A stretch of DNA of 64,000 bases. Origin: an uncultured SAR86 cluster bacterium (GTDB lineage Bacteria; Pseudomonadota; Gammaproteobacteria; Magnimaribacterales; D2472). The position numbers were made by a program, and so were the translations under genes. The stretch spans positions 1-64,000 of the forward strand of contig CACEZB010000007.1 in assembly GCA_902563835.1 (NCBI GenBank), given 5' to 3'. Positions 1 to 64,000 of this stretch are shown here, piece after piece. Positions within the stretch are counted from its first letter, which is position 1. Every line of letters starts with the position of its first letter. Below the pieces are notes generated by a model, which was not told the origin of the DNA, ran no database searches, and saw only the letters and a list, made by a program, of their open reading frames with translations.

Positions 1-1
1 A

Positions 2-148
2 GAAATTAGTAGAGAATCTCTTGAATATGCACGCTCAAGAAGTTTTGAATCTGACATGCTTGAAAAAATGACAAAAGAAGTTTTAAAGCAAAGCTTTAGT
101 GATCTTAAAATTTTAATTCTAGAAAACGGTCTTAGGATAAAATCATGA
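2..148 (+). CDS. C-terminal end of an unidentified protein (truncated by window edge)
   Basis: An open frame enters from the left edge and ends with TGA at 146-148, giving the last 48 residues of a protein that ends in ...ENGLRIKS. The segment is rich in Lys, Glu and Leu and looks helical, with no motif I recognise. Its stop overlaps the start codon of the next gene in an ATGA arrangement (ATG at 145), so the two are almost certainly translationally coupled and functionally linked. Function cannot be assigned from this fragment. Confidence 0.6.
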   Translation, partial: EISRESLEYARSRSFESDMLEKMTKEVLKQSFSDLKILILENGLRIKS

Positions 149-861
149 TTAAGAATATCCACAAAATTTTTATTTTTTTAGTTTTTGTTGTTTTCATTCA
201 AAATGGTTTGGCTCAGGTCAATATGCCACCTATTGAAGATGACAAATTCTTTGATGCCCTAAACCAAGAATTAGAATTTTTCGAGGCAGATTGGATAGAC
301 AATCATTCTATTACAAGAGATATTATTCTTGGGGCCTCATGGGTGAATCAGGATGATCAAGAAAATTACTTAGGCCAAGTTATTTTTACTGACAAAAAAT
401 TAAAAAGAAAGCTAAATAATAAAGGTAATGTTAAAAATGAAATAGCAGTTTTATTAGTAGTTATTACAAATAATTCAAAATACAGAATAATATTTGATGG
501 AAGTTCGACAAGCATTATTATTGCTGAAAAAAATAAGATTCAAAAAAGTGAATTCGAAGATGTTATTAAAAAATTTAACTTTAAGGCCGGCAGATTTGGA
601 AAGGCAATTTCAGAAATATCAACTTTAGGCATTGCGAGTTCCAAGGGCTATGATGAAATGAGAATTGGTTCAATAAGATCTAACCTTTTAAAAAAATCTA
701 TTAAAAAAACAATTATTGAGCCAGGCGAATCATCATCAAGTTTATTATTTATACCTGCCTCATTAATTAATAATAATTCAATTATTTCAATACCTATACA
801 AAACTTAAGAAGATTAATTTACCTAGACCTTCAACTAAATTTACCAACAGAAACATCTTAA
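145..861 (+). CDS. Exported protein of unknown function
   Basis: This encodes 238 residues. Residues 1-23 form a typical Sec signal peptide: a basic MIKNIHK start, a run of Phe/Val/Ile/Leu, then GLAQ as the likely cleavage site. The mature part alternates charged and beta-like segments with no Cys, zinc or catalytic motif that I recognise. It starts inside the stop of the preceding frame (ATGA overlap), so the pair forms an operon, and a hairpin terminator follows at 894-920. It is probably periplasmic or outer-membrane associated. No family assignment is offered. Confidence 0.7.
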   Translation: MIKNIHKIFIFLVFVVFIQNGLAQVNMPPIEDDKFFDALNQELEFFEADWIDNHSITRDIILGASWVNQDDQENYLGQVIFTDKKLKRKLNNKGNVKNEIAVLLVVITNNSKYRIIFDGSSTSIIIAEKNKIQKSEFEDVIKKFNFKAGRFGKAISEISTLGIASSKGYDEMRIGSIRSNLLKKSIKKTIIEPGESSSSLLFIPASLINNNSIISIPIQNLRRLIYLDLQLNLPTETS

Positions 862-893
862 ATATTTTCCCCTACGGGATGCCAATTTGCTAT

Positions 894-920
894 AAAGCCG
901 ACATTAGTGGGCTTTTTTAT
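894..920 (+). terminator. Rho-independent terminator after the exported-protein gene
   Basis: AAAGCC at 894-899 pairs with GGCTTT at 910-915 and is followed by further Ts to 918. It lies 33 bp after the stop at 861 and before the end of the opposing gene at 930. The stem is short (6 bp), so it is a moderate call. Confidence 0.55.
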
Positions 921-929
921 TAAGATCAT

Positions 930-1472
930 TCAACGGATAAAAATTGGATAAGATGTTTTGAGATTTTCTAAGTCATCTTCATAAACAGAATCTAATGCTG
1001 CAGTTAGACTCCCACGAGCTTCTTCATCTTCCATTCTTTTAATTGATTTTTCCATTCCTCGATACATTTCTTTGTGGTTAGAGCATTCTTCTTTATAAAC
1101 AGCTAAAGCTTCTTCAAAACAATCCCACATCAAAACATAGTTGAAGAAAGTTTTTTTTGAAAAGGCTGGACTAATAATCCAGCTAGGACAGCAATTATCA
1201 GCAATTCCATGCGAATCAAGAGTTAAGAAATTATATTTTCGAAAAAACTGTTTATTGATTTTTGCTGCATTAAATCCAATTAACCAAGTTGATACAAAAG
1301 CAGCTCTTGTTAAGCATTCGTTAGATGAGTGGTTTATAAAATGTTCTGATGAGCACATGCAGACAGTGTATCCTCGTTCAGCATTTCCACATACAGCACC
1401 ACGCCTTGGACTTACCATGTATTTTTCAGCTCGATAATTTAAAAAATCTAATTGTTCTTCAAGTTTGTTCAC
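930..1472 (-). CDS. Cysteine-rich protein of unknown function
   Basis: The open frame can begin at TTG 1490 (186 residues), but GTG at 1472 has an AGGA eight bases upstream and is the better start, giving 180 residues. The protein has clustered cysteines (CGNAERGYTVCMC near the N-terminus, DNCCPSW in the middle) and no signal peptide. The C-terminal third is helical and acidic (KSIKRMEDEE region). The Cys spacing could bind metal or an Fe-S centre, but no known motif matches. It is transcribed divergently from the small secreted protein at 1532, with a very short shared promoter region. Confidence 0.6.
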   Translation of the reverse strand: MNKLEEQLDFLNYRAEKYMVSPRRGAVCGNAERGYTVCMCSSEHFINHSSNECLTRAAFVSTWLIGFNAAKINKQFFRKYNFLTLDSHGIADNCCPSWIISPAFSKKTFFNYVLMWDCFEEALAVYKEECSNHKEMYRGMEKSIKRMEDEEARGSLTAALDSVYEDDLENLKTSYPIFIR

Positions 1473-1531
1473 AATACTTATCCTAAACAATGTGTTTTAT
1501 TTTGACAAATCGATGTGGCATTATTACTGGA

Positions 1532-1873
1532 ATGAAAAAATTCCTATCTCTATTACTTCTATCGCCTTTAGCAGTATCTAATGACTTCAATATTGATTCA
1601 GCCAAGGAGATAGCAATAAAAAATCTAGATAAGCTGACATCTTTGAAGCCAGAATGTGTGAGTTTTTATTTTGAAGGGCGGAATGAAACTAAAACAAAAT
1701 TCTGGTTTGAAATCAGAGAGCTTCATAATAAAGATTGTGGAGGCGACCCATACACAGCTCCTATTATTGCAAGTGTATATGTAACAGATACAAAAGAGAT
1801 ATTTGTATATAACTTAATCTGTAATGATTATTATCGAATAGATTACTACAGTTGGGATATGGACTGTAATTAA
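1532..1873 (+). CDS. Small exported protein of unknown function
   Basis: The frame opens at 1490, but the sensible start is ATG 1532. It gives a classical signal peptide (MKKFLSLLLLSPLAVS) followed by a mature domain of about 95 residues. The mature part holds three or four cysteines (KPECVSF, NKDCGGDPY, LICNDYY, MDCN at the very end) that could form disulfides after export. No family is recognised. It appears monocistronic, divergent from the Cys-rich gene on its left. Confidence 0.6.
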   Translation: MKKFLSLLLLSPLAVSNDFNIDSAKEIAIKNLDKLTSLKPECVSFYFEGRNETKTKFWFEIRELHNKDCGGDPYTAPIIASVYVTDTKEIFVYNLICNDYYRIDYYSWDMDCN

Positions 1874-1923
1874 TAACAGATTTAAAATTTATTTATTAAT
1901 CTATCCTAAAAATGCATTTTATT

Positions 1924-2211
1924 TTATCTAATTAATTTTGGAATTATTTCATATTGAGCAAGTATCCCAAAAAGAATCACAAATAAGAAAGCAAATAAAA
2001 TATTTAAATTCTTCTTTTCCATCCATTCAAATGAGTTCTCTAAAACTTTTCTTATCCATTTGTCAGTTCTATCCACCAATGAAACCGCTTTTCTAGTCCA
2101 TTTATCAGTCACTTCAATTAATGGAATTAAAAGTGCTGCAATGATAAGCCATATAATCCCATTCAAGACTACATCAATAATCCAGCCAACTACTATCCAA
2201 TTAATTTCCAT
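1924..2211 (-). CDS. Small membrane protein, two predicted helices
   Basis: The 95-residue product has a hydrophobic segment at about residues 5-30 (WIVVGWIIDVVLNGIIWLII) and a second at about 70-88 (LNILFAFLFVILFGIL), joined by a charged loop with two similar DKWTRK / DKWIRK stretches, which suggests a small internal duplication. It starts with ATG at 2211. It is likely an inner-membrane protein. No family is recognised and no operon partner lies on the same strand nearby. Confidence 0.55.
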   Translation of the reverse strand: MEINWIVVGWIIDVVLNGIIWLIIAALLIPLIEVTDKWTRKAVSLVDRTDKWIRKVLENSFEWMEKKNLNILFAFLFVILFGILAQYEIIPKLIR

Positions 2212-2312
2212 GTATTTTATTAGAGTAAAAGAAAATAAATTAAATTAAAAGTTTTTAACTATTCACCTCATATTTAATGTAAGATTGCCTTTTCTTAATA
2301 AGGATATAATTA

Positions 2313-2558
2313 ATGAATATATACGTAGGTAATATTTCTTGGGGTTTAAACGACCAAGATCTTGAAAATCTTTTTGCAGAGCATGGAACAGTGACTTCTG
2401 CAAAAATTATCACTGACAGGATGACAAATCGCTCAAGAGGGTTTGGATTCGTTGAAATGAGTGATGGTGCTGAAAAAGCTATAGAAGCTTTAAATGGCGC
2501 TGAAGTAGATGGAAGAGAGTTAGTCGTTAACGAATCAAAGCCAAGAGATAAGAGTTAA
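2313..2558 (+). CDS. RRM-domain RNA-binding protein (cyanobacterial Rbp type)
   Basis: At 81 residues this is a single RNA recognition motif with almost no extension. RNP2 is IYVGNI at residues 3-8 and RNP1 is RGFGFVEM near residue 42, including the aromatic positions that stack on RNA bases. This matches the short glycine-poor bacterial RRM proteins, which bind single-stranded RNA and are often cold- or stress-linked. ATG at 2313 follows AAGGA. The 3' end overlaps the convergent NTF2-like gene by 4 bp. Family assignment is secure; the physiological target is unknown. Confidence 0.9.
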   Translation: MNIYVGNISWGLNDQDLENLFAEHGTVTSAKIITDRMTNRSRGFGFVEMSDGAEKAIEALNGAEVDGRELVVNESKPRDKS

Positions 2559-2950
2559 TTTAAACTTTCCAAAGCTTCAACCATCTTTTCTTGTACTTTT
2601 AGTACTGCTTGGTATGGTCTAATCATTACTTTGAATTTGATAATTTGTCCGTCTTGATTCCATTCAATTATGTCAACACCATTGACTGAGATATCATCGA
2701 TATATGTTTCAAATTCTAAAACCGAGTGAAGGCCGTCATGAATTTCTTTAGTATATTTAAACTTTTCCATGTTAAATGAATTACCTGCTGCTTGAAGATA
2801 CATCATGGTAATCGCTTTTCCTTCTAATGGTTTAAATACTACAGGTGAAGAAAATACTGCATTTTCAGCCAAAAGCTTATCTAATAATTCGGGATCATCA
2901 CCTTTAACAACTTCATGCCATTTATGGATTAATTCTTTTGCCGTTTTCAT
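2555..2950 (-). CDS. SnoaL/NTF2-like fold protein
   Basis: The 131-residue product begins MKTAKELIHKWHEVVKGDDPELLDKLL and continues with AENAVFSSPVVF. This is the characteristic opening of small NTF2/SnoaL-like alpha+beta proteins (helix with W, then a D..L.ELLAEDAVF-type strand). Such proteins are small enzymes or ligand-binding pockets of varied function. No signal peptide is seen and it appears monocistronic. The specific substrate cannot be inferred. Confidence 0.75.
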   Translation of the reverse strand: MKTAKELIHKWHEVVKGDDPELLDKLLAENAVFSSPVVFKPLEGKAITMMYLQAAGNSFNMEKFKYTKEIHDGLHSVLEFETYIDDISVNGVDIIEWNQDGQIIKFKVMIRPYQAVLKVQEKMVEALESLN

Positions 2951-3031
2951 AATTGATTCCTAAAAAATGAGTTTTGTTTTGATAATCTCATATGGCATTA
3001 TAGACATGTATTTTTATATATAAAAAACAAA

Positions 3032-4117
3032 ATGATTATCGGCGTTCCAAAAGAAGTAAAAAATAATGAAAGCAGGATAGGTCTCACCCCAGATTCTGTA
3101 GAGACCTTAGTCAAGGAAGGGCATGAGATTCTAATTCAAAAAAATGCTGGTGCTAATATCGGCTTTTTAGATGAGCAATATATTCAATCAGGAGCAAAAA
3201 TAATTGATTCTGCTGAAGATGTTTATAAATCTTCAGAAATGATTGTAAAAGTTAAAGAGCCAATTCCAGAGGAATATAATTTTTTACGAGAAGACTTAAC
3301 ACTTTTTACATATTTGCATCTTGCTGGGGATGCTGAAAATGCAAAAAAATTAATTGATACAGGTGTTAGAGGAATTGCATATGAAACCGTTACTGCTAGT
3401 GATGGCTCTATGCCATTGTTAGCACCTATGAGCACGATCGCTGGCCAATTAGCATTTATTGTAGGCTCATACCATCTTTTAAAACACAATAAAGGTAAGG
3501 GTGTAATGATTGGGAAACTAGATGAAATTGAGCCAAGGGTGGTAACAGTAATAGGCGCAGGTGTAGCCGGTACTCAATCAATTATTAAAGCAATGGATAA
3601 TAATGCTTTAGTTAAAGTAGTTGATTCATCACAAGCAAAGCTAGATAACCTTGAATCAAAATTTGGATCAAACAATATCGAATATATTTTATCAACGAAC
3701 GATTCTATTCAATCTTCGATTAATGAATCTGATTTGGTTATTGGTTCTGTTTATGTGGTTGGAAAGGAAGCTCCTAAAGTTGTAAAGAGGGACATGTTAT
3801 CTTCAATGAGTCCTGGTACAGTCATGGTAGATGTTTCCATAGATCAAGGTGGTTGCTTTGAAACTAGTAAACCCACAACTCATGATAATCCTACATTCCT
3901 AGAAAATGATATTGTTCATTATTGTGTAACCAATATGCCTGGTGCAGTTCCTTTGACAGCAACCCAAGCTCTTAATAAAGTTACATTGTCTTTTATAAAA
4001 GATCTTGCAAATAAAGGAATTATGAAAGCCTTAGAGGAAGATAAACATTTAAAAAATGGTTTAAATATACAAAATGGCTTAATAACTCATTCTGGAGTTA
4101 AAGAGGCATTAGGATAA
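3032..4117 (+). CDS. ald: Alanine dehydrogenase
   Basis: This NAD-dependent enzyme interconverts L-alanine and pyruvate plus ammonium. The 361 residues match the usual family length. The start MIIGVPKEVKNNESRIGLTP contains Arg15; KVKEP contains Lys75 and YLHLAGD contains His96, the pyruvate-binding and catalytic residues of this family. A Rossmann motif VIGAGVAGTQS follows near residue 172, and DVSIDQGGCFETS holds the conserved Asp of the NAD site. It sits 18 bp upstream of an SDR reductase with its own AAGGAG site, so the two may be co-transcribed. Start at ATG 3032. Confidence 0.95.
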   Translation: MIIGVPKEVKNNESRIGLTPDSVETLVKEGHEILIQKNAGANIGFLDEQYIQSGAKIIDSAEDVYKSSEMIVKVKEPIPEEYNFLREDLTLFTYLHLAGDAENAKKLIDTGVRGIAYETVTASDGSMPLLAPMSTIAGQLAFIVGSYHLLKHNKGKGVMIGKLDEIEPRVVTVIGAGVAGTQSIIKAMDNNALVKVVDSSQAKLDNLESKFGSNNIEYILSTNDSIQSSINESDLVIGSVYVVGKEAPKVVKRDMLSSMSPGTVMVDVSIDQGGCFETSKPTTHDNPTFLENDIVHYCVTNMPGAVPLTATQALNKVTLSFIKDLANKGIMKALEEDKHLKNGLNIQNGLITHSGVKEALG

Positions 4118-4135
4118 TAAAAAAAGGAGAAATTT

Positions 4136-5143
4136 ATGGAAAGAGTATTAGTAACTGGCGCAACTGGATATATAGGACTGCATTGCGTAGATCAGCTTTT
4201 AAAACAAGGCTATGCTGTTAATGGTTCTGTCAGGAGTCCAGAAAGAAAAGATGAAATCTTTGAAGCTTTAAAAAAGAACCATACTCCAACTGATAATTTA
4301 AATATTTTTACTTTCAACTTAACCGAAGATGCGGGTTGGGATGAAGGAATGATGGGTTGTGATTATGTGCTTCATGTAGCATCACCAATTTCATTGGATG
4401 CGCAGGATGAAGAATATTTCGTGGGACCTGCGGTAGCTGGTGTTGAACGAGCATTAAAATTTGCCAAGAAACATCAAGTAAAAAAAGTAGTTCTTACTTC
4501 ATCTGTTGCAGCTATTTTTGAAACCACAGTACTCAAACAATACTATGATGAAAGTGACTGGTCTGATCCAAATAAACCTGAAATTGGTCATTATGCAAAA
4601 AGTAAAACATTGGCTGAAATGGCTGCATGGGATTTTGTTAAAAACGAGGGAAATCCATTTGAATTTGCTGTTATAAACCCAGCACTAGTGATAGGGCCAT
4701 CTCTATCTGGTGACTTAGGAGAATCAAATAAAGCTATTTCATTACTTGTGGGTGGGAAAATGCCTGTCACAGTGCCATTACAGTTTGGTTATGTGGATGT
4801 AAGGGATGTTGCGGCAGCCCATATTTTAGCAATGCAAAACCCTTCAAGTAATGGTGAAAGGTTTGCTCTTTCAGAAAAAGATCTATGGTACAAGGATGTA
4901 GCCAAGCTTTTAAGAAAAAATGGTTTTGACAAAGCACCGAAAATAAATCTACCCAAATGGACTGCAAAATTTTTAGCTAACTTTAGTAATGAAATAAAAT
5001 TTGCACTACCCAATATTGGAAGAGTTCGAAGTGTTAAAAATACCTCAAAAGCAAAAGATGTTTTAGGCTGGAATCCAAGACCTGCGGAAGAATCCATATT
5101 AGAAATTGCCAATCAAATAAAAGATATGGGCTTAATTAAATAA
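4136..5143 (+). CDS. NAD(P)-dependent SDR, dihydroflavonol-4-reductase-like
   Basis: This extended short-chain dehydrogenase of 335 residues acts on an unknown carbonyl or alcohol substrate. GATGYIG at residues 8-14 is the dinucleotide-binding motif, Ser122/123 precede the active site, and Tyr153-x3-Lys157 (HYAKSK) is the catalytic pair. The overall layout (NLTEDAGWDEGMMGCDYVLHVASP and VINPALVIGP) is that of the DFR/cinnamoyl-CoA-reductase-like group. A strong AAGGAG sits upstream. The last 8 bp overlap the convergent membrane reductase gene. Confidence 0.85.
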   Translation: MERVLVTGATGYIGLHCVDQLLKQGYAVNGSVRSPERKDEIFEALKKNHTPTDNLNIFTFNLTEDAGWDEGMMGCDYVLHVASPISLDAQDEEYFVGPAVAGVERALKFAKKHQVKKVVLTSSVAAIFETTVLKQYYDESDWSDPNKPEIGHYAKSKTLAEMAAWDFVKNEGNPFEFAVINPALVIGPSLSGDLGESNKAISLLVGGKMPVTVPLQFGYVDVRDVAAAHILAMQNPSSNGERFALSEKDLWYKDVAKLLRKNGFDKAPKINLPKWTAKFLANFSNEIKFALPNIGRVRSVKNTSKAKDVLGWNPRPAEESILEIANQIKDMGLIK

Positions 5144-5885
5144 TCCCTGGAATTACGGCTTTTCTGTTTTTAGGGTAATTATCAAAGTTATCTTGATACC
5201 ATTTATGATGAGCTATCGCTCTAGGAAACAAATTAGCAATCGTCCATATTAAAAATACAGCACCTGCTGAACTCCAAGTCAAAATTGCCCATCCAGCCCA
5301 TTCAATAATCTCACCAAAATAGTTAGGAGAGGATATATATTTATAGAGAAATTTATTTGGAATATGGTAGCCGCTTCCTTTTTCCTTTCGTAAAGCAATC
5401 ATTAAATAATCTGACTTTATATTTATAAACATACCTAATACAAATATTAGAGTCCCAATTAAAAAAGTTGGCGATGCAAGCCACTCGATTGAATATTGAG
5501 AAAAAACAAAAATACCAAAAAATTGAATACTTACATTAACGTGATTAAAAAAAAGTGCTGACAAAGGAATGGTCATTGGCATTTCTTTTTTATCCATATT
5601 GACCAAAAAAGGGTAGATAAAAGTTCTATGAACATAATGCACGAGCCATAGAAAGAGAAAAATAAAATTGACAATATTTAATTTATCAAAATATATAACA
5701 CTTAAGATAATCATTAGATATACACACGGAGACTCCATTAACACCCATCCAAGCCTTGCAGGAATTTTTTTACCCCAGCCGCTTTTGATATGGCGACCAT
5801 AAGGCGCATTCTCATAAAAAAGATATATAAATGTTATAAATCCTATTAGGACCCAAGTAATTAAAAAAATATTAAATGTATTCAT
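5136..5885 (-). CDS. Steroid 5-alpha-reductase (SRD5A/DUF1295) family membrane protein
   Basis: The 249-residue polytopic membrane protein has about six hydrophobic segments. The C-terminal signature KYISSPNYFGEIIEWAGW, preceded by GYHIPN, closely follows the 3-oxo-5-alpha-steroid 4-dehydrogenase C-terminal domain. The N-terminal YGRHIKSG and LGWVLMESP also resemble eukaryotic SRD5A1/2. The family reduces enone double bonds in lipids using NADPH. The bacterial substrate is unknown and could be a sterol taken from the environment or an isoprenoid. It overlaps the preceding convergent SDR by 8 bp. Start ATG 5885. Confidence 0.8.
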   Translation of the reverse strand: MNTFNIFLITWVLIGFITFIYLFYENAPYGRHIKSGWGKKIPARLGWVLMESPCVYLMIILSVIYFDKLNIVNFIFLFLWLVHYVHRTFIYPFLVNMDKKEMPMTIPLSALFFNHVNVSIQFFGIFVFSQYSIEWLASPTFLIGTLIFVLGMFINIKSDYLMIALRKEKGSGYHIPNKFLYKYISSPNYFGEIIEWAGWAILTWSSAGAVFLIWTIANLFPRAIAHHKWYQDNFDNYPKNRKAVIPGII

Positions 5886-5964
5886 AAAATTATTATAAAA
5901 ACAAAGTTTACAGTTTTGATTCTAAATCATAAACTTAGCAGTAAGTTTTTTTAAGGGGGTTATC

Positions 5965-7659
5965 TTGGAAGATTTTGATTTTGTTATTTTAGGGGCTGGC
6001 TCGGCTGGATGTGTTCTTGCAAATAGATTGAGCGCTAACCCAGAATACAAAGTTTGTTTAATTGAGGCAGGGTCTAAAGATAGCGACCCAAGAATACATA
6101 TCCCTATTGGCTTTGCTTTTTTTGGCGCTGAAAATCCAGTAAGTTGGAATTATGAAACTGTACCCCAAAAAGAGTTTGAAAAAGTTGTAGTTGCAGAACC
6201 AGAAGCAGCTGTTGTTGATACAGCAGGTGGATTGCATAAAGTGGAGACAGAATCACTCGAACATAGAAAAGGATTCCAACCGCGTGGAAAAGTCTTGGGT
6301 GGATCGAGCTCAATTAATGCAATGTTATATGTAAGGGGCCATAGATGGGATTATAATCATTGGTCTAACTTAGGAAATGATGGTTGGTCATATAAAGAAA
6401 TCTTGCCTTACTTTAAAAAAGCTGAACATAACGAAATGTTTGATGATGATTATCATGGCCAAGATGGCCCTTTAAATGTATCTAAGATTAGACATGAAAA
6501 TACACCAGTAAAAGACTTTGTAAAGACAGGTTCAGAAGTCTTTGGATATAACGAAGATTTTAATGGTGCAAATCAAGAGGGTATAGGCTTCTATCAATGT
6601 ACTCAAAAAAATGGAAAAAGGTGGAGTGCCGCAAAAGGATATCTGGTACCAAGCTTGGATAGAGAAAATTTAACTGTTATGACAGATACAACTATTAATA
6701 AAATTATTCTTGAAGAAGAAGGGATTGATTATAAAAAAGCAGTAGGAGTTGAATGCATTAATAAAAATGGAGAATATTTTAAAATTAATGCCAAAAAAGA
6801 AGTTCTTTTATCATCGGGAGCTTTTGGTTCACCGCAAATAATGCTTAGATCCGGAATTGGACCAGCAGAAGAAATTTTAAAACATGATATAGAACACCAG
6901 CATGACTTGCCTGGAGTTGGTAAAAATTTACAAGACCATATTGATTACTTAACAGTCCATAGATATAACTCAATGGAATTAATTGGAATTTCACTTAAAT
7001 CAGTCTTCTTAAAATTTCCAATAGAGATACTAAAGTATATTTTTAAAAAAGTGGGGTTATTCACTTCAACAATTGCAGAGGCTGGAGGCTTTATTAAATC
7101 AAAAGAAGATAAAGAAATTCCCGATATTCAATTACATTTTATTCCTACAATGGTTGTTGATCATGGAAGAACACAACTTTGGGGTCATGGCTTAGGTTGT
7201 CATATGTGTCTTTTACGACCCAAATCTAGGGGTGTGGTTACCCTTAATTCATCAGATCCTTTTGACGATCCAAAAATAGATCCAAAATTTTTATCTCACC
7301 CAGATGATATGCAAGACATGATTGCTGGATATAAAAAAATGATGTCCATTATGAATAAAGAATCCTTCTCTAAATACACAGCTAAGCACACCATGAGACC
7401 AATAGACATAAATGATGATAATGATATAGAGCAAGCTATAAGAGAAGAAGCAGATACCGTATATCACCCTGTCGGAACTTGTAAAATGGGTAATGATGAA
7501 ATGGCTGTTGTCGATAATACTTTAAAAGTTCATGGGATAGATGGCCTAAGGGTTGTAGATGCATCAATTATGCCAACTCTTGTAGGTGGAAATACCAATG
7601 CACCAACAATTATGATTGGTGAAAAAGCTTCTGATATGATATTAAGTGATTGGAATTGA
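5965..7659 (+). CDS. GMC-family FAD oxidoreductase (choline/alcohol dehydrogenase type)
   Basis: At 564 residues this is a glucose-methanol-choline oxidoreductase, which oxidises a primary alcohol with FAD. The N-terminal LGAGSAGCVLANRLS binds the FAD ADP moiety, RGKVLGGSSSINAMLYVRG is GMC signature 1, and SSGAFGSPQIMLRSGIGP is signature 2. The C-terminal YHPVGTCKMG supplies the catalytic His, and GNTNAPTIMIGEKA the His/Asn partner region. An extra stretch of about 28 residues (72-100, Val/Ala/Glu rich) separates YETVPQKE from the signature and is absent from ordinary members. The start is TTG 5965 with AAGGGGG just upstream. The alcohol substrate is not predictable. Confidence 0.92.
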   Translation: MEDFDFVILGAGSAGCVLANRLSANPEYKVCLIEAGSKDSDPRIHIPIGFAFFGAENPVSWNYETVPQKEFEKVVVAEPEAAVVDTAGGLHKVETESLEHRKGFQPRGKVLGGSSSINAMLYVRGHRWDYNHWSNLGNDGWSYKEILPYFKKAEHNEMFDDDYHGQDGPLNVSKIRHENTPVKDFVKTGSEVFGYNEDFNGANQEGIGFYQCTQKNGKRWSAAKGYLVPSLDRENLTVMTDTTINKIILEEEGIDYKKAVGVECINKNGEYFKINAKKEVLLSSGAFGSPQIMLRSGIGPAEEILKHDIEHQHDLPGVGKNLQDHIDYLTVHRYNSMELIGISLKSVFLKFPIEILKYIFKKVGLFTSTIAEAGGFIKSKEDKEIPDIQLHFIPTMVVDHGRTQLWGHGLGCHMCLLRPKSRGVVTLNSSDPFDDPKIDPKFLSHPDDMQDMIAGYKKMMSIMNKESFSKYTAKHTMRPIDINDDNDIEQAIREEADTVYHPVGTCKMGNDEMAVVDNTLKVHGIDGLRVVDASIMPTLVGGNTNAPTIMIGEKASDMILSDWN

Positions 7660-7669
7660 TTTTCCTTAA

Positions 7670-7987
7670 ATGAAAAAATTCTTTACATTAGCAACATTAA
7701 TTTTAAGCATAGGATTAATTGCTGATAACTATTATCTTATTGATGTCAGAACTCCAGAAGAATTTAAATCTGGTTATCTTGAAGATGCAATAAACATTGA
7801 ATGGCAAAATATTAAAGATCTAAATAAACAAATTAAAAAAGATGACAAAATATATTTGTATTGCAGGAGTGGAAACAGATCGGGTAAAGCAACAGATATT
7901 TTAATTGCTTTGGGTTATAAAAATGTAATAAATGCAGGAGGGCTCAAAGAGGCCTCAGAGAACCTTAGCCTAAAGATTATTAAGTAA
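7670..7987 (+). CDS. Secreted single-domain rhodanese (PspE/GlpE type)
   Basis: This encodes 105 residues with a signal peptide over residues 1-18, followed by one rhodanese domain. YLIDVRTPEEF is the CH2A motif, and CRSGNRSG starting at Cys65 is the active-site loop that carries the persulfide in sulfurtransferases. Periplasmic PspE-like function is likely. It starts 10 bp after the GMC gene and ends 9 bp before the patatin gene, so these three genes look like one operon. Confidence 0.88.
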   Translation: MKKFFTLATLILSIGLIADNYYLIDVRTPEEFKSGYLEDAINIEWQNIKDLNKQIKKDDKIYLYCRSGNRSGKATDILIALGYKNVINAGGLKEASENLSLKIIK

Positions 7988-7996
7988 GATTTATTT

Positions 7997-8920
7997 ATGC
8001 GAAATTTTTTTAGTTTTTTATCTAAATTTTCTAATAAAAAAATTATATGTTTTGATGGCGGTGGAGTTAGAACAATAGCATCAATAGTTTTCTTACAAAA
8101 ACTCGAAGCAGCAAGTGGTAAAAAAATTATTGATATATTTGATATGTTCATAGGCACAAGTGCTGGCTCATTTAATGCTGCTTGTTTCGCCTTTGGCGGA
8201 TTAAGCGCTGACAAGATCAAAAGATATTGGTCCCATCAATATTTAGAGAAGATTATGAAATCATCATTTTTTTGGGATAAAGCTTCCTTAATTCAAGCTA
8301 GGCCTAGATATGAAGATGAAGGTAGACTTGAGGTTTTAGAAGAAATATTTGGTGAAAATACCTTAAAAGAATCTAATAAACCTTTTCTCTCCCTTTCTTA
8401 TGATATTGAGAAAAGAATTCATGTAATTCATGATTCTATCAATACCCCTGATATTAGATTTGTAGATGCTGTTGCAGCCTCAAGTGCAGCACCAATGTAT
8501 TTTCCAACCTATCAAATGCCCGATAAATCTTGGATGATTGATGGCAGTATAGTGACAAATAATCCAACTTTAATAGGCTATCTATATGCAAAAGAAATAT
8601 TAGAAACAGAGAACATTAAAATTCTTAGCATTGGCTCAGGTCAAAATAAAAATAAAATTAATGGAGATACTTCTACTAAGTGGGGTGGTGTTGGTTGGCT
8701 AAGAAACGATATTATGGGCATGTTATTAGATTCAGAAATTCATAATGAAATATCTAGTGATATTTTTAAAGATAATTATTTAAGAATTAATTCTCCTCTA
8801 GGAAAGGTAAATAGATTTTTAGATGATGACTCTGAAGAAAATCTTGAAAGAATACATTTGATGGGTATGGAATGGTGGACTAAACACGGCGATTCAGTTC
8901 TTAAATTTTTAGAGGAATAG
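7997..8920 (+). CDS. Patatin-like phospholipase
   Basis: This is a 307-residue lipid acyl hydrolase. The oxyanion-hole glycine loop is DGGGVR at residues 20-25, the nucleophile elbow is GTSAG with Ser55, and the dyad Asp is Asp182 in IDGS. No signal peptide is present, so it is probably cytosolic, acting on membrane phospholipid or storage lipid. The gene follows the rhodanese with a 9-bp gap. The catalytic dyad is fully present, so activity is expected; substrate specificity is unknown. Confidence 0.9.
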   Translation: MRNFFSFLSKFSNKKIICFDGGGVRTIASIVFLQKLEAASGKKIIDIFDMFIGTSAGSFNAACFAFGGLSADKIKRYWSHQYLEKIMKSSFFWDKASLIQARPRYEDEGRLEVLEEIFGENTLKESNKPFLSLSYDIEKRIHVIHDSINTPDIRFVDAVAASSAAPMYFPTYQMPDKSWMIDGSIVTNNPTLIGYLYAKEILETENIKILSIGSGQNKNKINGDTSTKWGGVGWLRNDIMGMLLDSEIHNEISSDIFKDNYLRINSPLGKVNRFLDDDSEENLERIHLMGMEWWTKHGDSVLKFLEE

Positions 8921-8933
8921 ATAATTTTTTATA

Positions 8934-8939
8934 TATAAT
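8934..8939 (+). promoter_or_regulatory. -10 hexamer TATAAT directly before the M64 peptidase start
   Basis: A perfect TATAAT ends 7 nt before the ATG at 8946. With a normal -10 to start-site distance, transcription would begin at or next to the ATG, i.e. a leaderless mRNA. No Shine-Dalgarno is visible. The -35 region is not convincing. Confidence 0.45.
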
Positions 8940-8945
8940 CGAATT

Positions 8946-11003
8946 ATGAAATCATACAAGCTTTTAGCTATTTTAATTTTTATTTCTTCATGTGGCGGCG
9001 GCGGTGGCGGAGGAGGCTCAGCTGCAATACCTTTTGCTATAACTTTAGCATCAAGTATATTTACGATAGATGAAGATATTACATTAACAGGTTCAGTGGG
9101 CGCCACTGCAAATGAAAACGTTACTTTAAATTATTCACTTCAATCATCAACTTCTAATGGTTCTTTGACTTTCTCAGATACCACTGGGTCTATAACTTAT
9201 ATACCTAACCAAAATTTTAATGGCCAAGATCAATTCACTTACTCTGTAACTGCGGTAGAAAAAAATGTTACAAGAAATGCAACAGTAACCATCAATATTA
9301 CCCCGGTAAATGATGCTCCAGTGGTAACAATGGATTCAAAAACAGATCTTAATGAAAATAATCTTTTATTTGATCAAAATCCTACATATGCAATCACTTA
9401 CAGCGATGTTGATAATACAGAAGAAGAGTTGACCTTTAGTGCTAAAGTTAATAGGGTTGTAGTTCCATCAACATTTACATCAACTGGAAGTGGTAAAGGT
9501 AATATTTCAATTGATTTAAGTTCTCTTTCAGCAGCTGGCTTATTTAATGCTGAAATTATTGTCTCTGATGGAAATTTAACTGGATCAGATACTTATTCCA
9601 CTTGGCATATATCGAATAAAACTACAGTTACTATTAATCAAGATGATGATCCAGAAGATGGATATGATGGTGGGGCAAAAACAGAAAAGGATTATCATGT
9701 TTATTATGTAATAGGTAACCCAAGCTCGACAGGAAGAACTAAATATCTTTTTATAGGTGATTCATTAGATGGTGAAACTGATTTAAATTTATATAGAAGG
9801 GCATTAATAGCATCAATCAATAAATTAAATAGTTCAGATGCTGGTATATTTTTTAGTGATAAATATTTTACTGTCGTCTCTGCTGAGCCCGTTGACCCTG
9901 ACGGGACATCGCCTGTTGGAGTTAGAACAGGTTGTTATGATTGGGATGAAGATGTTTATTGTATAAGCAAAATGGATACAGCAATTTTTGATGTTTTGCT
10001 TCCAAACAATGTGCTTGTATCTACATTGACCAGATTAGAGGGAAGGGGAGTAAATCAGGGGTATAAAAATATTCAGAGAATTAGAGCAGATGACCCTGAG
10101 AGAACTAGACATACTCTTATGCATGAGCTTGGACATGCTCATGGGAATATGGGAGATGAATATAGAAGCGATGAAAGAGACTTAACTGACCCAGGGTATA
10201 GGGTTAATACTACTACCCAAGCAGATGTATACGAGCTTAAATGGAAACACCATATTGATGATCTTCAAAATGTATTAGGAAAAGATATTCAAGTTTGCTA
10301 CAACTATGCTGATGGCACTATAGGTGACTGGGATGAACTTGGAATTAAAGTTGAAGACTGTGATTGTTTGGCAAATATTTGGGATGCAAATGGTAATTTT
10401 GTAGAAAAAAATCCTGATTGTGCTGGCGTTGGTCATTTTGAAGGAAATTATTATGGTTTATACGATAATTATAGACCTACTTTTTGTTCGGTTATGGATA
10501 GTTGTACTAGTGGTGGTTATGGCAAAGTTAATGTTGAAGGTTTTGCAATAGGTTCTTTAGAGAACCAAGGTTTTTATCGTGGTGACGATGTCAGATTGGT
10601 CAGAGATGATACAAATGCAAATATAGGTTTTGAAATTTCAATGGATGTGGAATATGACACTTCAGAAGTCACACTTAAATGGTATAAAGACGGCGTAGAA
10701 CTAACATCAATGCAAGATATAAAAACCGTTATTTTTGATAGACCTTCAGATAACGGCATTGAGATATATACAGCAAAGGCAATAGATCTGACCGGTACAA
10801 TTACTGTTCCAGATGATATTTTAAATAATGATGATTTTTATGAAGGTGCGTTTCAGTCTTCATTTTACTGGTGCGCATATAACTCTAGTGGATCATGTAA
10901 TTGGTCATATGATCCTGACCCTAGCACATATTCACAATATGATTACGGTTACATGAGAGGACCTCTTGGTGTAACATGGGCTATAAATTGGGAAAAATGG
11001 TAA
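8946..11003 (+). CDS. Lipoprotein with M64-type (IgA peptidase) metalloprotease domain
   Basis: The 685-residue lipoprotein has a signal ending FISSC, acylated at the Cys, followed by a run of eight glycines as a flexible tether. Residues about 40-210 are two Ig/cadherin-like repeats (GQDQFTYSV; PVNDAPVV). The catalytic region has HELGHAHGNMGDEY at about residue 393, matching the zinc motif HExxH...DEY of peptidase family M64. Surrounding Cys-rich loops (CYDWDEDVYC, CDCL, DCAGVGHFEG) are probably disulfide bonded. The C-terminal 130 residues look like another beta domain. It would sit on the outer membrane or cell surface and degrade external protein. The next gene overlaps its end. Confidence 0.85.
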   Translation: MKSYKLLAILIFISSCGGGGGGGGSAAIPFAITLASSIFTIDEDITLTGSVGATANENVTLNYSLQSSTSNGSLTFSDTTGSITYIPNQNFNGQDQFTYSVTAVEKNVTRNATVTINITPVNDAPVVTMDSKTDLNENNLLFDQNPTYAITYSDVDNTEEELTFSAKVNRVVVPSTFTSTGSGKGNISIDLSSLSAAGLFNAEIIVSDGNLTGSDTYSTWHISNKTTVTINQDDDPEDGYDGGAKTEKDYHVYYVIGNPSSTGRTKYLFIGDSLDGETDLNLYRRALIASINKLNSSDAGIFFSDKYFTVVSAEPVDPDGTSPVGVRTGCYDWDEDVYCISKMDTAIFDVLLPNNVLVSTLTRLEGRGVNQGYKNIQRIRADDPERTRHTLMHELGHAHGNMGDEYRSDERDLTDPGYRVNTTTQADVYELKWKHHIDDLQNVLGKDIQVCYNYADGTIGDWDELGIKVEDCDCLANIWDANGNFVEKNPDCAGVGHFEGNYYGLYDNYRPTFCSVMDSCTSGGYGKVNVEGFAIGSLENQGFYRGDDVRLVRDDTNANIGFEISMDVEYDTSEVTLKWYKDGVELTSMQDIKTVIFDRPSDNGIEIYTAKAIDLTGTITVPDDILNNDDFYEGAFQSSFYWCAYNSSGSCNWSYDPDPSTYSQYDYGYMRGPLGVTWAINWEKW

Positions 11004-11470
11004 AAATATTTTATATATTTGGAATTTTAATTCTTACTTCTTTTATAGAAGCTAGGCCTCTTCCAGATATAAGCATTAACCCTCAACATAATGTTGTAAA
11101 TCCGCCCATTGAAGATATTGCTAAGATTTATACTATATCAGGCACAAAAGATGGAATCTCTTTAAAGAAGAAGACTATCGCGAAACCACAATTTAGTTCG
11201 TTAAAAAATTTAAGACTCTTAACCCCAAGAGATAAATATGCTTTAAAAGTATTAGACAAAACAAAGAAAGAAAGTATTCTCCTTGGTCTTGGGGATCCAT
11301 TCTATGTTCATGCTCAGCATATAGATTATGAAGGTAGTAGATATTTTGGTGGAAATGTAGATGCTCAATTTGAAATCGCTTTTCCATTAGATATGGATGT
11401 TTCATATATCATTTTAATGACACAAGATGGGAAGATATTAAGAGAGATTAACGAAATTGAAGTCAAATAA
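10997..11470 (+). CDS. Exported protein, unknown function, coupled to the M64 peptidase
   Basis: The frame opens at 10976, but ATG 10997 gives a clean signal peptide (MVKIFYIFGILILTSFIEARP) and a GGGA-like site just before it, so I take 10997 (157 residues). The gene starts within the last codons of the peptidase gene, showing translational coupling. The mature protein contains PLPDISINPQHNVVNPP and later VDAQFEIAFPLDMDVSYIILMTQDGKIL. I recognise no family. A partner role for the peptidase, such as maturation or anchoring, is inference from coupling only. Confidence 0.65.
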   Translation: MVKIFYIFGILILTSFIEARPLPDISINPQHNVVNPPIEDIAKIYTISGTKDGISLKKKTIAKPQFSSLKNLRLLTPRDKYALKVLDKTKKESILLGLGDPFYVHAQHIDYEGSRYFGGNVDAQFEIAFPLDMDVSYIILMTQDGKILREINEIEVK

Positions 11471-11532
11471 AAGGAAACTCTATCCCTAAAAATCTTTAAA
11501 TATTTTGTAATTTTCATTCGATTTATAATTGC

Positions 11533-11561
11533 TTGAAAGGTTTTAACTTAAGGAGTATATT
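11533..11561 (+). promoter_or_regulatory. Sigma-70 promoter for tRNA-Gly(GCC)
   Basis: TTGAAA at 11533-11538 and TATATT at 11556-11561 are separated by 17 bp. Expected initiation is about 11568, a few bases before the tRNA 5' end. Confidence 0.75.
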
Positions 11562-11572
11562 AACTTTCCAAT

Positions 11573-11648
11573 GCGGTACTAGCTCAGTTGGTAGAGCGTC
11601 TGCTTGCCAAGCAGAAGGCCGCCGGTTCGAGACCGGCGTACCGCACCA
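11573..11648 (+). tRNA. tRNA-Gly (anticodon GCC)
   Basis: A 76-nt cloverleaf. The acceptor arms GCGGTAC and GTACCGC pair perfectly, the D-loop region is AGCTCAGTTGGTAGAGC, and the anticodon loop TTGCCAA (anticodon GCC) sits in a TCTGC/GCAGA stem. The T arm CCGGTTCGAGACCGG is followed by an encoded ACCA end. It is a canonical bacterial glycine tRNA reading GGC/GGU. Confidence 0.97.
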
Positions 11649-11725
11649 ATTCCAATCATAATTTTTGGTATTAAAATTGCATATATAATATGTATACTAA
11701 TAACTCATAATTAATAGGAGGAAAT

Positions 11726-12433
11726 ATGAGAAAAATTTTATATAGCTTTTTTGCTATCTTATTCATTTCATCTCAATCATTACTTGCAGCAGGATATATA
11801 GCTACATACTCTATGAAGGTATCAAATCCAGCAGCTTATGTAGAAGCAATGGATGAATTAATGTCTTCAAAATGGGGTAAAGATTTTCCAGCAGCAGTTT
11901 CTATTCATAGCTATGCATTTAATGGCTATGATGATGCGACTCATGTAGTTGTATTAAATTACAATGATGTAGAAAGCGCTGGAAAAGGTACAGCTTCTTT
12001 TGTTGATCCAACATTTCAAAACTTTTTAGCAAAAACATCTTCAATAGTTGAAAATGTAGAGCAATCATTAAGTATGAAATTAATGGGTGGCGGAAATCAG
12101 GATCCAGAAAACAACCAAGTCTATACCGTGTATAGAATGAAAGTTAAAGACCCTGCGTCCTATGCAAAAGCTTATGCCAAAGTAACAAAAGCACAAGAAG
12201 AAGCTGGAAATGTAGCAGGTAGCTATGGACTGCGACAACAAGTTGGTGGAAGTGTAGGTTATTATACTCACTATGCATTTACTTCTGCTGGCTCTGTAAC
12301 AGAAGCTCTTGAGGGTGGCGAGACATTATATTCAAGTGATTCATTTGCAAAATTTTCTAAAGATATAGCAAGTAACAGAGAATTGGTGAATATATCAATG
12401 CTAGTAAATGTAAAAACATATAATTCTAATTAA
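11726..12433 (+). CDS. Exported protein with two tandem ferredoxin-like (ABM-type) repeats
   Basis: A 235-residue product with signal peptide MRKILYSFFAILFISSQSLLAAG. The mature part contains two similar halves. The first starts YIATYSMKVSNPAAYVEAM and the second YTVYRMKVKDPASYAKAY; each ends in a strand plus helix. This is the pattern of duplicated dimeric alpha/beta-barrel (EthD/ABM-like) domains, though I do not recognise a named family. AGGAGG lies just before the ATG, and a strong terminator follows at 12454. It is probably periplasmic. The secreted genes at 13546-15521 share the same style of architecture. Confidence 0.7.
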   Translation: MRKILYSFFAILFISSQSLLAAGYIATYSMKVSNPAAYVEAMDELMSSKWGKDFPAAVSIHSYAFNGYDDATHVVVLNYNDVESAGKGTASFVDPTFQNFLAKTSSIVENVEQSLSMKLMGGGNQDPENNQVYTVYRMKVKDPASYAKAYAKVTKAQEEAGNVAGSYGLRQQVGGSVGYYTHYAFTSAGSVTEALEGGETLYSSDSFAKFSKDIASNRELVNISMLVNVKTYNSN

Positions 12434-12453
12434 TTATTTTTAGAAGTGTTATT

Positions 12454-12481
12454 AAAGGGAGTTCTACTCCCTTTTTTTTTA
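12454..12481 (+). terminator. Rho-independent terminator
   Basis: AAAGGGAG (12454-12461) and CTCCCTTT (12467-12474) form a perfect 8-bp stem with a 5-nt loop, followed by T's to about 12480. It ends the transcript of the duplicated-domain exported protein. Confidence 0.9.
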
Positions 12482-12506
12482 TCTATAGCTAATTTAAGAT
12501 TGCATT

Positions 12507-13457
12507 GTGAGATATTTAAAAACAATTTCAATATTATTCTTTATTTATTCATGTGGCGGAGGTGGATCTTCAAATTCACCTACTGAAATTGACAATCCAT
12601 CCAATCAGAATCCAAATGTAATTATTGAGTCTTGTTCGAATACCACTAGAACAGGTATGCAAAAATGCGATTTAAAACATGATGGTCTAGATAGATATTA
12701 TTTTATTTATAAGCCAGATAATCTAAATACAAATATCAGCGTGCCAGTTTTATTTGCTCTTCATGGATATGGATCATCAGCGCTCAGTCACCTTACTTAT
12801 ACTAATTACTTTCCTCTTGCTGATAGAGATAATTTTATAGTTTTGTATCCGCAAGGCACTACAACTCCCACTCTATCTTCGCATTGGAATGTTGGTGGTT
12901 GGACATCTAAAAGTACTGTAAAAGATATCGAATTTATAGAAACAATAATTGATTTAGTAAAAGATAAAATTCAAATTGATGAAACAAGAATTTATTCTTC
13001 AGGAATGTCTAATGGTGGATATATGAGCTATTCTTTAGCATGTAACCTAAGTGGTAAGATTGCAGCAATTGCATCTGTAACTGGCTCAATGACTCCAGAT
13101 AATTTTGATGATTGTTCCCCATCTGCACCAAGATCGATTCTTCAAATACACGGTTTACAGGATTTTGTTGTGCCATATGTTGGCAGTTCAGGATCAAAAA
13201 GTATTCAAGATGTAATCGATTTTTGGGTTAATCATAATTCATGCAGTTTAGAACCAAATAGAGTAATAAAGTATTCAGATTTGGCATTAGTTAATTTTGA
13301 TACTTACGAAAATTGTTTAAATAATACCAATGTAAAACTAATACTTCATCCAGAGATGGGACACTCATGGCCATTTATCAATACTTATAATATAAGCGCA
13401 TCCGACGAAGTTTGGAATTTTGTTTCAAAATACGATTTAAGTGGAAAAATTAATTAG
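12507..13457 (+). CDS. Lipoprotein esterase, PHB-depolymerase/feruloyl-esterase (LpqC) type
   Basis: This encodes 316 residues from a GTG start. The lipoprotein signal ends YSC, with the acylated Cys16 followed by GGGGSS. The alpha/beta-hydrolase core shows LHGYGSS (oxyanion region, residues 85-91), the nucleophile elbow GMSNGG with Ser168, the acid region QIHGLQDFVVPY, and the catalytic His in EMGHSWPF. This arrangement is that of extracellular PHB depolymerase-like and feruloyl esterases (LpqC group). It is likely surface exposed and hydrolyses an ester polymer or plant/algal ester. Monocistronic after a terminator. Confidence 0.85.
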   Translation: MRYLKTISILFFIYSCGGGGSSNSPTEIDNPSNQNPNVIIESCSNTTRTGMQKCDLKHDGLDRYYFIYKPDNLNTNISVPVLFALHGYGSSALSHLTYTNYFPLADRDNFIVLYPQGTTTPTLSSHWNVGGWTSKSTVKDIEFIETIIDLVKDKIQIDETRIYSSGMSNGGYMSYSLACNLSGKIAAIASVTGSMTPDNFDDCSPSAPRSILQIHGLQDFVVPYVGSSGSKSIQDVIDFWVNHNSCSLEPNRVIKYSDLALVNFDTYENCLNNTNVKLILHPEMGHSWPFINTYNISASDEVWNFVSKYDLSGKIN

Positions 13458-13545
13458 TTATTCCTATTACTAACATTTAGATATTTTTTGATGTATTATT
13501 TATTTTGTATTCGCACACTCATACATATATCAAATAGGAGACTTT

Positions 13546-14307
13546 ATGAAAAATATGTTTTTAACATTATTATTATTTTCGGGCGGGATTGTATTTGCTC
13601 AAGATAATACTGAATACAAGTATGAACCAGAAGCTAATAAGGCTGAATATTTTATTGGCACATATAATACAGGCAAGGATTTAGATGATCTTGTTGCTTG
13701 GTATAATAAATTTGCTAAATGGACAAAAAATCAAGATGGTGCTTTTGATAGCATGTCCACCGCAATTCTTACTCCCGTTTTTCATTCTAATTTGAATGCT
13801 GTTGAGGTCATGTGGTCAAATAATTGGCCTACGCCTACTGCACAATTTAATGGAATGGAAAAATGGTTTACTGGTGGAGGGCCAAAGTTAGCAGAGTCAC
13901 TGCCAACAACTTGGTCTGAAGCTATTGATGCGTGGCAGTGGGTTGTTTCTGAACCATCAAGCTTAGAAGCAGGCAATATGATGTATGCTACTTATTCTGA
14001 TTGTTCACTTGAAGAAGGGTACACGTTAAGAAAGGTATATGATCTTTATAAGGATTTTGCTATTTATGCTCAATCAGTTGGTGACACCGTAGGAAGAAAA
14101 ATTATTGTTCCTGATGCAGGCAGACAATTACCTGATGGAGTAGATTTTGTAAGATTGATGTACAGCTCTTCAATTTCAGAAAGAGGAGAAAATGCAGATA
14201 GATATTTCTCTAAGCTAGCAGACTCAGAAGCTTCTGTAAATTTAAAAGGTTTTTCATGCACTAATGGAAGATCTTACTTAGGTATGTCGATGACGGCATT
14301 TAATTAA
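13546..14307 (+). CDS. Exported two-domain protein, paralogue A
   Basis: A 253-residue product with signal peptide ending IVFAQ. The mature protein shows two weakly repeated halves, one around GKDLDDLVAWYNKFAKW and the other around DCSLEEGYTLRKVYDLY, each followed by a short hydrophobic strand (AVEVMWSNNW; FVRLMYSSSI). It is clearly homologous to the gene at 14760 (same length, matching positions such as AEYF/AEYY, DD..xW, DC..xEG, VGRKI) and more distantly to 27916. TAGGAG precedes the ATG. It heads a three-gene run of secreted proteins with gaps of 20 and 9 bp. Function is unknown; a duplicated ferredoxin-like fold is inferred. Confidence 0.7.
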   Translation: MKNMFLTLLLFSGGIVFAQDNTEYKYEPEANKAEYFIGTYNTGKDLDDLVAWYNKFAKWTKNQDGAFDSMSTAILTPVFHSNLNAVEVMWSNNWPTPTAQFNGMEKWFTGGGPKLAESLPTTWSEAIDAWQWVVSEPSSLEAGNMMYATYSDCSLEEGYTLRKVYDLYKDFAIYAQSVGDTVGRKIIVPDAGRQLPDGVDFVRLMYSSSISERGENADRYFSKLADSEASVNLKGFSCTNGRSYLGMSMTAFN

Positions 14308-14327
14308 ACTTTAGAAAGGAGAAAATT

Positions 14328-14750
14328 ATGAGATTTTTAATAATTTCAATGTTGATGTTTTCAATGGCAGGATATGCTCAAGAAGAAGACTCAAGAGAAC
14401 CAGCTCCCGGTGTTATTGAATTAACTGTAGTAAAGGTTAAAACTAATTATATTCAGGATTATTTGGATGGATTAGAATTAACTTGGGTTGCAGCAAATAA
14501 AATTCAACAAGAAATGGGAATCATCGATGGCTTTAATGTTTATGTTGGTAATAATAGCCATGTATATCTTTCGGTTTCTTATCCAAATTTTGCAGCAATG
14601 GATCCATGGTCGGATGAACAGCAAGCTGAATTTGAAAAGAAATTTAGAAAAGTTATATCCGAACAAGATCAAGCTTCTACAGCTCAGGGATATGAAGATA
14701 TTCGTGAGATAGTTAGAGTTGAGATGATAAATAGAATTATTTTTAATTAA
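14328..14750 (+). CDS. Small exported protein, middle gene of the secreted cluster
   Basis: A 140-residue product with signal peptide MRFLIISMLMFSMAGYAQ. The mature domain of about 120 residues (IELTVVKVKTNYIQDYLDGLELTW start) again has the strand-helix opening seen in ABM/EthD-like ferredoxin folds, as a single copy. AAGGAG precedes the ATG. It lies between two long paralogues (13546 and 14760) with very short spacers, so all three are probably one transcript ending at the terminator at 15543. No enzymatic motif is visible. Confidence 0.65.
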   Translation: MRFLIISMLMFSMAGYAQEEDSREPAPGVIELTVVKVKTNYIQDYLDGLELTWVAANKIQQEMGIIDGFNVYVGNNSHVYLSVSYPNFAAMDPWSDEQQAEFEKKFRKVISEQDQASTAQGYEDIREIVRVEMINRIIFN

Positions 14751-14759
14751 GGAGAATAT

Positions 14760-15521
14760 ATGAAAATATTATTAAGTTTAAGCTTATTATTTTCTTTTTC
14801 AGTTTTTGCTGATGACCATGAAAGTGATAAGCCAATGTATGCACCCAATGTTGCTGAATATTATGTAAGTTCACTCAAAGATGGCAAAGGTATGGATGAC
14901 ATGATGAGATGGGCGGCCAAATGGGAAAAGTGGGCAACAACAGGTGATGCTGCTGCAGCAAATGCTGATTACAGCGCATCAATGTTAGTTCCATATTATG
15001 GAGTTAATTTAGATACTTTTGATTTTCTTTGGTTAGGAATAAATTCTAATCCAGAAGCACAAGCGGTAGGAAATGATTACTGGGTTAACAATGGCAGCAG
15101 ACTTTTAGAAGAGTTACCTGTTACTAATTCACAAGTAATTAATACTTGGCAAAGAACTATATCTGAAACCCCTGATGGGACTGCAGGTTATGTGGTATAT
15201 CAAGACTGTACTTATGGTGAAGGCGTTACTGGAGAACAGCTCTATGATGCATACTTTGCTTTTGCTCAAGCGGCTAAAGAGTTAGGTGACGTAGCAGGTA
15301 GAAAGTTAATTTGGCCTTCAATGGGGATAACTCCTGGATGGGATTATGATTACGTTCAAGCTGTATTTACTTCATCCATTACAGACTATGGTAAAAATTG
15401 GACAAATTTCTGGTCTGGCAAAGCACAAGAAATGCCTGAATGGAAGGCACTTAATGATCTTGGCAGTGAATGTGAAAATCAAAGATCATTTACAATAGTA
15501 CCAGTTAAAAGCGCTAGTTAA
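14760..15521 (+). CDS. Exported two-domain protein, paralogue B
   Basis: A 253-residue product, signal peptide ending SVFAD. Homologous along its length to the product of 13546: VAEYYVSSLKDGKGMDDM corresponds to KAEYFIGTYNTGKDLDDL, DCTYGEGVTGEQLYDAY to DCSLEEGYTLRKVYDLY, and DVAGRKLIWP to DTVGRKIIVP. The conserved DC..xEG motif and paired Trp positions suggest a ligand or structural core, but no known active site is recognised. It starts 9 bp after the middle gene with AAGGAG, and a strong terminator follows. Confidence 0.7.
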   Translation: MKILLSLSLLFSFSVFADDHESDKPMYAPNVAEYYVSSLKDGKGMDDMMRWAAKWEKWATTGDAAAANADYSASMLVPYYGVNLDTFDFLWLGINSNPEAQAVGNDYWVNNGSRLLEELPVTNSQVINTWQRTISETPDGTAGYVVYQDCTYGEGVTGEQLYDAYFAFAQAAKELGDVAGRKLIWPSMGITPGWDYDYVQAVFTSSITDYGKNWTNFWSGKAQEMPEWKALNDLGSECENQRSFTIVPVKSAS

Positions 15522-15542
15522 ATTAACTATAACTAAAATTTT

Positions 15543-15568
15543 AAAGGAGGCTTTATGCCTCCTTTTTA
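15543..15568 (+). terminator. Rho-independent terminator of the secreted-protein cluster
   Basis: AAAGGAGGC (15543-15551) pairs perfectly with GCCTCCTTT (15557-15565) around a 5-nt loop, followed by T's. It separates the three-gene secreted cluster from the FAD monooxygenase. Confidence 0.9.
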
Positions 15569-15577
15569 TTTATAAGG

Positions 15578-15583
15578 CATAAT
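15578..15583 (+). promoter_or_regulatory. -10 hexamer CATAAT at the FAD monooxygenase start
   Basis: CATAAT ends exactly 7 nt before the ATG at 15590, compatible with a leaderless transcript. It lies right after the preceding terminator, so a promoter is required here. The -35 is not clear. Confidence 0.4.
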
Positions 15584-15589
15584 TGTTTC

Positions 15590-16723
15590 ATGGAAGATTA
15601 TTCAAAGCATATTGCAATAATTGGAGCAGGAATATCTGGTCTCGCTCTAGGTAATATCTTAAAAAAAAATAATATACCCTGTGTAATCTTTGAAAGATAT
15701 TCAGATATTAGCGAGCATGGGGCTGGAATATCCATCTCTCCAAATGGACTCACAGTATTAAAAGAATTAAATTTATTAAAAGATCTTAAAGATATTTCGG
15801 GCAACCCCAAAGATGCTATTTTTTATTCAAATCTAAAAAAAATTACACAAATCGACGTTAATGTTATTACTACTTCAAGAAAATCTTTATATAAGGTCTT
15901 GCTTAATAAATATATTGCTATGAATGGAGAAATTTTTTTCAATCACCAATTAATAGATTTTAATTTGGATAACAAGAATATCCTCTTTTCTAATAATTTA
16001 TCATACAGGGTATCTCATATTGCTGCCTGTGATGGAATAAGATCAATATGCAGAGAAAAATTTATTGACCAAACACAACCTACGTATAGTGGATATTCTG
16101 TTTGGCGAGCAATTTTAGATAAAGAACAAGCAGAGATAAGATTTCACTTAGGTTCAAATTTTCATGTAGTTACATACCCAATATCAAACAATCAGACGAG
16201 TTTTGTAGCTGCCATAAAAACAGATAAAGAAGAAAAAGATTCATGGAAACAAAAAGGATCCATTAAAGACCTAGAATCCGATTTACCTTTTGAAATTATA
16301 CAAGAATACGAATCATTAAAAGAAAATGATGAGATATATAAATGGGGAGTATATATAAGGCCTGAAATCGATTTGTTATTTAAAGAAAACATTACATTCT
16401 TAGGAGATGCAGCCCATCCAATAGTCCCATTTATAGGACAAGGCGGGTGTCTTGCATTAGAAGATGCATCTATATTCGGTAATTTAGTTTCCTTATACAA
16501 GAATGATTATTTAAAAATACAAGAAGCCTATAAAAGAATTAGACTACCAAGAGTTAAAAAAATCCATCATTCATCCATTTCTCAGGGCAGGTTAAATCAT
16601 ATTAAAAATCCTATATTAAAAATTGTAAGAAATTTTATGATGAAATATACAAATATCATTTCAATTACAACCAGCAAAATATGGAATTACGATCCATCTT
16701 CTGAAATTAAGAAAATTATTTAA
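15590..16723 (+). CDS. FAD-dependent aromatic monooxygenase (salicylate/3-hydroxybenzoate hydroxylase type)
   Basis: This is a 377-residue group A flavoprotein monooxygenase. IIGAGISGLALGNIL (residues 10-24) binds FAD, ACDGIRSICRE is the DG motif touching FAD and NADPH, and FLGDAAHPIVPFIGQGGCLALEDA is the GD motif with the active-site Pro region. The family hydroxylates phenolic or other activated rings. Here the substrate is unknown. The indoleamine-dioxygenase homologue nearby might hint at tryptophan/kynurenine chemistry, but this is inference. A -10 box lies immediately upstream of the start. Confidence 0.85.
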   Translation: MEDYSKHIAIIGAGISGLALGNILKKNNIPCVIFERYSDISEHGAGISISPNGLTVLKELNLLKDLKDISGNPKDAIFYSNLKKITQIDVNVITTSRKSLYKVLLNKYIAMNGEIFFNHQLIDFNLDNKNILFSNNLSYRVSHIAACDGIRSICREKFIDQTQPTYSGYSVWRAILDKEQAEIRFHLGSNFHVVTYPISNNQTSFVAAIKTDKEEKDSWKQKGSIKDLESDLPFEIIQEYESLKENDEIYKWGVYIRPEIDLLFKENITFLGDAAHPIVPFIGQGGCLALEDASIFGNLVSLYKNDYLKIQEAYKRIRLPRVKKIHHSSISQGRLNHIKNPILKIVRNFMMKYTNIISITTSKIWNYDPSSEIKKII

Positions 16724-16758
16724 GGAATTTATAATTATTGGTTTTTAATCCAACTTGA

Positions 16759-16764
16759 TATAAT
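16759..16764 (+). promoter_or_regulatory. -10 hexamer TATAAT directly before glcB
   Basis: A perfect TATAAT ends 7 nt before the ATG at 16771, with a weak TTATTG -35 candidate 18 bp upstream. No Shine-Dalgarno is visible, so glcB may be translated from a leaderless mRNA. Confidence 0.5.
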
Positions 16765-16770
16765 TTATAT

Positions 16771-18972
16771 ATGAAAATTTTTTCTAAATTTTTTAAATCA
16801 TCTACATCTAAAGAAAGAGTAATCAATGAAATAAAATTGGATATTTCAGATAACCTTAAAGAATTTGTACAAGATGAGCTATTGCCAGGATTAAACATCT
16901 CGCCTGAATATTTTTGGAGCTCATTTCAAGAAATTTTAAATAGTTTTTCTAAAAAAAATAAAGAATTATTAGATAAAAGAAAAGATTTACAAGAAAAAAT
17001 TGATCTCTGGCACATTGAAAATAAAAATAAAGATTTTGATATAGGGCAATATAAAAAATTTCTTACTGATATCGGATACCTTCATCCTAGAAGTAATAAT
17101 TTTTCAATTAAAACATCAAATGTCGACCCTGAAATAAGAAAGATTGCAGGTCCTCAGCTTGTGGTCCCGGTCATGAATGCAAGATTTGCATTAAATGCTA
17201 CTAATGCAAGATGGGGGAGTTTATACGATGCCCTGTACGGCACTGATATGATAAGTGAATCTGAAGGCGCAATTAGAGAAGGTGGATATAATCCTATTAG
17301 AGGTGATAGGGTAATTGCTTTTGCAAAAAATTTTTTAGATGAAACGTTCCCTCTTGAGAATGGAACTTTTAACAAGGCAACCAATTTTGAATTTATCGAT
17401 AGTGAAATTGTTATCACTCTTAATGATGGATCGAAGACTCATCTTTTAAACAAAGATCAATATATAGGCTACATGGATAAGGGAGAGGGCGCTTACGGCC
17501 TGCTCTTTAAAAATAATAATTTACATATTGAGATTCAAGTTGATAGATCTCATCCAATTGGCCAAGATGATTCAGCAGGCATTAAGGATATATTAGTAGA
17601 ATCTGCAATTACCACAATTCAAGACTGCGAAGACTCAGTTGCAGCAGTTGACGATGAAGACAAAATTATCGTTTATAGAAATTGGCTAGGTCTTATGAAA
17701 GGGGATTTAAAAAGATCTTTTAATAAGAATGGTAAGTATCTAACAAGAGAATTAAATGGGGACAGAAGGTATTTATTAAAAAATGGAAAAATGATACTGC
17801 TTCCAGGAAGAAGTTTATTATTGGTTCGAAATGTTGGCCATTTGATGACAAATCCTGCAATTAAGGATGAAAATGGTAATGAAGTTCCTGAAGGTATCAT
17901 GGATGGGTTTTTTACTATTTGCGCTTCAATACATGATCTTATTGGTAATGGTTTATATAAGAATTCTAAAACTAAAAGTATTTATATAGTAAAACCTAAG
18001 ATGCATGGACCAGAAGAAGTGCAATTTACATGTGATTTATTTTCAGCAATTGAAGATATATTTGATCTTCCACAAAATACTGTAAAGCTTGGAATTATGG
18101 ATGAAGAACGAAGAACTACCGTTAATCTAAAAGAATGTATCGAAGTTGCCAAACACAGAGTAATTTTTATTAATACAGGCTTTCTTGATAGAACTGGCGA
18201 TGAAATACATACAAGCATGGAAGCTGGTCCAATGGTCACAAAGGGTTTGATGAAGGAGCAAAAATGGATTAATGCTTATGAGAATTGGAATGTTGATATT
18301 GGACTAGAAACTGGTTTTAAAGGAAACGCTCAAATAGGAAAAGGGATGTGGGCAATGCCTGATGAGATGTTAGAGATGTATAAGTCAAAAACAATACATC
18401 CTAAATCTGGCGCAAATTGTGCATGGGTACCATCACCGACTGCTGCGACGATTCATGCAATTCATTATCATCAGATCTCTGTTCAAGATGAACAAGATAA
18501 AATTATAAAAAGGGAAAAAGCTAAATTAGAAGATATCTTGTCTATACCCTTGATAAGCTCTGATAGTTTACCAAGTCCCCAAGAGATACAAAAAGAATTA
18601 GACAACAATGCACAAGGTATCCTTGGATATGTTGTTAGGTGGGTAGATCAAGGAGTAGGTTGTTCGAAAGTTCCTGATATTAATGATGTTGGCTTAATGG
18701 AAGATAGAGCAACTTGCAGGATTTCAAGTCAGCATATTTCTAATTGGTTATATCATGATCTTTGTTCAGAAGAGCAAGTCATAGATACTATGAAAAAGAT
18801 GGCTAGAATTGTAGATATACAAAATAAGGATGATACCAACTATAGGCCAATGGCCCCATCATTTGATGGAATAGCTTTTAAAGCTGCATGTGATTTAGCA
18901 ACAAAGGGAAAAGATCAGCCTAGCGGATACACAGAACCAATTCTTCACGAGATGAGGTTAAAAAGAAAGTAA
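16771..18972 (+). CDS. glcB: Malate synthase G
   Basis: This enzyme condenses glyoxylate with acetyl-CoA to malate. The 733 residues correspond to the monomeric G isoform (about 720-730). Recognisable blocks are [15 protein letters not shown] near residue 145, [25 protein letters not shown], the barrel core [13 protein letters not shown] and [36 protein letters not shown], and the C-terminal [22 protein letters not shown] with the active-site Cys/Asp region. No isocitrate lyase is in the window. Malate synthase G usually serves glycolate or glyoxylate assimilation. The DUF1330 gene starts 1 bp after its stop, so they are co-transcribed. Confidence 0.96.
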
Positions 18973-18973
18973 G

Positions 18974-19261
18974 ATGTCAAAAGGTTATTGGGTTGTCAGA
19001 GCAAATGTTAATAATGTAAAAGAGTATTCAAAATATGTTGAAATTGCTACTGGGATTATAAAGAATTATAACGGTAAATTTTTAATTAGAGGTGGGCAAC
19101 AAACAGAATTTGAAGAGAAAGGATATGAGAGAACAGTAGTGGCTGAATTTAATTCTTATAATGATGCATTAGAATGTTATAACTCTAGTGAATATCAGTC
19201 CGCATTAGTTCATGTTAAGGATTCTGCCTTAAGATTATTTACAGTCGTAGAAGGTATTTAG
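18974..19261 (+). CDS. DUF1330 family small protein
   Basis: A 95-residue single-domain protein beginning KGYWVVRANVNNVKEYSKYVE, with GKFLIRGGQQTEFEEKG and ERTVVAEFNSYNDALECYNSSEYQ. These are the hallmark blocks of DUF1330, a dimeric alpha+beta-barrel fold related to ABM domains. No catalytic role is established for the family. It lies one base after glcB, suggesting a shared transcript. Its last codons overlap the convergent dioxygenase-like gene by 4 bp. Confidence 0.85.
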   Translation: MSKGYWVVRANVNNVKEYSKYVEIATGIIKNYNGKFLIRGGQQTEFEEKGYERTVVAEFNSYNDALECYNSSEYQSALVHVKDSALRLFTVVEGI

Positions 19262-20400
19262 ATTTTATGCTTATCAGTTTCGTCTCTATGTTTTTTTAGA
19301 TACTTCATAAATGGAGTTCCCCCGGTTCCTCTTATAGTAGAACCACCGCTTCCAAATGGATTAACAATTTGTGCTTGTTTATGAATATAAGTTGCCGCAT
19401 ATTCAAGATGTTGAGATCTGAATTTATGAATCTCCTCTAGACATTGGTTATATTCTTTAATTAATTTCTTGGATTTAGTAATTAAATTTTTTACTTGCGA
19501 TCTTTGTTCAACATCTTCAATCAGTTTTCTATGTTTTGGTGGCATATAATCTCTCATTTCATTTAAGTAGTGTCTCAAATTATCATTTGTATGAGTAATT
19601 CCTAATGCCCCATCAAGTAAGGGTATTATGCTACTTTGAGCTCCAGTTTCGCCCCTATAAAACTGTGGCTTATTATTAAATTGATTTTCATATATTAGAC
19701 CTTGTTTTAAATCAGGGTTATTTTTTGTACCAAATATATATGGCCGTACTCTATGGTAGTAAATATAAGGGTCACACTTCTCTGGCATTTTTGCAAAAAT
19801 ATAATTAACTTTTTTTAATGAGTCTCTTATTCTGCTTAAATGTTTAGAAAAATCTTTAGTTTTATTTTTTTCATTTAAAAATGAAAGTTCGCATGCTGAG
19901 TCTATTGCATCACTTGCTGCATCTTCAATACATACATGAATTGTCACAAACCAATCTTCATCAACACCACCCAAAAAATTATTTATCAATGCTACATTAT
20001 CTAATGAGATAGGTTCGTCTTTATTAATCTTATACCAATTATCTAAACAATAACTTGCATAGCTTAGTATAGGAGGCCTGCCCAAATATTTTGATAGTTT
20101 TACCCATGGTTTTGATATCACCTCTGGAAGAATTCTTTGAGGACTCTTTCCGCCCCAAATATATGCATGAGCAATAAAACTAAGGTGCGCCATTGCAAGA
20201 TTAATCTCTTTAGCTTTTTTATTTTTTATTAGAATATCTACTGAAAGGTCATTTTTTATTAGTTTATTAATCTTTGATTGAACCTGGTTAGTTAAAAGTA
20301 ATTTAGGAAGTTGTGCTGCAATATTTTGAAGTAAATCTAAAGATTTAGATCTAGTGTTATAAGAATTTATCGGCGGTTTTTTTGGTAAAAATGTATGCAT
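19258..20400 (-). CDS. Indoleamine 2,3-dioxygenase family heme protein
   Basis: A 380-residue homologue of IDO-type heme dioxygenases, which open the indole ring of tryptophan to N-formylkynurenine. Diagnostic blocks are LSFIAHAYIWGG, LGRPPILSYASYCLDNW, the helix GGVDEDWFVTIHVCIEDAASDAI, and a C-terminal FRSQHLEYAATYI, whose His is the candidate proximal heme ligand. GTGGTPFMKYLKKHR follows and matches the substrate-loop GTGGT of IDOs. The length fits (about 380-400). No other kynurenine gene is adjacent. Whether it acts on tryptophan or another indole is unknown. Start ATG 20400. Confidence 0.82.
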   Translation of the reverse strand: MHTFLPKKPPINSYNTRSKSLDLLQNIAAQLPKLLLTNQVQSKINKLIKNDLSVDILIKNKKAKEINLAMAHLSFIAHAYIWGGKSPQRILPEVISKPWVKLSKYLGRPPILSYASYCLDNWYKINKDEPISLDNVALINNFLGGVDEDWFVTIHVCIEDAASDAIDSACELSFLNEKNKTKDFSKHLSRIRDSLKKVNYIFAKMPEKCDPYIYYHRVRPYIFGTKNNPDLKQGLIYENQFNNKPQFYRGETGAQSSIIPLLDGALGITHTNDNLRHYLNEMRDYMPPKHRKLIEDVEQRSQVKNLITKSKKLIKEYNQCLEEIHKFRSQHLEYAATYIHKQAQIVNPFGSGGSTIRGTGGTPFMKYLKKHRDETDKHKI

Positions 20401-20488
20401 ATTTCAATATATATTAAACATATAAAATATGAAAAATACTACTAAAATATTTGGTATAAAAAAAAGTAATTTTTTTTTAAAAAAAGTG

Positions 20489-20516
20489 TTGACAAGAATT
20501 AATTTTGGAGTAATAT
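20489..20516 (+). promoter_or_regulatory. Strong sigma-70 promoter for the intergenic small RNA
   Basis: A perfect TTGACA at 20489-20494 and TAATAT at 20511-20516 are separated by 16 bp. It is the best -35/-10 pair I can see in the window, with initiation expected at about 20523. A long A/T tract precedes it, resembling an UP element. Confidence 0.8.
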
Positions 20517-20522
20517 AAACCT

Positions 20523-20749
20523 TACCAATAATTTTCGACTAGTGACCAACTGCAGACGGAAAACCTAGAGAAAAATTAAAGGCAGAGACCAAAGGGTGAA
20601 AGCATTTATAAGAGTCGATGATAAAAAACAGCTTATAAATCCACCAAGAATACAAGAGAAAGTATTCAAGGAGCTAAAGAAAATCTCACTTTAGACCCCT
20701 AAGGACCTCGACTTAAAGAAACAGAGCTAGACTCTGTTTTTTTTTGCCT
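20523..20749 (+). ncRNA. Candidate structured small RNA (about 220 nt), no known family
   Basis: This region lies between the dioxygenase-like gene (start 20400) and aceE (start 20823) and holds no convincing gene. It has a strong promoter upstream and a strong terminator at its end. Internal inverted repeats are ATTTATAAG 20604-20612 with CTTATAAAT 20632-20640 (9 bp), and GAATAC 20648-20653 with GTATTC 20662-20667 (6 bp, 8-nt loop). An open frame of 32 codons from GTG 20596 exists but lacks a well placed ribosome site and overlaps both hairpins. I could not match it to tmRNA, 6S RNA, RNase P RNA, SRP RNA or a metabolite riboswitch. A trans-acting regulator is a guess. Confidence 0.65.
20719..20749 (+). 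terminator. Rho-independent terminator of the small RNA
   Basis: AAACAGAG (20719-20726) pairs with CTCTGTTT (20732-20739) around a 5-nt loop and runs into T's to 20745. It would insulate aceE from the upstream promoter. Confidence 0.9.
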
Positions 20750-20822
20750 AAAATATCCAATATTTTTTATTTTCTTAAATAATTTAAAATTTATTGTAGA
20801 ATTAATTAATATTGGAGTTGAA

Positions 20823-23456
20823 TTGCCACCAAAAGATATAGATCCAGTTGAAACATTAGAATGGATTGATGCCATAAATAGTGTTATTGACGAAGAGGGC
20901 TTAGAAAGAGCTTCCTATCTTTTAACTAGAGTTGCAGAAAAGCTAAATCAAGAAGGAGCCGTACCTTCTTATAATTTAACAACTCCATTCAAAAATTCTA
21001 TTTCAGTTAAAGATGAAGCCAAAATGCCTGGCGATTTACTTATGGAAAGAAGAATAAGATCTTTGATCAGGTGGAATGCGCTTGTTATGGTTTTAAGAGC
21101 AAATAAGAATGATGACGAATTAGGTGGACATATTTCTACTTTTTCTTCAGCAGCCACATTATATGATGTCGGCTTTAATTATTTTTTTAGAGGATCAGAT
21201 AACCATCTTGAAGATATGATTTATTTTCAAGGACATTGTTCTCCTGGCATATATGCAAGAAGTTATTTGGAAGGTTATTTAAATGAAGATGATTTAGATA
21301 ATTTTAGACGAGAGGTTACTAAACCAGGACTATCATCATATCCTCATCCTTGGTTAATGCCTGATTATTGGCAATTTCCAGTAGTCTCAATGGGATTGGG
21401 ACCAATTTTAGGAATATATCAAGCGCATGTTATGAGATATTTATCAGCAAGAGGTTTAGTCTCAAGAAATGATAGAAAAGTATGGGTATTTTGTGGTGAT
21501 GGTGAGATGGATGAACCTGAATCAAAAGGTGCTATTGGTTTAGCAGGAAGAGAACAGTTAGAAAATTTAATATTTGTTGTAAATTGTAATTTGCAAAGGC
21601 TTGATGGTCCTGTCAGAGGAAATGGAAAAATTATCCAAGAGCTTGAAGGAGCATTTAGAGGCGAAGGCTGGAATGTAATTAAGGTCGTATGGGGGAGGTT
21701 CTGGGACCCAATTATTGAAAAAGATACTGAGGGCAAACTTCAAGAAATAATGGATGCAGTAGTAGATGGAGAGCTTCAAAATTTCAAAGCTAAAGGTGGG
21801 GCTTATACAAGAAAAAATTTTTTTGCTAGAGATCCATCGGTATTAGAGATGGTTAAGGATTTAAGTGATGAAGATATTTACAGGCTTAATAGAGGTGGTC
21901 ATGATCCTTATAAGGTATATGCTGCATATCATAAAGCAGTTAACTCAAAGGGTGCCCCAACAGTTATATTAGCTTTAACAACTAAGGGATATGGAACTGG
22001 CTCTAGAGAAGCTGATAACACAACACATCAAGTAAAAAAACTATCGTTAGAAAATATTAAATCTTTTAGAGATAAATTTGATATTCCAATTTCAGATTCC
22101 GAGATAGAAAAATTACCTTATGTTAGACCACCAGAAGATTCTCCAGAAATTCAATATTTAAAAAAAACTAGAAAAGCATTAGGAGGGTTTATTCCAAGAA
22201 GGAGAATGTCTTCAGAAATTTTAAAAATGCCAAATAGAAAAATATTTGAAAAATTATATCAATCAAGCGGTGATAGAAAAATTTCTACTACCATGGCAAT
22301 TGTGAGAATAATTACAGATTTATTAAAAGATAATAATATTGGAGAAAGAGTTGTTCCAATTGTTCCAGATGAAGCAAGAACTTTTGGCATGGAGGCGCTA
22401 TTTAGACAGGTTGGTATATATTCGTCTCAAGGTCAAAAATATGAACCAGAAGATGCAGATAAAGTTATGTGGTATAAAGAATCTAAAGATGGTGTCATGC
22501 TAGAAGAAGGGATTACTGAGGCAGGAGCTTTTAGTGCTTGGACTGCTCTTGCAACAGCATATAGTAATTATGACCTCCCTATGATTCCTTTTTATTTATT
22601 TTATTCAATGTTTGGATTTCAAAGAGTTCATGATTTGTCTTGGGCTGCAGGTGATACCCAAGCTAGAGGCTTTTTAATTGGAGCAACCTCTGGAAGAACA
22701 ACACTTAATGGGGAGGGGTTACAACATCAAGATGGACACAGTCATATACTTTCTTCAACTATTCCAAATTGTCTTTCTTATGATCCTGCATATAGCTATG
22801 AAGTGGCTGTAATTTTACAAGACGGCATTAAAAAAATGTATGTAGATCAAAAAAACTATTTTTATTACATAACAACTATGAATGAAACGTATCATCACCC
22901 CGAAATGCCAAAAGGTAGTGAGGAAGGAATTATCAAAGGTATGTATAAAATTCAAAGCTCTGATAAACCAAAAATACGTTTATTAGGTTCTGGCGCTATA
23001 TTAAATGAGGCATTAAAGGCATCTGATATTCTTAAAAAATATGATATTGAATCAGAAATATGGAGCGTTACCAGCTTTAATCTGTTAAGAAAAAATGGCA
23101 TGGAAATAGAAAGAATAAATCAATTAGATCCATTAAATACTAAATTAACATACGTTGAAGAATGCTTTGCTGATGAAGACATCCCTGTTATCGCAGCATC
23201 TGATTACATGAGAGCATATGCAGAACAGATAAGGCCATATATACATAACGATTATACAACCCTAGGGACTGATGGTTATGGAAGAAGTGATTCAAGAAAA
23301 AATTTAAGGGAATTTTTTGAAGTAAATGATCTCAGTATCTCAAGAGCTGCAATATACTCACTTTTTAAGAAGAATTTAATTTCTGAAGAAAAAATTAAAA
23401 AAATTTATAAAGATCTAAATATTGATCCTAGCAAACCAAATCCTTGGGAGGTTTGA
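20823..23456 (+). CDS. aceE: Pyruvate dehydrogenase E1 component (homodimeric type)
   Basis: This is the thiamine-diphosphate E1 that decarboxylates pyruvate and reductively acetylates the E2 lipoyl group. The 877 residues match the homodimeric gammaproteobacterial type (about 887). The ThDP motif GDGEMDEPESKGA...VVNCN lies near residue 225-260, HGHCSPGIYAR-like DNHLEDMIYFQGHCSPGIYAR near 130, and the transketolase pyrimidine half begins about residue 490 (PDEARTFGMEALFRQVG). The start is TTG 20823 with GGAG five bases before it. Its TGA overlaps the ATG of aceF by one base, a tightly coupled pair. The E3 gene (lpd) is not in the window. Confidence 0.97.
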   Translation: MPPKDIDPVETLEWIDAINSVIDEEGLERASYLLTRVAEKLNQEGAVPSYNLTTPFKNSISVKDEAKMPGDLLMERRIRSLIRWNALVMVLRANKNDDELGGHISTFSSAATLYDVGFNYFFRGSDNHLEDMIYFQGHCSPGIYARSYLEGYLNEDDLDNFRREVTKPGLSSYPHPWLMPDYWQFPVVSMGLGPILGIYQAHVMRYLSARGLVSRNDRKVWVFCGDGEMDEPESKGAIGLAGREQLENLIFVVNCNLQRLDGPVRGNGKIIQELEGAFRGEGWNVIKVVWGRFWDPIIEKDTEGKLQEIMDAVVDGELQNFKAKGGAYTRKNFFARDPSVLEMVKDLSDEDIYRLNRGGHDPYKVYAAYHKAVNSKGAPTVILALTTKGYGTGSREADNTTHQVKKLSLENIKSFRDKFDIPISDSEIEKLPYVRPPEDSPEIQYLKKTRKALGGFIPRRRMSSEILKMPNRKIFEKLYQSSGDRKISTTMAIVRIITDLLKDNNIGERVVPIVPDEARTFGMEALFRQVGIYSSQGQKYEPEDADKVMWYKESKDGVMLEEGITEAGAFSAWTALATAYSNYDLPMIPFYLFYSMFGFQRVHDLSWAAGDTQARGFLIGATSGRTTLNGEGLQHQDGHSHILSSTIPNCLSYDPAYSYEVAVILQDGIKKMYVDQKNYFYYITTMNETYHHPEMPKGSEEGIIKGMYKIQSSDKPKIRLLGSGAILNEALKASDILKKYDIESEIWSVTSFNLLRKNGMEIERINQLDPLNTKLTYVEECFADEDIPVIAASDYMRAYAEQIRPYIHNDYTTLGTDGYGRSDSRKNLREFFEVNDLSISRAAIYSLFKKNLISEEKIKKIYKDLNIDPSKPNPWEV

Positions 23457-24724
23457 TGGCAGACATACAAATTATAAACTTACCTGATTTTGGAGAATTT
23501 GATGATGTTGAGGTTATTGAGGTTTGTGTAAAGGAAGGGCAATTAGTAGATAAAGAGGAACCAATAATTGTTCTTGAGACAGATAAAGCAGCTATGGAAA
23601 TTCCAGCCTCAGTGAATGGATTTATCCATAAAGTTTTATTAAAAGAAGGTGATAAGGTAAAAATAGGTATGCCTTTCTTAGAAATTAAAATAGACCCATC
23701 AACTGCTAAAGATGACATCAAATCAAATGATTTAAAAGATAAAAAAGAAGAATTAGCCCCTGATGAAAATAATATTGATCAAGAAATTTCATATAAAGAA
23801 AAAAAGAATTTCAATAAAAAGAAAAATACTTCAATACATTCTGGCCCAGCTACTAGGAAATTGGCCAGAGAGTTTGGTATTGATTTAAATCAAATTACAG
23901 GATCAGGCCCAAGCAATAGAATTCTTAAGGAAGACTTACATAATTATGTTAAAAATATTCTTAACAATACATCTGCTAATAATACTGTTTCTTCAAAACC
24001 AAATATTGATTTTTCTATATGGGGTAGCATTAAAGAAGAAAAGCTAACTAAATTTAAAAAGACAGCTTTAGATAATTTACATTCTTCATGGGTTAACATC
24101 CCTCATGTAACTCAACATGATGAGGCTGATATTTCAGATTTATTAGAACTTCGTTTAAAACTTAATAAAAAACATAAAGTTAAAATTTCTCCATTAGCAT
24201 ATATTGTTAAATCTACAGTAGAAAGTTTAAAACATTTTCCTGAAATGAATTCATCACTTTCAAATGATAAAGAATCAATTATTTTTAAGGATTATTTTAA
24301 TATTGGTATTGCTATTGATACAGATGATGGTCTTATAGTTCCAAATATTAAGAATGCTAATGAAAAATCTATATCAGAAATTTCGATTGAGATTAGTAAA
24401 TTATCAGAACTTGCAAAAAAAAGAAGAATAACAAAAGACATGATGTCAGGCGCAACCTTTACAATTTCTTCATTAGGTGGATTTGGAGGAAAGTTTTTTA
24501 CTCCCATTATTAACCCGCCAGAAGTTGGCATTCTTGGCTTATCAAAAATACATGATGTTGTTAAATTAAATGAATCAATACCATACTCACAAAAATGTCT
24601 TCCTATGTCATTGTCTTATGATCATAGAGTTATTAATGGGGTATATGCTGTTAATTTTTTAAATCACTTAATCAGCGCACTTGCTGATATAAAATTATTA
24701 GAAAAATCTTTTAAAAAAATATAA
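23456..24724 (+). CDS. aceF: Pyruvate dehydrogenase E2, dihydrolipoyl acetyltransferase
   Basis: A 422-residue E2 starting at ATG 23456, with GGGAGG upstream; an earlier in-frame ATG at 23444 is less likely. A single lipoyl domain occupies residues 1-75 with the lipoylated Lys44 in ETDKAAME, fewer than the three of E. coli. A charged linker follows, then the E1/E3-binding domain (GPATRKLAREFGIDLNQITGSG, about 127-160) and the catalytic acetyltransferase core. The active-site motif reads SYDHRVINGVYA: the His is present, but the usual Asp of HRxxDG is Asn. Other core blocks (GGFGGKFFTPIINPPEVGILG) are normal. Confidence 0.95.
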   Translation: MADIQIINLPDFGEFDDVEVIEVCVKEGQLVDKEEPIIVLETDKAAMEIPASVNGFIHKVLLKEGDKVKIGMPFLEIKIDPSTAKDDIKSNDLKDKKEELAPDENNIDQEISYKEKKNFNKKKNTSIHSGPATRKLAREFGIDLNQITGSGPSNRILKEDLHNYVKNILNNTSANNTVSSKPNIDFSIWGSIKEEKLTKFKKTALDNLHSSWVNIPHVTQHDEADISDLLELRLKLNKKHKVKISPLAYIVKSTVESLKHFPEMNSSLSNDKESIIFKDYFNIGIAIDTDDGLIVPNIKNANEKSISEISIEISKLSELAKKRRITKDMMSGATFTISSLGGFGGKFFTPIINPPEVGILGLSKIHDVVKLNESIPYSQKCLPMSLSYDHRVINGVYAVNFLNHLISALADIKLLEKSFKKI

Positions 24725-24780
24725 ATAAATTTATACAACGGATAAAAATAAGTATTTCTTTTTTTTACTAATAGTTTCTG

Positions 24781-24786
24781 TATAAT
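24781..24786 (+). promoter_or_regulatory. -10 hexamer TATAAT upstream of rpmG
   Basis: A perfect TATAAT (TTCTGTATAATC) ends 11 nt before the ATG at 24798. No good -35 at 16-18 bp. It supports a separate short transcript for rpmG after aceF. Confidence 0.45.
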
Positions 24787-24797
24787 CACATTCCATA

Positions 24798-24992
24798 ATG
24801 GCAGACAAAAAACAAACTAAAGTTTATTTAATTCCTGAAGATGAGACTAGAGATAGTCACACATATCACTATACAGCGATTAAAACTAGAAAATTTACTC
24901 TAGAAAATAAAAAAATGAGATTAAAAAAATTTAATCCTGTAAAGAGAATTCACGAATGGTTTGTTGAAGCAAAATTGCCACCACATAACTAA
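24798..24992 (+). CDS. rpmG: Ribosomal protein bL33
   Basis: A 64-residue basic protein. Residues about 20-60 read HTYHYTAIKTRK...KMRLKKFNPVKRIHEWFVEAKL, which follows the bL33 pattern (Y.TTKN.R....KLELKKY.P..RKH..Y.E.K). A short polar N-terminal extension of about 18 residues is present. bL33 sits in the large ribosomal subunit near the E site. It is alone here, whereas rpmB-rpmG are usually adjacent. The zinc-binding Cys pairs of some bL33 forms are absent, so it is the Cys-free type. The 3' end overlaps the convergent gene by 4 bp. Confidence 0.75.
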   Translation: MADKKQTKVYLIPEDETRDSHTYHYTAIKTRKFTLENKKMRLKKFNPVKRIHEWFVEAKLPPHN

Positions 24993-26104
24993 TTTTCAGT
25001 TAACCTCAGTTTCGTCGAAGATATATCATCTCTAAATATTGTTTCATCAAAACCAGTACACCTGTCTTTGATGCTATTAGGTATTTTTATATCATCTAAA
25101 CAAATAAATTTATTTCCTACCTTTCTACCAAAGACTAAAAAATTTATATTGTGATCATTAAACCTATCAATATGCAGCATCATATTTTTATGATTTTTAT
25201 AAAATTTTTCATCGAATACTCTCATTAAAGTATCAGCTCCAATTATGAATACTGAGTTTGGAAACATTTCAGCTTTCTCACTAAATCTTCCTGCTGAAGT
25301 TAACATCCAACTTTCATTATCTTTAAATTGTTCAATAGTTCTTTTTATTTCATAAAATGTTAAGGGTGGTTTATCTGCATTATTTGCACATATCTCAAAA
25401 GTTGTATGCATTCCAGTTTTCTTTTCAGCTAACTCTTTCATCTTAATATGCCCTTCATGAAGAGGGTTAAAAGAGCCTGGGAAGATTAATTCATGCTTAT
25501 TTTGATTATTAGTAATAAAACCAACCTTATTATTAAATAATTTCTTCCAAGACTTTTCAGCATTTATAGTTTCTATTTTTACTTCTTCATCATGCTTTGG
25601 TAGGTCAAATTTAAATCCACAAGATTCTGCGATGAGGCTTATTGCATATGCTGTAATTAATGCCTCTTCTTCTTCTCGCGTTCTTTTTCCTTTATCTAAA
25701 AAGCACTCAAGATATTTTGTATAGTCATATGCTTGAACAACAATAAAAAATTTATGTTCGCCTCTTTTTTCATATGTTGTAGTGAGGTTTGCTGTTATAG
25801 CTACACCTAGTAGATATTTTGATTTAGAAATATTATCAATTTCTTTAGATTTTTTATATGCATTTGCAGCCATGCTCAAACATGTTTCTAATGAACAATA
25901 ATGATCAGGCTCTTTATTTAAGAATGTATTCATAGATTCCTTTGAATAGGGAATATAGGACTCTAAGATTGTTTTGCTTGCACCAGGGACCTCTAATAAA
26001 GATGAAATCGCATTTGTACCGCCACCACTTGATACATATGTAAGTTTAAAAGGGGAATCATGGATACTTTTAACTATGTCTAGATATTTGTTCAATTTAT
26101 ACAA
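24989..26104 (-). CDS. CinA-like NMN deamidase domain fused to an HxGH nucleotidyltransferase
   Basis: A 371-residue two-domain protein. Residues 1-165 resemble the CinA C-terminal (PncC) domain, a nicotinamide-nucleotide amidohydrolase: LTYVSSGGGTNAISSLLEVPGASKTILESYIPYS, with Ser25/26 at the catalytic position, then LGVAITANLTT. Residues 205-371 are a cytidylyltransferase-like Rossmann fold, with FPGSFNPLHEGHIKM carrying the HxGH motif (His216/His219), FIIGADTLMRVFDEKFY, and a C-terminal DDISSTKLR equivalent to the family ISSTxIR motif. Such nucleotidyltransferases include NMN/NaMN adenylyltransferase. A bifunctional NAD-salvage enzyme (NMN to NaMN to NaAD) is a reasonable inference. Start TTG 26104. 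Confidence 0.75.
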   Translation of the reverse strand: MYKLNKYLDIVKSIHDSPFKLTYVSSGGGTNAISSLLEVPGASKTILESYIPYSKESMNTFLNKEPDHYCSLETCLSMAANAYKKSKEIDNISKSKYLLGVAITANLTTTYEKRGEHKFFIVVQAYDYTKYLECFLDKGKRTREEEEALITAYAISLIAESCGFKFDLPKHDEEVKIETINAEKSWKKLFNNKVGFITNNQNKHELIFPGSFNPLHEGHIKMKELAEKKTGMHTTFEICANNADKPPLTFYEIKRTIEQFKDNESWMLTSAGRFSEKAEMFPNSVFIIGADTLMRVFDEKFYKNHKNMMLHIDRFNDHNINFLVFGRKVGNKFICLDDIKIPNSIKDRCTGFDETIFRDDISSTKLRLTEN

Positions 26105-26163
26105 GGTTAGTTAGTTTATATATTTTAACCTAATAATCATTTTTCATTGTTAAAATAAAGGTT

Positions 26164-27024
26164 ATGAAAATTAACCGAATATTTACTTTTATTTATATAT
26201 TTTCAATTTCTTATTTTATTCAATCAAGTGAAATAGAAAAATCAACTTATGCGTTATGGGATAAACCAGACGTAGACCTGTTATATGTTTTACCAAAACA
26301 AATAAACTCTGATACTAGGGTTTTATTTATAATGCATGGCGGCTCAAGAGATGCCGAAAGATATATAAGTTACTGGTTAGAACCAGCAAAAGACAAAAAT
26401 GTAATATTGGTTGCCCCACATTTTACAAAAAGTAACTTTCCTTATTATCAAACGTTAGGTATGGCAAATTTTTCAGGAAAAGTTATAGATGATAAAAGAC
26501 TTTGGTTGAATGATTCAATAGCATCCTTTTTTGCTTATTTCAAAAATAAATATGCTCTAAAACATAATGAATATCTTATGTTTGGTTTTTCAGGCGGAAC
26601 ACAATTTATACATAGATATCTTATGTATGGTGATGATATGGCAATAGATAAAGCAGCAATTGGAAGTGCTGGTTGGTACACCTTTATAAATGATGAAAAA
26701 TTTCCATATGGAATAAAAAATATGCCACCAAAGAAGGGAAGAATAGAATGGTTAATGTCAAAAGAGATACTTTTTTTACTTGGAGATAAGGATAATGATC
26801 CAAATCATTCAAGTTTAAATAAATCTAGGGGCGCAAAAAAACAAGGAAAGCATAGATTAGATAGAGGAAATAGGTATTTTGAAAATTTAATATATATAGG
26901 CAACCAATTTAATGTACCCTTTAGATGGAGATATCAGGTTATTAATGGGTTAGATCATAATACAAAGGGTATGTCTGAAGCAGCAACAGACTTTCTTCTT
27001 ATCGACTTAAATTATCAAAATTAA
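26164..27024 (+). CDS. Secreted alpha/beta-hydrolase
   Basis: A 286-residue product with an N-terminal signal (MKINRIFTFIYIFSISYFIQSS). The alpha/beta-hydrolase fold shows LFIMHGGSRDAERY (oxyanion region, His58-Gly-Gly), the nucleophile elbow GFSGG with Ser143, an Asp-rich loop LLGDKDNDPNHSS that likely supplies the acid, and GLDHNTKG with the candidate His. It resembles poly(hydroxyalkanoate) or dienelactone hydrolase-like exported esterases. The substrate is unknown. Its TAA overlaps the next frame's ATG by one base, so it probably forms an operon with the following lipoprotein gene. Confidence 0.75.
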   Translation: MKINRIFTFIYIFSISYFIQSSEIEKSTYALWDKPDVDLLYVLPKQINSDTRVLFIMHGGSRDAERYISYWLEPAKDKNVILVAPHFTKSNFPYYQTLGMANFSGKVIDDKRLWLNDSIASFFAYFKNKYALKHNEYLMFGFSGGTQFIHRYLMYGDDMAIDKAAIGSAGWYTFINDEKFPYGIKNMPPKKGRIEWLMSKEILFLLGDKDNDPNHSSLNKSRGAKKQGKHRLDRGNRYFENLIYIGNQFNVPFRWRYQVINGLDHNTKGMSEAATDFLLIDLNYQN

Positions 27025-27038
27025 TGCAATTGAAACTT

Positions 27039-27770
27039 ATGAAGATTTCTTATTTAACAATATTAGCAACTTTTTTTCTTTTTTCTTGTTCAAAAAATAT
27101 TGATAATAATATTGAAATTAATCAATTGATTACTCCAGATTATAACTTTTCAAATTATTTCTTTGATTGTAACTTAAATGATGGATCTTCATTGTTACAA
27201 CTTGAATCGTTCTTATCAGGTTTTATAAAGAATGACATTTTCCAAAATACATCCTCATATTCTTTGAAAGTCTTTTTCCCTGAAAATGATACCGTTGATA
27301 AATTTAAAATAAGTATTAAAAACTATACCGCCAATGATATTTTTACAGATGTCATCAATGAACTAAGTAAGAATGGTTTTGATGCAGTGGCTTCATGTAA
27401 TTTTAATTCAAATTTATTTAATGGTCTTAGCTTATATGACTATACTGATAAAAAACAAAATATATCAAATAATGCTGAGATCTTAAGATGTTTTTATAAA
27501 CCAGGCTTTAATTATGGGACATTTAGAATTTCATTAGATAGATTTATAAGTAAAATGAACCAGTTAAAAATTCAATATGGGATTGAATACTTTCAAGAAG
27601 AATTAAATTCAGGTGAATTCATATGGATTAATTATTTTTATCAAGAAGATTTTAAAAATAATATATCTACTCAATGGTTAAGCGATCCAGATTCTACAGA
27701 TATAAAAAATGAATTTCTTGATAATGCTGAGTGCATTGATTCAAATACCTATAGATTTTTTCAAATCTAA
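27039..27770 (+). CDS. Lipoprotein of unknown function
   Basis: The frame opens at ATG 27024, overlapping the previous stop, but ATG 27039 gives a better lipoprotein signal MKISYLTILATFFLFSC with the acylated Cys followed by SKN. The mature part of about 225 residues has no recognised domain. It is rich in Asn, Asp and Phe and includes FFDCNLNDGSS and later repeated aromatic segments (YFQEELNSGEFIWINYFYQ). DCNLNDGSS and the final DNAECID recall the DC-containing motifs of the secreted paralogue family at 13546/14760, but similarity is too weak to claim homology. Confidence 0.6.
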   Translation: MKISYLTILATFFLFSCSKNIDNNIEINQLITPDYNFSNYFFDCNLNDGSSLLQLESFLSGFIKNDIFQNTSSYSLKVFFPENDTVDKFKISIKNYTANDIFTDVINELSKNGFDAVASCNFNSNLFNGLSLYDYTDKKQNISNNAEILRCFYKPGFNYGTFRISLDRFISKMNQLKIQYGIEYFQEELNSGEFIWINYFYQEDFKNNISTQWLSDPDSTDIKNEFLDNAECIDSNTYRFFQI

Positions 27771-27820
27771 TATAAAGATAACAATTTAAGAAATATGGAG
27801 CAATATGTTCACATTTTTAT

Positions 27821-27826
27821 TATAAT
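27821..27826 (+). promoter_or_regulatory. -10 hexamer TATAAT of tRNA-Gly(TCC)
   Basis: A perfect TATAAT ends 13 nt before the mature tRNA, the distance expected for a stable-RNA promoter. No clear -35 is visible at 17 bp. Confidence 0.55.
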
Positions 27827-27838
27827 TTCTCGACCATT

Positions 27839-27914
27839 GCGGGTGTGGTGTTAATGGCTAGCACAATAGCCTTCCAAGCTATTGGTACGGGTTCGAATCC
27901 CGTCACCCGCTCCA
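27839..27914 (+). tRNA. tRNA-Gly (anticodon TCC)
   Basis: A 76-nt cloverleaf with acceptor arms GCGGGTG and CACCCGC, anticodon loop CTTCCAA (anticodon TCC) in an AATAGC/GCTATT stem, T arm ACGGGTTCGAATCCCGT and an encoded TCCA end. It reads GGA/GGG and complements the GCC isoacceptor at 11573. Confidence 0.97.
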
Positions 27915-27915
27915 A

Positions 27916-28647
27916 TTATCTTCTGATAGCAACACCTGAGAAATCAACATTGTTACACTCGAAAGCCTGTCCAGATGAATCAGCAATCCCACTTTCCATA
28001 TATTTAGTATAAGCGATTTCTTTATCAGCATTATTTGCCCATAAATCTAGCCATACAAAATCTGGTTTTGGATTCACATCAAATGTAGGCTCTAATAGGG
28101 CATACCAGTATGTATCACTCCAATTAGTTGAAGCAATATCATTTCTAAATGTTTCAAGTGAAGACTCTGAATAACCTTCTTTGTAATTACAAAAATTAAA
28201 TCTGTTTACAAATTGTCCAGAATTATTTTCAACTTTAGGAGCCTGTCCAACAGTTGATTTAAATAGGTAAACATTATCAAAGTCAGGCTCCATAATTCCA
28301 TCTATTGTTACATCCCATGCTGATTGTTGATTTGTAGTCCAATCCTCCCAACATTCATCACGCCCACTTTGAGAATCCCATAACATAACCCAAATGAAGT
28401 CATATTCCTCATTAGCGACCTCAGGAATTAATATGTTTGCGCCTCTCATTCCTGAGCAATCCATATTATCTACGATGCCATTCCAAGAAGTTATCAACAT
28501 TGCTAGATTCTCAGTATTAAAATCTGGACCGGCTTTATGCCAAACATATTCGACCATATTCTGTGCATTTGAAGAAGCATCTTGATCATTTTGGGAACAA
28601 GCACCAATTAAAAATATTGTAGTTAAAAGTAAAGTAATTTTTTTCAT
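27916..28647 (-). CDS. Lipoprotein related to the secreted two-domain paralogue family
   Basis: A 243-residue product with lipoprotein signal MKKITLLLTTIFLIGAC, acylated Cys followed by SQNDQDAS. Residues about 30-240 echo the proteins of 13546 and 14760: MVEYVWHKAG at the same place as AEYF/AEYY, a strand YDFIWVMLWDS like TFDFLWLGINS, then FNFCNYKEGYSESSLETF like YSDCSLEEGYTLRKVY, and DFVWLDLWANN like the second strand. The C.xxEG motif is conserved. I therefore place it in the same family, membrane-anchored rather than soluble. Its stop is 2 bp from the tRNA 3' end on the other strand. Confidence 0.65.
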   Translation of the reverse strand: MKKITLLLTTIFLIGACSQNDQDASSNAQNMVEYVWHKAGPDFNTENLAMLITSWNGIVDNMDCSGMRGANILIPEVANEEYDFIWVMLWDSQSGRDECWEDWTTNQQSAWDVTIDGIMEPDFDNVYLFKSTVGQAPKVENNSGQFVNRFNFCNYKEGYSESSLETFRNDIASTNWSDTYWYALLEPTFDVNPKPDFVWLDLWANNADKEIAYTKYMESGIADSSGQAFECNNVDFSGVAIRR

Positions 28648-28710
28648 ATTAGTTCAATCAAATAAATATACTAGATAGTATTTATAACATATTTTATTTA
28701 TTGTAAGTAT

Positions 28711-28737
28711 AAAAAAGCAGACATGGTGCCTGCTTTT
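28711..28737 (-). terminator. Terminator for the prepilin peptidase operon
   Basis: AAAAGCAG (28713-28720) pairs with CTGCTTTT (28730-28737). Read on the minus strand the stem is followed by a TTTTTT tract, so it ends the leftward transcript of pilD/ggt. Confidence 0.8.
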
Positions 28738-28784
28738 AAGACCCAGGGGATATATGATTTAGAGGATATTCAAAAGGTCTATAC

Positions 28785-29639
28785 TTATATGACTATAAAA
28801 ATACTCAAAAGTTCATATTTTTTTATAAAAAAATAAAATACAGCACCTAATATCAAACATGAGCCTAATGGTATTTCTTTTGTAAAGGCCTTATTTAAGA
28901 ATAAAAACAAAGCACAGCCTATAATGGCCCCTAAAAACAATATTAAGCCCAATGAGAATGGTCCAAACATACTTCCTATAGCTCCAAATAAAATAAAGTC
29001 GCCTCCGCCAATTCCATCTTTTTTATATATAGCCTTAAAAACAAAATTTACCAACCAGAGCGAAAAATACCCAATTAAAAAACCTAAAGAAGAAAACTGG
29101 ATAGGGTTTAAGTTAAATAAGTAATTTAGATCGTCAATAAACATATTAAAAAATACATTACTAATAAAACCAGTTATGACTAGCAGAAGATTAATTGAAA
29201 AGGGTAAATAATAAAATTTTAAATCTAAATAAAATAAAACATAAAATAAATAAGTTATGAGTATTAAAAAATATAAGAATATACTTATGCCATATACATT
29301 TAATGCAACAAGCCCTACAAATAAAAAAAAGATTTCTGTTAAAGGATAAAAAATAGAAATATTTGATTTACAAGAATTACATTTGCCTTTTTGAATTAAG
29401 TACCCAAGCAAAGGGATTAGATAAATTGGTTTAATTGTAGTTTTACAGTTTGGACAAAAAGACCTCGGAAATAATAAGTTAATATTTGGATTATCTTCTA
29501 TAAAAATAAGGGAGAGCCTATAAATAGTGCTTGAGGCAAAACTTCCAATGCAAAGAAAAATTAATGAGAGTAAGAATAAATCAATCGTACTTATTGTATT
29601 TAGGCCATATTGGTAATCGTAATTGAAAATGTTAATCAA
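28785..29639 (-). CDS. pilD: Prepilin peptidase / N-methyltransferase (type IV leader peptidase)
   Basis: A 284-residue polytopic inner-membrane aspartic protease that cleaves and N-methylates type IV-like prepilins. The cytosolic zinc loop shows CPNC and CNSC around residues 60-100. The catalytic Asp motifs are YLDLKFYYLP (first Asp) and GIGGGDFILFGAIG (GxGD, second Asp). It is the only candidate in the window to process the GspG-K pseudopilins, though it lies 8 kb from the gsp operon. The start is TTG 29639, one base after the stop of a 29-codon ORF. In other systems it would be called GspO. Confidence 0.92.
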   Translation of the reverse strand: MINIFNYDYQYGLNTISTIDLFLLSLIFLCIGSFASSTIYRLSLIFIEDNPNINLLFPRSFCPNCKTTIKPIYLIPLLGYLIQKGKCNSCKSNISIFYPLTEIFFLFVGLVALNVYGISIFLYFLILITYLFYVLFYLDLKFYYLPFSINLLLVITGFISNVFFNMFIDDLNYLFNLNPIQFSSLGFLIGYFSLWLVNFVFKAIYKKDGIGGGDFILFGAIGSMFGPFSLGLILFLGAIIGCALFLFLNKAFTKEIPLGSCLILGAVFYFFIKKYELLSIFIVI

Positions 29640-29640
29640 T

Positions 29641-29730
29641 TTATTTTTTACGAGTTATATAAAAACAAATAATCAATAGGGTTATTGCAGGAACAGCGTA
29701 TGCGCCAATTATAAGTAATTTATCAATCAT
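29641..29730 (-). CDS. 29-residue predicted single-helix membrane peptide
   Basis: ATG 29730 begins inside the stop region of ggt (8-bp overlap) and TAA ends at 29641, one base before the TTG of pilD. The product starts MIDKLLIIGAYAVPAITLL and ends in basic TRKK, i.e. one transmembrane helix with a positive C-terminus. The overlap on one side and near abutment on the other suggest translational coupling within the ggt-pilD transcript. No family is known to me. It may be a real small protein or a coupling device. Confidence 0.45.
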   Translation of the reverse strand: MIDKLLIIGAYAVPAITLLIICFYITRKK

Positions 29731-31510
29731 TTATTTTTCCTGAAGCAAAAGCATCAGGCCTTCTAAAATCACCATATCCATAATATCTATCTTTATCAAA
29801 CATGATTGTTTGAACGCATGTTAACGGTTCTTTTATTTCTATCTCATAACCCATTGTTTCTAGACTATCCTTCATTTCATTTTCTATTGATAGTTCCATC
29901 TCTAGAATATCTGGTTGCCATTGATGATGAATCCTTTTTGCAAAGGTTGCTTGTTCTAAATCCATATCAAAATCAATTATATTTAAAATAGATTGCAGAA
30001 CTGCAGATATTATTCTTGAGCCACCTGGGCTGCCTGTTGTAAAAAATAATTCGTTATCTTTCATTACAATTGTCGGTGTCATAGAGCTCAAAGGTCTTTT
30101 ATATGGAACTATTTCATTAGCTTCTGCTCCCAATAAACCAAATTGATTTGGTATTCCTGGAGCTGCTGAGAAATCATCCATTTCATTATTCATTATTATT
30201 CCAGTTCCTTTGATTACAACTCCAGAACCAAATGTAGAATTTAATGTATATGTTGAGGAAACAACGTTTCCATTTTTATCAGCAACTGAAAAGTGCGTTG
30301 TTTCTGGACTTTCATCATTTAAATACATCCCAGGATAGATGTTTTTAGATGGTATGCTGGATCCAATTTTAATACTGTTAAATATTTCACCTGCATAATT
30401 AGGACTGGTAATTTTTTCTATCGGAACTTCATAAAAGTCAGGGTCACCTAGATATTTTGATCTATCGGCATAGGCATGTTTCATGACTTCGGTAAGTAAA
30501 TTTATATATTCTGATGAATTATGTTCAAATTCATTAAGTTTATAGTTTTCTAAAATATTAAGCATCTGTATTATATGCACTCCACCAGAAGAGGGCGGTC
30601 CCATAGTAATAACTTTATTACCTCTGTAATCAGAACTTAAAGGCTCTCGCCACACAGCAACATAATTTTTTAAATCATCTATTGAAATTAAACCGCCATT
30701 TGACGCCATTTCATTTGCAATTTTTTGTGCCACCTCTCCTTCATAAAAACCTTTTTTGCCTTTAGATGAAATAATCCTTAAAGTTTGTGCTAAATCTTTT
30801 TGAATTAATTTTTTATTTTTAAAATCTGGATAATCTTTTTGGAAAATACTTTTAGTTTCTGAATAAAAAGATAATTTTTCATTATATTCTAATAAAACAT
30901 CTGCCATATATGGAGTAATATCAAAACCATTTTCAGCATAAAAAATTGCATCTTCCAGGAGTTCATGCCATGGCAAAGACCCAAATTTTTTGTGCACCTC
31001 CCAGAGGCCCGCAACTGTTCCAGGAACACCACTTGCTAAATATCCAAATGTAGAGAGTTTTAACTCATTAAATGAACCATCATCATTTAAATACATATCA
31101 CGGTAAGACAATATAGGCGCTCTCTCTCTATAATCTATAGAGTATGGCTTATTGGTTTTCTCATCGAACATAACCATAAAGCCACCTCCGCCTATATTTC
31201 CTGCTCTGGGCAATACAACTGCTAGAGTAAATGCTATTGCAATTGATGCATCATAGGCATTGCCACCTTTATTTAGTATTTTTTCACCGACAGCAGTTGC
31301 TAAGAAGTGTTGAGTAGTAATCATTCCATTAGGACTGATAGCCATTTCTTTTTGAGCAGGCTCATATCCTAATGTTTTTAGGTATGATATTGGTTCAAAT
31401 GAATATAAATTAAATGAAGCAATGAAAATAATAAAAAAACATGAGATTTGTTTTTTAGTTAGTATGCTTATTTGCAATTTCTTTTGCCCATTTGTAATCT
31501 GCTTTTCCAT
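29723..31510 (-). CDS. ggt: Gamma-glutamyltransferase (gamma-glutamyltranspeptidase)
   Basis: A 595-residue periplasmic enzyme that hydrolyses or transfers the gamma-glutamyl group of glutathione. It self-cleaves before the catalytic Thr in SPETTHFSVADKNGNVVSSTYTLN. The small subunit also has GSPGGSRIISAVLQSI, and the large subunit has NIGGGGFMVMFD with YRERAP (glutamyl binding). A signal-like segment ISCFFIIFIASFNLYSF lies at residues 22-38. ATG 31510 overlaps the preceding acyl-CoA synthetase gene by 56 bp; a TTG at 31477 would shorten the n-region and the overlap. Amino-acid recovery from glutathione is the expected role. Confidence 0.93.
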   Translation of the reverse strand: MEKQITNGQKKLQISILTKKQISCFFIIFIASFNLYSFEPISYLKTLGYEPAQKEMAISPNGMITTQHFLATAVGEKILNKGGNAYDASIAIAFTLAVVLPRAGNIGGGGFMVMFDEKTNKPYSIDYRERAPILSYRDMYLNDDGSFNELKLSTFGYLASGVPGTVAGLWEVHKKFGSLPWHELLEDAIFYAENGFDITPYMADVLLEYNEKLSFYSETKSIFQKDYPDFKNKKLIQKDLAQTLRIISSKGKKGFYEGEVAQKIANEMASNGGLISIDDLKNYVAVWREPLSSDYRGNKVITMGPPSSGGVHIIQMLNILENYKLNEFEHNSSEYINLLTEVMKHAYADRSKYLGDPDFYEVPIEKITSPNYAGEIFNSIKIGSSIPSKNIYPGMYLNDESPETTHFSVADKNGNVVSSTYTLNSTFGSGVVIKGTGIIMNNEMDDFSAAPGIPNQFGLLGAEANEIVPYKRPLSSMTPTIVMKDNELFFTTGSPGGSRIISAVLQSILNIIDFDMDLEQATFAKRIHHQWQPDILEMELSIENEMKDSLETMGYEIEIKEPLTCVQTIMFDKDRYYGYGDFRRPDAFASGKIND

Positions 31511-33074
31511 TTGGAGCCCTTTGAACGTTGTCTACAAGTATTAGTTTTTTCGGTAATTTGTATCCTGCAATAAACGTTCTGGTTGATTCAATAAGCTCAG
31601 ATTCTGAAATCTCAAACCCTTCAGTTAAAGATGCAACTGCGACAACTCTTTGACCAAATTTATCATCATCTACACCAACTACCAGACAATCAAAGACTTC
31701 ATCGTTTCTTTTGATTGCTTCCTCTACCTCTTCTGGGTAGATTTTTTCACCTGCAGAATTTATACAATTACTTCCTCTGCCTAATAATGTTATGGTTCCA
31801 TCAGCTTCAAGTTTTGCATAATCTCCAGGAAAACTATATCTAGTTCCATTAACTTCTCTAAAAGTTTCGGCAGATTTTTTTTCATCTTTATAATAGCCAA
31901 CAGGTACCAAACCACTAGTCCCAATAAGACCAATCTTATCTGATCCTGGTTCTAAGATTTCTCCGTCATCAGCCATAATTATGACACCAGGATTAATTGA
32001 AAATTTTGCAGTTTTTGGTGGGTTATCTCTCGTAGATACTGAACTACCCATACCGCCTTCAGTGGAACCCATAGTGTCCATTAAAAACATATCATGATGT
32101 TTTAAAAGTCCATTCTTAACATCCTCACTCCACATAACACCACTAGAAATAATTGTTTGAACAGTACTTATGTTATATGGTTTCCCGGATGATTCAGCTG
32201 CATCTAAGGCATCCAGCATAGGTTTTGCAAAAGCATCACCAACTATCACAATATTAGTTACATTTTTATCCTCAACTTGCGTCCAAAGCTGGTTTGCATC
32301 AAATCCTAAATTTGGTGTTGTAATAACCGTTCCGCCCAAAAGCAGAGGAAGGAAAGCTCCTAACCACATACCTGTACCATGCATAAGAGGGCAGCCAACA
32401 AGACTTTTTACAAAATTATTATTTTCTTTTTGATCAATAATTCTTTGTTCTAGGTTATTAATATCTTCTGGAACTTCATATCCCATGGCCTTTAAAGTTC
32501 TAAATAAAAATACCAGGAATTCACCTTGTTTATACATAACACCTTTTGGCATTCCTGTGGTTCCACCCGTATACAACATATAGATTGTATTCGGATCTCT
32601 ATGGATTCTTTCCATAGGCTGACAATCATTTATAAGATCATCATATTTTAGGCAACCTTCAAATTTAGATTCAGTGCCATCAGAGATTTCAATCCAAGCT
32701 TTTACATTTGGTAATGATTTTGAAATCTTATTAATTCTATCTCCATAACATGCGTGATAAAAAACTGCTTCTGAGTCTGAATTATCTAGAAGATATATTA
32801 GTTCTTCTTCTACATACCTATAGTTAACATTAATAGGGACCCCACCAATCTTAAAAATAGCATTTTGGCAAACAAGATACTCATTAGAATTATTTAAATA
32901 TAGTCCAGCTTTTGAATTGGCTGATAGGCCAGCCTCTGAAAGAGCTGTAGCAATTTTGCTAGATGTTAAATCATAATCTTTCCATGAAACGACATCTTCG
33001 CCGCATATCAGTGCATCATTATCTGGAATAATGTCTGAAATCATCTCCCATACTGAAGCAAAATCTAAATTCAT
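31455..33074 (-). CDS. AMP-forming acyl-CoA synthetase
   Basis: A 539-residue ANL-superfamily ligase activating a carboxylic acid as acyl-AMP and then acyl-CoA. The P-loop is YMLYTGGTTGMPKGVMYK (about residues 168-185), the second motif DTMGSTEGGMGS, and the hinge/hydrolysis block YSFPGDYAKLEADGTITLLGRGSNCINSAGEKIYPEEVEEA. The catalytic C-terminal Lys is in APNGKADYKW. It resembles long-chain fatty-acid or steroid-side-chain (FadD-like) synthetases. The 3' end overlaps ggt. It is divergent from another synthetase at 33192 across an operator-like inverted repeat. Start ATG 33074. Confidence 0.92.
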   Translation of the reverse strand: MNLDFASVWEMISDIIPDNDALICGEDVVSWKDYDLTSSKIATALSEAGLSANSKAGLYLNNSNEYLVCQNAIFKIGGVPINVNYRYVEEELIYLLDNSDSEAVFYHACYGDRINKISKSLPNVKAWIEISDGTESKFEGCLKYDDLINDCQPMERIHRDPNTIYMLYTGGTTGMPKGVMYKQGEFLVFLFRTLKAMGYEVPEDINNLEQRIIDQKENNNFVKSLVGCPLMHGTGMWLGAFLPLLLGGTVITTPNLGFDANQLWTQVEDKNVTNIVIVGDAFAKPMLDALDAAESSGKPYNISTVQTIISSGVMWSEDVKNGLLKHHDMFLMDTMGSTEGGMGSSVSTRDNPPKTAKFSINPGVIIMADDGEILEPGSDKIGLIGTSGLVPVGYYKDEKKSAETFREVNGTRYSFPGDYAKLEADGTITLLGRGSNCINSAGEKIYPEEVEEAIKRNDEVFDCLVVGVDDDKFGQRVVAVASLTEGFEISESELIESTRTFIAGYKLPKKLILVDNVQRAPNGKADYKWAKEIANKHTN

Positions 33075-33111
33075 ACCATTCCCCCTTTAAATATTAAAAT
33101 TATTAATTAAT

Positions 33112-33157
33112 ATTAGTTATTTCCAATACTAATAATACTATCGTTATAATAACTAAT
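33112..33157. promoter_or_regulatory. Divergent promoter region with 10-bp inverted repeat (candidate operator)
   Basis: Between the two divergent acyl-CoA synthetase genes, ATTAGTTATT (33112-33121) and AATAACTAAT (33148-33157) form a perfect 10-bp inverted repeat. The 26-bp middle holds two AATACTA-like direct copies. Such symmetry between divergent fatty-acid-activating genes suggests a regulator site (TetR- or GntR-type). Low sequence complexity is the main caution. Confidence 0.45.
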
Positions 33158-33191
33158 CTAAAACAAAATATTAATAATAGTAATTAAATAA

Positions 33192-34874
33192 ATGAAAGAT
33201 CCAAACATATTATTTAAAGATATAACAGAACAATTAACGTCTTCTGGTCAATTGTTTGAAACAAGAGAATATACAAATTCTAAAGGTATATCGCTGCGTG
33301 AGTATGCTTCTTTTCCAGATAATTTAAGAGGTTATTTTGATTTTGGACTATTGCATGCTGATAAAGAGTTTTTAATTTATGACTCTGAACGATTTTTATA
33401 TAAAGATGTAATAGCTAAGGCCGCTCAGGTTGGAAATGCATTAATATCAGAAGGAATTAAAAAGGGAGATCGTGTTGCTATCTGTATGCAAAATAATCCA
33501 GAGTTTATATTTGCATATATGGGGATTACAGGTATAGGAGCGGTATGTGTTCCTTTAAATTCATGGTGGGTTCCTGATGAAGTTATATATGCACTTGAGC
33601 ATTCAGAAGCTAAGTTATTATTTGGTGATCAAAAAAGATTACAGGGATTGGAAAACTTAAAAGATGTAAAAAAAATTATTACTAGTTATACCCCTGATGA
33701 TAACTTCATTTCCTTCTCTGAATTTATTAAAGATCATTCAAGCGAATGGCCGGATATTGAAATAAGCCGCGATGACCAGGCTACTATCTATTACACATCT
33801 GGTTCTACAGGTAAGCCAAAGGGTGTTTTATCCTCTCAAAGAGGGGTTATCTCTTCAATGTTTAGCTGGGCTTGTATGTCAACCATTCTTAGCGAAAGAG
33901 AAAAAATAATGGGCAATGATTCAACTCCATTAGCAAGCTCAGAATCTTCAATTCTTTTATGTGTTCCGTTATTTCATGCTACCGGAAGTCATGTAGCCTT
34001 TTTGATGTCTATTTTGGTCGGAAGAAAAGTTGTAATGATGAAAAAATGGGATGCTGGAGATGCTATCAAGCTTATTCATGAAGAGAAGGTTTCAGACATA
34101 ACTGGAGTGCCTACGCAAACATGGGAATTATTAAATCATCCTGATAGAGAAAAATATGATTTATCTTCACTTAGAACTCTTGGTGGCGGAGGGGGTCCTA
34201 GGCCTGCAGAACATGTTAAGTTGTTGGATGAGAATTTTAAAGGTCGACCTGGTATTGGTTATGGGTTAACTGAAACTAATGCATTAGGAACTCTAGCTAA
34301 TGGTGATGAATATGTTTCTCATCCATCTACAGCTGGTAGAGTTGTTCCACCATTAACTGAAATTAAAATCTTTGATGAGAACTGGAACGAACTGCCTGAG
34401 GGTGAAATCGGTGAAATTGCCATTAGATCAGAGTCAAATATGTTAGGTTATTGGAAAAACGAAGAAGCAACTTCAGAATGCATGAATAATGAAGGATGGT
34501 TTAGGTCAGGGGATATGGGTAAATTTGAAGGCCCATTCTTATTTATACTTGACCGTATTAAAGATATGGTAATCAGAGGTGGAGAAAATATAGCATGCCC
34601 TGAAGTAGAAAATGCGATTTATGAACATCCAGATGTTCTTGAAGCATGTGTATTTGGAATACCGGATGAAAGATTAGGCGAAATCTTATGCACTGCCATT
34701 TATCTTAAAAAAGGGGCGAAATTAGACAAAGATACATTAGTTCAATTCTTATCAAATAAATTAGCTGCATTTAAAATTCCAGCAATCATAGAATTCTCTT
34801 CAGTTAATTTACCATTAGTAGCTTCAGGTAAGTTTGATAAACCTGCCTTAAGGAAAATGTTCACCAAGGATTAA
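33192..34874 (+). CDS. AMP-forming acyl-CoA synthetase
   Basis: A 560-residue ANL ligase. Motifs: YYTSGSTGKPKGVLSS (P-loop), the typical PLFHATGSH, GYGLTETNALG, then GWFRSGDMGKFEGPFLFILDRIKDMVIRGGENI with the hinge and AMP contacts, and catalytic Lys in ASGKFDKPALR near the end. It is the medium/long-chain fatty-acyl group rather than acetyl-CoA synthetase. ATG 33192 lies in an AT-rich divergent promoter with no clear Shine-Dalgarno. Together with 31455 it indicates active use of imported fatty or aromatic acids. Confidence 0.92.
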   Translation: MKDPNILFKDITEQLTSSGQLFETREYTNSKGISLREYASFPDNLRGYFDFGLLHADKEFLIYDSERFLYKDVIAKAAQVGNALISEGIKKGDRVAICMQNNPEFIFAYMGITGIGAVCVPLNSWWVPDEVIYALEHSEAKLLFGDQKRLQGLENLKDVKKIITSYTPDDNFISFSEFIKDHSSEWPDIEISRDDQATIYYTSGSTGKPKGVLSSQRGVISSMFSWACMSTILSEREKIMGNDSTPLASSESSILLCVPLFHATGSHVAFLMSILVGRKVVMMKKWDAGDAIKLIHEEKVSDITGVPTQTWELLNHPDREKYDLSSLRTLGGGGGPRPAEHVKLLDENFKGRPGIGYGLTETNALGTLANGDEYVSHPSTAGRVVPPLTEIKIFDENWNELPEGEIGEIAIRSESNMLGYWKNEEATSECMNNEGWFRSGDMGKFEGPFLFILDRIKDMVIRGGENIACPEVENAIYEHPDVLEACVFGIPDERLGEILCTAIYLKKGAKLDKDTLVQFLSNKLAAFKIPAIIEFSSVNLPLVASGKFDKPALRKMFTKD

Positions 34875-34938
34875 TTTTTATTCTTTTACTTTAAAAATCC
34901 TAAAAAAAGAGTAAAAATGATAATCCAATAATTATTTT

Positions 34939-35634
34939 ATGAGTTTAAAGATATTAATAATTGAAGATGAGCCCGATATTCGTAAGAATCTTGAGTATAA
35001 CTTAAGTCGCGAGGGTTACTCTGTGCTGACCGCTGCATCTATTGCAGAGGCTGAGCAGTTAATTTATTCAAATAATTTATCTTTAATACTTTTAGACTTA
35101 ATGTTGCCTGATGGTTCAGGGTTAGATTTATGTAAAAAAATGAAATCTGATCCTAATGTGCAAAATTTACCAATTATTATATTAACAGCCAAAGATGATG
35201 AGGTTGATAAAGTAGTAGGTTTTGAGCTTGGGGCAGATGACTATGTAACAAAGCCATTTAGCGTAAGAGAGCTTATTTTAAGAATAAAAGCTGTGTTAAA
35301 AAGAGGAGATAACAAGAAGGATATAGTTGAGATAGATAGACAATTTGGAGATTTAAAAATTGATATCGATTCTCATGAGGTATACGTAGATGGTGATTTA
35401 GTTAATTTAACCGCATTAGAATTTAAACTTCTTATTCAACTGGTCGATAGAAGGGGCAGAGTTCAATCTAGAGAACAATTATTGGCTGATGTTTGGGGTT
35501 ATAGTGCTGAAGTTACAACAAGAACTGTTGATACACATATAAAGAGATTAAGAGAAAAACTCGGGAGCATGGGAAAGTATGTTCAAACTATAAGAGGCGT
35601 AGGTTATAAGTTTTCACGATCTCCAGACCAATAA
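34939..35634 (+). CDS. phoB: Phosphate regulon response regulator PhoB
   Basis: A 231-residue OmpR/PhoB-class regulator. The receiver domain has acidic Asp10/Glu11-type pocket residues, phospho-acceptor Asp53 in LILLDLMLPDG, Thr83 and Lys105 in DDYVTKPFS. The winged-helix DNA-binding domain (about 130-228) includes LTALEFKLLIQLV and TTRTVDTHIKRLREKLG, characteristic of PhoB recognition helices. The kinase gene follows immediately (TAAATG). Assignment as PhoB rather than a paralogue is supported by 11-bp-spaced Pho-box sites just downstream and by phosphate genes nearby. An AATAAT hexamer precedes the ATG by 6 bp. Confidence 0.92.
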   Translation: MSLKILIIEDEPDIRKNLEYNLSREGYSVLTAASIAEAEQLIYSNNLSLILLDLMLPDGSGLDLCKKMKSDPNVQNLPIIILTAKDDEVDKVVGFELGADDYVTKPFSVRELILRIKAVLKRGDNKKDIVEIDRQFGDLKIDIDSHEVYVDGDLVNLTALEFKLLIQLVDRRGRVQSREQLLADVWGYSAEVTTRTVDTHIKRLREKLGSMGKYVQTIRGVGYKFSRSPDQ

Positions 35635-36717
35635 ATGATAAAAGAATTTATCAATATCCATAAAATTTTCACCCGATTAAAATCAAAAGTAAGTTTTACT
35701 TCAAAGCAAAGAGATCAATATGGTTATGTTTTAGATGATCTAGGAGACGGTATAGTCGTTATTGATGAAGATGGAAATATAACTTTTGAGAATGAACAAT
35801 TTTCTCAAATATTAAATCTTGAAAAGGTTTCAGGTAGAAATATTACCGAATTAGGTATCCATTCTTTAGACTATTTATTTAGAAGGGCAAAAAAAGAAAA
35901 AAGTGATGATATTGAGTTTGAAATTGAATTAAGTGATAAAACTACAAGATGGGTTCTTGGAACAATGAACCAATCTAAAAATACAAAAGAATATATTTTA
36001 GTACTTCATGATATAACTCAATTAAGAAGCTTTAGTTCCATGAGAAGAGATTTTATTTCAAACCTATCACATGAATTAAGAACCCCTGTTAGTGTTATAA
36101 GAGCAAATTCAGAAACATTAATCGATAGTGCGTTGGATGATAAAAAACAAGCAAAAGTATTTGCAAAGGCTATTCTTCATAATGCAGAGAGACTTACAGA
36201 TATGGTATCGTCACTACTAGATCTGTCTAGAATAGAATACGGGGAATTAAAGTTAAACTTCCAGGAAATAGACTTAAATAAATTTTTTGAAAATTTTATT
36301 GGCTCTATTTCTAATTTATCAAAGAAAAAAAATATAAATATATTATATAAACCAAATCATGAAGGTTTAATCAAAGGCGATCTTCAAGCAATAGAAAGAA
36401 TTATGAATAATTTGATTGATAATGCTATTAAATATTCGGATGAAGGATCCGATATTGAAATTTTTACAGAAAATGATGAAAAATATATAAAAGTTATGGT
36501 AGCTGATAGTGGCTCTGGTATATCAGAAGAGGATCAAGATCATATTTTTAGTAGATTTTATAGAACTGCATCGGCCAGAGCTACTGATAATCAAGGGAGT
36601 GGGCTAGGATTGGCTATTGTTAAACACCTTGTAAATAATTTAAACGGCGATGTTGGGATTGATTCTAAAGAGAAAACTGGTTCTATTTTCTGGTTTTCAC
36701 TCCCAAAAACCCAATAA
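35635..36717 (+). CDS. phoR: Phosphate regulon sensor kinase PhoR, without membrane segments
   Basis: A 360-residue histidine kinase. A PAS domain spans about residues 30-125 (GDGIVVIDEDGNITFENEQFSQIL). The DHp domain follows with the phospho-acceptor His147 in FISNLSHELRTP, then the catalytic domain with N box NLIDNAIKYS, G1 ADSGSGI and G2 GSGLGLAIVKH. The first 30 residues are polar and contain no hydrophobic helix, unlike the membrane-anchored PhoR of E. coli. phoB ends one base before the start, so no upstream membrane region can be recovered. It is presumably cytosolic or recruited by a partner such as PhoU. Confidence 0.9.
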   Translation: MIKEFINIHKIFTRLKSKVSFTSKQRDQYGYVLDDLGDGIVVIDEDGNITFENEQFSQILNLEKVSGRNITELGIHSLDYLFRRAKKEKSDDIEFEIELSDKTTRWVLGTMNQSKNTKEYILVLHDITQLRSFSSMRRDFISNLSHELRTPVSVIRANSETLIDSALDDKKQAKVFAKAILHNAERLTDMVSSLLDLSRIEYGELKLNFQEIDLNKFFENFIGSISNLSKKKNINILYKPNHEGLIKGDLQAIERIMNNLIDNAIKYSDEGSDIEIFTENDEKYIKVMVADSGSGISEEDQDHIFSRFYRTASARATDNQGSGLGLAIVKHLVNNLNGDVGIDSKEKTGSIFWFSLPKTQ

Positions 36718-36753
36718 ATAAGCACTTTACATATAATTAGTAATATATTAATA

Positions 36754-36798
36754 TGTCACACAAATGTCACATATATGTTACATATATGTAATACGGAG
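36754..36798 (+). promoter_or_regulatory. Array of four Pho-box half sites with 11-bp period
   Basis: TGTCA-type repeats start at 36754 (TGTCACACAAA), 36765 (TGTCACATATA), 36776 (TGTTACATATA) and 36787 (TGTAATACGGA), in exact 11-bp register. The first two match the E. coli Pho box (CTGTCAT-A/T4-CTGTCAT) at about 14 of 18 positions by eye. The array ends in GGAG, the ribosome site of the small peptide ORF. PhoB activation of that ORF, and possibly of the downstream gsp operon, is inferred. Confidence 0.75.
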
Positions 36799-36804
36799 CT
36801 AAAC

Positions 36805-36891
36805 ATGGTTAAAACAATTTGGAATAAAATTCACAGATTCATGAAATCCGGAAGGCTCAATAAAGTTATCAGAATTTCTGGAATCAGATAA
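36805..36891 (+). CDS. 28-residue highly basic peptide behind a Pho-box array
   Basis: ATG 36805 follows GGAG (36795-36798) at ideal distance and TAA is at 36889-36891. The peptide begins MVKTIWNKIHRFMK and ends in RISGIR. It has eight Lys/Arg, one His, no acidic residue and regularly spaced Ile/Trp/Phe/Met, compatible with a cationic amphipathic helix. There is no signal peptide. A terminator follows 17 bp later, so it can be a separate short transcript. No family is known to me. Roles such as binding an RNA, a phosphate-rich ligand, the membrane or a partner protein are all open. Confidence 0.6.
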   Translation: MVKTIWNKIHRFMKSGRLNKVIRISGIR

Positions 36892-36908
36892 AAGTGCTAC
36901 ATAATAGA

Positions 36909-36938
36909 AAATGAGCTAAAATTATTAGCTCATTTTTT
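36909..36938 (+). terminator. Perfect 11-bp hairpin terminator just before gspC
   Basis: AAATGAGCTAA (36909-36919) and TTAGCTCATTT (36925-36935) form an 11-bp stem with a 5-nt loop, followed by T's. The ATG of gspC at 36942 follows almost directly, so the hairpin lies where a leader should be. Partial read-through or attenuation is likely unless the CATAAT at 36900-36905 is a -10 starting inside the hairpin. Confidence 0.85.
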
Positions 36939-36941
36939 ATT

Positions 36942-37346
36942 ATGGACTATATAAAAACAAAGAAAATATTGATATCAGTTTTGGCGCTGATTACTTTCGC
37001 GCTTTTAATAACTTTTCTCATTTCTTTTTCAAATAAACCAGAAATAAAAGAAATTAATATTACTAATATGACTGATTTTGCATTCACCGCATCTAATACT
37101 TCTTTTAGTGAATCAGAAAATGACATTTCTAAAATTCCATCATTTGATTATGAATTAATCGGATATAGATCAGGTATAAATGACTCTTCGGTAATTTTAA
37201 AAAAAGGTAGTAAGGAATATGTAGTTTATAAAGGAGAAATGCTAGAAGGTGCATACGAGCTTATTAATGTTACACAAGATGAAGTGATTTTTAAAAATAA
37301 AGAAAAGTTATACAAGATTGAGAACCTAGTAGGTAAGCAATTATGA
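36942..37346 (+). CDS. gspC: Type II secretion protein GspC
   Basis: A 134-residue inner-membrane/periplasmic clamp protein of the type II secretion system. One transmembrane helix spans about residues 9-28 (ILISVLALITFALLITFLIS). The homology-region domain follows: DYELIGYRSGINDSSVILKKGSKEYVVYKGEMLEG...VIFKNKEKLYKIE, the GspC fold that contacts GspD. It is short compared with typical GspC (about 270), lacking a C-terminal PDZ or coiled-coil domain. The start lies 3 bp after a terminator T-tract with no Shine-Dalgarno. The 3' end overlaps gspD by 4 bp. Confidence 0.85.
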   Translation: MDYIKTKKILISVLALITFALLITFLISFSNKPEIKEINITNMTDFAFTASNTSFSESENDISKIPSFDYELIGYRSGINDSSVILKKGSKEYVVYKGEMLEGAYELINVTQDEVIFKNKEKLYKIENLVGKQL

Positions 37347-39187
37347 ATAAGATTTTAAAAAATCTATTCTTAATTGTTATTTTTACATTGTTTACCAATT
37401 TGGGTGCTCAAGAAACATTTATTCTAAATTATGAAGATGTTGATATTAAAAAGGTTACTCAAGACATAGCCCAATTTTCAAAAAAAACAATTATTTTAGA
37501 CCCTAGGGTTAAAGGTAAAGTCACAATTTATTCAAATGCAAATCTAGATAGAGATCAAGTATGGGATGTTTATTTAAGAACAATTCAAGTAAATGGATTT
37601 GGTGCTATATCTGAAGATGGTTTTTTAAGAGTTGTTCCTGAAAATGAAGCAACAAGAGATGACACATCAAACTATTCAAATGGTAGCTTTGAGACTGCGG
37701 TTATTCCATTAATAAATAGATCTACTGATGAAATCTTGCCAATGATTAAACCTATCTCTAGTAGACAATCTCATTTGTCAGCTATTACATCAATTAATTC
37801 AATTTTATTGGTTGATCGCGCAAGTAATGTTGCTAGGATTAGAAACTTATTAGAAGACTTGGACAAAAATAACACTGCAAAGATCACAATAATAAAATTA
37901 GATAATCTCTCATCTATAGAAGCCGTAAGAATTTTAGATAGACTAAAAACACAAAATAATCCAACGATCAATCAATTTATAGCTATTCCATTCGCACCAT
38001 CAAATTCAGTGATCTTATCTGCAAATGATTTAATTACTAATAATGTTATATCTACATTAAATTCATTAGACCAAGATATTACTTCTGATGATTCAATAAA
38101 TGTTATTTATCTTAAATATGCCCAAGCTGCCGACATATCATCTATCTTAAATTCTATTTCAGGAAGTTTTATTTCTGATGCTGAGGGACAAAAGACTGTA
38201 ATTACACATCATGATAAAACTAATTCTTTAATTATTTCATCGCCTGAAGAAAATTTGAATTCAATTAGAAATATTGTTTCAAAATTAGATATTAGAAGAG
38301 CGCAAGTTCTTGTAGAGGCTATTGTTGTAGATCTTTCTGAAAAAGCAGCAAAAAGTTTAGGGGTTGAGGCAATATATTCAGGCAATGATGAGGACAGTAT
38401 ACCAATTGGAATAACAAGATTCTCAGGATCGGGAGCTGATTTATTAGCAATAACTGGTGCTCAAGCTGACGATCAAGACGTAACTCTTACAAATACTGCA
38501 ATTTCATCATTATTAAATACACAGGGCCTAGTTGCTGGATTTGGAGATCTGACAAAAGGAGAAGATAATTTTGTAGGTATTCTTAATGCAATTGCAGAAG
38601 ATACGGACTCAAATATCTTATCTACACCTTCAATACTTGCTATGGATAATGAGCCTGCAAGACTTTTTATAGGTCAAGAAATTCCAATTACAACTGGAGA
38701 AAGTTTGGGAACAAATAATTCTAATCCTTTTAGAACCACATCAAGACAAGAAGTAGGCATTGAGTTAGAAATAACTCCACAAATCAATGAAGGCGCCTCG
38801 GTAATATTAAATATCAAACAAGGTGTCTCAGGAGTAGCTGGCGTAGCTCAAAGCGGCATAGACTTAATTACAAATAAGAGAGAAATTGAGACAACTGTTT
38901 TGGTTGATAATAATCAAATAATTGTTTTAGGTGGACTTATAGATGAAGACATCCAAGAGGTAGTTTCAAAGGTTCCGGTATTAGGATCAATTCCATTATT
39001 AGGAAAAATATTTCAATCCTCATCCTCTACAACTAATACAAAAAACCTTATGGTTTTTCTTAAACCAACAATTCTTATTAACTCTGATACAGCTAATGAG
39101 ATTTCATTAGAAAAATATAACTATATTAAGGCTCAACAAGAATCCAACAATAAGAAGATTATCGACCTAACTAAGTCTAAAGAATAA
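37343..39187 (+). CDS. gspD: Type II secretion secretin GspD
   Basis: A 614-residue outer-membrane channel. A signal peptide (residues 1-22, ending LGAQ) is followed by the N0 domain (LNYEDVDIKKVTQDIAQFSKKTIILDPRVKGKVTIYS), N1-N3 repeats (VIPLINRSTDEILPMI; IIKLDNLSSIEAVRIL; VIYLKYAQAADISSIL), and the secretin beta-barrel with RAQVLVEAIVVDLSE and the signature VPVLGSIPLLGKIFQS. It forms the dodecameric/pentadecameric export pore. ATG overlaps gspC. Its stop is 2 bp before gspE. No pilotin (GspS) gene is evident. Confidence 0.95.
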   Translation: MNKILKNLFLIVIFTLFTNLGAQETFILNYEDVDIKKVTQDIAQFSKKTIILDPRVKGKVTIYSNANLDRDQVWDVYLRTIQVNGFGAISEDGFLRVVPENEATRDDTSNYSNGSFETAVIPLINRSTDEILPMIKPISSRQSHLSAITSINSILLVDRASNVARIRNLLEDLDKNNTAKITIIKLDNLSSIEAVRILDRLKTQNNPTINQFIAIPFAPSNSVILSANDLITNNVISTLNSLDQDITSDDSINVIYLKYAQAADISSILNSISGSFISDAEGQKTVITHHDKTNSLIISSPEENLNSIRNIVSKLDIRRAQVLVEAIVVDLSEKAAKSLGVEAIYSGNDEDSIPIGITRFSGSGADLLAITGAQADDQDVTLTNTAISSLLNTQGLVAGFGDLTKGEDNFVGILNAIAEDTDSNILSTPSILAMDNEPARLFIGQEIPITTGESLGTNNSNPFRTTSRQEVGIELEITPQINEGASVILNIKQGVSGVAGVAQSGIDLITNKREIETTVLVDNNQIIVLGGLIDEDIQEVVSKVPVLGSIPLLGKIFQSSSSTTNTKNLMVFLKPTILINSDTANEISLEKYNYIKAQQESNNKKIIDLTKSKE

Positions 39188-39189
39188 CG

Positions 39190-40689
39190 ATGGACGAAGT
39201 TATTAATGAAAACATTAAATCAGATGTGTTGCCATATGATTTTGTTAAAGAAAATAATGTTATCGCTTCAAAAACAAAAAATGGATACCTTGTAACATCT
39301 CCAAGGAAACTTTCTAAAAATCTCTATCAAGAAGTTCAAAGATTTCTTAACTCAAGTTTTAAATTTGAACTTTGTGATCCTGGAAAGTTTAATGAAATTT
39401 TAACAAATTCGTTTGCTGCAACAAATCACCAAAATGATATATCTGAAGAACTTTCGGATGAATTTGATTTGCAAGATTTTGCAGGAAGCATTAATGCCAC
39501 TGAAGATTTACTTAGTGGAAATAATGACACTCCAATAATTAAACTAATTAACGGCATTATTAGTCAAGCTATAAAAAGCAGGGCATCAGACATACATTTT
39601 GAACCATATGAAGACCATATTGCCATTCGTTTTAGGATTGATGGCATTTTAAAAGAAATTCTTAGACAAGATAGCAAAATTGCTTCTGTCTTAATTTCAA
39701 GGATAAAAATCATATCTGGTTTAGATATATCTGAAAGAAGATTACCACAAGATGGAAGAGTATCACTTTCATTAGGTGACAAGAGTGTTGATGTTAGGGT
39801 ATCTTCTCTTCCATCATCTTATGGTGAAAGAATAGTTTTAAGAATTTTAGACAAACAAGCTGCTCAAATAAATATAGATGACCTTGGATTACCACCTAAA
39901 ATTTTAGCTAACTACAAATCTTCTTTAAAGAATCCTGAAGGAATAATACTCTTTACTGGACCAACAGGATCAGGAAAGACTACAACATTATATGCAGGAT
40001 TACGTTATTTAAGTGACTCTTCTCAGAATATTCTTACTGTTGAAGATCCGATTGAATATACATTAAATGGAATAGGCCAGACCCAGGTGAATAACAAGAC
40101 AGGCTATACCTTTGCTAAAGGATTAAGAGCAATTCTTAGACAAGATCCAGATATTGTAATGGTAGGTGAAATGAGGGATATTGAAACAGCCCAAATAGGA
40201 ATTCAATCAAGCTTAACAGGACATCTTGTATTATCAACAGTGCATACAAATAGCGCTGTGGCAGCAATAACAAGATTAAGAGATATGGGAATTGAATCAT
40301 TTTTATTAGCTTCAAGTCTAAGAACAATCATTTCGCAAAGATTGGTTAGACGACTATGCCCGCATTGTAAAACTAAAGATAAACCAAGCATTAAATCCAT
40401 AGATATATTTGGGTTAGACAAAAATAAATCAGTTTATTCTGCTAAAGGGTGTGATGAGTGCAATCATACTGGTTATCAGGGCAGGATTGCTATTGCTGAA
40501 TGTATTCAAATTGATAAAACGTTAAAAGACTTTATTCATAACAACGCATCTGAGAATGAAATTTCAGAATATGTTTTCAAAGATAATCAATCCATAGATC
40601 AAGCATCCGTAGATTTAATTACTAGCGGGGTAACCTCTTGTGAAGAAATTATAAGAATTAATAATATTCAAGAAGATGCCAGCATATAG
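39190..40689 (+). CDS. gspE: Type II secretion ATPase GspE
   Basis: The 499-residue cytosolic ATPase drives pseudopilus assembly. It has the GspE/PilB N-domain, Walker A GPTGSGKTTTLY (about residues 257-266), the Asp box (EDPIEYTLNGIGQTQVN), Walker B-like DPDIVMVGEMRD, the His box (GHLVLSTVHTN), and the tetracysteine zinc loop CPHC...CDEC (about 390-425). All motifs are intact. The end overlaps gspF by 14 bp. It partners GspL and GspF at the inner membrane. Confidence 0.96.
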   Translation: MDEVINENIKSDVLPYDFVKENNVIASKTKNGYLVTSPRKLSKNLYQEVQRFLNSSFKFELCDPGKFNEILTNSFAATNHQNDISEELSDEFDLQDFAGSINATEDLLSGNNDTPIIKLINGIISQAIKSRASDIHFEPYEDHIAIRFRIDGILKEILRQDSKIASVLISRIKIISGLDISERRLPQDGRVSLSLGDKSVDVRVSSLPSSYGERIVLRILDKQAAQINIDDLGLPPKILANYKSSLKNPEGIILFTGPTGSGKTTTLYAGLRYLSDSSQNILTVEDPIEYTLNGIGQTQVNNKTGYTFAKGLRAILRQDPDIVMVGEMRDIETAQIGIQSSLTGHLVLSTVHTNSAVAAITRLRDMGIESFLLASSLRTIISQRLVRRLCPHCKTKDKPSIKSIDIFGLDKNKSVYSAKGCDECNHTGYQGRIAIAECIQIDKTLKDFIHNNASENEISEYVFKDNQSIDQASVDLITSGVTSCEEIIRINNIQEDASI

Positions 40690-41866
40690 TTATACAGCAA
40701 TTACCGACACAGGTATCAAGAAGAAGGGTATTTTAAGTGCTAATTCTGAAAGAGAAGCAAGAAGGTTAGTAAAAGACTTACAGTTAACCCCCCTTAAAAT
40801 TTATGAATCCAAAGACTTGGGCAAAGCATTAAAAATAAAAAATAAAGATATTGTTATTATGACAAGACAGCTTGCTACCTTACTAGAAGCGAATACGCCT
40901 ATAGTTGATGCAATAGAAATAACTGCAAATCAATTAACAAATAAAAATCTTGTTTATATACTCTTTAATCTTAAAGAAGATATTATTCAAGGAAAAAGAC
41001 TTGGCAATTCAATGAAAAAATATCCAGGCGTCTTTTCAGATACATACACATCAATGGTTTCAGCAGGTGATGCATCTGGAAATTTAGACAAGGTATTTAC
41101 TAGATTGGCAGATTATCTTGAAGAAAGTTCATCCATAAGACAAAAAGTTGTTTCCGCTTTGACCTATCCTATAATTCTTATTGGTTTCTCTTTAGTTGTA
41201 ATTATATCTTTGTTAGCATTTGTGCTTCCAAAGGTTATCAGTCAATTCATAAAGGCAGGTGCTGAGCTACCTTTTATAACCAAATTATTATTAGGAATAT
41301 CAAACAATATTATTCCGATTTTACTTATTTCGCTTTGTTTGGGTGTTGGTATTTATTACTCATATAAGAACTATGTTAAAGATAAAAAGAACAAAATAAA
41401 TGTTCATAAAAAAATACTTAATATCCCTTTGATAGGAAACTTTATTCTAGATTCTGAATTAGAAAGGTTCTCGAGCACAATGGAATTACTTCTTGCATCA
41501 GGTACAAATTTAGATGTTGCTTTAGAAGAGTGCTCTAAGATTTTTAATAATAAATATCTATCAAGTGTAGTTTTAGATGCAAAAAAAGATGTTATTGAAG
41601 GTAAGGATTTTATTAACGCTTTAAAAAAAGATGCAATTTTTCCAGATATCTTTATTCAATTAATCTCTAGCGGATATAGATCTGGAAATTTAATTAAGAT
41701 GTTTAAAAAAGTTTCTATTTTTATGAAATCTGAGATTGAAAATAAGAGGGCTATATTTCTATCATTACTTGAACCTGTTGTAATTATTTTGATGGGCGGA
41801 TTTATAATGATGATTGTTCTAGCTATACTTATACCTATAATGCAGATGAATACATTAGCAATATGA
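40676..41866 (+). CDS. gspF: Type II secretion inner-membrane platform protein GspF
   Basis: A 396-residue polytopic protein with two copies of the GspF/PilC domain (TRQLATLLEANTPIVDAIEI near residue 65 and FSSTMELLLASGTNLDVALEE near 268) and three transmembrane helices (about 165-190, 215-235 and 365-390). SAGDASGNLDKVFTRLADYLEE is a typical block. It sits at the core of the platform, coupled to GspE, and starts inside the gspE 3' end. Its TGA overlaps the ATG of gspG. Confidence 0.95.
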   Translation: MPAYSYTAITDTGIKKKGILSANSEREARRLVKDLQLTPLKIYESKDLGKALKIKNKDIVIMTRQLATLLEANTPIVDAIEITANQLTNKNLVYILFNLKEDIIQGKRLGNSMKKYPGVFSDTYTSMVSAGDASGNLDKVFTRLADYLEESSSIRQKVVSALTYPIILIGFSLVVIISLLAFVLPKVISQFIKAGAELPFITKLLLGISNNIIPILLISLCLGVGIYYSYKNYVKDKKNKINVHKKILNIPLIGNFILDSELERFSSTMELLLASGTNLDVALEECSKIFNNKYLSSVVLDAKKDVIEGKDFINALKKDAIFPDIFIQLISSGYRSGNLIKMFKKVSIFMKSEIENKRAIFLSLLEPVVIILMGGFIMMIVLAILIPIMQMNTLAI

Positions 41867-42291
41867 AAAATTTAAAAAAAGGATTTACTTTAATTGAACT
41901 AATGGCTGTTCTTGTCATTTTAGGAATCTTAGCAACAATTGTGGTTGTGAGTGTGGACCCAGTTTTTCAGAGAGCGAATCTTGAAAAAATTAGAGCAGAT
42001 ATGACTAATACAAGTAAGGCTTTGGAATTGTATAAATTTAATGAATTAACATATCCATCAACGTCCCAAGGTTTGGATGCATTAGTAACCCCTCATTCAG
42101 AATTAAAAAATACTTTTTTATACCCTGAAGGCGGATATATATCCTCAATACCAAAAGACCCATGGGGCAGAGAGTATATATATGAACATCCTCCTAGAAG
42201 GTCAGCAAAATATGATTTATATACTCTAGGTGCAGACGGTATTCAGGGTGGATCAGGTGAGGATGCTGATTTTGGTAATTGGATGCAGTAA
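41863..42291 (+). CDS. gspG: Major pseudopilin GspG
   Basis: The 142-residue major pseudopilin. The short leader MKNLKKG is cut before Phe8 by prepilin peptidase (KKG|FTLIELMAVLVILGILA), with the conserved Glu at +5. The globular domain has SQGLDALV and the Ca-binding/loop region DPWGREYIYEHPPRRSAKYDLYTLGADGIQGGSGEDADFGNW, diagnostic of GspG. Overlaps gspF by 4 bp. It forms the pseudopilus filament. Confidence 0.95.
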   Translation: MKNLKKGFTLIELMAVLVILGILATIVVVSVDPVFQRANLEKIRADMTNTSKALELYKFNELTYPSTSQGLDALVTPHSELKNTFLYPEGGYISSIPKDPWGREYIYEHPPRRSAKYDLYTLGADGIQGGSGEDADFGNWMQ

Positions 42292-42298
42292 TAAGGAA

Positions 42299-42778
42299 TT
42301 GAATAAAGGCTTTACGCTAGTTGAGATACTTGTTGCTTTAATTATCATAGGAATCACAACAACCTTAGTCATCTTAAACTTTAGTTCATTAAGTTCAGTT
42401 ACTAAACAAGTTAATACCATTGAAGATAATATTAATTTCTTAACTGAAGAGAGTATAGTTACTGGCAATATAATTGGTTGGTACTTTAATGCAAATGAGC
42501 AATATGCTGCTTATTTGTTAGATGAAGATAAACAAAAAATAATTAAAGATTTGAATAAATCATCATGGGTAGATACTCAATCTTTAAAGAAGACCTTTAA
42601 ATTTTTAGACGGAACTAAAATTGAGCTCGGTGAAAAGGAATATAAAACACCTTTATTAGTATTTTACCCATCAGGCGAAAATTCAGGGGGAATAATAGAT
42701 ATATATTATGAAGAATACATTCAACGAATAGTTATAAATAATAATGGAAAAATTAATAATGAAGTCGTTAATTATTAA
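42299..42778 (+). CDS. gspH: Minor pseudopilin GspH
   Basis: The frame is open from 42230, but the sensible start is TTG 42299, 8 bp after the gspG stop. It gives the short leader MNKG before FTLVEILVALIIIGI, with Glu at +5. About 159 residues. The remainder is a typical GspH-like beta domain with no strong signature except the C-terminal GTKIELGEKEYKTPLLVFYPSGENSGG. It belongs to the pseudopilus tip complex with GspI, J and K. The AAGG preceding the TTG is rather close, so the start is probable rather than certain. Confidence 0.8.
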   Translation: MNKGFTLVEILVALIIIGITTTLVILNFSSLSSVTKQVNTIEDNINFLTEESIVTGNIIGWYFNANEQYAAYLLDEDKQKIIKDLNKSSWVDTQSLKKTFKFLDGTKIELGEKEYKTPLLVFYPSGENSGGIIDIYYEEYIQRIVINNNGKINNEVVNY

Positions 42779-43139
42779 ACCTATAGATAAAGGATTTAGT
42801 TTGATAGAGGTTGTGGTTGCATTATTTATTTTAAGTATTTCAGTTATCACCATATATAACTTAATAATATCAACTGCAGTATCATCTTATGACCTTGAAC
42901 AAAGATATCTTGCAAAAGAAGTTGCAAACAACAGAATTGCGTTAATTAATACTATTGAAAAACCGCTAAAACCCCTTCAAAGAAATGGCCAAATGGTCAT
43001 GGGTGGAATAGATTGGCATTGGAACGAATCTATTACAAATAGTGAACGTGACGAATTTTATGAATACGTGATCTTAGTTCGACACCAAGGTGAAGAAAAA
43101 TATATATACCAAACCAAAGGCTTCTTAATAAATGAATAA
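42744..43139 (+). CDS. gspI: Minor pseudopilin GspI
   Basis: A 131-residue product (126 if ATG 42759 is used) with leader ending IDKG before FSLIEVVVALFILSISVITIY, Glu at +5. The block LAKEVANNRIALI and the C-terminal WHWNESI are typical of GspI. It overlaps gspH by 35 bp (20 bp from the second ATG). It initiates the tip complex with GspJ and GspK. Confidence 0.88.
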   Translation: MEKLIMKSLIIKPIDKGFSLIEVVVALFILSISVITIYNLIISTAVSSYDLEQRYLAKEVANNRIALINTIEKPLKPLQRNGQMVMGGIDWHWNESITNSERDEFYEYVILVRHQGEEKYIYQTKGFLINE

Positions 43140-43719
43140 AGGTTTCACATTAATTGAGATTCTTGTTTCATTAATTATTCTTTCAATGATAGCAATAATC
43201 TCTTCTAATATTCTTCAATCATCATTAGAAACAGAGCGAATATCATCACAAAGACTGCAATCAGCAAGAACATTAAATTTTTCTTCTATTATTTTAAGAA
43301 GAGATATAAGGCAAATAATTAATGTTCCATTAAGAGATAATTATGGAAATCAGATAAAAGGAACCTTTGTGGGAAACAATGCTGATAAGAGAATATTTTT
43401 TAATACTAAAATAAAATCTATTTCAGATGACATCTCACCAATAAAAAGAATTGAATATGTATTAGAAGACGACGTCCTTAAAAGAAAACAATTTTATTCA
43501 TCCAATCCCTATAACGTAAATGAATATATAGATTCAAATTTAATAGAGGGTCTCTCAGATATAAATATTGCATTTATGTTTGAGCAACAATGGCACCAAA
43601 AATGGCCCATAAACCCATTAACAGAAAGAAAAATACCTGAACTAATTAAGTTTGAATTTAAAAAAGATAACAAAGATTATTTATGGATAATCGAACCAAA
43701 TATTGAATATGCACCATAA
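43132..43719 (+). CDS. gspJ: Minor pseudopilin GspJ
   Basis: A 195-residue product, leader MNKG before FTLIEILVSLIILSMIAIISS, Glu at +5. LQSARTLNFSSIILRRDIRQIINVPLRD and RIEYVLEDDVLKRKQF fit the GspJ beta-domain. It overlaps gspI by 8 bp and gspK by a few bases. It is a component of the trimeric pseudopilus tip. Confidence 0.9.
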   Translation: MNKGFTLIEILVSLIILSMIAIISSNILQSSLETERISSQRLQSARTLNFSSIILRRDIRQIINVPLRDNYGNQIKGTFVGNNADKRIFFNTKIKSISDDISPIKRIEYVLEDDVLKRKQFYSSNPYNVNEYIDSNLIEGLSDINIAFMFEQQWHQKWPINPLTERKIPELIKFEFKKDNKDYLWIIEPNIEYAP

Positions 43720-44677
43720 GAATAAAGGCATTGTTTTAATATCAATTTTACTAATAGTTCTTTTGCTTTCTTCTATAGCAGTTTTATTTGGAAATAAATA
43801 TTTAATCTCATTAAAAAGAGCTCAATATATAGAGTTTCAAACCCTAGCTATTAATATTTTTAGAAATATAGAATCTCTATCAAAAGATAAGATAAAAAAA
43901 GAGTTTAAATTTAATTCTGCTAAATTAACCAAACAAAACCCAATTCTAAATAATGATTTTATTTTAAATATTAATGATGCAGAAGTTATAAGCAGGGTAT
44001 CTGATGCTTCTAGCTGTTTTAATATTAATTCATTAGTTTCTTTCACTAAAGGTAATTACGTTGAAAATGAAAAATCTATAAATGCTTTTAAAAGATTGAT
44101 GTATTTAGCTGAAGTAGAAAATAATGTTACTGAAGAAGCAATTGATCAAATAATTGATTGGATTGATAAAGATTCAAATCCAAGAGCTTATGGTTTAGAG
44201 GATTATTATTATTCAGGTCCATTGCATAATCCAAGAGAATACAGCGCTATGAGATTAATAGTGTCAATTGACGAATTAAAAAGCATTCCTGCAATAAGAC
44301 AAATCAATTGGGACATATTTAAACAATATTTCTGCGCATTACCATCAGCATCAAACCTTTCATTTAATATAAATACACTTTCAATTGATGATGCTTACCT
44401 TATAAGCTCAATATTTCCAAACATTAGCCTAAAGAATGCAGAATATATAATTGATAACATTCCAGAAGAAGGGTTTGATAATTTTGTTACGTTTGAAAAA
44501 GCTTTTCCAGAATTAGATTTTAGCTCTCCTTATGGCAATATTTTATATTCTTCAAATATATTTGAAATTACTACTACAGTTAAATTTGATAAATATATCG
44601 CAACCTCTATAAGTAAGATGATTTATGAAAATAATAAAAATGGCTATATTATTTCAAGAATTTATAATGGTATTTAA
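43709..44677 (+). CDS. gspK: Minor pseudopilin GspK
   Basis: A 322-residue product from ATG 43709; an in-frame TTG at 43703 is less likely. The leader MHHKNKG precedes IVLISILLIVLLLSS. Position +5 is Ser, not Glu, in line with the known exception for GspK, which caps the filament. A large helical domain follows, with DASSCFNINSLVSF and DQIIDWIDKDSNPRAYGLEDYYYS, the calcium/tip signature of GspK. Its stop TAA overlaps the gspL ATG by one base. Confidence 0.9.
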   Translation: MHHKNKGIVLISILLIVLLLSSIAVLFGNKYLISLKRAQYIEFQTLAINIFRNIESLSKDKIKKEFKFNSAKLTKQNPILNNDFILNINDAEVISRVSDASSCFNINSLVSFTKGNYVENEKSINAFKRLMYLAEVENNVTEEAIDQIIDWIDKDSNPRAYGLEDYYYSGPLHNPREYSAMRLIVSIDELKSIPAIRQINWDIFKQYFCALPSASNLSFNINTLSIDDAYLISSIFPNISLKNAEYIIDNIPEEGFDNFVTFEKAFPELDFSSPYGNILYSSNIFEITTTVKFDKYIATSISKMIYENNKNGYIISRIYNGI

Positions 44678-45837
44678 TGAGTACTTATATCACATATCCA
44701 ACTGACGCTACTCTAAAAAATTTATCTTTTTGTAAAAGCAATGATAAGTATAAAAAAATATACAAGACTTCTGATTTGCATGAATTTAACTCTCTGTCCC
44801 ATAAAGATATCTTGATATATTTAATACCTTCTTCCCTTGTTAGTAGCTATAAATTTGAAAAGAATCCTAAAACTTCAAATCAAAACAATATAGCAAATTT
44901 TATTTCTGATATTGATACTGATATTGTTAGCGAAGTTTCAGATAATGAATTTTTTGTTTTTGATAACCATGGCTTTGTTATTGATAAGTCTATATATAAA
45001 AAGTTAAATGGAATATTAAATTCATTAAAATGCAAAGTAATTCTAATTCCAGATTACTTTATTAATCATAATAAGGATTCTGATCATATAACTGAGTTTA
45101 ATGACTCATATTTGTTTTCTTTTAGCGATGGCACTGGCAGTTCGGTTGATAGTGGTTCTATAGACCAATATATAGATGTTATAAAAGAATCAAATCCTGA
45201 TTTCAGCCCATTTCTATACTTACAAAAAGATAATTCTGTTGAGTGCTTAAAAGATTATGAAAATAAAAATAAATTTTCATTAAATGATTTTGCTAATAAT
45301 AATTTTTTAGAGTTACCTAACTTATATAAATTTAATTTTTCTCTTAGGAATATATATTCAAAATTAAATTTCAGTAAATCTGAATTATATTTATGTTTAG
45401 GTCTTATTGCTGCGAGTATTTTGTTGCCTTATTTCTTAATAGCTCAAAATAACAAATACACAAATATTTATGAATTAGAAACTTTTAATATTTTTAAAAA
45501 GATAGACAAAAATACAAAGAGGGTAGTTACCCCTAGAATTCAAATAGATCAATTAATTAATCAAATACCTAGTTCATTTCAATCACAGACTTTGAATGAA
45601 TCTAAATTTGATAATTTAGATTTTATGACTGCTATAGGAGAAAAATTTATTAGTGAAGTAAATATAAATTTTAGTACCAATATCGCAATAATCACTATTA
45701 AAGAAATACCTCAGACCCAATACAAACTTATAAAAAATATCTCTGATAGATTTAATATCTCAGTATTAAAAGAAGATGTTCAAATATCAGACAACACCAT
45801 TTCTGGAAAAATAAGCATAAAACTTGATGATGAATAA
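44677..45837 (+). CDS. gspL: Type II secretion protein GspL
   Basis: A 386-residue bitopic protein. The cytoplasmic actin-like domain (residues 1-240) recruits GspE; sequence is poorly conserved but the position and size fit. One transmembrane helix lies around 245-265 (LYLCLGLIAASILLPYFLIA), followed by a periplasmic ferredoxin-like domain that pairs with GspM. Starts at ATG 44677 overlapping gspK by a base and overlaps gspM at its end. Assignment rests on topology and synteny more than on sequence motifs. Confidence 0.85.
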   Translation: MSTYITYPTDATLKNLSFCKSNDKYKKIYKTSDLHEFNSLSHKDILIYLIPSSLVSSYKFEKNPKTSNQNNIANFISDIDTDIVSEVSDNEFFVFDNHGFVIDKSIYKKLNGILNSLKCKVILIPDYFINHNKDSDHITEFNDSYLFSFSDGTGSSVDSGSIDQYIDVIKESNPDFSPFLYLQKDNSVECLKDYENKNKFSLNDFANNNFLELPNLYKFNFSLRNIYSKLNFSKSELYLCLGLIAASILLPYFLIAQNNKYTNIYELETFNIFKKIDKNTKRVVTPRIQIDQLINQIPSSFQSQTLNESKFDNLDFMTAIGEKFISEVNINFSTNIAIITIKEIPQTQYKLIKNISDRFNISVLKEDVQISDNTISGKISIKLDDE

Positions 45838-46273
45838 TATATTTAACAATCTACAACCAAGAGAAAAGAATCTAATATTCCTAACTATATTATTAATCTT
45901 TATATTCCTAGTATTTTTTCTTTTAAATAATATTATTAAAGATTTAAATTTTTCAAATAAGAAACTATATAAAGCAAAGTCTGATTATGAATATGTTGTA
46001 TCTAAGGCTTCGGTATTAGAAAGAAGTCAAATTAGTTCATTATTAGGAATAAACCAAATTAAATCAGTAATAGAGTCGTATCCTTCAACCCAAGTATCAG
46101 ATGTCAAAATCGAGGAAATAGAAGATACTATTAAACTAACATTTAGAACTGAAAGTTTAAAAAGTTCAATCGTACTCTCTGATGATTTATCAATGAAAGT
46201 CAATAAAGCTTTAACGAATGTTATTTATTCTAATATTGATAACCAACAAGTAACGACGCTTTTATTCAAATAA
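45827..46273 (+). CDS. gspM: Type II secretion protein GspM
   Basis: A 148-residue product starting at ATG 45827 (or 45830). The N-terminal LQPREKNLIFLTILLIFIFLVFFLL holds the single transmembrane helix after the typical ..REk.l motif of GspM, followed by a small periplasmic domain with an ARSV-like KASVLERSQISSLLG stretch. It pairs with GspL. It ends the gsp operon; gspN and the usual gspO are not found here. Confidence 0.85.
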   Translation: MMNNIFNNLQPREKNLIFLTILLIFIFLVFFLLNNIIKDLNFSNKKLYKAKSDYEYVVSKASVLERSQISSLLGINQIKSVIESYPSTQVSDVKIEEIEDTIKLTFRTESLKSSIVLSDDLSMKVNKALTNVIYSNIDNQQVTTLLFK

Positions 46274-46303
46274 TTAAAATTTATTACATAAAATTTTCTT
46301 TAT

Positions 46304-46325
46304 AGTCACATATCTGTAACACATC
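46304..46325 (+). promoter_or_regulatory. Pho-box-like site upstream of the phosphate transporter
   Basis: AGTCACATATC (46304) and TGTAACACATC (46315) are two Pho-type half sites in 11-bp register, followed by CTGTTAA. The site lies 43 bp upstream of the pit ATG. It is weaker than the array at 36754 but the same shape. Confidence 0.5.
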
Positions 46326-46367
46326 AACTGTTAAATTAAATCCGTATTTAACTTACTATTTTAAATT

Positions 46368-47615
46368 ATGGAAAATTTATTTTTAGATCCAACGATAATT
46401 CTACTAATAGCAGCATTTGCTGGTTTTTTTATGGCATTTGGTATTGGCGCCAACGATGTTGCAAATGCTATGGGAACCTCTGTTGGAAGCAAAGCAATTA
46501 CATTTAAACAAGCAATATTTATTGCAGCTATTTTCGAATTTTTAGGAGCCTACCTTGCTGGTGGTGAAGTAACTTCAACTATTCGTAAGGGAATAGTTTC
46601 ACCTGATTTATATGTCGGACAAGAGAATATTTTTATAATCGGAATGATGTCGGCATTATTTGCTGCAGCTACATGGTTGCTAATTGCAAGCTCAAGAGGA
46701 TGGCCTGTATCAACAACTCATTCAATAGTTGGCTCAATAGTAGGTTTCGTAATTATTTCTATGGGTTTTGCAGCTGTTTCATGGGGAAAGGTTGGAACCA
46801 TTGCAGCAAGCTGGGTTGTCTCACCGGCAGTATCAGGAACAATGGCTTTTTGTATTTTTCTAAGTGCAAAAAAATTAATTTTAGATAGAAGAGATCCTGA
46901 ACAAGCAGCAGTATCTTTGATACCTTTTTATGGATTTTTTGTCGCAGTAGTTATAGGTCTTGTAACTGCAAGAAAAGGATTGAAGCATGTCGGACTTCCC
47001 TTAACAGACAATGAAGTCGTGCTAGTTACAATCGGCTTTGGTATTTTAGTTACTATTGTTACAGCAATATTATTGAATTTAAATAAAGAAAAAATAAGAG
47101 AATATGGCGTTGAGTCAGCATTCGCAATTTTAATGATTGTGACAGCATCTGCCATGGCTTTTGCTCATGGTTCCAATGATGTCGCAAATGCAATTGGCCC
47201 AATGTCTGCTATTATTAGCGTTGCTTCAGAAGGCGCAATTGGTGCAAAAGCTGCAGTCAGTCCCTGGGTTCTATTAATTGGTGGTGCAGGTATTGTATTT
47301 GGACTTGCCATGCTTGGCGGTAGAGTGATTAAGACGGTAGGCAGTAAGATAACTCATTTAACACCAAGTCTTGGTTTTTCAGCAGAAATGGCGGCAGCAT
47401 CTACAGTTGTTGCAGCAACATACATTGGTTTTCCAATATCAACAACACATACTTTGGTTGGTGCTGTTATTGGTGTTGGTCTTGCTAAAGGAGTATCACA
47501 TCTTGATCTAGGATCAATTGGAAGAATTATATTGTCATGGCTTGTTACGATTCCAGCTGGCGCGACTTTAACAATAATATTCTATTTCTTACTAAGATTC
47601 GTTTTTGGTGTTTAA
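46368..47615 (+). CDS. pit: PiT-family inorganic phosphate transporter
   Basis: A 415-residue membrane carrier with about ten helices. Both family signatures are present: FGIGANDVANAMGTSVGSKAI near residue 25 and AFAHGSNDVANAIGPMSAI near 265, the duplicated GANDVANA motifs that define the PHO4/PiT family. It imports phosphate with H+ or Na+. A Pho-box-like site lies upstream, and a porin gene starts 5 bp after its stop. Confidence 0.95.
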   Translation: MENLFLDPTIILLIAAFAGFFMAFGIGANDVANAMGTSVGSKAITFKQAIFIAAIFEFLGAYLAGGEVTSTIRKGIVSPDLYVGQENIFIIGMMSALFAAATWLLIASSRGWPVSTTHSIVGSIVGFVIISMGFAAVSWGKVGTIAASWVVSPAVSGTMAFCIFLSAKKLILDRRDPEQAAVSLIPFYGFFVAVVIGLVTARKGLKHVGLPLTDNEVVLVTIGFGILVTIVTAILLNLNKEKIREYGVESAFAILMIVTASAMAFAHGSNDVANAIGPMSAIISVASEGAIGAKAAVSPWVLLIGGAGIVFGLAMLGGRVIKTVGSKITHLTPSLGFSAEMAAASTVVAATYIGFPISTTHTLVGAVIGVGLAKGVSHLDLGSIGRIILSWLVTIPAGATLTIIFYFLLRFVFGV

Positions 47616-47620
47616 AAATT

Positions 47621-48544
47621 ATGAAATTTATAAATATTAAGTATCTATGTATAACTTTTTTGAGTGTTTCATCATTAAATTTACTATCCGAATCTGATTT
47701 TTATGGAAAGATAAATGTAAGTTATGAAAGTGCTGATAAAGATACATCTTCTGAAACAGATTTTAAGAATAATGCATCAAGATTAGGTATTAAGGGTAAG
47801 TTTGATATTAATAATGGTCTAAAAATTTCTTTTCAAATTGAAAATGAGATTGATCCAACTGATGGAAGATTTAGAGCTGATGGAGAAAAAGTCTTCAAAG
47901 AAAGAAACACATTTTTAGCGTTAGAAGGAAATTTTGGAAGACTGTTTAGTGGAACGCATGATACTGCTTTTAAAGTTGCACAATTAAAAGTTGATTTATT
48001 TAATGATACTAGAGCAGATATTAAATATTTATTCCAAGGTGAAAATAGGATGAATAGTTTTGTTGCGTATACAACACCAGAACTAATTGATGGCCTTAAA
48101 GTAACTATAAACTCTATTAGCCAATCAACAGGAACCTTTGAATCGTATTCAGTTAATTATTCAACCGGATCTGCAAAATTGGCGTTTGCTTTAGATTCAA
48201 ATGGAAAGGGATATGATAGTAGAAGATTTACAACAATGTTTCCAATGGAATCACTTGGTATTGATGTTGGTTTGATGTATCAATCATCTGAAAAAATCTC
48301 TACTGGAGTATCTGAAAATGGTTATCTTTTAAGTCTTAAGAAGAAAGTGTCAGATAAAGGCAGTGTCTATCTTCAGACTGCTAGCTCAGATATAAAGTTA
48401 GAATCTGGTAAGCAAAACTCAATCGGATACGATTATAAAATATCTAAAATTGCTAAGGTCTTTTTTCATTATTCAGATTTAGAGAGTGATAAAACATCTA
48501 AGAATGCAGAATATGTTTCTGTAGGATTTGAATATAAGTTTTAA
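47621..48544 (+). CDS. Outer-membrane porin (Gram-negative trimeric type)
   Basis: A 307-residue product. A frame open from 47537 is a shadow within pit; the real start is ATG 47621, giving signal peptide MKFINIKYLCITFLSVSSLNLLSES. The mature protein has alternating beta strands, DFYGKINVSYESADK at the N-terminus, the loop-type RNTFLALEGNFGRLFSGTHDTAFK, and a C-terminal FEYKF whose terminal Phe is the BAM signal. It looks like a general 16-stranded porin. Its placement with pit suggests a phosphate- or anion-selective channel; this is inference. Confidence 0.85.
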   Translation: MKFINIKYLCITFLSVSSLNLLSESDFYGKINVSYESADKDTSSETDFKNNASRLGIKGKFDINNGLKISFQIENEIDPTDGRFRADGEKVFKERNTFLALEGNFGRLFSGTHDTAFKVAQLKVDLFNDTRADIKYLFQGENRMNSFVAYTTPELIDGLKVTINSISQSTGTFESYSVNYSTGSAKLAFALDSNGKGYDSRRFTTMFPMESLGIDVGLMYQSSEKISTGVSENGYLLSLKKKVSDKGSVYLQTASSDIKLESGKQNSIGYDYKISKIAKVFFHYSDLESDKTSKNAEYVSVGFEYKF

Positions 48545-48549
48545 TTTAT

Positions 48550-48575
48550 AAAAGGGGTTTATAGCCCCTTTTTAC
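48550..48575 (+). terminator. Rho-independent terminator after pit-porin
   Basis: AAAAGGGG (48550-48557) pairs with CCCCTTTT (48565-48572), followed by T's. It is the first clear terminator after gspC, so gspCDEFGHIJKLM, pit and the porin could share one long transcript. Confidence 0.88.
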
Positions 48576-48607
48576 TTTTATCTGATTTACTTTTCTCAAC
48601 ATTTGTC

Positions 48608-48613
48608 CATAAT
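48608..48613 (+). promoter_or_regulatory. -10 hexamer CATAAT at the TetR start
   Basis: CATAAT ends 7 nt before the ATG at 48620; TTTACT at 48586-48591 is a -35 candidate 16 bp upstream. Compatible with a leaderless tetR-phytase transcript. Confidence 0.5.
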
Positions 48614-48619
48614 AAATTT

Positions 48620-49216
48620 ATGGATCAAGCGCCTAAACAAGAAAGAAGCAGAAAAAGGATTGAGGTTATATTAACTACTGCTGAAAATATTTTATTAGAA
48701 GATGGAATTGATTCAGTAACAATTGCAAATATTTCAAAAGTATCCGGCTTAAAAAGAACTTCAACTTACAAATTTTTTCAAACTCCAGAATCAATAAAAG
48801 CTGCCTTAGCAACAAAATATTTATTAGACCTTGCGAAAGATTTTTCTATCAAATCATCAGATATTAATTCTAGTGAACTATCCGTAATAGTTATGAGATC
48901 TGTTGAGATTATTCATAATTATTTTTTATCATCTGCTGCCGCGCAATCTCTAGTGCTTTCAAATACAACTTCTCTACCAGTAACAAAAGAACCCTTTAAT
49001 GAATTATCATCTTGTGTTCAAGAATTCATCGAAAGTAATATTGAACTACCACAGTTTTTTAATAAAGATGGCGTATTTAGAGTATTTACTCAGATCATAA
49101 TTTCTATTTTTTCATTAAACACTAGAGAAAATGGCGATTTAAATGAGGTAGGAAAAATTGAAGCAAATAGAGCAGCATATGCCTATATGCTTAATTGGGT
49201 AAATCAATCAAGTTAA
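48620..49216 (+). CDS. TetR-family transcriptional regulator
   Basis: A 198-residue product. The N-terminal helix-turn-helix domain reads RIEVILTTAENILLEDGIDSVTIANISKVSGLKRTSTYKFFQTPESI (residues about 12-60), the TetR fold with its recognition helix KRTSTYKFF. The C-terminal ligand domain is all-helical and not recognisable by sequence. The phytase gene starts 4 bp after its stop, so it is likely to be co-transcribed and might control it. No obvious palindromic operator is seen in the 75 bp upstream. Confidence 0.88.
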   Translation: MDQAPKQERSRKRIEVILTTAENILLEDGIDSVTIANISKVSGLKRTSTYKFFQTPESIKAALATKYLLDLAKDFSIKSSDINSSELSVIVMRSVEIIHNYFLSSAAAQSLVLSNTTSLPVTKEPFNELSSCVQEFIESNIELPQFFNKDGVFRVFTQIIISIFSLNTRENGDLNEVGKIEANRAAYAYMLNWVNQSS

Positions 49217-49220
49217 ATCA

Positions 49221-50291
49221 ATGTTAAGAACAAAATCTTTCAACCTTTTATTCTTATTCATATTGATTTTTTATGTTCATAATTTATATGCATTAAAAGA
49301 GTTTTCAATTTCTGCAATATTTGAAACGCCGCAAGTAAAATTTAATGGAAACGCTGATGACCCTGCAATATGGTTAAATAAAAATGATCCTAATTTATCA
49401 ATAATATTTGGAACAGATAAATATAACGGCATATATTCATACAACTTAAAAGGAGAAACCATTGGTTTTTCAAATGCAGGAAGTATTAATAATATCGATC
49501 TTAGAACTCATAATGATATGACATATATTTTTGGAACTGATTCAGCTAATAATAATATTAATGTATGGGTTTATAAAAATTCATATCTGCATCAAAAATC
49601 AATGGAAGGAGATTTTAGTATTGATGAAGAGCCTCACTTTTTTGATAAGGTTAATTTTTTAGCTTACGGAGTATGCGGAGGCCTAATAAACAATAAAGAA
49701 ATAATAGTGTTTGTAACAGAGGCAAAAGGACCTAGGGTTAAACTTTGGAAATTCTCTAATAATAATCTAGAGATTATGAATACCTTTAATAATAGCAATG
49801 CATCTGAATCGGAAGGATGTGTATTTGACGATGAAAATAATAAACTTTTTATTTCTGAAGAAAATGAGCGAGGTGTCATTAGATCATATTCCTTATCAAA
49901 GGATTTGTTACTTACAAACAAGATCAATATAGATGATAGAAATGGGAATGTTGTTGGAGACCCTGAAGGCTTAGCTTTATTAAAAACAACATCAAATGAT
50001 GGCTACCTTATTGCATCTTCACAGGGAAACAGCACATTTAATATTTATGATAGAAATAAGCCGCATAAATTTATTGGTTCTTTTAAGATTACCCAAGATT
50101 CTTTTATTGATGGGGTTACAGATACTGATGGTTTAGAAATCGTAAATACTTATCTTAATGATGATTTTCCAAATGGATTGTTAGTTGTGCAAGATGGAAA
50201 GAATACTGGTGAAAATACTCTTCCTAAAGAAAACTTTAAACTCTTATCTTTATCAGAAGTTAAGAAATATCTAATTTATCAAGAAAACTAA
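49221..50291 (+). CDS. Secreted beta-propeller phytase (3-phytase)
   Basis: A 356-residue product with a signal peptide (residues 1-24, FLFILIFYVHNLYA). The start of the mature domain, VKFNGNADDPAIWLNKNDPNLSIIFGTDKYNGIYSYNLKGE, is the diagnostic beta-propeller phytase opening (ADDPAIW and GTDK). Further blocks are SEGCVFDDENNKLFISEENERGVIRSY and VGDPEGLALL, with acidic Ca-binding residues. It removes phosphate from inositol phosphates outside the cytosol. It follows tetR by 4 bp and its 3' end overlaps the convergent epoxide hydrolase by 32 bp. It is a possible type II secretion substrate. Confidence 0.9.
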   Translation: MLRTKSFNLLFLFILIFYVHNLYALKEFSISAIFETPQVKFNGNADDPAIWLNKNDPNLSIIFGTDKYNGIYSYNLKGETIGFSNAGSINNIDLRTHNDMTYIFGTDSANNNINVWVYKNSYLHQKSMEGDFSIDEEPHFFDKVNFLAYGVCGGLINNKEIIVFVTEAKGPRVKLWKFSNNNLEIMNTFNNSNASESEGCVFDDENNKLFISEENERGVIRSYSLSKDLLLTNKINIDDRNGNVVGDPEGLALLKTTSNDGYLIASSQGNSTFNIYDRNKPHKFIGSFKITQDSFIDGVTDTDGLEIVNTYLNDDFPNGLLVVQDGKNTGENTLPKENFKLLSLSEVKKYLIYQEN

Positions 50292-51381
50292 TAATATCTT
50301 TTGATAGGGTCTCAGGTTGTTCAAGTGCTGCAAAGTGACCTCCTTGATGAGTATTCCATTGAACAATATTATAAATTTTCTCAGCCCATACTCTTGGTGG
50401 AGCTATCAGGTCTCTGTTGAACAGCGCTCCAGCCATAGGTTGTTGAATTTTTTCAAATGAAAAACCAAAATCACCATTTTCTTTATATATTCTTGTTGAG
50501 GATGTTATTGATTGAGAGAACCAATATAGAGAAATAATTGCTAATACTTCATCATTACTTACGACAAGTTTATTTTCTTCACCTTCAAACCAGCCATAAA
50601 ACTTTTCCACAATCCATGCCGCAAGACCAACTGGTGAGTCATTCAGCCCATAGCCTAAAGTTTGAGGTTTGGTTTTTTGGATTTCATAGTACCCAAATCC
50701 TTCTTGCTTATACTTTTCATAATTTCCCATTAATAATTCTTCTTCTTTTGTAACTCCCTCCATCGGATCATCTTGATCGCTTGGTGGCCAAGCAAGAACC
50801 ATATTTGAATGAAGCCCTATGCAATTCTCTGGAAATAATTCCGCCATCCATTTACTTATAGTTGCACCCCAGTCACCACCTTGAACAACATATTTCTTAT
50901 AACCTAGCGCCATTATTAATTCATGTTGCAATTTTGCTATTTCACCCGAGTTCATTCCAACTTTTGTTGGTTTATCAGAAAAACCAAACCCGGGAAGGGC
51001 GGGACAAATAATATCCAATGGAATTGGACTATCTTTCTGGAGTATAGGAATAATTTTAAGAAATTCTTGAATACTACCTGGCCAGCCATGCGTCATAACT
51101 AAGGCCATCGCATTATCCTTATTTGATTTTGCATGAAGATAGTGAATCTTTAAACCAGAACTAGTCTGAAATCTATAACTTCCAATATCATTGATCTTTT
51201 TTTCATGTTCGCGCCAATCAAATTCATTGGCCCATTGATTTGCAAGGTCTTTTAAAAAATTTAAATCCGTACCATGGGACCAATTATTATTTATTTCATC
51301 AGGCCATCTTGTTAGAGCTATCTTTTGCTTTAATAAATCAATATCTTCGTTACTAACTTTTATATCGTATTGTTCAATCAT
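50260..51381 (-). CDS. Epoxide hydrolase (EHN-type alpha/beta hydrolase)
   Basis: A 373-residue soluble epoxide hydrolase. The N-terminal lid region (residues 1-95) carries the EHN pattern TRWPDEINNNWSHGTDLNFLKDL and FDWREHEKKIN. The hydrolase core has HGWPG (98-102, oxyanion hole), the nucleophile Asp170 in VQGGDWGATIS, and the C-terminal His in QGGHFAALEQPE. Lid tyrosine candidates are present in the ITSSTRIYKENG region. It resembles the microsomal/juvenile-hormone-type epoxide hydrolases. The substrate is unknown. Confidence 0.88.
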   Translation of the reverse strand: MIEQYDIKVSNEDIDLLKQKIALTRWPDEINNNWSHGTDLNFLKDLANQWANEFDWREHEKKINDIGSYRFQTSSGLKIHYLHAKSNKDNAMALVMTHGWPGSIQEFLKIIPILQKDSPIPLDIICPALPGFGFSDKPTKVGMNSGEIAKLQHELIMALGYKKYVVQGGDWGATISKWMAELFPENCIGLHSNMVLAWPPSDQDDPMEGVTKEEELLMGNYEKYKQEGFGYYEIQKTKPQTLGYGLNDSPVGLAAWIVEKFYGWFEGEENKLVVSNDEVLAIISLYWFSQSITSSTRIYKENGDFGFSFEKIQQPMAGALFNRDLIAPPRVWAEKIYNIVQWNTHQGGHFAALEQPETLSKDIISFLDKLDIS

Positions 51382-51458
51382 GGTATTAATGTTTGTATTT
51401 AATTAATTTATCTCAATATTAGAAAACATTGAAGTAAAATATCATCTTTACTTAAATT

Positions 51459-51962
51459 ATGTTTGAAGCAATTGAATCATTTCTAACTCAAAACTCACAA
51501 CTCGCATGGGCGGCAGTGTTTGCCTTTGCGTTCTTGGAATCTTTTATTTTATCTGGATTAATTATTTCAAGTGCAATTTTATTTTCAGTGTGCGTGTTTG
51601 TATATAGTATGGGATTAATGCCTCTTTATGCTATTGTCCCAATGGCTGCACTAGGTGCTCATCTTGGAGATGTGTCTGGTTTTTTATTTGGAAAAACAGT
51701 TGGCCCAAGCTTGATGTCAACAAAGTTTATGCTCAAACGAGAGAAGGCTGTAAAAAGGGCACAAAAATTCTTAGATAAAACTGGTTCATATACTGTTTTA
51801 ATAGGAAGATTTGTTCCAGCCATAAGAGCTCTTGTACCTTTTTTACTTGGTATTTCTAACATAAACACTGTAAGATTTTATATTGCTGATGTCATTGCCT
51901 GTATATGCTGGGGAATAGCACTAGGTTTTTTAGTTATCGGCGTTGGCTCAATTTTAGGATAA
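51459..51962 (+). CDS. DedA-family membrane protein
   Basis: A 167-residue polytopic protein with the DedA/SNARE-associated motif: FLESFILSGLIISSAILF, GAHLGDVSGFLFGKTVG (the conserved G-D...GxxxG), and FLDKTGSYTVLIGRFVPAIRALVPFLLGIS with the essential Arg region. DedA proteins are linked to undecaprenyl-phosphate or lipid translocation and membrane homeostasis. It starts a tight three-gene run with the next two genes (gaps 4 and 2 bp). Confidence 0.88.
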   Translation: MFEAIESFLTQNSQLAWAAVFAFAFLESFILSGLIISSAILFSVCVFVYSMGLMPLYAIVPMAALGAHLGDVSGFLFGKTVGPSLMSTKFMLKREKAVKRAQKFLDKTGSYTVLIGRFVPAIRALVPFLLGISNINTVRFYIADVIACICWGIALGFLVIGVGSILG

Positions 51963-51966
51963 TTTT

Positions 51967-52155
51967 ATGTTAACTATTTTTATTTTAGTCGTAAGTACAA
52001 TCGCAGTGATGTATTTATTATTTCAATTAATTAATGCTGGAAGACAGGGTAGACTTCTTCAAACATTAAGAGATTTATTAATTATTTTTCTAGCAATTTT
52101 AATGACTGCTGCAATTTTTTATATAGGCTTTAGATTCTTTAGAGTGTTTTTATAA
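51967..52155 (+). CDS. Small membrane protein, two helices
   Basis: A 62-residue protein with hydrophobic segments at about residues 2-22 (TIFILVVSTIAVMYLLFQLI) and 38-58 (LLIIFLAILMTAAIFYIGFRFF), joined by a short basic loop (NAGRQGRLLQTLRD). No family is recognised. It lies between DedA and the HIT gene with 4- and 2-bp gaps, so it belongs to that operon. Confidence 0.65.
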   Translation: MLTIFILVVSTIAVMYLLFQLINAGRQGRLLQTLRDLLIIFLAILMTAAIFYIGFRFFRVFL

Positions 52156-52157
52156 TT

Positions 52158-52499
52158 ATGTCTTTAACTTTATTTGAAAAAATAATTAATAAAGAGATTC
52201 CAGCAGAAATATTATATGAAGATGATATATCAATAGTAATAAAAGATATCAGCCCACAAGCTCCGACCCATTTATTAATAATTCCAAAAAAAGTAATTCC
52301 TAAATTATCTGATGCTACAGATGAAGACCAAGATATCTTAGGTCATTTGATGCTTTTAGCAGGAAAAATAGCTGATCAGTTAGGTTTAGATGAAACATTT
52401 AGGTTAGTAGTAAATAATGGTGCTAAAGCAGGTCAGAGTGTATTTCATCTACACCTTCACTTGCTATCAGGCAGAACGCTTAATTGGCCGCCTGGTTAA
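52158..52499 (+). CDS. hinT: HIT-family nucleotide-binding protein (HinT type)
   Basis: A 113-residue protein. EKIINKEIPAEILYEDDISIVIKDISPQAPTHLLIIPKK is the HIT N-terminal block, and the active site HLHLHLLSGR (His97, 99, 101) is the histidine triad. Members hydrolyse AMP-phosphoramidates and aminoacyl-adenylates. The length matches HinT/PKCI-type proteins. Co-transcribed with dedA and the small membrane gene. Its stop overlaps a small ORF on the other strand by 4 bp. Confidence 0.93.
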   Translation: MSLTLFEKIINKEIPAEILYEDDISIVIKDISPQAPTHLLIIPKKVIPKLSDATDEDQDILGHLMLLAGKIADQLGLDETFRLVVNNGAKAGQSVFHLHLHLLSGRTLNWPPG

Positions 52500-52594
52500 A
52501 AGAATAAGTAAGCTCCCAAACCAAGAACAAAGACAATCACACCTATTCCAACAAGAAATAATGTTCCGTATTTTATAGTTGTATTATCATCCAT
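52496..52594 (-). CDS. 32-residue predicted single-helix membrane peptide
   Basis: ATG 52594 follows AAGGAG at 7 nt, a strong ribosome site, and TAA ends at 52496. The product starts MDDNTTIKYGTLFLVG and continues as one hydrophobic helix to a C-terminal YLFF. It fills most of an otherwise empty gap between hinT and the MFS gene. No known family. An in-frame ATG two codons earlier (52600) is too close to the ribosome site. Such short acidic-start single-helix peptides are usually overlooked. Confidence 0.55.
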   Translation of the reverse strand: MDDNTTIKYGTLFLVGIGVIVFVLGLGAYLFF

Positions 52595-52704
52595 TTGCAT
52601 TCTCCTTTAATTTATAATTATATTAAAAAATATTCCTTTTCAACATATTTAATGATTTAACCTGTAAACTTACATAAATTTATAGTATTTTTCAAAATAA
52701 TAAA

Positions 52705-53940
52705 ATGTCTAAACTTGAAAAAGCATGGATCTCATACGATCTTGGTAACTCAGCATTTGCTACAACTGTTTTAGCAGCATTTTTTCCATTATTTTTTCCA
52801 GAGTTTTGGGGAAGGGATTTAACCTCAGTTCAGTCTGCAGCATACTTACTATGGACAATAGCTCTTTCTAACTTTCTTCTTTTTATAAGCGCACCTGTCA
52901 TTGGAGCATTAACAGATATTAATGGGTCAACAAAAAAGATTTTTATAACTTTCACAACGATCTCAATTATTTGTGTAGGAGTATTATTTTTTACTGAAGC
53001 AGGAATGTGGGTATCTGCTTTAATCTTTTTTGGCGTAGCCAATTATTTCTTTTCTGCCGGTAATATTTTGTATGACAAAATTTTGGTAAAAATTACAAGT
53101 CCTAATCGATATTCAAAAATTTCTGGAATAGGGTATGCATGGGGCTATTTTGGTGGCGGCTTACTATTTTTAATTAATTCAGTAATGTTTATGTTCTGGG
53201 AAAGCTTATGGTTTGAGAACTCTGCTGAAGCAATTTTGTTTGCCTTTCTAACAGTTTCTATATGGTGGTTTTTATTTCTTCTTCCTTTAGCTATCACTTA
53301 TAAAGATGAAAAGAATATTCAACATAAAATTCAGCACAATGTAATTGTAGAATCATTTAAGAAAACTTATTCAACAATAAAATCTATCTCTGAAAATAAA
53401 AAGATATTTTTATTTTTACTAGCATTTTTCTTGTACATAGATGGGGTTCATACTGTAATGAGTTCTGCTGTGCTGTATGCAAAACTATTGAGCTTAGATA
53501 ATAGTGCAATTATTGTTGGTTTATTAATAGTTCAATTCGTTGCATTTCCATTCACTCTTATATGGGCATATGTAGCTGAAAAATACAATGATAAGTTGGT
53601 AATTAATCTTTCAATCTTGATATACATTGGAGTAATAATATTCTCACTTACATTATCTAATGCAATTGAGTTTTATGTTCTTGCTGCACTAGTTGGTAGT
53701 GTGCAAGGTGGGATACAAGCAAGTTCAAGATCCTTTTTTGCAACAATAATTCCAGCTGAAAGATCTGGAGAATTTTTTGGTTTCTTTAATATGTTTGGTA
53801 AAGCTGGGGCTTTCATAGGTCCCACACTTGTTGGAGTGGCGCTATCGCCTGATAATATCCAATTAGGTTTATTGCCTGTTATTTTATTATTTGTTCTTGG
53901 CGGTATTGTTCTATTAAAAGTAAAACATGAAGCTGTTTAG
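52705..53940 (+). CDS. MFS transporter, UMF1/Atg22-like
   Basis: A 411-residue carrier with twelve predicted helices. The N-terminal WISYDLGNSAFATTVLAAFFPLFFPEFW is the hallmark of the UMF1 (Atg22-like) group, together with SAPVIGALTDINGSTKK and the loop SAGNILYDKILVKITSP. The second half has GSVQGGIQASSRSFFATIIPAERSGEFFGFFNMFGKAG, the conserved RSx(Y/F)..liP...aeFFG.. motif. The substrate is not known for most bacterial members (amino-acid efflux in yeast). A small membrane gene overlaps its 3' end by 14 bp. Confidence 0.9.
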   Translation: MSKLEKAWISYDLGNSAFATTVLAAFFPLFFPEFWGRDLTSVQSAAYLLWTIALSNFLLFISAPVIGALTDINGSTKKIFITFTTISIICVGVLFFTEAGMWVSALIFFGVANYFFSAGNILYDKILVKITSPNRYSKISGIGYAWGYFGGGLLFLINSVMFMFWESLWFENSAEAILFAFLTVSIWWFLFLLPLAITYKDEKNIQHKIQHNVIVESFKKTYSTIKSISENKKIFLFLLAFFLYIDGVHTVMSSAVLYAKLLSLDNSAIIVGLLIVQFVAFPFTLIWAYVAEKYNDKLVINLSILIYIGVIIFSLTLSNAIEFYVLAALVGSVQGGIQASSRSFFATIIPAERSGEFFGFFNMFGKAGAFIGPTLVGVALSPDNIQLGLLPVILLFVLGGIVLLKVKHEAV

Positions 53941-54112
53941 CACAAAGTCTATAATTTTTTATAGTTTATTAGGAGCAATTACTGCTTTTGTAATAGCTCC
54001 ATTTATTAGAAGCTTTCTTGACTATTCTGTTACGGTTGAATTACTTATTACGACAACTATCATCATTCCAATGTATGCAGTGATAACTAGACTTGCAAGA
54101 AAATATCTTTAA
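53927..54112 (+). CDS. Small membrane protein, two helices
   Basis: A 61-residue product with segments at about residues 7-26 (KSIIFYSLLGAITAFVIAPF) and 33-53 (VTVELLITTTIIIPMYAVI), ending in basic RLARKYL. It starts 14 bp inside the end of the MFS gene and is therefore probably translationally coupled to it. No family is recognised. Confidence 0.55.
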   Translation: MKLFSTKSIIFYSLLGAITAFVIAPFIRSFLDYSVTVELLITTTIIIPMYAVITRLARKYL

Positions 54113-54843
54113 TTATTTTTTAGTGTCTCAAATAATAACTTTGGCCTGTCTGTAATGATTCCATCAACTTTGAGTTGTATTAAATATTTGAAAGTTTCAA
54201 TATCATTTATAGTCCATACCATGATTTTTATATTTTTAGACTTGAGATATTCAACAAATTTTTTAGTTACTATCCTTAAACCATAATATTTCATTGGAAC
54301 CTGTAAACAATCTCCTTTAAGAGGACCATTAATTAATTTATATCTTGAAAGTAAAGTTTTGAAGACCTCGTTTGGTCCCATTGATATACATAAGTTTGGT
54401 GAAATAGACCTAACACGCTCTAATCTTTTACTGCTGAAGCTGGCAACACATACTCTATCCGATGAATTAGTCTTTTCAATAACATTTAAAGCTGATTCAA
54501 CAACCTCATCAGTTTTGAAATCTATTTGAAATGATAATTCAGGAAACTGATTCAAGGCGTCTTCTAGTCTAGGAATTTTACAATTGTTAAATATGGTGAG
54601 ACTTTCAATTTCATCACTTTTTAATGAATCAAATTTTTTTGGTATATCACAAATTCTTTTAAGGTCATCATCATGAAATATATACGGAACTCCATCAGAA
54701 GATACCTGAACATCTGTTTCAATGAACTTACAACCCAAAGACTGTGAGTATTCAAAAGATTCAAGTGTATTTTCATATGATTCTTCAGCACCACCCCTGT
54801 GTGCCAGAACCTCGATTCCTTTGTAATTTAGATAAGTTTTCAT
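54109..54843 (-). CDS. ugpQ: Glycerophosphodiester phosphodiesterase
   Basis: A 244-residue GDPD-family TIM barrel that releases sn-glycerol-3-phosphate from glycerophosphodiesters. His15-Arg16 in LAHRGG, Glu42 and Asp44 in FIETDVQ, and His57 in IFHDDD are the catalytic and metal residues. The C-terminal IMVWTINDIETFKYLIQLKVDGIITDRP is the typical closing strand-helix. No signal peptide, so it is cytosolic like UgpQ. Phosphate recovery from phospholipid headgroups fits the neighbouring phosphate genes, though no Pho box is visible upstream. Confidence 0.93.
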   Translation of the reverse strand: MKTYLNYKGIEVLAHRGGAEESYENTLESFEYSQSLGCKFIETDVQVSSDGVPYIFHDDDLKRICDIPKKFDSLKSDEIESLTIFNNCKIPRLEDALNQFPELSFQIDFKTDEVVESALNVIEKTNSSDRVCVASFSSKRLERVRSISPNLCISMGPNEVFKTLLSRYKLINGPLKGDCLQVPMKYYGLRIVTKKFVEYLKSKNIKIMVWTINDIETFKYLIQLKVDGIITDRPKLLFETLKNN

Positions 54844-54908
54844 TTAAGGCTATTGTATACATTATTAATGTAAAATATATCCTACATATAAAGTTCAAAA
54901 AATTTTTT

Positions 54909-56018
54909 GTGGATAAATTTGATTCGATAAGGCCTTATAACGACACAGAGGCTAATAATGTGTTAATAGATCTTTCTAATAACAGAAGATTTCTAAAAAT
55001 GCTATTCACTACAGGCGAGTTTGATCATATTAGATATCTGCCTTTTTCAAGAAAAATCTTAAGCTATTTATTAAAAAAAAGAATCAAGAACATTGATTCC
55101 ATAGAAAAATATCAAAGTATTTTTGAGGGCGTTGTTTTAGATGTAATTAAAAAATCTATTACAAATTTTACAGTATCAGGAATTGAAAATATTGACTCTA
55201 ATAAAGGATATTTATTTATTGCCAATCATAGAGATATAACGCTCGATTCTGCATTATTAAATTTAAGTTTGCATCAAAATAACCTATCTACCACATACAA
55301 TGCGGTTGGTAATAATTTATTAAGTGAAAAATGGGCATCTGACCTTATGAGATTAAATAAAAGCTTTATTATTGATAGAAGTGACAAATCAAAGAAAGAT
55401 ATATATCAGAGCTTATACCTAGCTTCTGAATTTATTTTTAATACTATTAAGAGGCATGAATCTATATGGATTGCTCAAAAACAAGGCAGATCTAAAGATG
55501 GCAATGATTTTACTGATCCATCGGTTTTAAAAATGATACACCTAAATGGAAGGAAAGGAACATCTCTTCATGAATATTTAAATAATTTAAATGTTATTCC
55601 AGTTTCAATTTCATATGAAAAAGATCCCAATGATCTTACAAAGGCACGTGAACTTTTTTTAACAGATTTAAATAATGAATATATTAAAGAACCTAAAGAA
55701 GATTTAATAAGTATATCTGAGGGTATAAGAGGGCATAAGGGCAATGTTTCACTATCTATTGGATCACAGCTTAATTTTTCTACTGACTCTTATGATGATG
55801 CTGCTAATTTAATTACAGATAAAATTAATAAATTATATAAAATCCATCCTACAAATATTGCTGCTGCAATTATTCAAGGTAAGGAAATACCAGCAAATGA
55901 TTTTTCAGAAAATGATCTAGATGCTGCAATCATTTACTTAAATGAAAGAATGGAAAATATTGCAGATGAAATACATCCTTATTTTTTAGATCAATATAGC
56001 AATTCACTAAATACTTAA
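54909..56018 (+). CDS. PlsC-like acyltransferase domain protein
   Basis: The frame opens at 54744, overlapping ugpQ, but GTG 54909 is the plausible start (369 residues). The central NHRDITLDSALLNLSL carries the NHx4D acyltransferase motif in the order N-H-R-D-I-T-L-D, and NKSFIIDRSDKSKKDIYQSL with WIAQKQGRSKDGND the second block that binds glycerol phosphate. The remainder is helical with no known family signature. It probably transfers an acyl chain to lysophospholipid or a related acceptor. Divergent from ugpQ, so lipid turnover may link the two. Confidence 0.75.
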   Translation: MDKFDSIRPYNDTEANNVLIDLSNNRRFLKMLFTTGEFDHIRYLPFSRKILSYLLKKRIKNIDSIEKYQSIFEGVVLDVIKKSITNFTVSGIENIDSNKGYLFIANHRDITLDSALLNLSLHQNNLSTTYNAVGNNLLSEKWASDLMRLNKSFIIDRSDKSKKDIYQSLYLASEFIFNTIKRHESIWIAQKQGRSKDGNDFTDPSVLKMIHLNGRKGTSLHEYLNNLNVIPVSISYEKDPNDLTKARELFLTDLNNEYIKEPKEDLISISEGIRGHKGNVSLSIGSQLNFSTDSYDDAANLITDKINKLYKIHPTNIAAAIIQGKEIPANDFSENDLDAAIIYLNERMENIADEIHPYFLDQYSNSLNT

Positions 56019-56021
56019 GAA

Positions 56022-56099
56022 TTAAAGGCAACACTTAAACTGCATATCATCATAGAAAGGGGGAGATTTATGAATGAATAATGCATGTGTTGCCTTTAA
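56022..56099. repeat. 13-bp perfect inverted repeat around a 52-nt core between convergent genes
   Basis: TTAAAGGCAACAC (56022-56034) and GTGTTGCCTTTAA (56087-56099) are perfect inverses. The enclosed 52 nt contain GGGGGAG followed by a 3-codon ORF (ATG at 56070). It lies between the ends of the acyltransferase and ammonium-transporter genes, so it is most likely a stem that stabilises or terminates both mRNAs, though the loop is long. A small mobile element end is a less likely alternative. Confidence 0.55.
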
Positions 56100-56110
56100 G
56101 TTAGTTACAT

Positions 56111-57391
56111 TTATAAGCTGTATCCTTGTTCATTATGTTCGTATACATCAAGACCTTCCTCTTCACCTTCTTCTGATACTCTAATTTCAGTAAACATATT
56201 TAGAACCCTTAATATTATGTATGTAACAACTAATGTCCAAATACCAATTACTAAAACTCCTTGAAGTTGAATTAAAAGCTGGGCAATAACACCATCATCA
56301 GATATACCCGATGCACCAGAACCCAAGAACCCATTAGGGTCACCAACAATAGCTAACATGATAATTCCAAGTATTCCTCCAACTCCATGAACTGGGAAAA
56401 CATCTAAAGAATCATCAATTTCAAATGTTGATTTAACCATTTGAGTTGCATAAAAACATATAAAACCAGCCAATAAACCAATCAATAATGCACCACCAGG
56501 TCCTACAGTGCCTGATGCTGGTGTGATTGTTGCCAATCCAGCAACCATTCCAGTTGCGATACCAATCATGGTAGCTTTACCAGATTTAATCCATTCAATA
56601 CCCATCCAGGTTAATGCTGCAACGGATGCACTTATATGTGTAACCAACATTGCCATACCTGCTGAACCATCTGCTGCTACAGCACTGCCTGCATTAAATC
56701 CGAACCATCCTACCCACAACATTGATGCACCAATCATCACCATAGTTCTATTATGTGGAGGGAGAGCAATTTTATTAAATCCTTTCCTTGGACCAAGATA
56801 AATAGCTGCAACAAGCGCGCCTACACCACAAGTGGCATGAACAACCAAGCCTCCTGCAAAATCTATAACTCCAATACTTCCAAGGTATCCTCCACCCCAA
56901 ACCATATGGCAGGCTGGTACATAGACTAATGTAAACCAAGCAATTGAAAAAAGACACATTGCTGAAAATCTCATTCTTTCAGCAAAAGCACCTACCACGA
57001 GTGCAGGGGTAATTATTGCGAATGTCATCTGGAATGTTATAAAAAGAGACTCAGGTAATGTACCACTTAAAGAATCTCTTCCTACGCCACTTAAAAATAA
57101 GGCACTAAAATCGCCAAAAAAACTTCCATCACCTTTAAATGCAAGACTGTATCCGTAGACAACCCAACAAACAGACATTAAGCAAGCTATAGTGAAGCAT
57201 TGCATTAATATAGAAAGGACATTTTTAGATCTAACCAGACCGCCATAAAACAATGCCAAACCTGGCAATGTCATAAATAAAACTAATGCAGTTGCAGTTA
57301 ATATCCAAGCTGTGTCACCAGAATCTAATTCACTGGCTGTTAAACTAGGTACAAATAATAGTACCAATCCTATTCTTAATAATGTATTCAA
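56111..57391 (-). CDS. amt: Ammonium transporter, Amt/MEP/Rh family
   Basis: About 426 residues from TTG 57391, which has GGGGGA upstream; the longer frame from 57451 would begin upstream of the sigma-54 promoter and is unlikely. A signal-like start (VLLFVPSLTASELDSGD) precedes eleven helices. LFYGGLVRSKNVLS, YVPACHMVWGGGYLGSIGVIDFAGGLVVHATCGVGALVAA and FPVHGVGGILGI are Amt signatures, with the twin His of the pore in HATCG and PVHGVGG. Imports ammonium under nitrogen limitation. It is the second amt of the cluster, with its own sigma-54 promoter. Confidence 0.95.
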   Translation of the reverse strand: MNTLLRIGLVLLFVPSLTASELDSGDTAWILTATALVLFMTLPGLALFYGGLVRSKNVLSILMQCFTIACLMSVCWVVYGYSLAFKGDGSFFGDFSALFLSGVGRDSLSGTLPESLFITFQMTFAIITPALVVGAFAERMRFSAMCLFSIAWFTLVYVPACHMVWGGGYLGSIGVIDFAGGLVVHATCGVGALVAAIYLGPRKGFNKIALPPHNRTMVMIGASMLWVGWFGFNAGSAVAADGSAGMAMLVTHISASVAALTWMGIEWIKSGKATMIGIATGMVAGLATITPASGTVGPGGALLIGLLAGFICFYATQMVKSTFEIDDSLDVFPVHGVGGILGIIMLAIVGDPNGFLGSGASGISDDGVIAQLLIQLQGVLVIGIWTLVVTYIILRVLNMFTEIRVSEEGEEEGLDVYEHNEQGYSL

Positions 57392-57434
57392 AATATTTCC
57401 CCCTGATAATTGTTTAATTCTATATATTAATATA

Positions 57435-57450
57435 AGCAATTTATATGCCA
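57435..57450 (-). promoter_or_regulatory. Sigma-54 promoter of the downstream amt
   Basis: On the minus strand TGGCAT (57450-57445), a 5-bp spacer and TTGCT (57439-57435) match the sigma-54 consensus TGGCACN5TTGCW at all but one position. Initiation near 57423 gives a leader of about 32 nt to TTG 57391. No NtrC site is obvious. Confidence 0.75.
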
Positions 57451-57511
57451 AAAAAAAGATTAAAAAACGTCTTCTTTTTGAACAAAAGTAAATTTAATGC
57501 CCTCTTAATGA

Positions 57512-57537
57512 AAAGGGCTGTTTATTAACAACCCTTT
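57512..57537 (-). terminator. Hairpin ending the upstream amt transcript
   Basis: AAAGGGCTGTT and AACAACCCTTT (57512-57537) form an 11-bp stem with one G-U pair and a 4-nt loop. It lies just after the stop of the amt gene at 57560. The T-tract is weak, so it may also act as an mRNA stabiliser. Confidence 0.6.
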
Positions 57538-57559
57538 CACAATAATGAGATAACACAAA

Positions 57560-58804
57560 TTATTTAAATTCAGGATAAGCTTCTATACCTATTTCAGATA
57601 CATCAAGACCAAGATCTTGTTCTTCATCACTTGCTCTTATTGGCATTATAGAATTTATAGCAATAGTAGCTAATAAACTCATAACAAATGTAAATCCTGC
57701 AATTGATATTACGCCAACTAATTGTGTAATAAATGATGCACCGCCTGTAAAACTTACAGCTAATACTCCAAATATACCTACTATTCCATGAGCAGATATA
57801 GCTCCAACTGGATCATCAATACCTTTTTTCTCTAAAGTTAAGATAGAAAAATATACTAATATACCTCCTAATGCTCCAACTATAATAGCTGTTCCACCTG
57901 AGGGACTTAATGGATCTGCGGTAATAGCTACTAAACCAGCAATAGCACCATTCATAGCCATAGTTACATCCATTTTACCTGTCATAAATAAGCTAATTAG
58001 CAAGGCAGCAACAACTCCACCTGCAGCAGCCATATTTGTATTTAAAAATACCTGGCTGACAGCAATAGCACTCCCTTCACTTGCCACCGCAAGTTCAGAA
58101 CCACCATTAAAACCAAACCAACCTAACCATAGTATCCATACACCCAATGCTGCCATTGGTATATTTGAGCCTGGCATTGGATTTACTGAACCGTTAGAGG
58201 AGTATTTTCCTTTTCTTGGCCCTAAGACTAAGACAACTGCTAAGGCAGCTGCTGCACCGCAAAGGTGAACAGTCCCTGAACCAGCATAATCAGAATAACC
58301 CATTTCACTAAGAAAACCTCCGCCCCAGTTCCAATAACCTTGAATAGGATATATAAAACCAGTTAGAACAATAGCAAACATAAAAAATGGTAATAATTTC
58401 ATTCTTCCAGCAACCGCTCCAGATACAATTGACATTGCTGTAGCAACAAAAACCACTTGGAAAAAGAAGTCAGCTTGCTGAGAATAATCCATACCATAAG
58501 GTATACCAATTTCTTCGTTAGGTAATCCAGTTGATAATCCTAAAGATGTTCCAATTGCTGGAATATAACCTTCTAATAGACCTCCAAATGCACCACCTGA
58601 TGGATACATTAGTACAAAACCACAAACTAAATACATGATACATGCAATAGAATATAGGCCTAAATTTTTTGTGACAATTTCTGATACATCTTTCTTTTGA
58701 ACAAGTCCAGCTTCTAGCATGGTAAAACCAGCTGCCATCCACATAACTAATGCTCCTGCCATTACGGCATAAAATGTATCTAATGCAAATTTAATTTCTT
58801 CCAT
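57560..58804 (-). CDS. amtB: Ammonium transporter, second Amt paralogue (PII-linked)
   Basis: A 414-residue Amt. ALVMWMAAGFTMLEAGLVQKKDVSEIVTKN is the N-terminal signature, and YAGSGTVHLCGAAAALAVVLVLGPRKGKY and GAISAHGIVGIFGVL hold the pore His residues. Unlike the other copy it has no signal-like leader, and its C-terminus EEQDLGLDVSEIGIEAYPEFK has the conserved LD.xxxG..AY motif that interacts with PII. It starts 14 bp after glnK in the sigma-54 operon. Ammonium uptake controlled by GlnK is expected. Confidence 0.95.
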   Translation of the reverse strand: MEEIKFALDTFYAVMAGALVMWMAAGFTMLEAGLVQKKDVSEIVTKNLGLYSIACIMYLVCGFVLMYPSGGAFGGLLEGYIPAIGTSLGLSTGLPNEEIGIPYGMDYSQQADFFFQVVFVATAMSIVSGAVAGRMKLLPFFMFAIVLTGFIYPIQGYWNWGGGFLSEMGYSDYAGSGTVHLCGAAAALAVVLVLGPRKGKYSSNGSVNPMPGSNIPMAALGVWILWLGWFGFNGGSELAVASEGSAIAVSQVFLNTNMAAAGGVVAALLISLFMTGKMDVTMAMNGAIAGLVAITADPLSPSGGTAIIVGALGGILVYFSILTLEKKGIDDPVGAISAHGIVGIFGVLAVSFTGGASFITQLVGVISIAGFTFVMSLLATIAINSIMPIRASDEEQDLGLDVSEIGIEAYPEFK

Positions 58805-58818
58805 AATATTTCCTTAAT

Positions 58819-59755
<937 letters not shown>

Positions 59756-59796
59756 TTTTTTTCTCCTTAAATTAAAAAAACTTACACTTATTTATA

Positions 59797-59812
59797 TGCA
59801 ATTTCTGTGCCA
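59797..59812 (-). promoter_or_regulatory. Essentially perfect sigma-54 promoter of the torF-glnK-amt operon
   Basis: On the minus strand TGGCAC (59812-59807), a 5-bp spacer and TTGCA (59801-59797) equal the sigma-54 consensus TGGCACN5TTGCW. Initiation near 59786 gives a 31-nt leader, with AAGGAG before the ATG at 59755. It implies RpoN and an NtrC-like activator elsewhere in the genome. Confidence 0.9.
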
Positions 59813-59879
59813 AACATAAAATATTATTTTATTTATATAAAAAAAGTTATAATTTTTATTACATTTATAAGGAACATTA

Positions 59880-60650
59880 ATGAAATTAAAAGATAAAGTG
59901 GCACTAGTTACAGGTGGTGCATCAGGTTTAGGTCAAGCAACTGTTGAAGCATTCGTGGCAAAAGGCGCCAAAGCAGTTATTTTAGATATTAATGAAGATA
60001 AAGCTAACGCAATTATTAAAGATTTAGGCGATGATAATGTTATTTTTATCTCTACAGATATTATGGAAGAAGACCCTGTGGTTGATGCAGTTAATCAAAT
60101 AAAAGATAAATTTGGAGCATTACACATTGCTGTAAATTGTGCTGGCACAGGCTATCCTGGAAGAATACTTGGGAAAGAAGCTCCACATCCACTTGATGCA
60201 TTTAAATTTATTATCAATTTAAATCTTGTAGGAACATTTAATGTTATGAGAATTGCAGCTGAACTAATGGATAAAAACGATCCAGGTTCAAAAGGCGAAA
60301 AAGGAGTAATAATAAATACAGCATCTATAGCAGGGTATGAGGGTCAAATTGGTCAGTCAGCATATAGCGCATCAAAGGCAGGCGTTATTGGCTTAACTCT
60401 AACAGCTGCAAGAGATTTAGCTAGACATGCTGTCAGAGTATGTACTATAGCTCCAGGTATTTTCGATACTCCATTAATGCAACTAGCACCAGATAAAGTA
60501 AGAGATCCATTATTAGAGTCAACTCAATTTCCTCACAGGTTTGGACAACCAAATGAATTTGCTGATTTAGCAGTCCATATAGTTGAAAATGCCTATCTTA
60601 ATGGTGAAACTATTAGGCTTGATTCCGGAATGAGGATGAAGCCTAGATAA
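59880..60650 (+). CDS. 3-hydroxyacyl-CoA dehydrogenase type-2 like SDR
   Basis: A 256-residue classical short-chain dehydrogenase. TGGASGLG (residues 11-18) binds NAD, NCAG lies at residues 86-89, and the catalytic set is Ser149, Tyr162 and Lys166 (YSASK). The block GRILGKEAPHPLDAF, the product-loop FDTPLMQLAPDKV and the end RLDSGMRMKPR closely follow HSD17B10/type-2 3-hydroxyacyl-CoA dehydrogenases, which oxidise hydroxyacyl-CoA and steroids. AAGGA precedes the ATG. Beta-oxidation of branched or short acyl-CoAs is a fair inference. Confidence 0.88.
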   Translation: MKLKDKVALVTGGASGLGQATVEAFVAKGAKAVILDINEDKANAIIKDLGDDNVIFISTDIMEEDPVVDAVNQIKDKFGALHIAVNCAGTGYPGRILGKEAPHPLDAFKFIINLNLVGTFNVMRIAAELMDKNDPGSKGEKGVIINTASIAGYEGQIGQSAYSASKAGVIGLTLTAARDLARHAVRVCTIAPGIFDTPLMQLAPDKVRDPLLESTQFPHRFGQPNEFADLAVHIVENAYLNGETIRLDSGMRMKPR

Positions 60651-60651
60651 A

Positions 60652-60786
60652 TTATTGAACAGCTGTCCAATAAGTCAAAGCTATAACAGCTACAATAATT
60701 AAGAATAATATTACTCTTGAATCAGATTTACTATCTAGATTAGCTTCATCTGATTCGTAGTATTTTTTATAATCATCATCTTTCAT
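60652..60786 (-). CDS. 44-residue predicted membrane peptide coupled to acuI-like gene
   Basis: ATG 60786 begins 2 bp after the TAA of the upstream AcuI-like gene, with its GGAG ribosome site inside that gene's last codons. TAA ends at 60652. The product starts MKDDDYKKYYESDEANL and after a polar half has one helix (VILFLIIVAVIALTYW). Coupling and a good ribosome site make it a real small gene in my reading. Function is unknown; a membrane-tethering or regulatory role would be a guess. Confidence 0.6.
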   Translation of the reverse strand: MKDDDYKKYYESDEANLDSKSDSRVILFLIIVAVIALTYWTAVQ

Positions 60787-60788
60787 AT

Positions 60789-61772
60789 TTATTCTCCGTG
60801 TTTAATAACAACTCTTCCAATTTGACCGCCATCTAAAATTTTTTTAATTTCATTATCTATTTCTTTAATATTTACTGTCTTTGTTTGATTATTAAGATCA
60901 ATTTGCCATTCATTAGCTAAAAGATTCCATAATTCTTTTTTAAGATCAATAGGAGATTCTGCTGAATCAACTCCTGATAGTTGAACACCTCTTAAAATAA
61001 AAGGAAAAACAGATGAAGTGAACATGGCACCCCCGACATTTCCACAACAAGAGACTATGCCATGATTAGATATCATTGATACCATTTTTGCTAACATTTC
61101 TCCACCAACAGTATCAACAGCTGATGAATATACTGCTTTATCAAGAGGTTTTAATGGCTCTGACATAAAATCATTTCTAGCAATTATTTTAGTTGCACCC
61201 ATTGAGGTTAGTTTCTCATTTTCATCTGGTTTACCAGTTATCGCATGGACCTCATACCCAAGTTTTGATAATAAACTAACTGCTATAGATCCAACTCCAC
61301 CAGTAGCGCCTGAAACTAAAACCGGAAGAGTGTTTGAAATACCACCTTTTATAATTTTATTTACACACTCTGCTGCTGTAATTCCAGCAGTGCCATGACA
61401 CATAGCATTATAAAAAGATAAATTTTCAGGTAATTTAATTACCCATTCTGATGGTAGATGAACAATTTCTCCAAACCCACCAAATTCTGCCATTCCTATT
61501 TTATATCCAGTAGCAATGACTTCATCACCAGGTATAAAGTCGTCAGAAGAAGATTCTATAATCACTCCTGCAACATCTACACCAGGAACAAATGGATATG
61601 ACCTTACAACGCCTTTTGCGCCAGTTGCTGCAAGAGCATCTTTATAATTTAAAGAAGAATACTTAACTTTAATCAAAAGTCGACCTTCTTGTAATACTGG
61701 TGTATCAAGCTCTTTTACAGACCCTATATATTCTCCATTATTTTCTTCAACTAAATATGCTTTGTATTTCAT
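60789..61772 (-). CDS. YhdH/AcuI-family NADPH-dependent acrylyl-CoA reductase-like oxidoreductase
   Basis: A 327-residue zinc-free medium-chain dehydrogenase. KVKYSSLNYKDALAATGAKGVVRSYPFVPGVDVAG is the characteristic YhdH/AcuI opening; VLVSGATGGVGSIAVSLLSKLGYEVHAITG is the NADPH Rossmann motif; GMAEFGGFGEIV and HGTAGITAAECV are also diagnostic. AcuI reduces acryloyl-CoA, relevant to DMSP or 3-hydroxypropionate breakdown, but other enoyl substrates are possible. The 44-residue peptide gene follows directly. trxB lies 2 bp upstream on the same strand, so the three share a transcript. Symbol left blank because the two subgroups are hard to separate by eye. Confidence 0.87.
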   Translation of the reverse strand: MKYKAYLVEENNGEYIGSVKELDTPVLQEGRLLIKVKYSSLNYKDALAATGAKGVVRSYPFVPGVDVAGVIIESSSDDFIPGDEVIATGYKIGMAEFGGFGEIVHLPSEWVIKLPENLSFYNAMCHGTAGITAAECVNKIIKGGISNTLPVLVSGATGGVGSIAVSLLSKLGYEVHAITGKPDENEKLTSMGATKIIARNDFMSEPLKPLDKAVYSSAVDTVGGEMLAKMVSMISNHGIVSCCGNVGGAMFTSSVFPFILRGVQLSGVDSAESPIDLKKELWNLLANEWQIDLNNQTKTVNIKEIDNEIKKILDGGQIGRVVIKHGE

Positions 61773-61774
61773 AT

Positions 61775-62752
<978 letters not shown>

Positions 62753-62781
62753 TTATGCCTATAATTACTATAAGATTTAAG

Positions 62782-62787
62782 TAAAAT
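62782..62787 (+). promoter_or_regulatory. -10 hexamer TAAAAT before ftsK
   Basis: TAAAAT ends exactly 7 nt before the ATG at 62794. No Shine-Dalgarno is visible upstream, so ftsK may also have a leaderless transcript. Confidence 0.4.
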
Positions 62788-62793
62788 AATTAA

Positions 62794-64000
62794 ATGCCTC
62801 CATATATAAAAAACACACTTTTAAATTTTTTTAGTTTTTTTCTAATCGCTTTTTCTTTATATATTTTTATTTCATTAATATCTTACAACCCAAGTGACTC
62901 AGGTTTTTTTAATAAAAATTCATCAATTGATATTAATAATTTAGGTGGACCCCTTGGAGCATCTATCTCTGACTTTTTAATTACTTTATTTGGCTACGGC
63001 AGTTTTCTAATACTTTTAATTGGTTGTGTTTGGTCTATACAATCATTATTTTTAGATTCAGAAAGCTCTACAAACAAAACTTTAGTTAGATTAGCTAGCT
63101 CAATTTTTTTACTTCTTTGTTTCTCTTCTATTGGCGAATTTTATTTTATGAATAAATTTGGCGGCATTGTAGGTAGTAATATTCTTAATATTTTATCTTC
63201 ATCTTTGGGTAGCATAGGTACGCTTATTTTTCTTGTTATTTTAGTAATTCCAGCAACATCTTTATCTTTTAATTTTTCATGGATCAATGCCATTGATCAA
63301 ACTGGAATTATTATTGTTAACCTTCTTAAGTTTATCTTAGAGCAAATAAAATCTTTTCTAGGCTATATTAAAAAAATAATAATTTTATTTTTTTCTAGTA
63401 TTAAAAAAATTGTCCAGACATTACAAGATAATAATAAAACCATTAAGAGGGAAAAAAAATCCAACCCCAAAATAAGCAATGAACCCCAGATAAAAGAAAA
63501 GACAACTGATGAACCAAAGAATAACAAACAACAAGACTTACCTTTATCCAAAGAAAATCTATTAAAAGAAGTACCCAAAGAAAATATTGAAATTGAACCA
63601 GAAGAACAAAAAGAAAAAACTGTAATGCCAAGCACTGAGCTATTAGATAGAGCTCTTGATGATGGTGCCTCATTATCTGAAAGTGAATTAAGTCAAATAG
63701 CTTCGTTATTAGAAGATAAATTAGAAGAGTTTGGTATAGAGGCTACTGTTGAATCAGTATTACCAGGCCCTGTTGTAACCAGATTTGAAATTCAACCCGC
63801 ACCTGGAACGAAAGCAAGCAAGATAACTAATATTGCCCAAGATATAGCACGATCTCTTTCAGTAAGTAGCGTCAGGGTAGTTGAAGTTATAGAAGGAAAA
63901 TCCTTTGTAGGTATAGAAATACCAAATAACAATAGAAAAATGGTCAGATTGACTGAAATTTTATCTTCAAAAGCTTTTAAATCTTCACCATCAAATTTAA
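62794..64000 (+). CDS. ftsK: DNA translocase FtsK, N-terminal part (runs off window)
   Basis: An open frame from ATG 62794 continues to the window edge (at least 402 codons) without a stop. The N-terminus has about four transmembrane helices (starting FFSFFLIAFSLYIFIS, with SYNPSDSG and the periplasmic GGPLGASISDFLI), then a short charged linker rich in Lys/Glu/Asn, shorter than the E. coli linker. The alpha domain follows near residue 320, with VLPGPVVTRFEIQPAPGTKASKI and SSVRVVEVIEGKSFVGIEIPN. The ATPase and gamma domains lie beyond the window. It coordinates division with chromosome segregation. Confidence 0.95.
   Translation, partial: MPPYIKNTLLNFFSFFLIAFSLYIFISLISYNPSDSGFFNKNSSIDINNLGGPLGASISDFLITLFGYGSFLILLIGCVWSIQSLFLDSESSTNKTLVRLASSIFLLLCFSSIGEFYFMNKFGGIVGSNILNILSSSLGSIGTLIFLVILVIPATSLSFNFSWINAIDQTGIIIVNLLKFILEQIKSFLGYIKKIIILFFSSIKKIVQTLQDNNKTIKREKKSNPKISNEPQIKEKTTDEPKNNKQQDLPLSKENLLKEVPKENIEIEPEEQKEKTVMPSTELLDRALDDGASLSESELSQIASLLEDKLEEFGIEATVESVLPGPVVTRFEIQPAPGTKASKITNIAQDIARSLSVSSVRVVEVIEGKSFVGIEIPNNNRKMVRLTEILSSKAFKSSPSNL

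Follow-up and report, generated by a model that had tools for sequence, protein, structure and literature searches.

The region between phoR and the type II secretion genes of an uncultured SAR86 bacterium contains a tandem array of Pho-box-like repeats, and the question that this locus raises is which gene the array serves. We analysed a stretch of 64,000 nucleotides around it (hereafter the window), for which the initial annotation had described a four-unit array and had named a tiny peptide and the secretion operon as the only genes it could regulate. The gene limits on which this was based are correct (36717 for the end of phoR, 36942 for the start of gspC), and the tiny peptide corresponds to the ORF at 36805–36891. 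As judged from the sequences compared here, the array is probably (with a probability of about 0.8) the PhoB-activated promoter of this ORF, a separate, small and monocistronic microprotein gene which is also carried by marine phages. The features of the locus are presented in Table 1.

Table 1. Features of the phoB–gspC region and of the second Pho-box-like site in the window
Feature	Position	Strand	Remarks
phoB	34939..35634	+	Best family TIGR02154 PhoB
phoR, 360 aa, without N-terminal membrane part	35635..36717	+	
Three good 11-bp Pho half-site units, TGTCACACAAA TGTCACATATA TGTTACATATA	36754..36786	+	Kept in group-A relatives and sister genera
Alternative candidate -10, CATATAT (relatives: CATAAAT/CATACTT)	36781..36787	+	10 bp past unit 2
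Weak fourth unit, TGTAATACGGA	36787..36797	+	May hold the -10 (TGTAAT) or overlie the transcription start
Shine-Dalgarno GGAG of the microprotein gene	36795..36798	+	Invariant in group A
Microprotein gene, 28 aa, MVKTIWNKIHRFMKSGRLNKVIRISGIR	36805..36891	+	Codon-position pattern, pN/pS
20-bp hairpin, U-rich 3' arm, terminator-like; foot overlaps the gspC ATG	36900..36944		-23.7 kcal/mol, z -9.7
gspC-like first gene of the type II secretion operon	36942..37346	+	Weak T2SSC match, E 0.035
Second Pho-box-like pair, 5' of the pit phosphate transporter gene	46304..46321	+	

The half sites at 36754 (TGTCACACAAA), 36765 (TGTCACATATA), 36776 (TGTTACATATA) and 36787 (TGTAATACGGA) are present as described, and their exact 11-bp register can be read directly; the units are TGTCAC, TGTCAC, TGTTAC and TGTAAT. 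Across the window, the array is the top TGTNAC match at period 11 for three as well as for four units. The four-unit score is 19/20 and the three-unit score 15/15, compared with maxima of 16 and 13, respectively, in 100 dinucleotide shuffles of the whole 64-kb window; scans of the window at periods of 9, 10, 12 and 13 gave nothing comparable. The pattern TGTNACANNNNTGTNACA has two exact occurrences in the 991-kb genome, both within the array, where the two exact TGTNACA-N4-TGTNACA matches overlap each other, and the reversed-pattern control has none in the same genome. Sites with one mismatch are the unit pair 3–4, the region upstream of pit (46304) and C2:16307, which was dismissed as a Pho site because it sits within a coding sequence. 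Among 34 genomes of the genus the pattern is found in 23 places, 15 of them ahead of the microprotein gene, and the reversed pattern in none. TGTNACA is its own reverse complement, and therefore the orientation of the array is unreadable from the core alone.

Concerning the number of units, units 1–3 of the proposed four are good, but the fourth is weak: the relatives have TGTAAT, TGAAGT, TGTCAA, TGTTTT or TGAAAT at this place, which keeps little beyond the TG. As the fourth unit may also be the -10, it is safer to speak of three units with a weak fourth one. It is possible that the array could take more than one PhoB dimer, yet the weakness of the fourth unit has to be considered. The promoter -10 is not fixed, because TGTAAT (unit 4) competes with CATATAT, which gives two offsets. 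The best mean TATAAT match across relatives falls at the fourth-unit offset. If the E. coli arrangement applies, PhoB~P on units 1–2 would put the TATAAT-like CATATAT 10 bp downstream; a 37-mer which we take to be the E. coli phoA promoter, and which is present in 4653 E. coli genomes, has the same 10-bp gap after its second half site.

The distribution of the array in SAR86 relatives indicates its partner. All nine genomes of group A have the order phoR, array, ORF, hairpin, gspC. Five genomes of the same genus (L004, L007, L008, L010 and L025) possess phoR followed directly by gspC, with neither the repeats nor the ORF, and gspD is the next gene, as read in L004. The comparison of the same junction in relatives thus ran against a role of the array for the secretion genes. 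Four of these five genomes (G014, G026, G001 and G012) contain the array and a diverged copy of the ORF elsewhere, with a strong terminator after the ORF; the displaced pair lies approximately 9–11 kb upstream of phoR in G026, G001 and G012, whereas G014 has it on a contig other than that of phoR. An unrelated lipoprotein gene comes next after the pair in L064 and L065. Because these four genomes carry both away from the junction, the array goes with the ORF and not with gspC. Matches to the family HMM are found in the genera g1, g12 and g16, all of the same family, and there are two weak ones in other families (G110 and G132). The array–ORF unit is again located between phoR and gspC in g12 and g16. 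Arrays of 11-bp repeats are present upstream in the HMM matches whose upstream region was read, with the exception of G130, which has a degraded microprotein copy and no array. The weak matches in G110 and G132 also have upstream arrays (TGTGACATTATTGTGACA in the former, several GTCA-type units in register in the latter), which gives independent support for these two matches being real. Many SAR86 genomes do not contain the microprotein, and in a phylum-wide sample of 398 genomes it was found only in the window genome.

Several further arrangements were seen in the course of this comparison. Four SAR86 genomes without the microprotein (G016, G013, G009 and G021; L038, L046, L047 and L049) have their exact Pho pair preceding a conserved secreted protein of 141–142 aa. 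Downstream of phoR, L014–L024 have a different neighbour, which encodes a glycine-rich lipoprotein; TGTAAC-type repeats spaced 11/10/11 lie between the two genes. In another genus (L026, 2600–2860) an array 3' of phoR lies ahead of a different small secreted protein. One contig labelled Candidatus Neomarinimicrobiota (L133, NZRW01000068.1) encodes a microprotein of 96% identity, together with the array, and is probably a mis-binned SAR86 contig. PhoR has 360 aa in the window, approximately 448 aa with two hydrophobic stretches in the group-A/B relatives, and 586 aa in other relatives; the N-terminal membrane region has either truly been lost from the window protein or is missing through an assembly error. 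Also, a porin gene comes after pit, and the secretion operon of the window sits between two Pho-box units.

The microprotein belongs to a family of basic proteins of 27–29 aa with the motif [WF]xxFHxxMK[SA]GR[LI]xKV; it has a charge of +8 and is weakly amphipathic. No family match was obtained for it in Pfam, NCBIfam or PDB, and the PF06568 (DUF1127) profile did not match it at E<=1 or at E<=10. Matches in PHROGs (phrog_2476, phrog_273, phrog_29527 and phrog_17966; E 0.05–0.18) were set aside as noise, being weak, inconsistent and spread over four unknown families. The AlphaFold model of a 53-aa phage form consists of helices only (pLDDT 74). In seven distinct sequences, the variable columns at codon positions 1/2/3 number 6/4/16, with a pN/pS of 0.19; this is what one would expect if the gene is translated and subject to purifying selection.

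Relatives of the microprotein are also encoded in viral sequences of IMG/VR, in 59 and then 224 stretches. The phage contexts examined are those of T4-like marine phages, with regA/gp62 (L103 and L108) or a major capsid gene with tail genes behind it (L104) as neighbours, and T4-like phage records match around regA. Some phage forms have a hydrophobic N-terminal helix ahead of the motif. Phage microprotein copies do include genes with an upstream Pho-type array: an exact TGTNAC-N5-TGTNAC pair lies upstream of 16 of the 51 non-redundant copies (0.02 in shuffles, 0–2 for other spacings). When viral loci holding the pair are considered, a set that is not fully de-duplicated, the pair is no more than 150 nt upstream of the ORF in 38 of 43, in a zone with 2.9% of the bases. 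The T4 late-promoter sequence TATAAATA is found in 13 of the 51 upstream regions (1.5 expected), and both it and the Pho pair in only one. Copies (L107, L108, L126, L163, L166–L168 and others) often start at or within the end of regA, a position which may result in co-transcription with that translational repressor. As many phage copies have a late promoter or a post-regA position and no Pho array, the microprotein is not always PhoB-controlled. A tblastn search of the microprotein against INPHARED gave no match, such short queries being insensitive, and no copy was detected by HMM in seven complete phage records whose regA regions are related (C48C1, Melnitz, Mosig, HTVC008M, P-SSM7, MbCM1 and S-PM2).

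The main alternative for the bacterial locus is that phosphate limitation activates the type II secretion operon through the array and that the small ORF is a leader. There is a precedent, since the Hxc type II secretion system of Pseudomonas aeruginosa is Pho-controlled; moreover, gspC starts 50 bp past the ORF on the same strand, and pit and a porin gene are found just 3' of the operon. The relatives argue against it, both those with the same gene order and no array and the four in which the array, the ORF and a terminator are found together at another place. Also, the hairpin at 36900–36944 intervenes between the microprotein ORF and gspC and overlaps the gspC start, and in the sister genus g16 the homologous hairpin ahead of gspC is a textbook terminator (GAGCTACACTATGTAGCTC then TTTTTT). 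One stem pair of the hairpin changes on both sides with pairing kept; because most stem pairs are invariant, the covariation support is thin. Three group-A loci (L005, L006 and L012) have the hairpin without a long U-run, so read-through into gspC is possible in them, which speaks for the leader arrangement. A -10-like TAAA(A/C)T 5' of gspC is kept in genomes with and without the array, and this independence suggests that the gspC operon has its own promoter. Control of the secretion operon by the array, as the initial annotation had allowed, is thus unlikely.

It is equally necessary to ask whether the repeats are PhoB sites and whether the transcript acts through its protein. OmpR-family regulators use tandem repeats, the TGTNACA core is self-complementary, and the window PhoB scores 242.8 bits, below the curated cut-off of TIGR02154 (296.2); the cognate phoB and phoR of the genome have PhoB and PnpS/PhoR as their best families, both under the curated cut-offs. 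Binding of another OmpR-family regulator, or a structural repeat, is nevertheless a rather improbable explanation. In a PhoB-type Pho box, a direct repeat of 11 nt occurs at least twice, and seven positions of each repeat are well conserved (PMC4415409), which is what the array contains, and its period of 11 bp and TGTCA core match those of known Pho boxes (PMC4415409). Both phoB and phoR adjoin the array, and the next best site in the window precedes the pit phosphate transporter, the one other phosphate gene of the genome at which the Pho motif was found. The rarity of the array in the genome, its conservation in three SAR86 genera and the adjacent recognisable PhoB strongly support a functional Pho array, and we infer PhoB binding, induction and termination at the array–ORF unit. 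That the product is a small RNA with an incidental ORF would suit a short unit with a terminator-like hairpin, but it is very improbable in view of the codon-position pattern (6/4/16) and pN/pS of 0.19, and of the protein motif retained in phages with unrelated surrounding DNA; the Rfam scan of 36600–37100 gave chance matches far under the gathering scores.

Under the preferred reading, in which the array is the promoter of the microprotein gene, PhoB~P would occupy units 1–3 when phosphate is scarce. A transcript of approximately 110–150 nt would begin just upstream of the GGAG at 36795, encode the 28-aa basic microprotein and mostly end at the hairpin before gspC. The microprotein would then be a PhoB-controlled effector, which some marine phages appear to make via host PhoB. 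Its role can be proposed only tentatively: it may be induced by PhoB and regulate the phosphate response, possibly via PhoR, and T4-like marine phages may have captured it with its Pho arrays or re-equipped it with them. As to the target, our guess, and a doubtful one, would be that it binds either PhoR or a membrane protein of the phosphate uptake system and so feeds back on the Pho response. Binding to PhoR has been described for small DUF1127 proteins (PMC12501420); a point against such a mechanism here is that the window PhoR is without the membrane part proposed for it. If true, host and virus deploy the same tiny protein once phosphate runs out.

The kinds of element found at this locus are known, namely Pho arrays (PMC4415409), PhoB-controlled small proteins (PMC8600398) and phage genes under host PhoB (PMC10976474); the microprotein family, its sharing between host and phage, and its association with the array were not found in the limited literature searched. 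For SAR86, abundant ocean bacteria, the analysis revises which gene a phosphate switch is likely to target, and it describes a conserved protein of 27–29 aa which family databases have overlooked. As many T4-like marine phages have the same protein, often behind a switch of the same kind, the use of host phosphate control by viruses beyond pstS or phoA becomes testable here.

The SAR86 array resembles the E. coli-type Pho box (phoA, pstS; PhoB) in its 11-bp direct repeats with a TGTCA core and in the TATAAT-like hexamer 10 bp past the second half site, as in the presumed phoA 37-mer. It differs in its half site (aTGTCAC vs CTGTCAT) and in its three or four units, of which unit 3 overlaps the candidate -10. 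Phosphate regulation adjoins a type II secretion system as in Hxc of P. aeruginosa, but the SAR86 array is part of a separate unit before the operon. Similarly to DUF1127/YjiS proteins (PMC12501420), the microprotein is very short, basic, phosphate-linked and encoded beside phoR, whereas it has no PF06568 match, possesses another motif, is array-controlled and occurs in phages. YtfK, a PhoB-induced small protein acting on SpoT (PMC8600398), is comparable in being small, having two pho boxes and being induced by phosphate starvation; the SAR86 microprotein differs in having no family match. Host PhoB binds cyanophage promoters (PMC10976474), and the cyanophage genes under its control, e.g. pstS and S-PM2d genes, likewise represent an exploitation of host phosphate control by T4-like marine phages. 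In contrast to them, the microprotein is neither a transporter nor a phosphatase, its arrays are of the TGTNAC type instead of the cyanobacterial box, and its gene is found also in SAR86.
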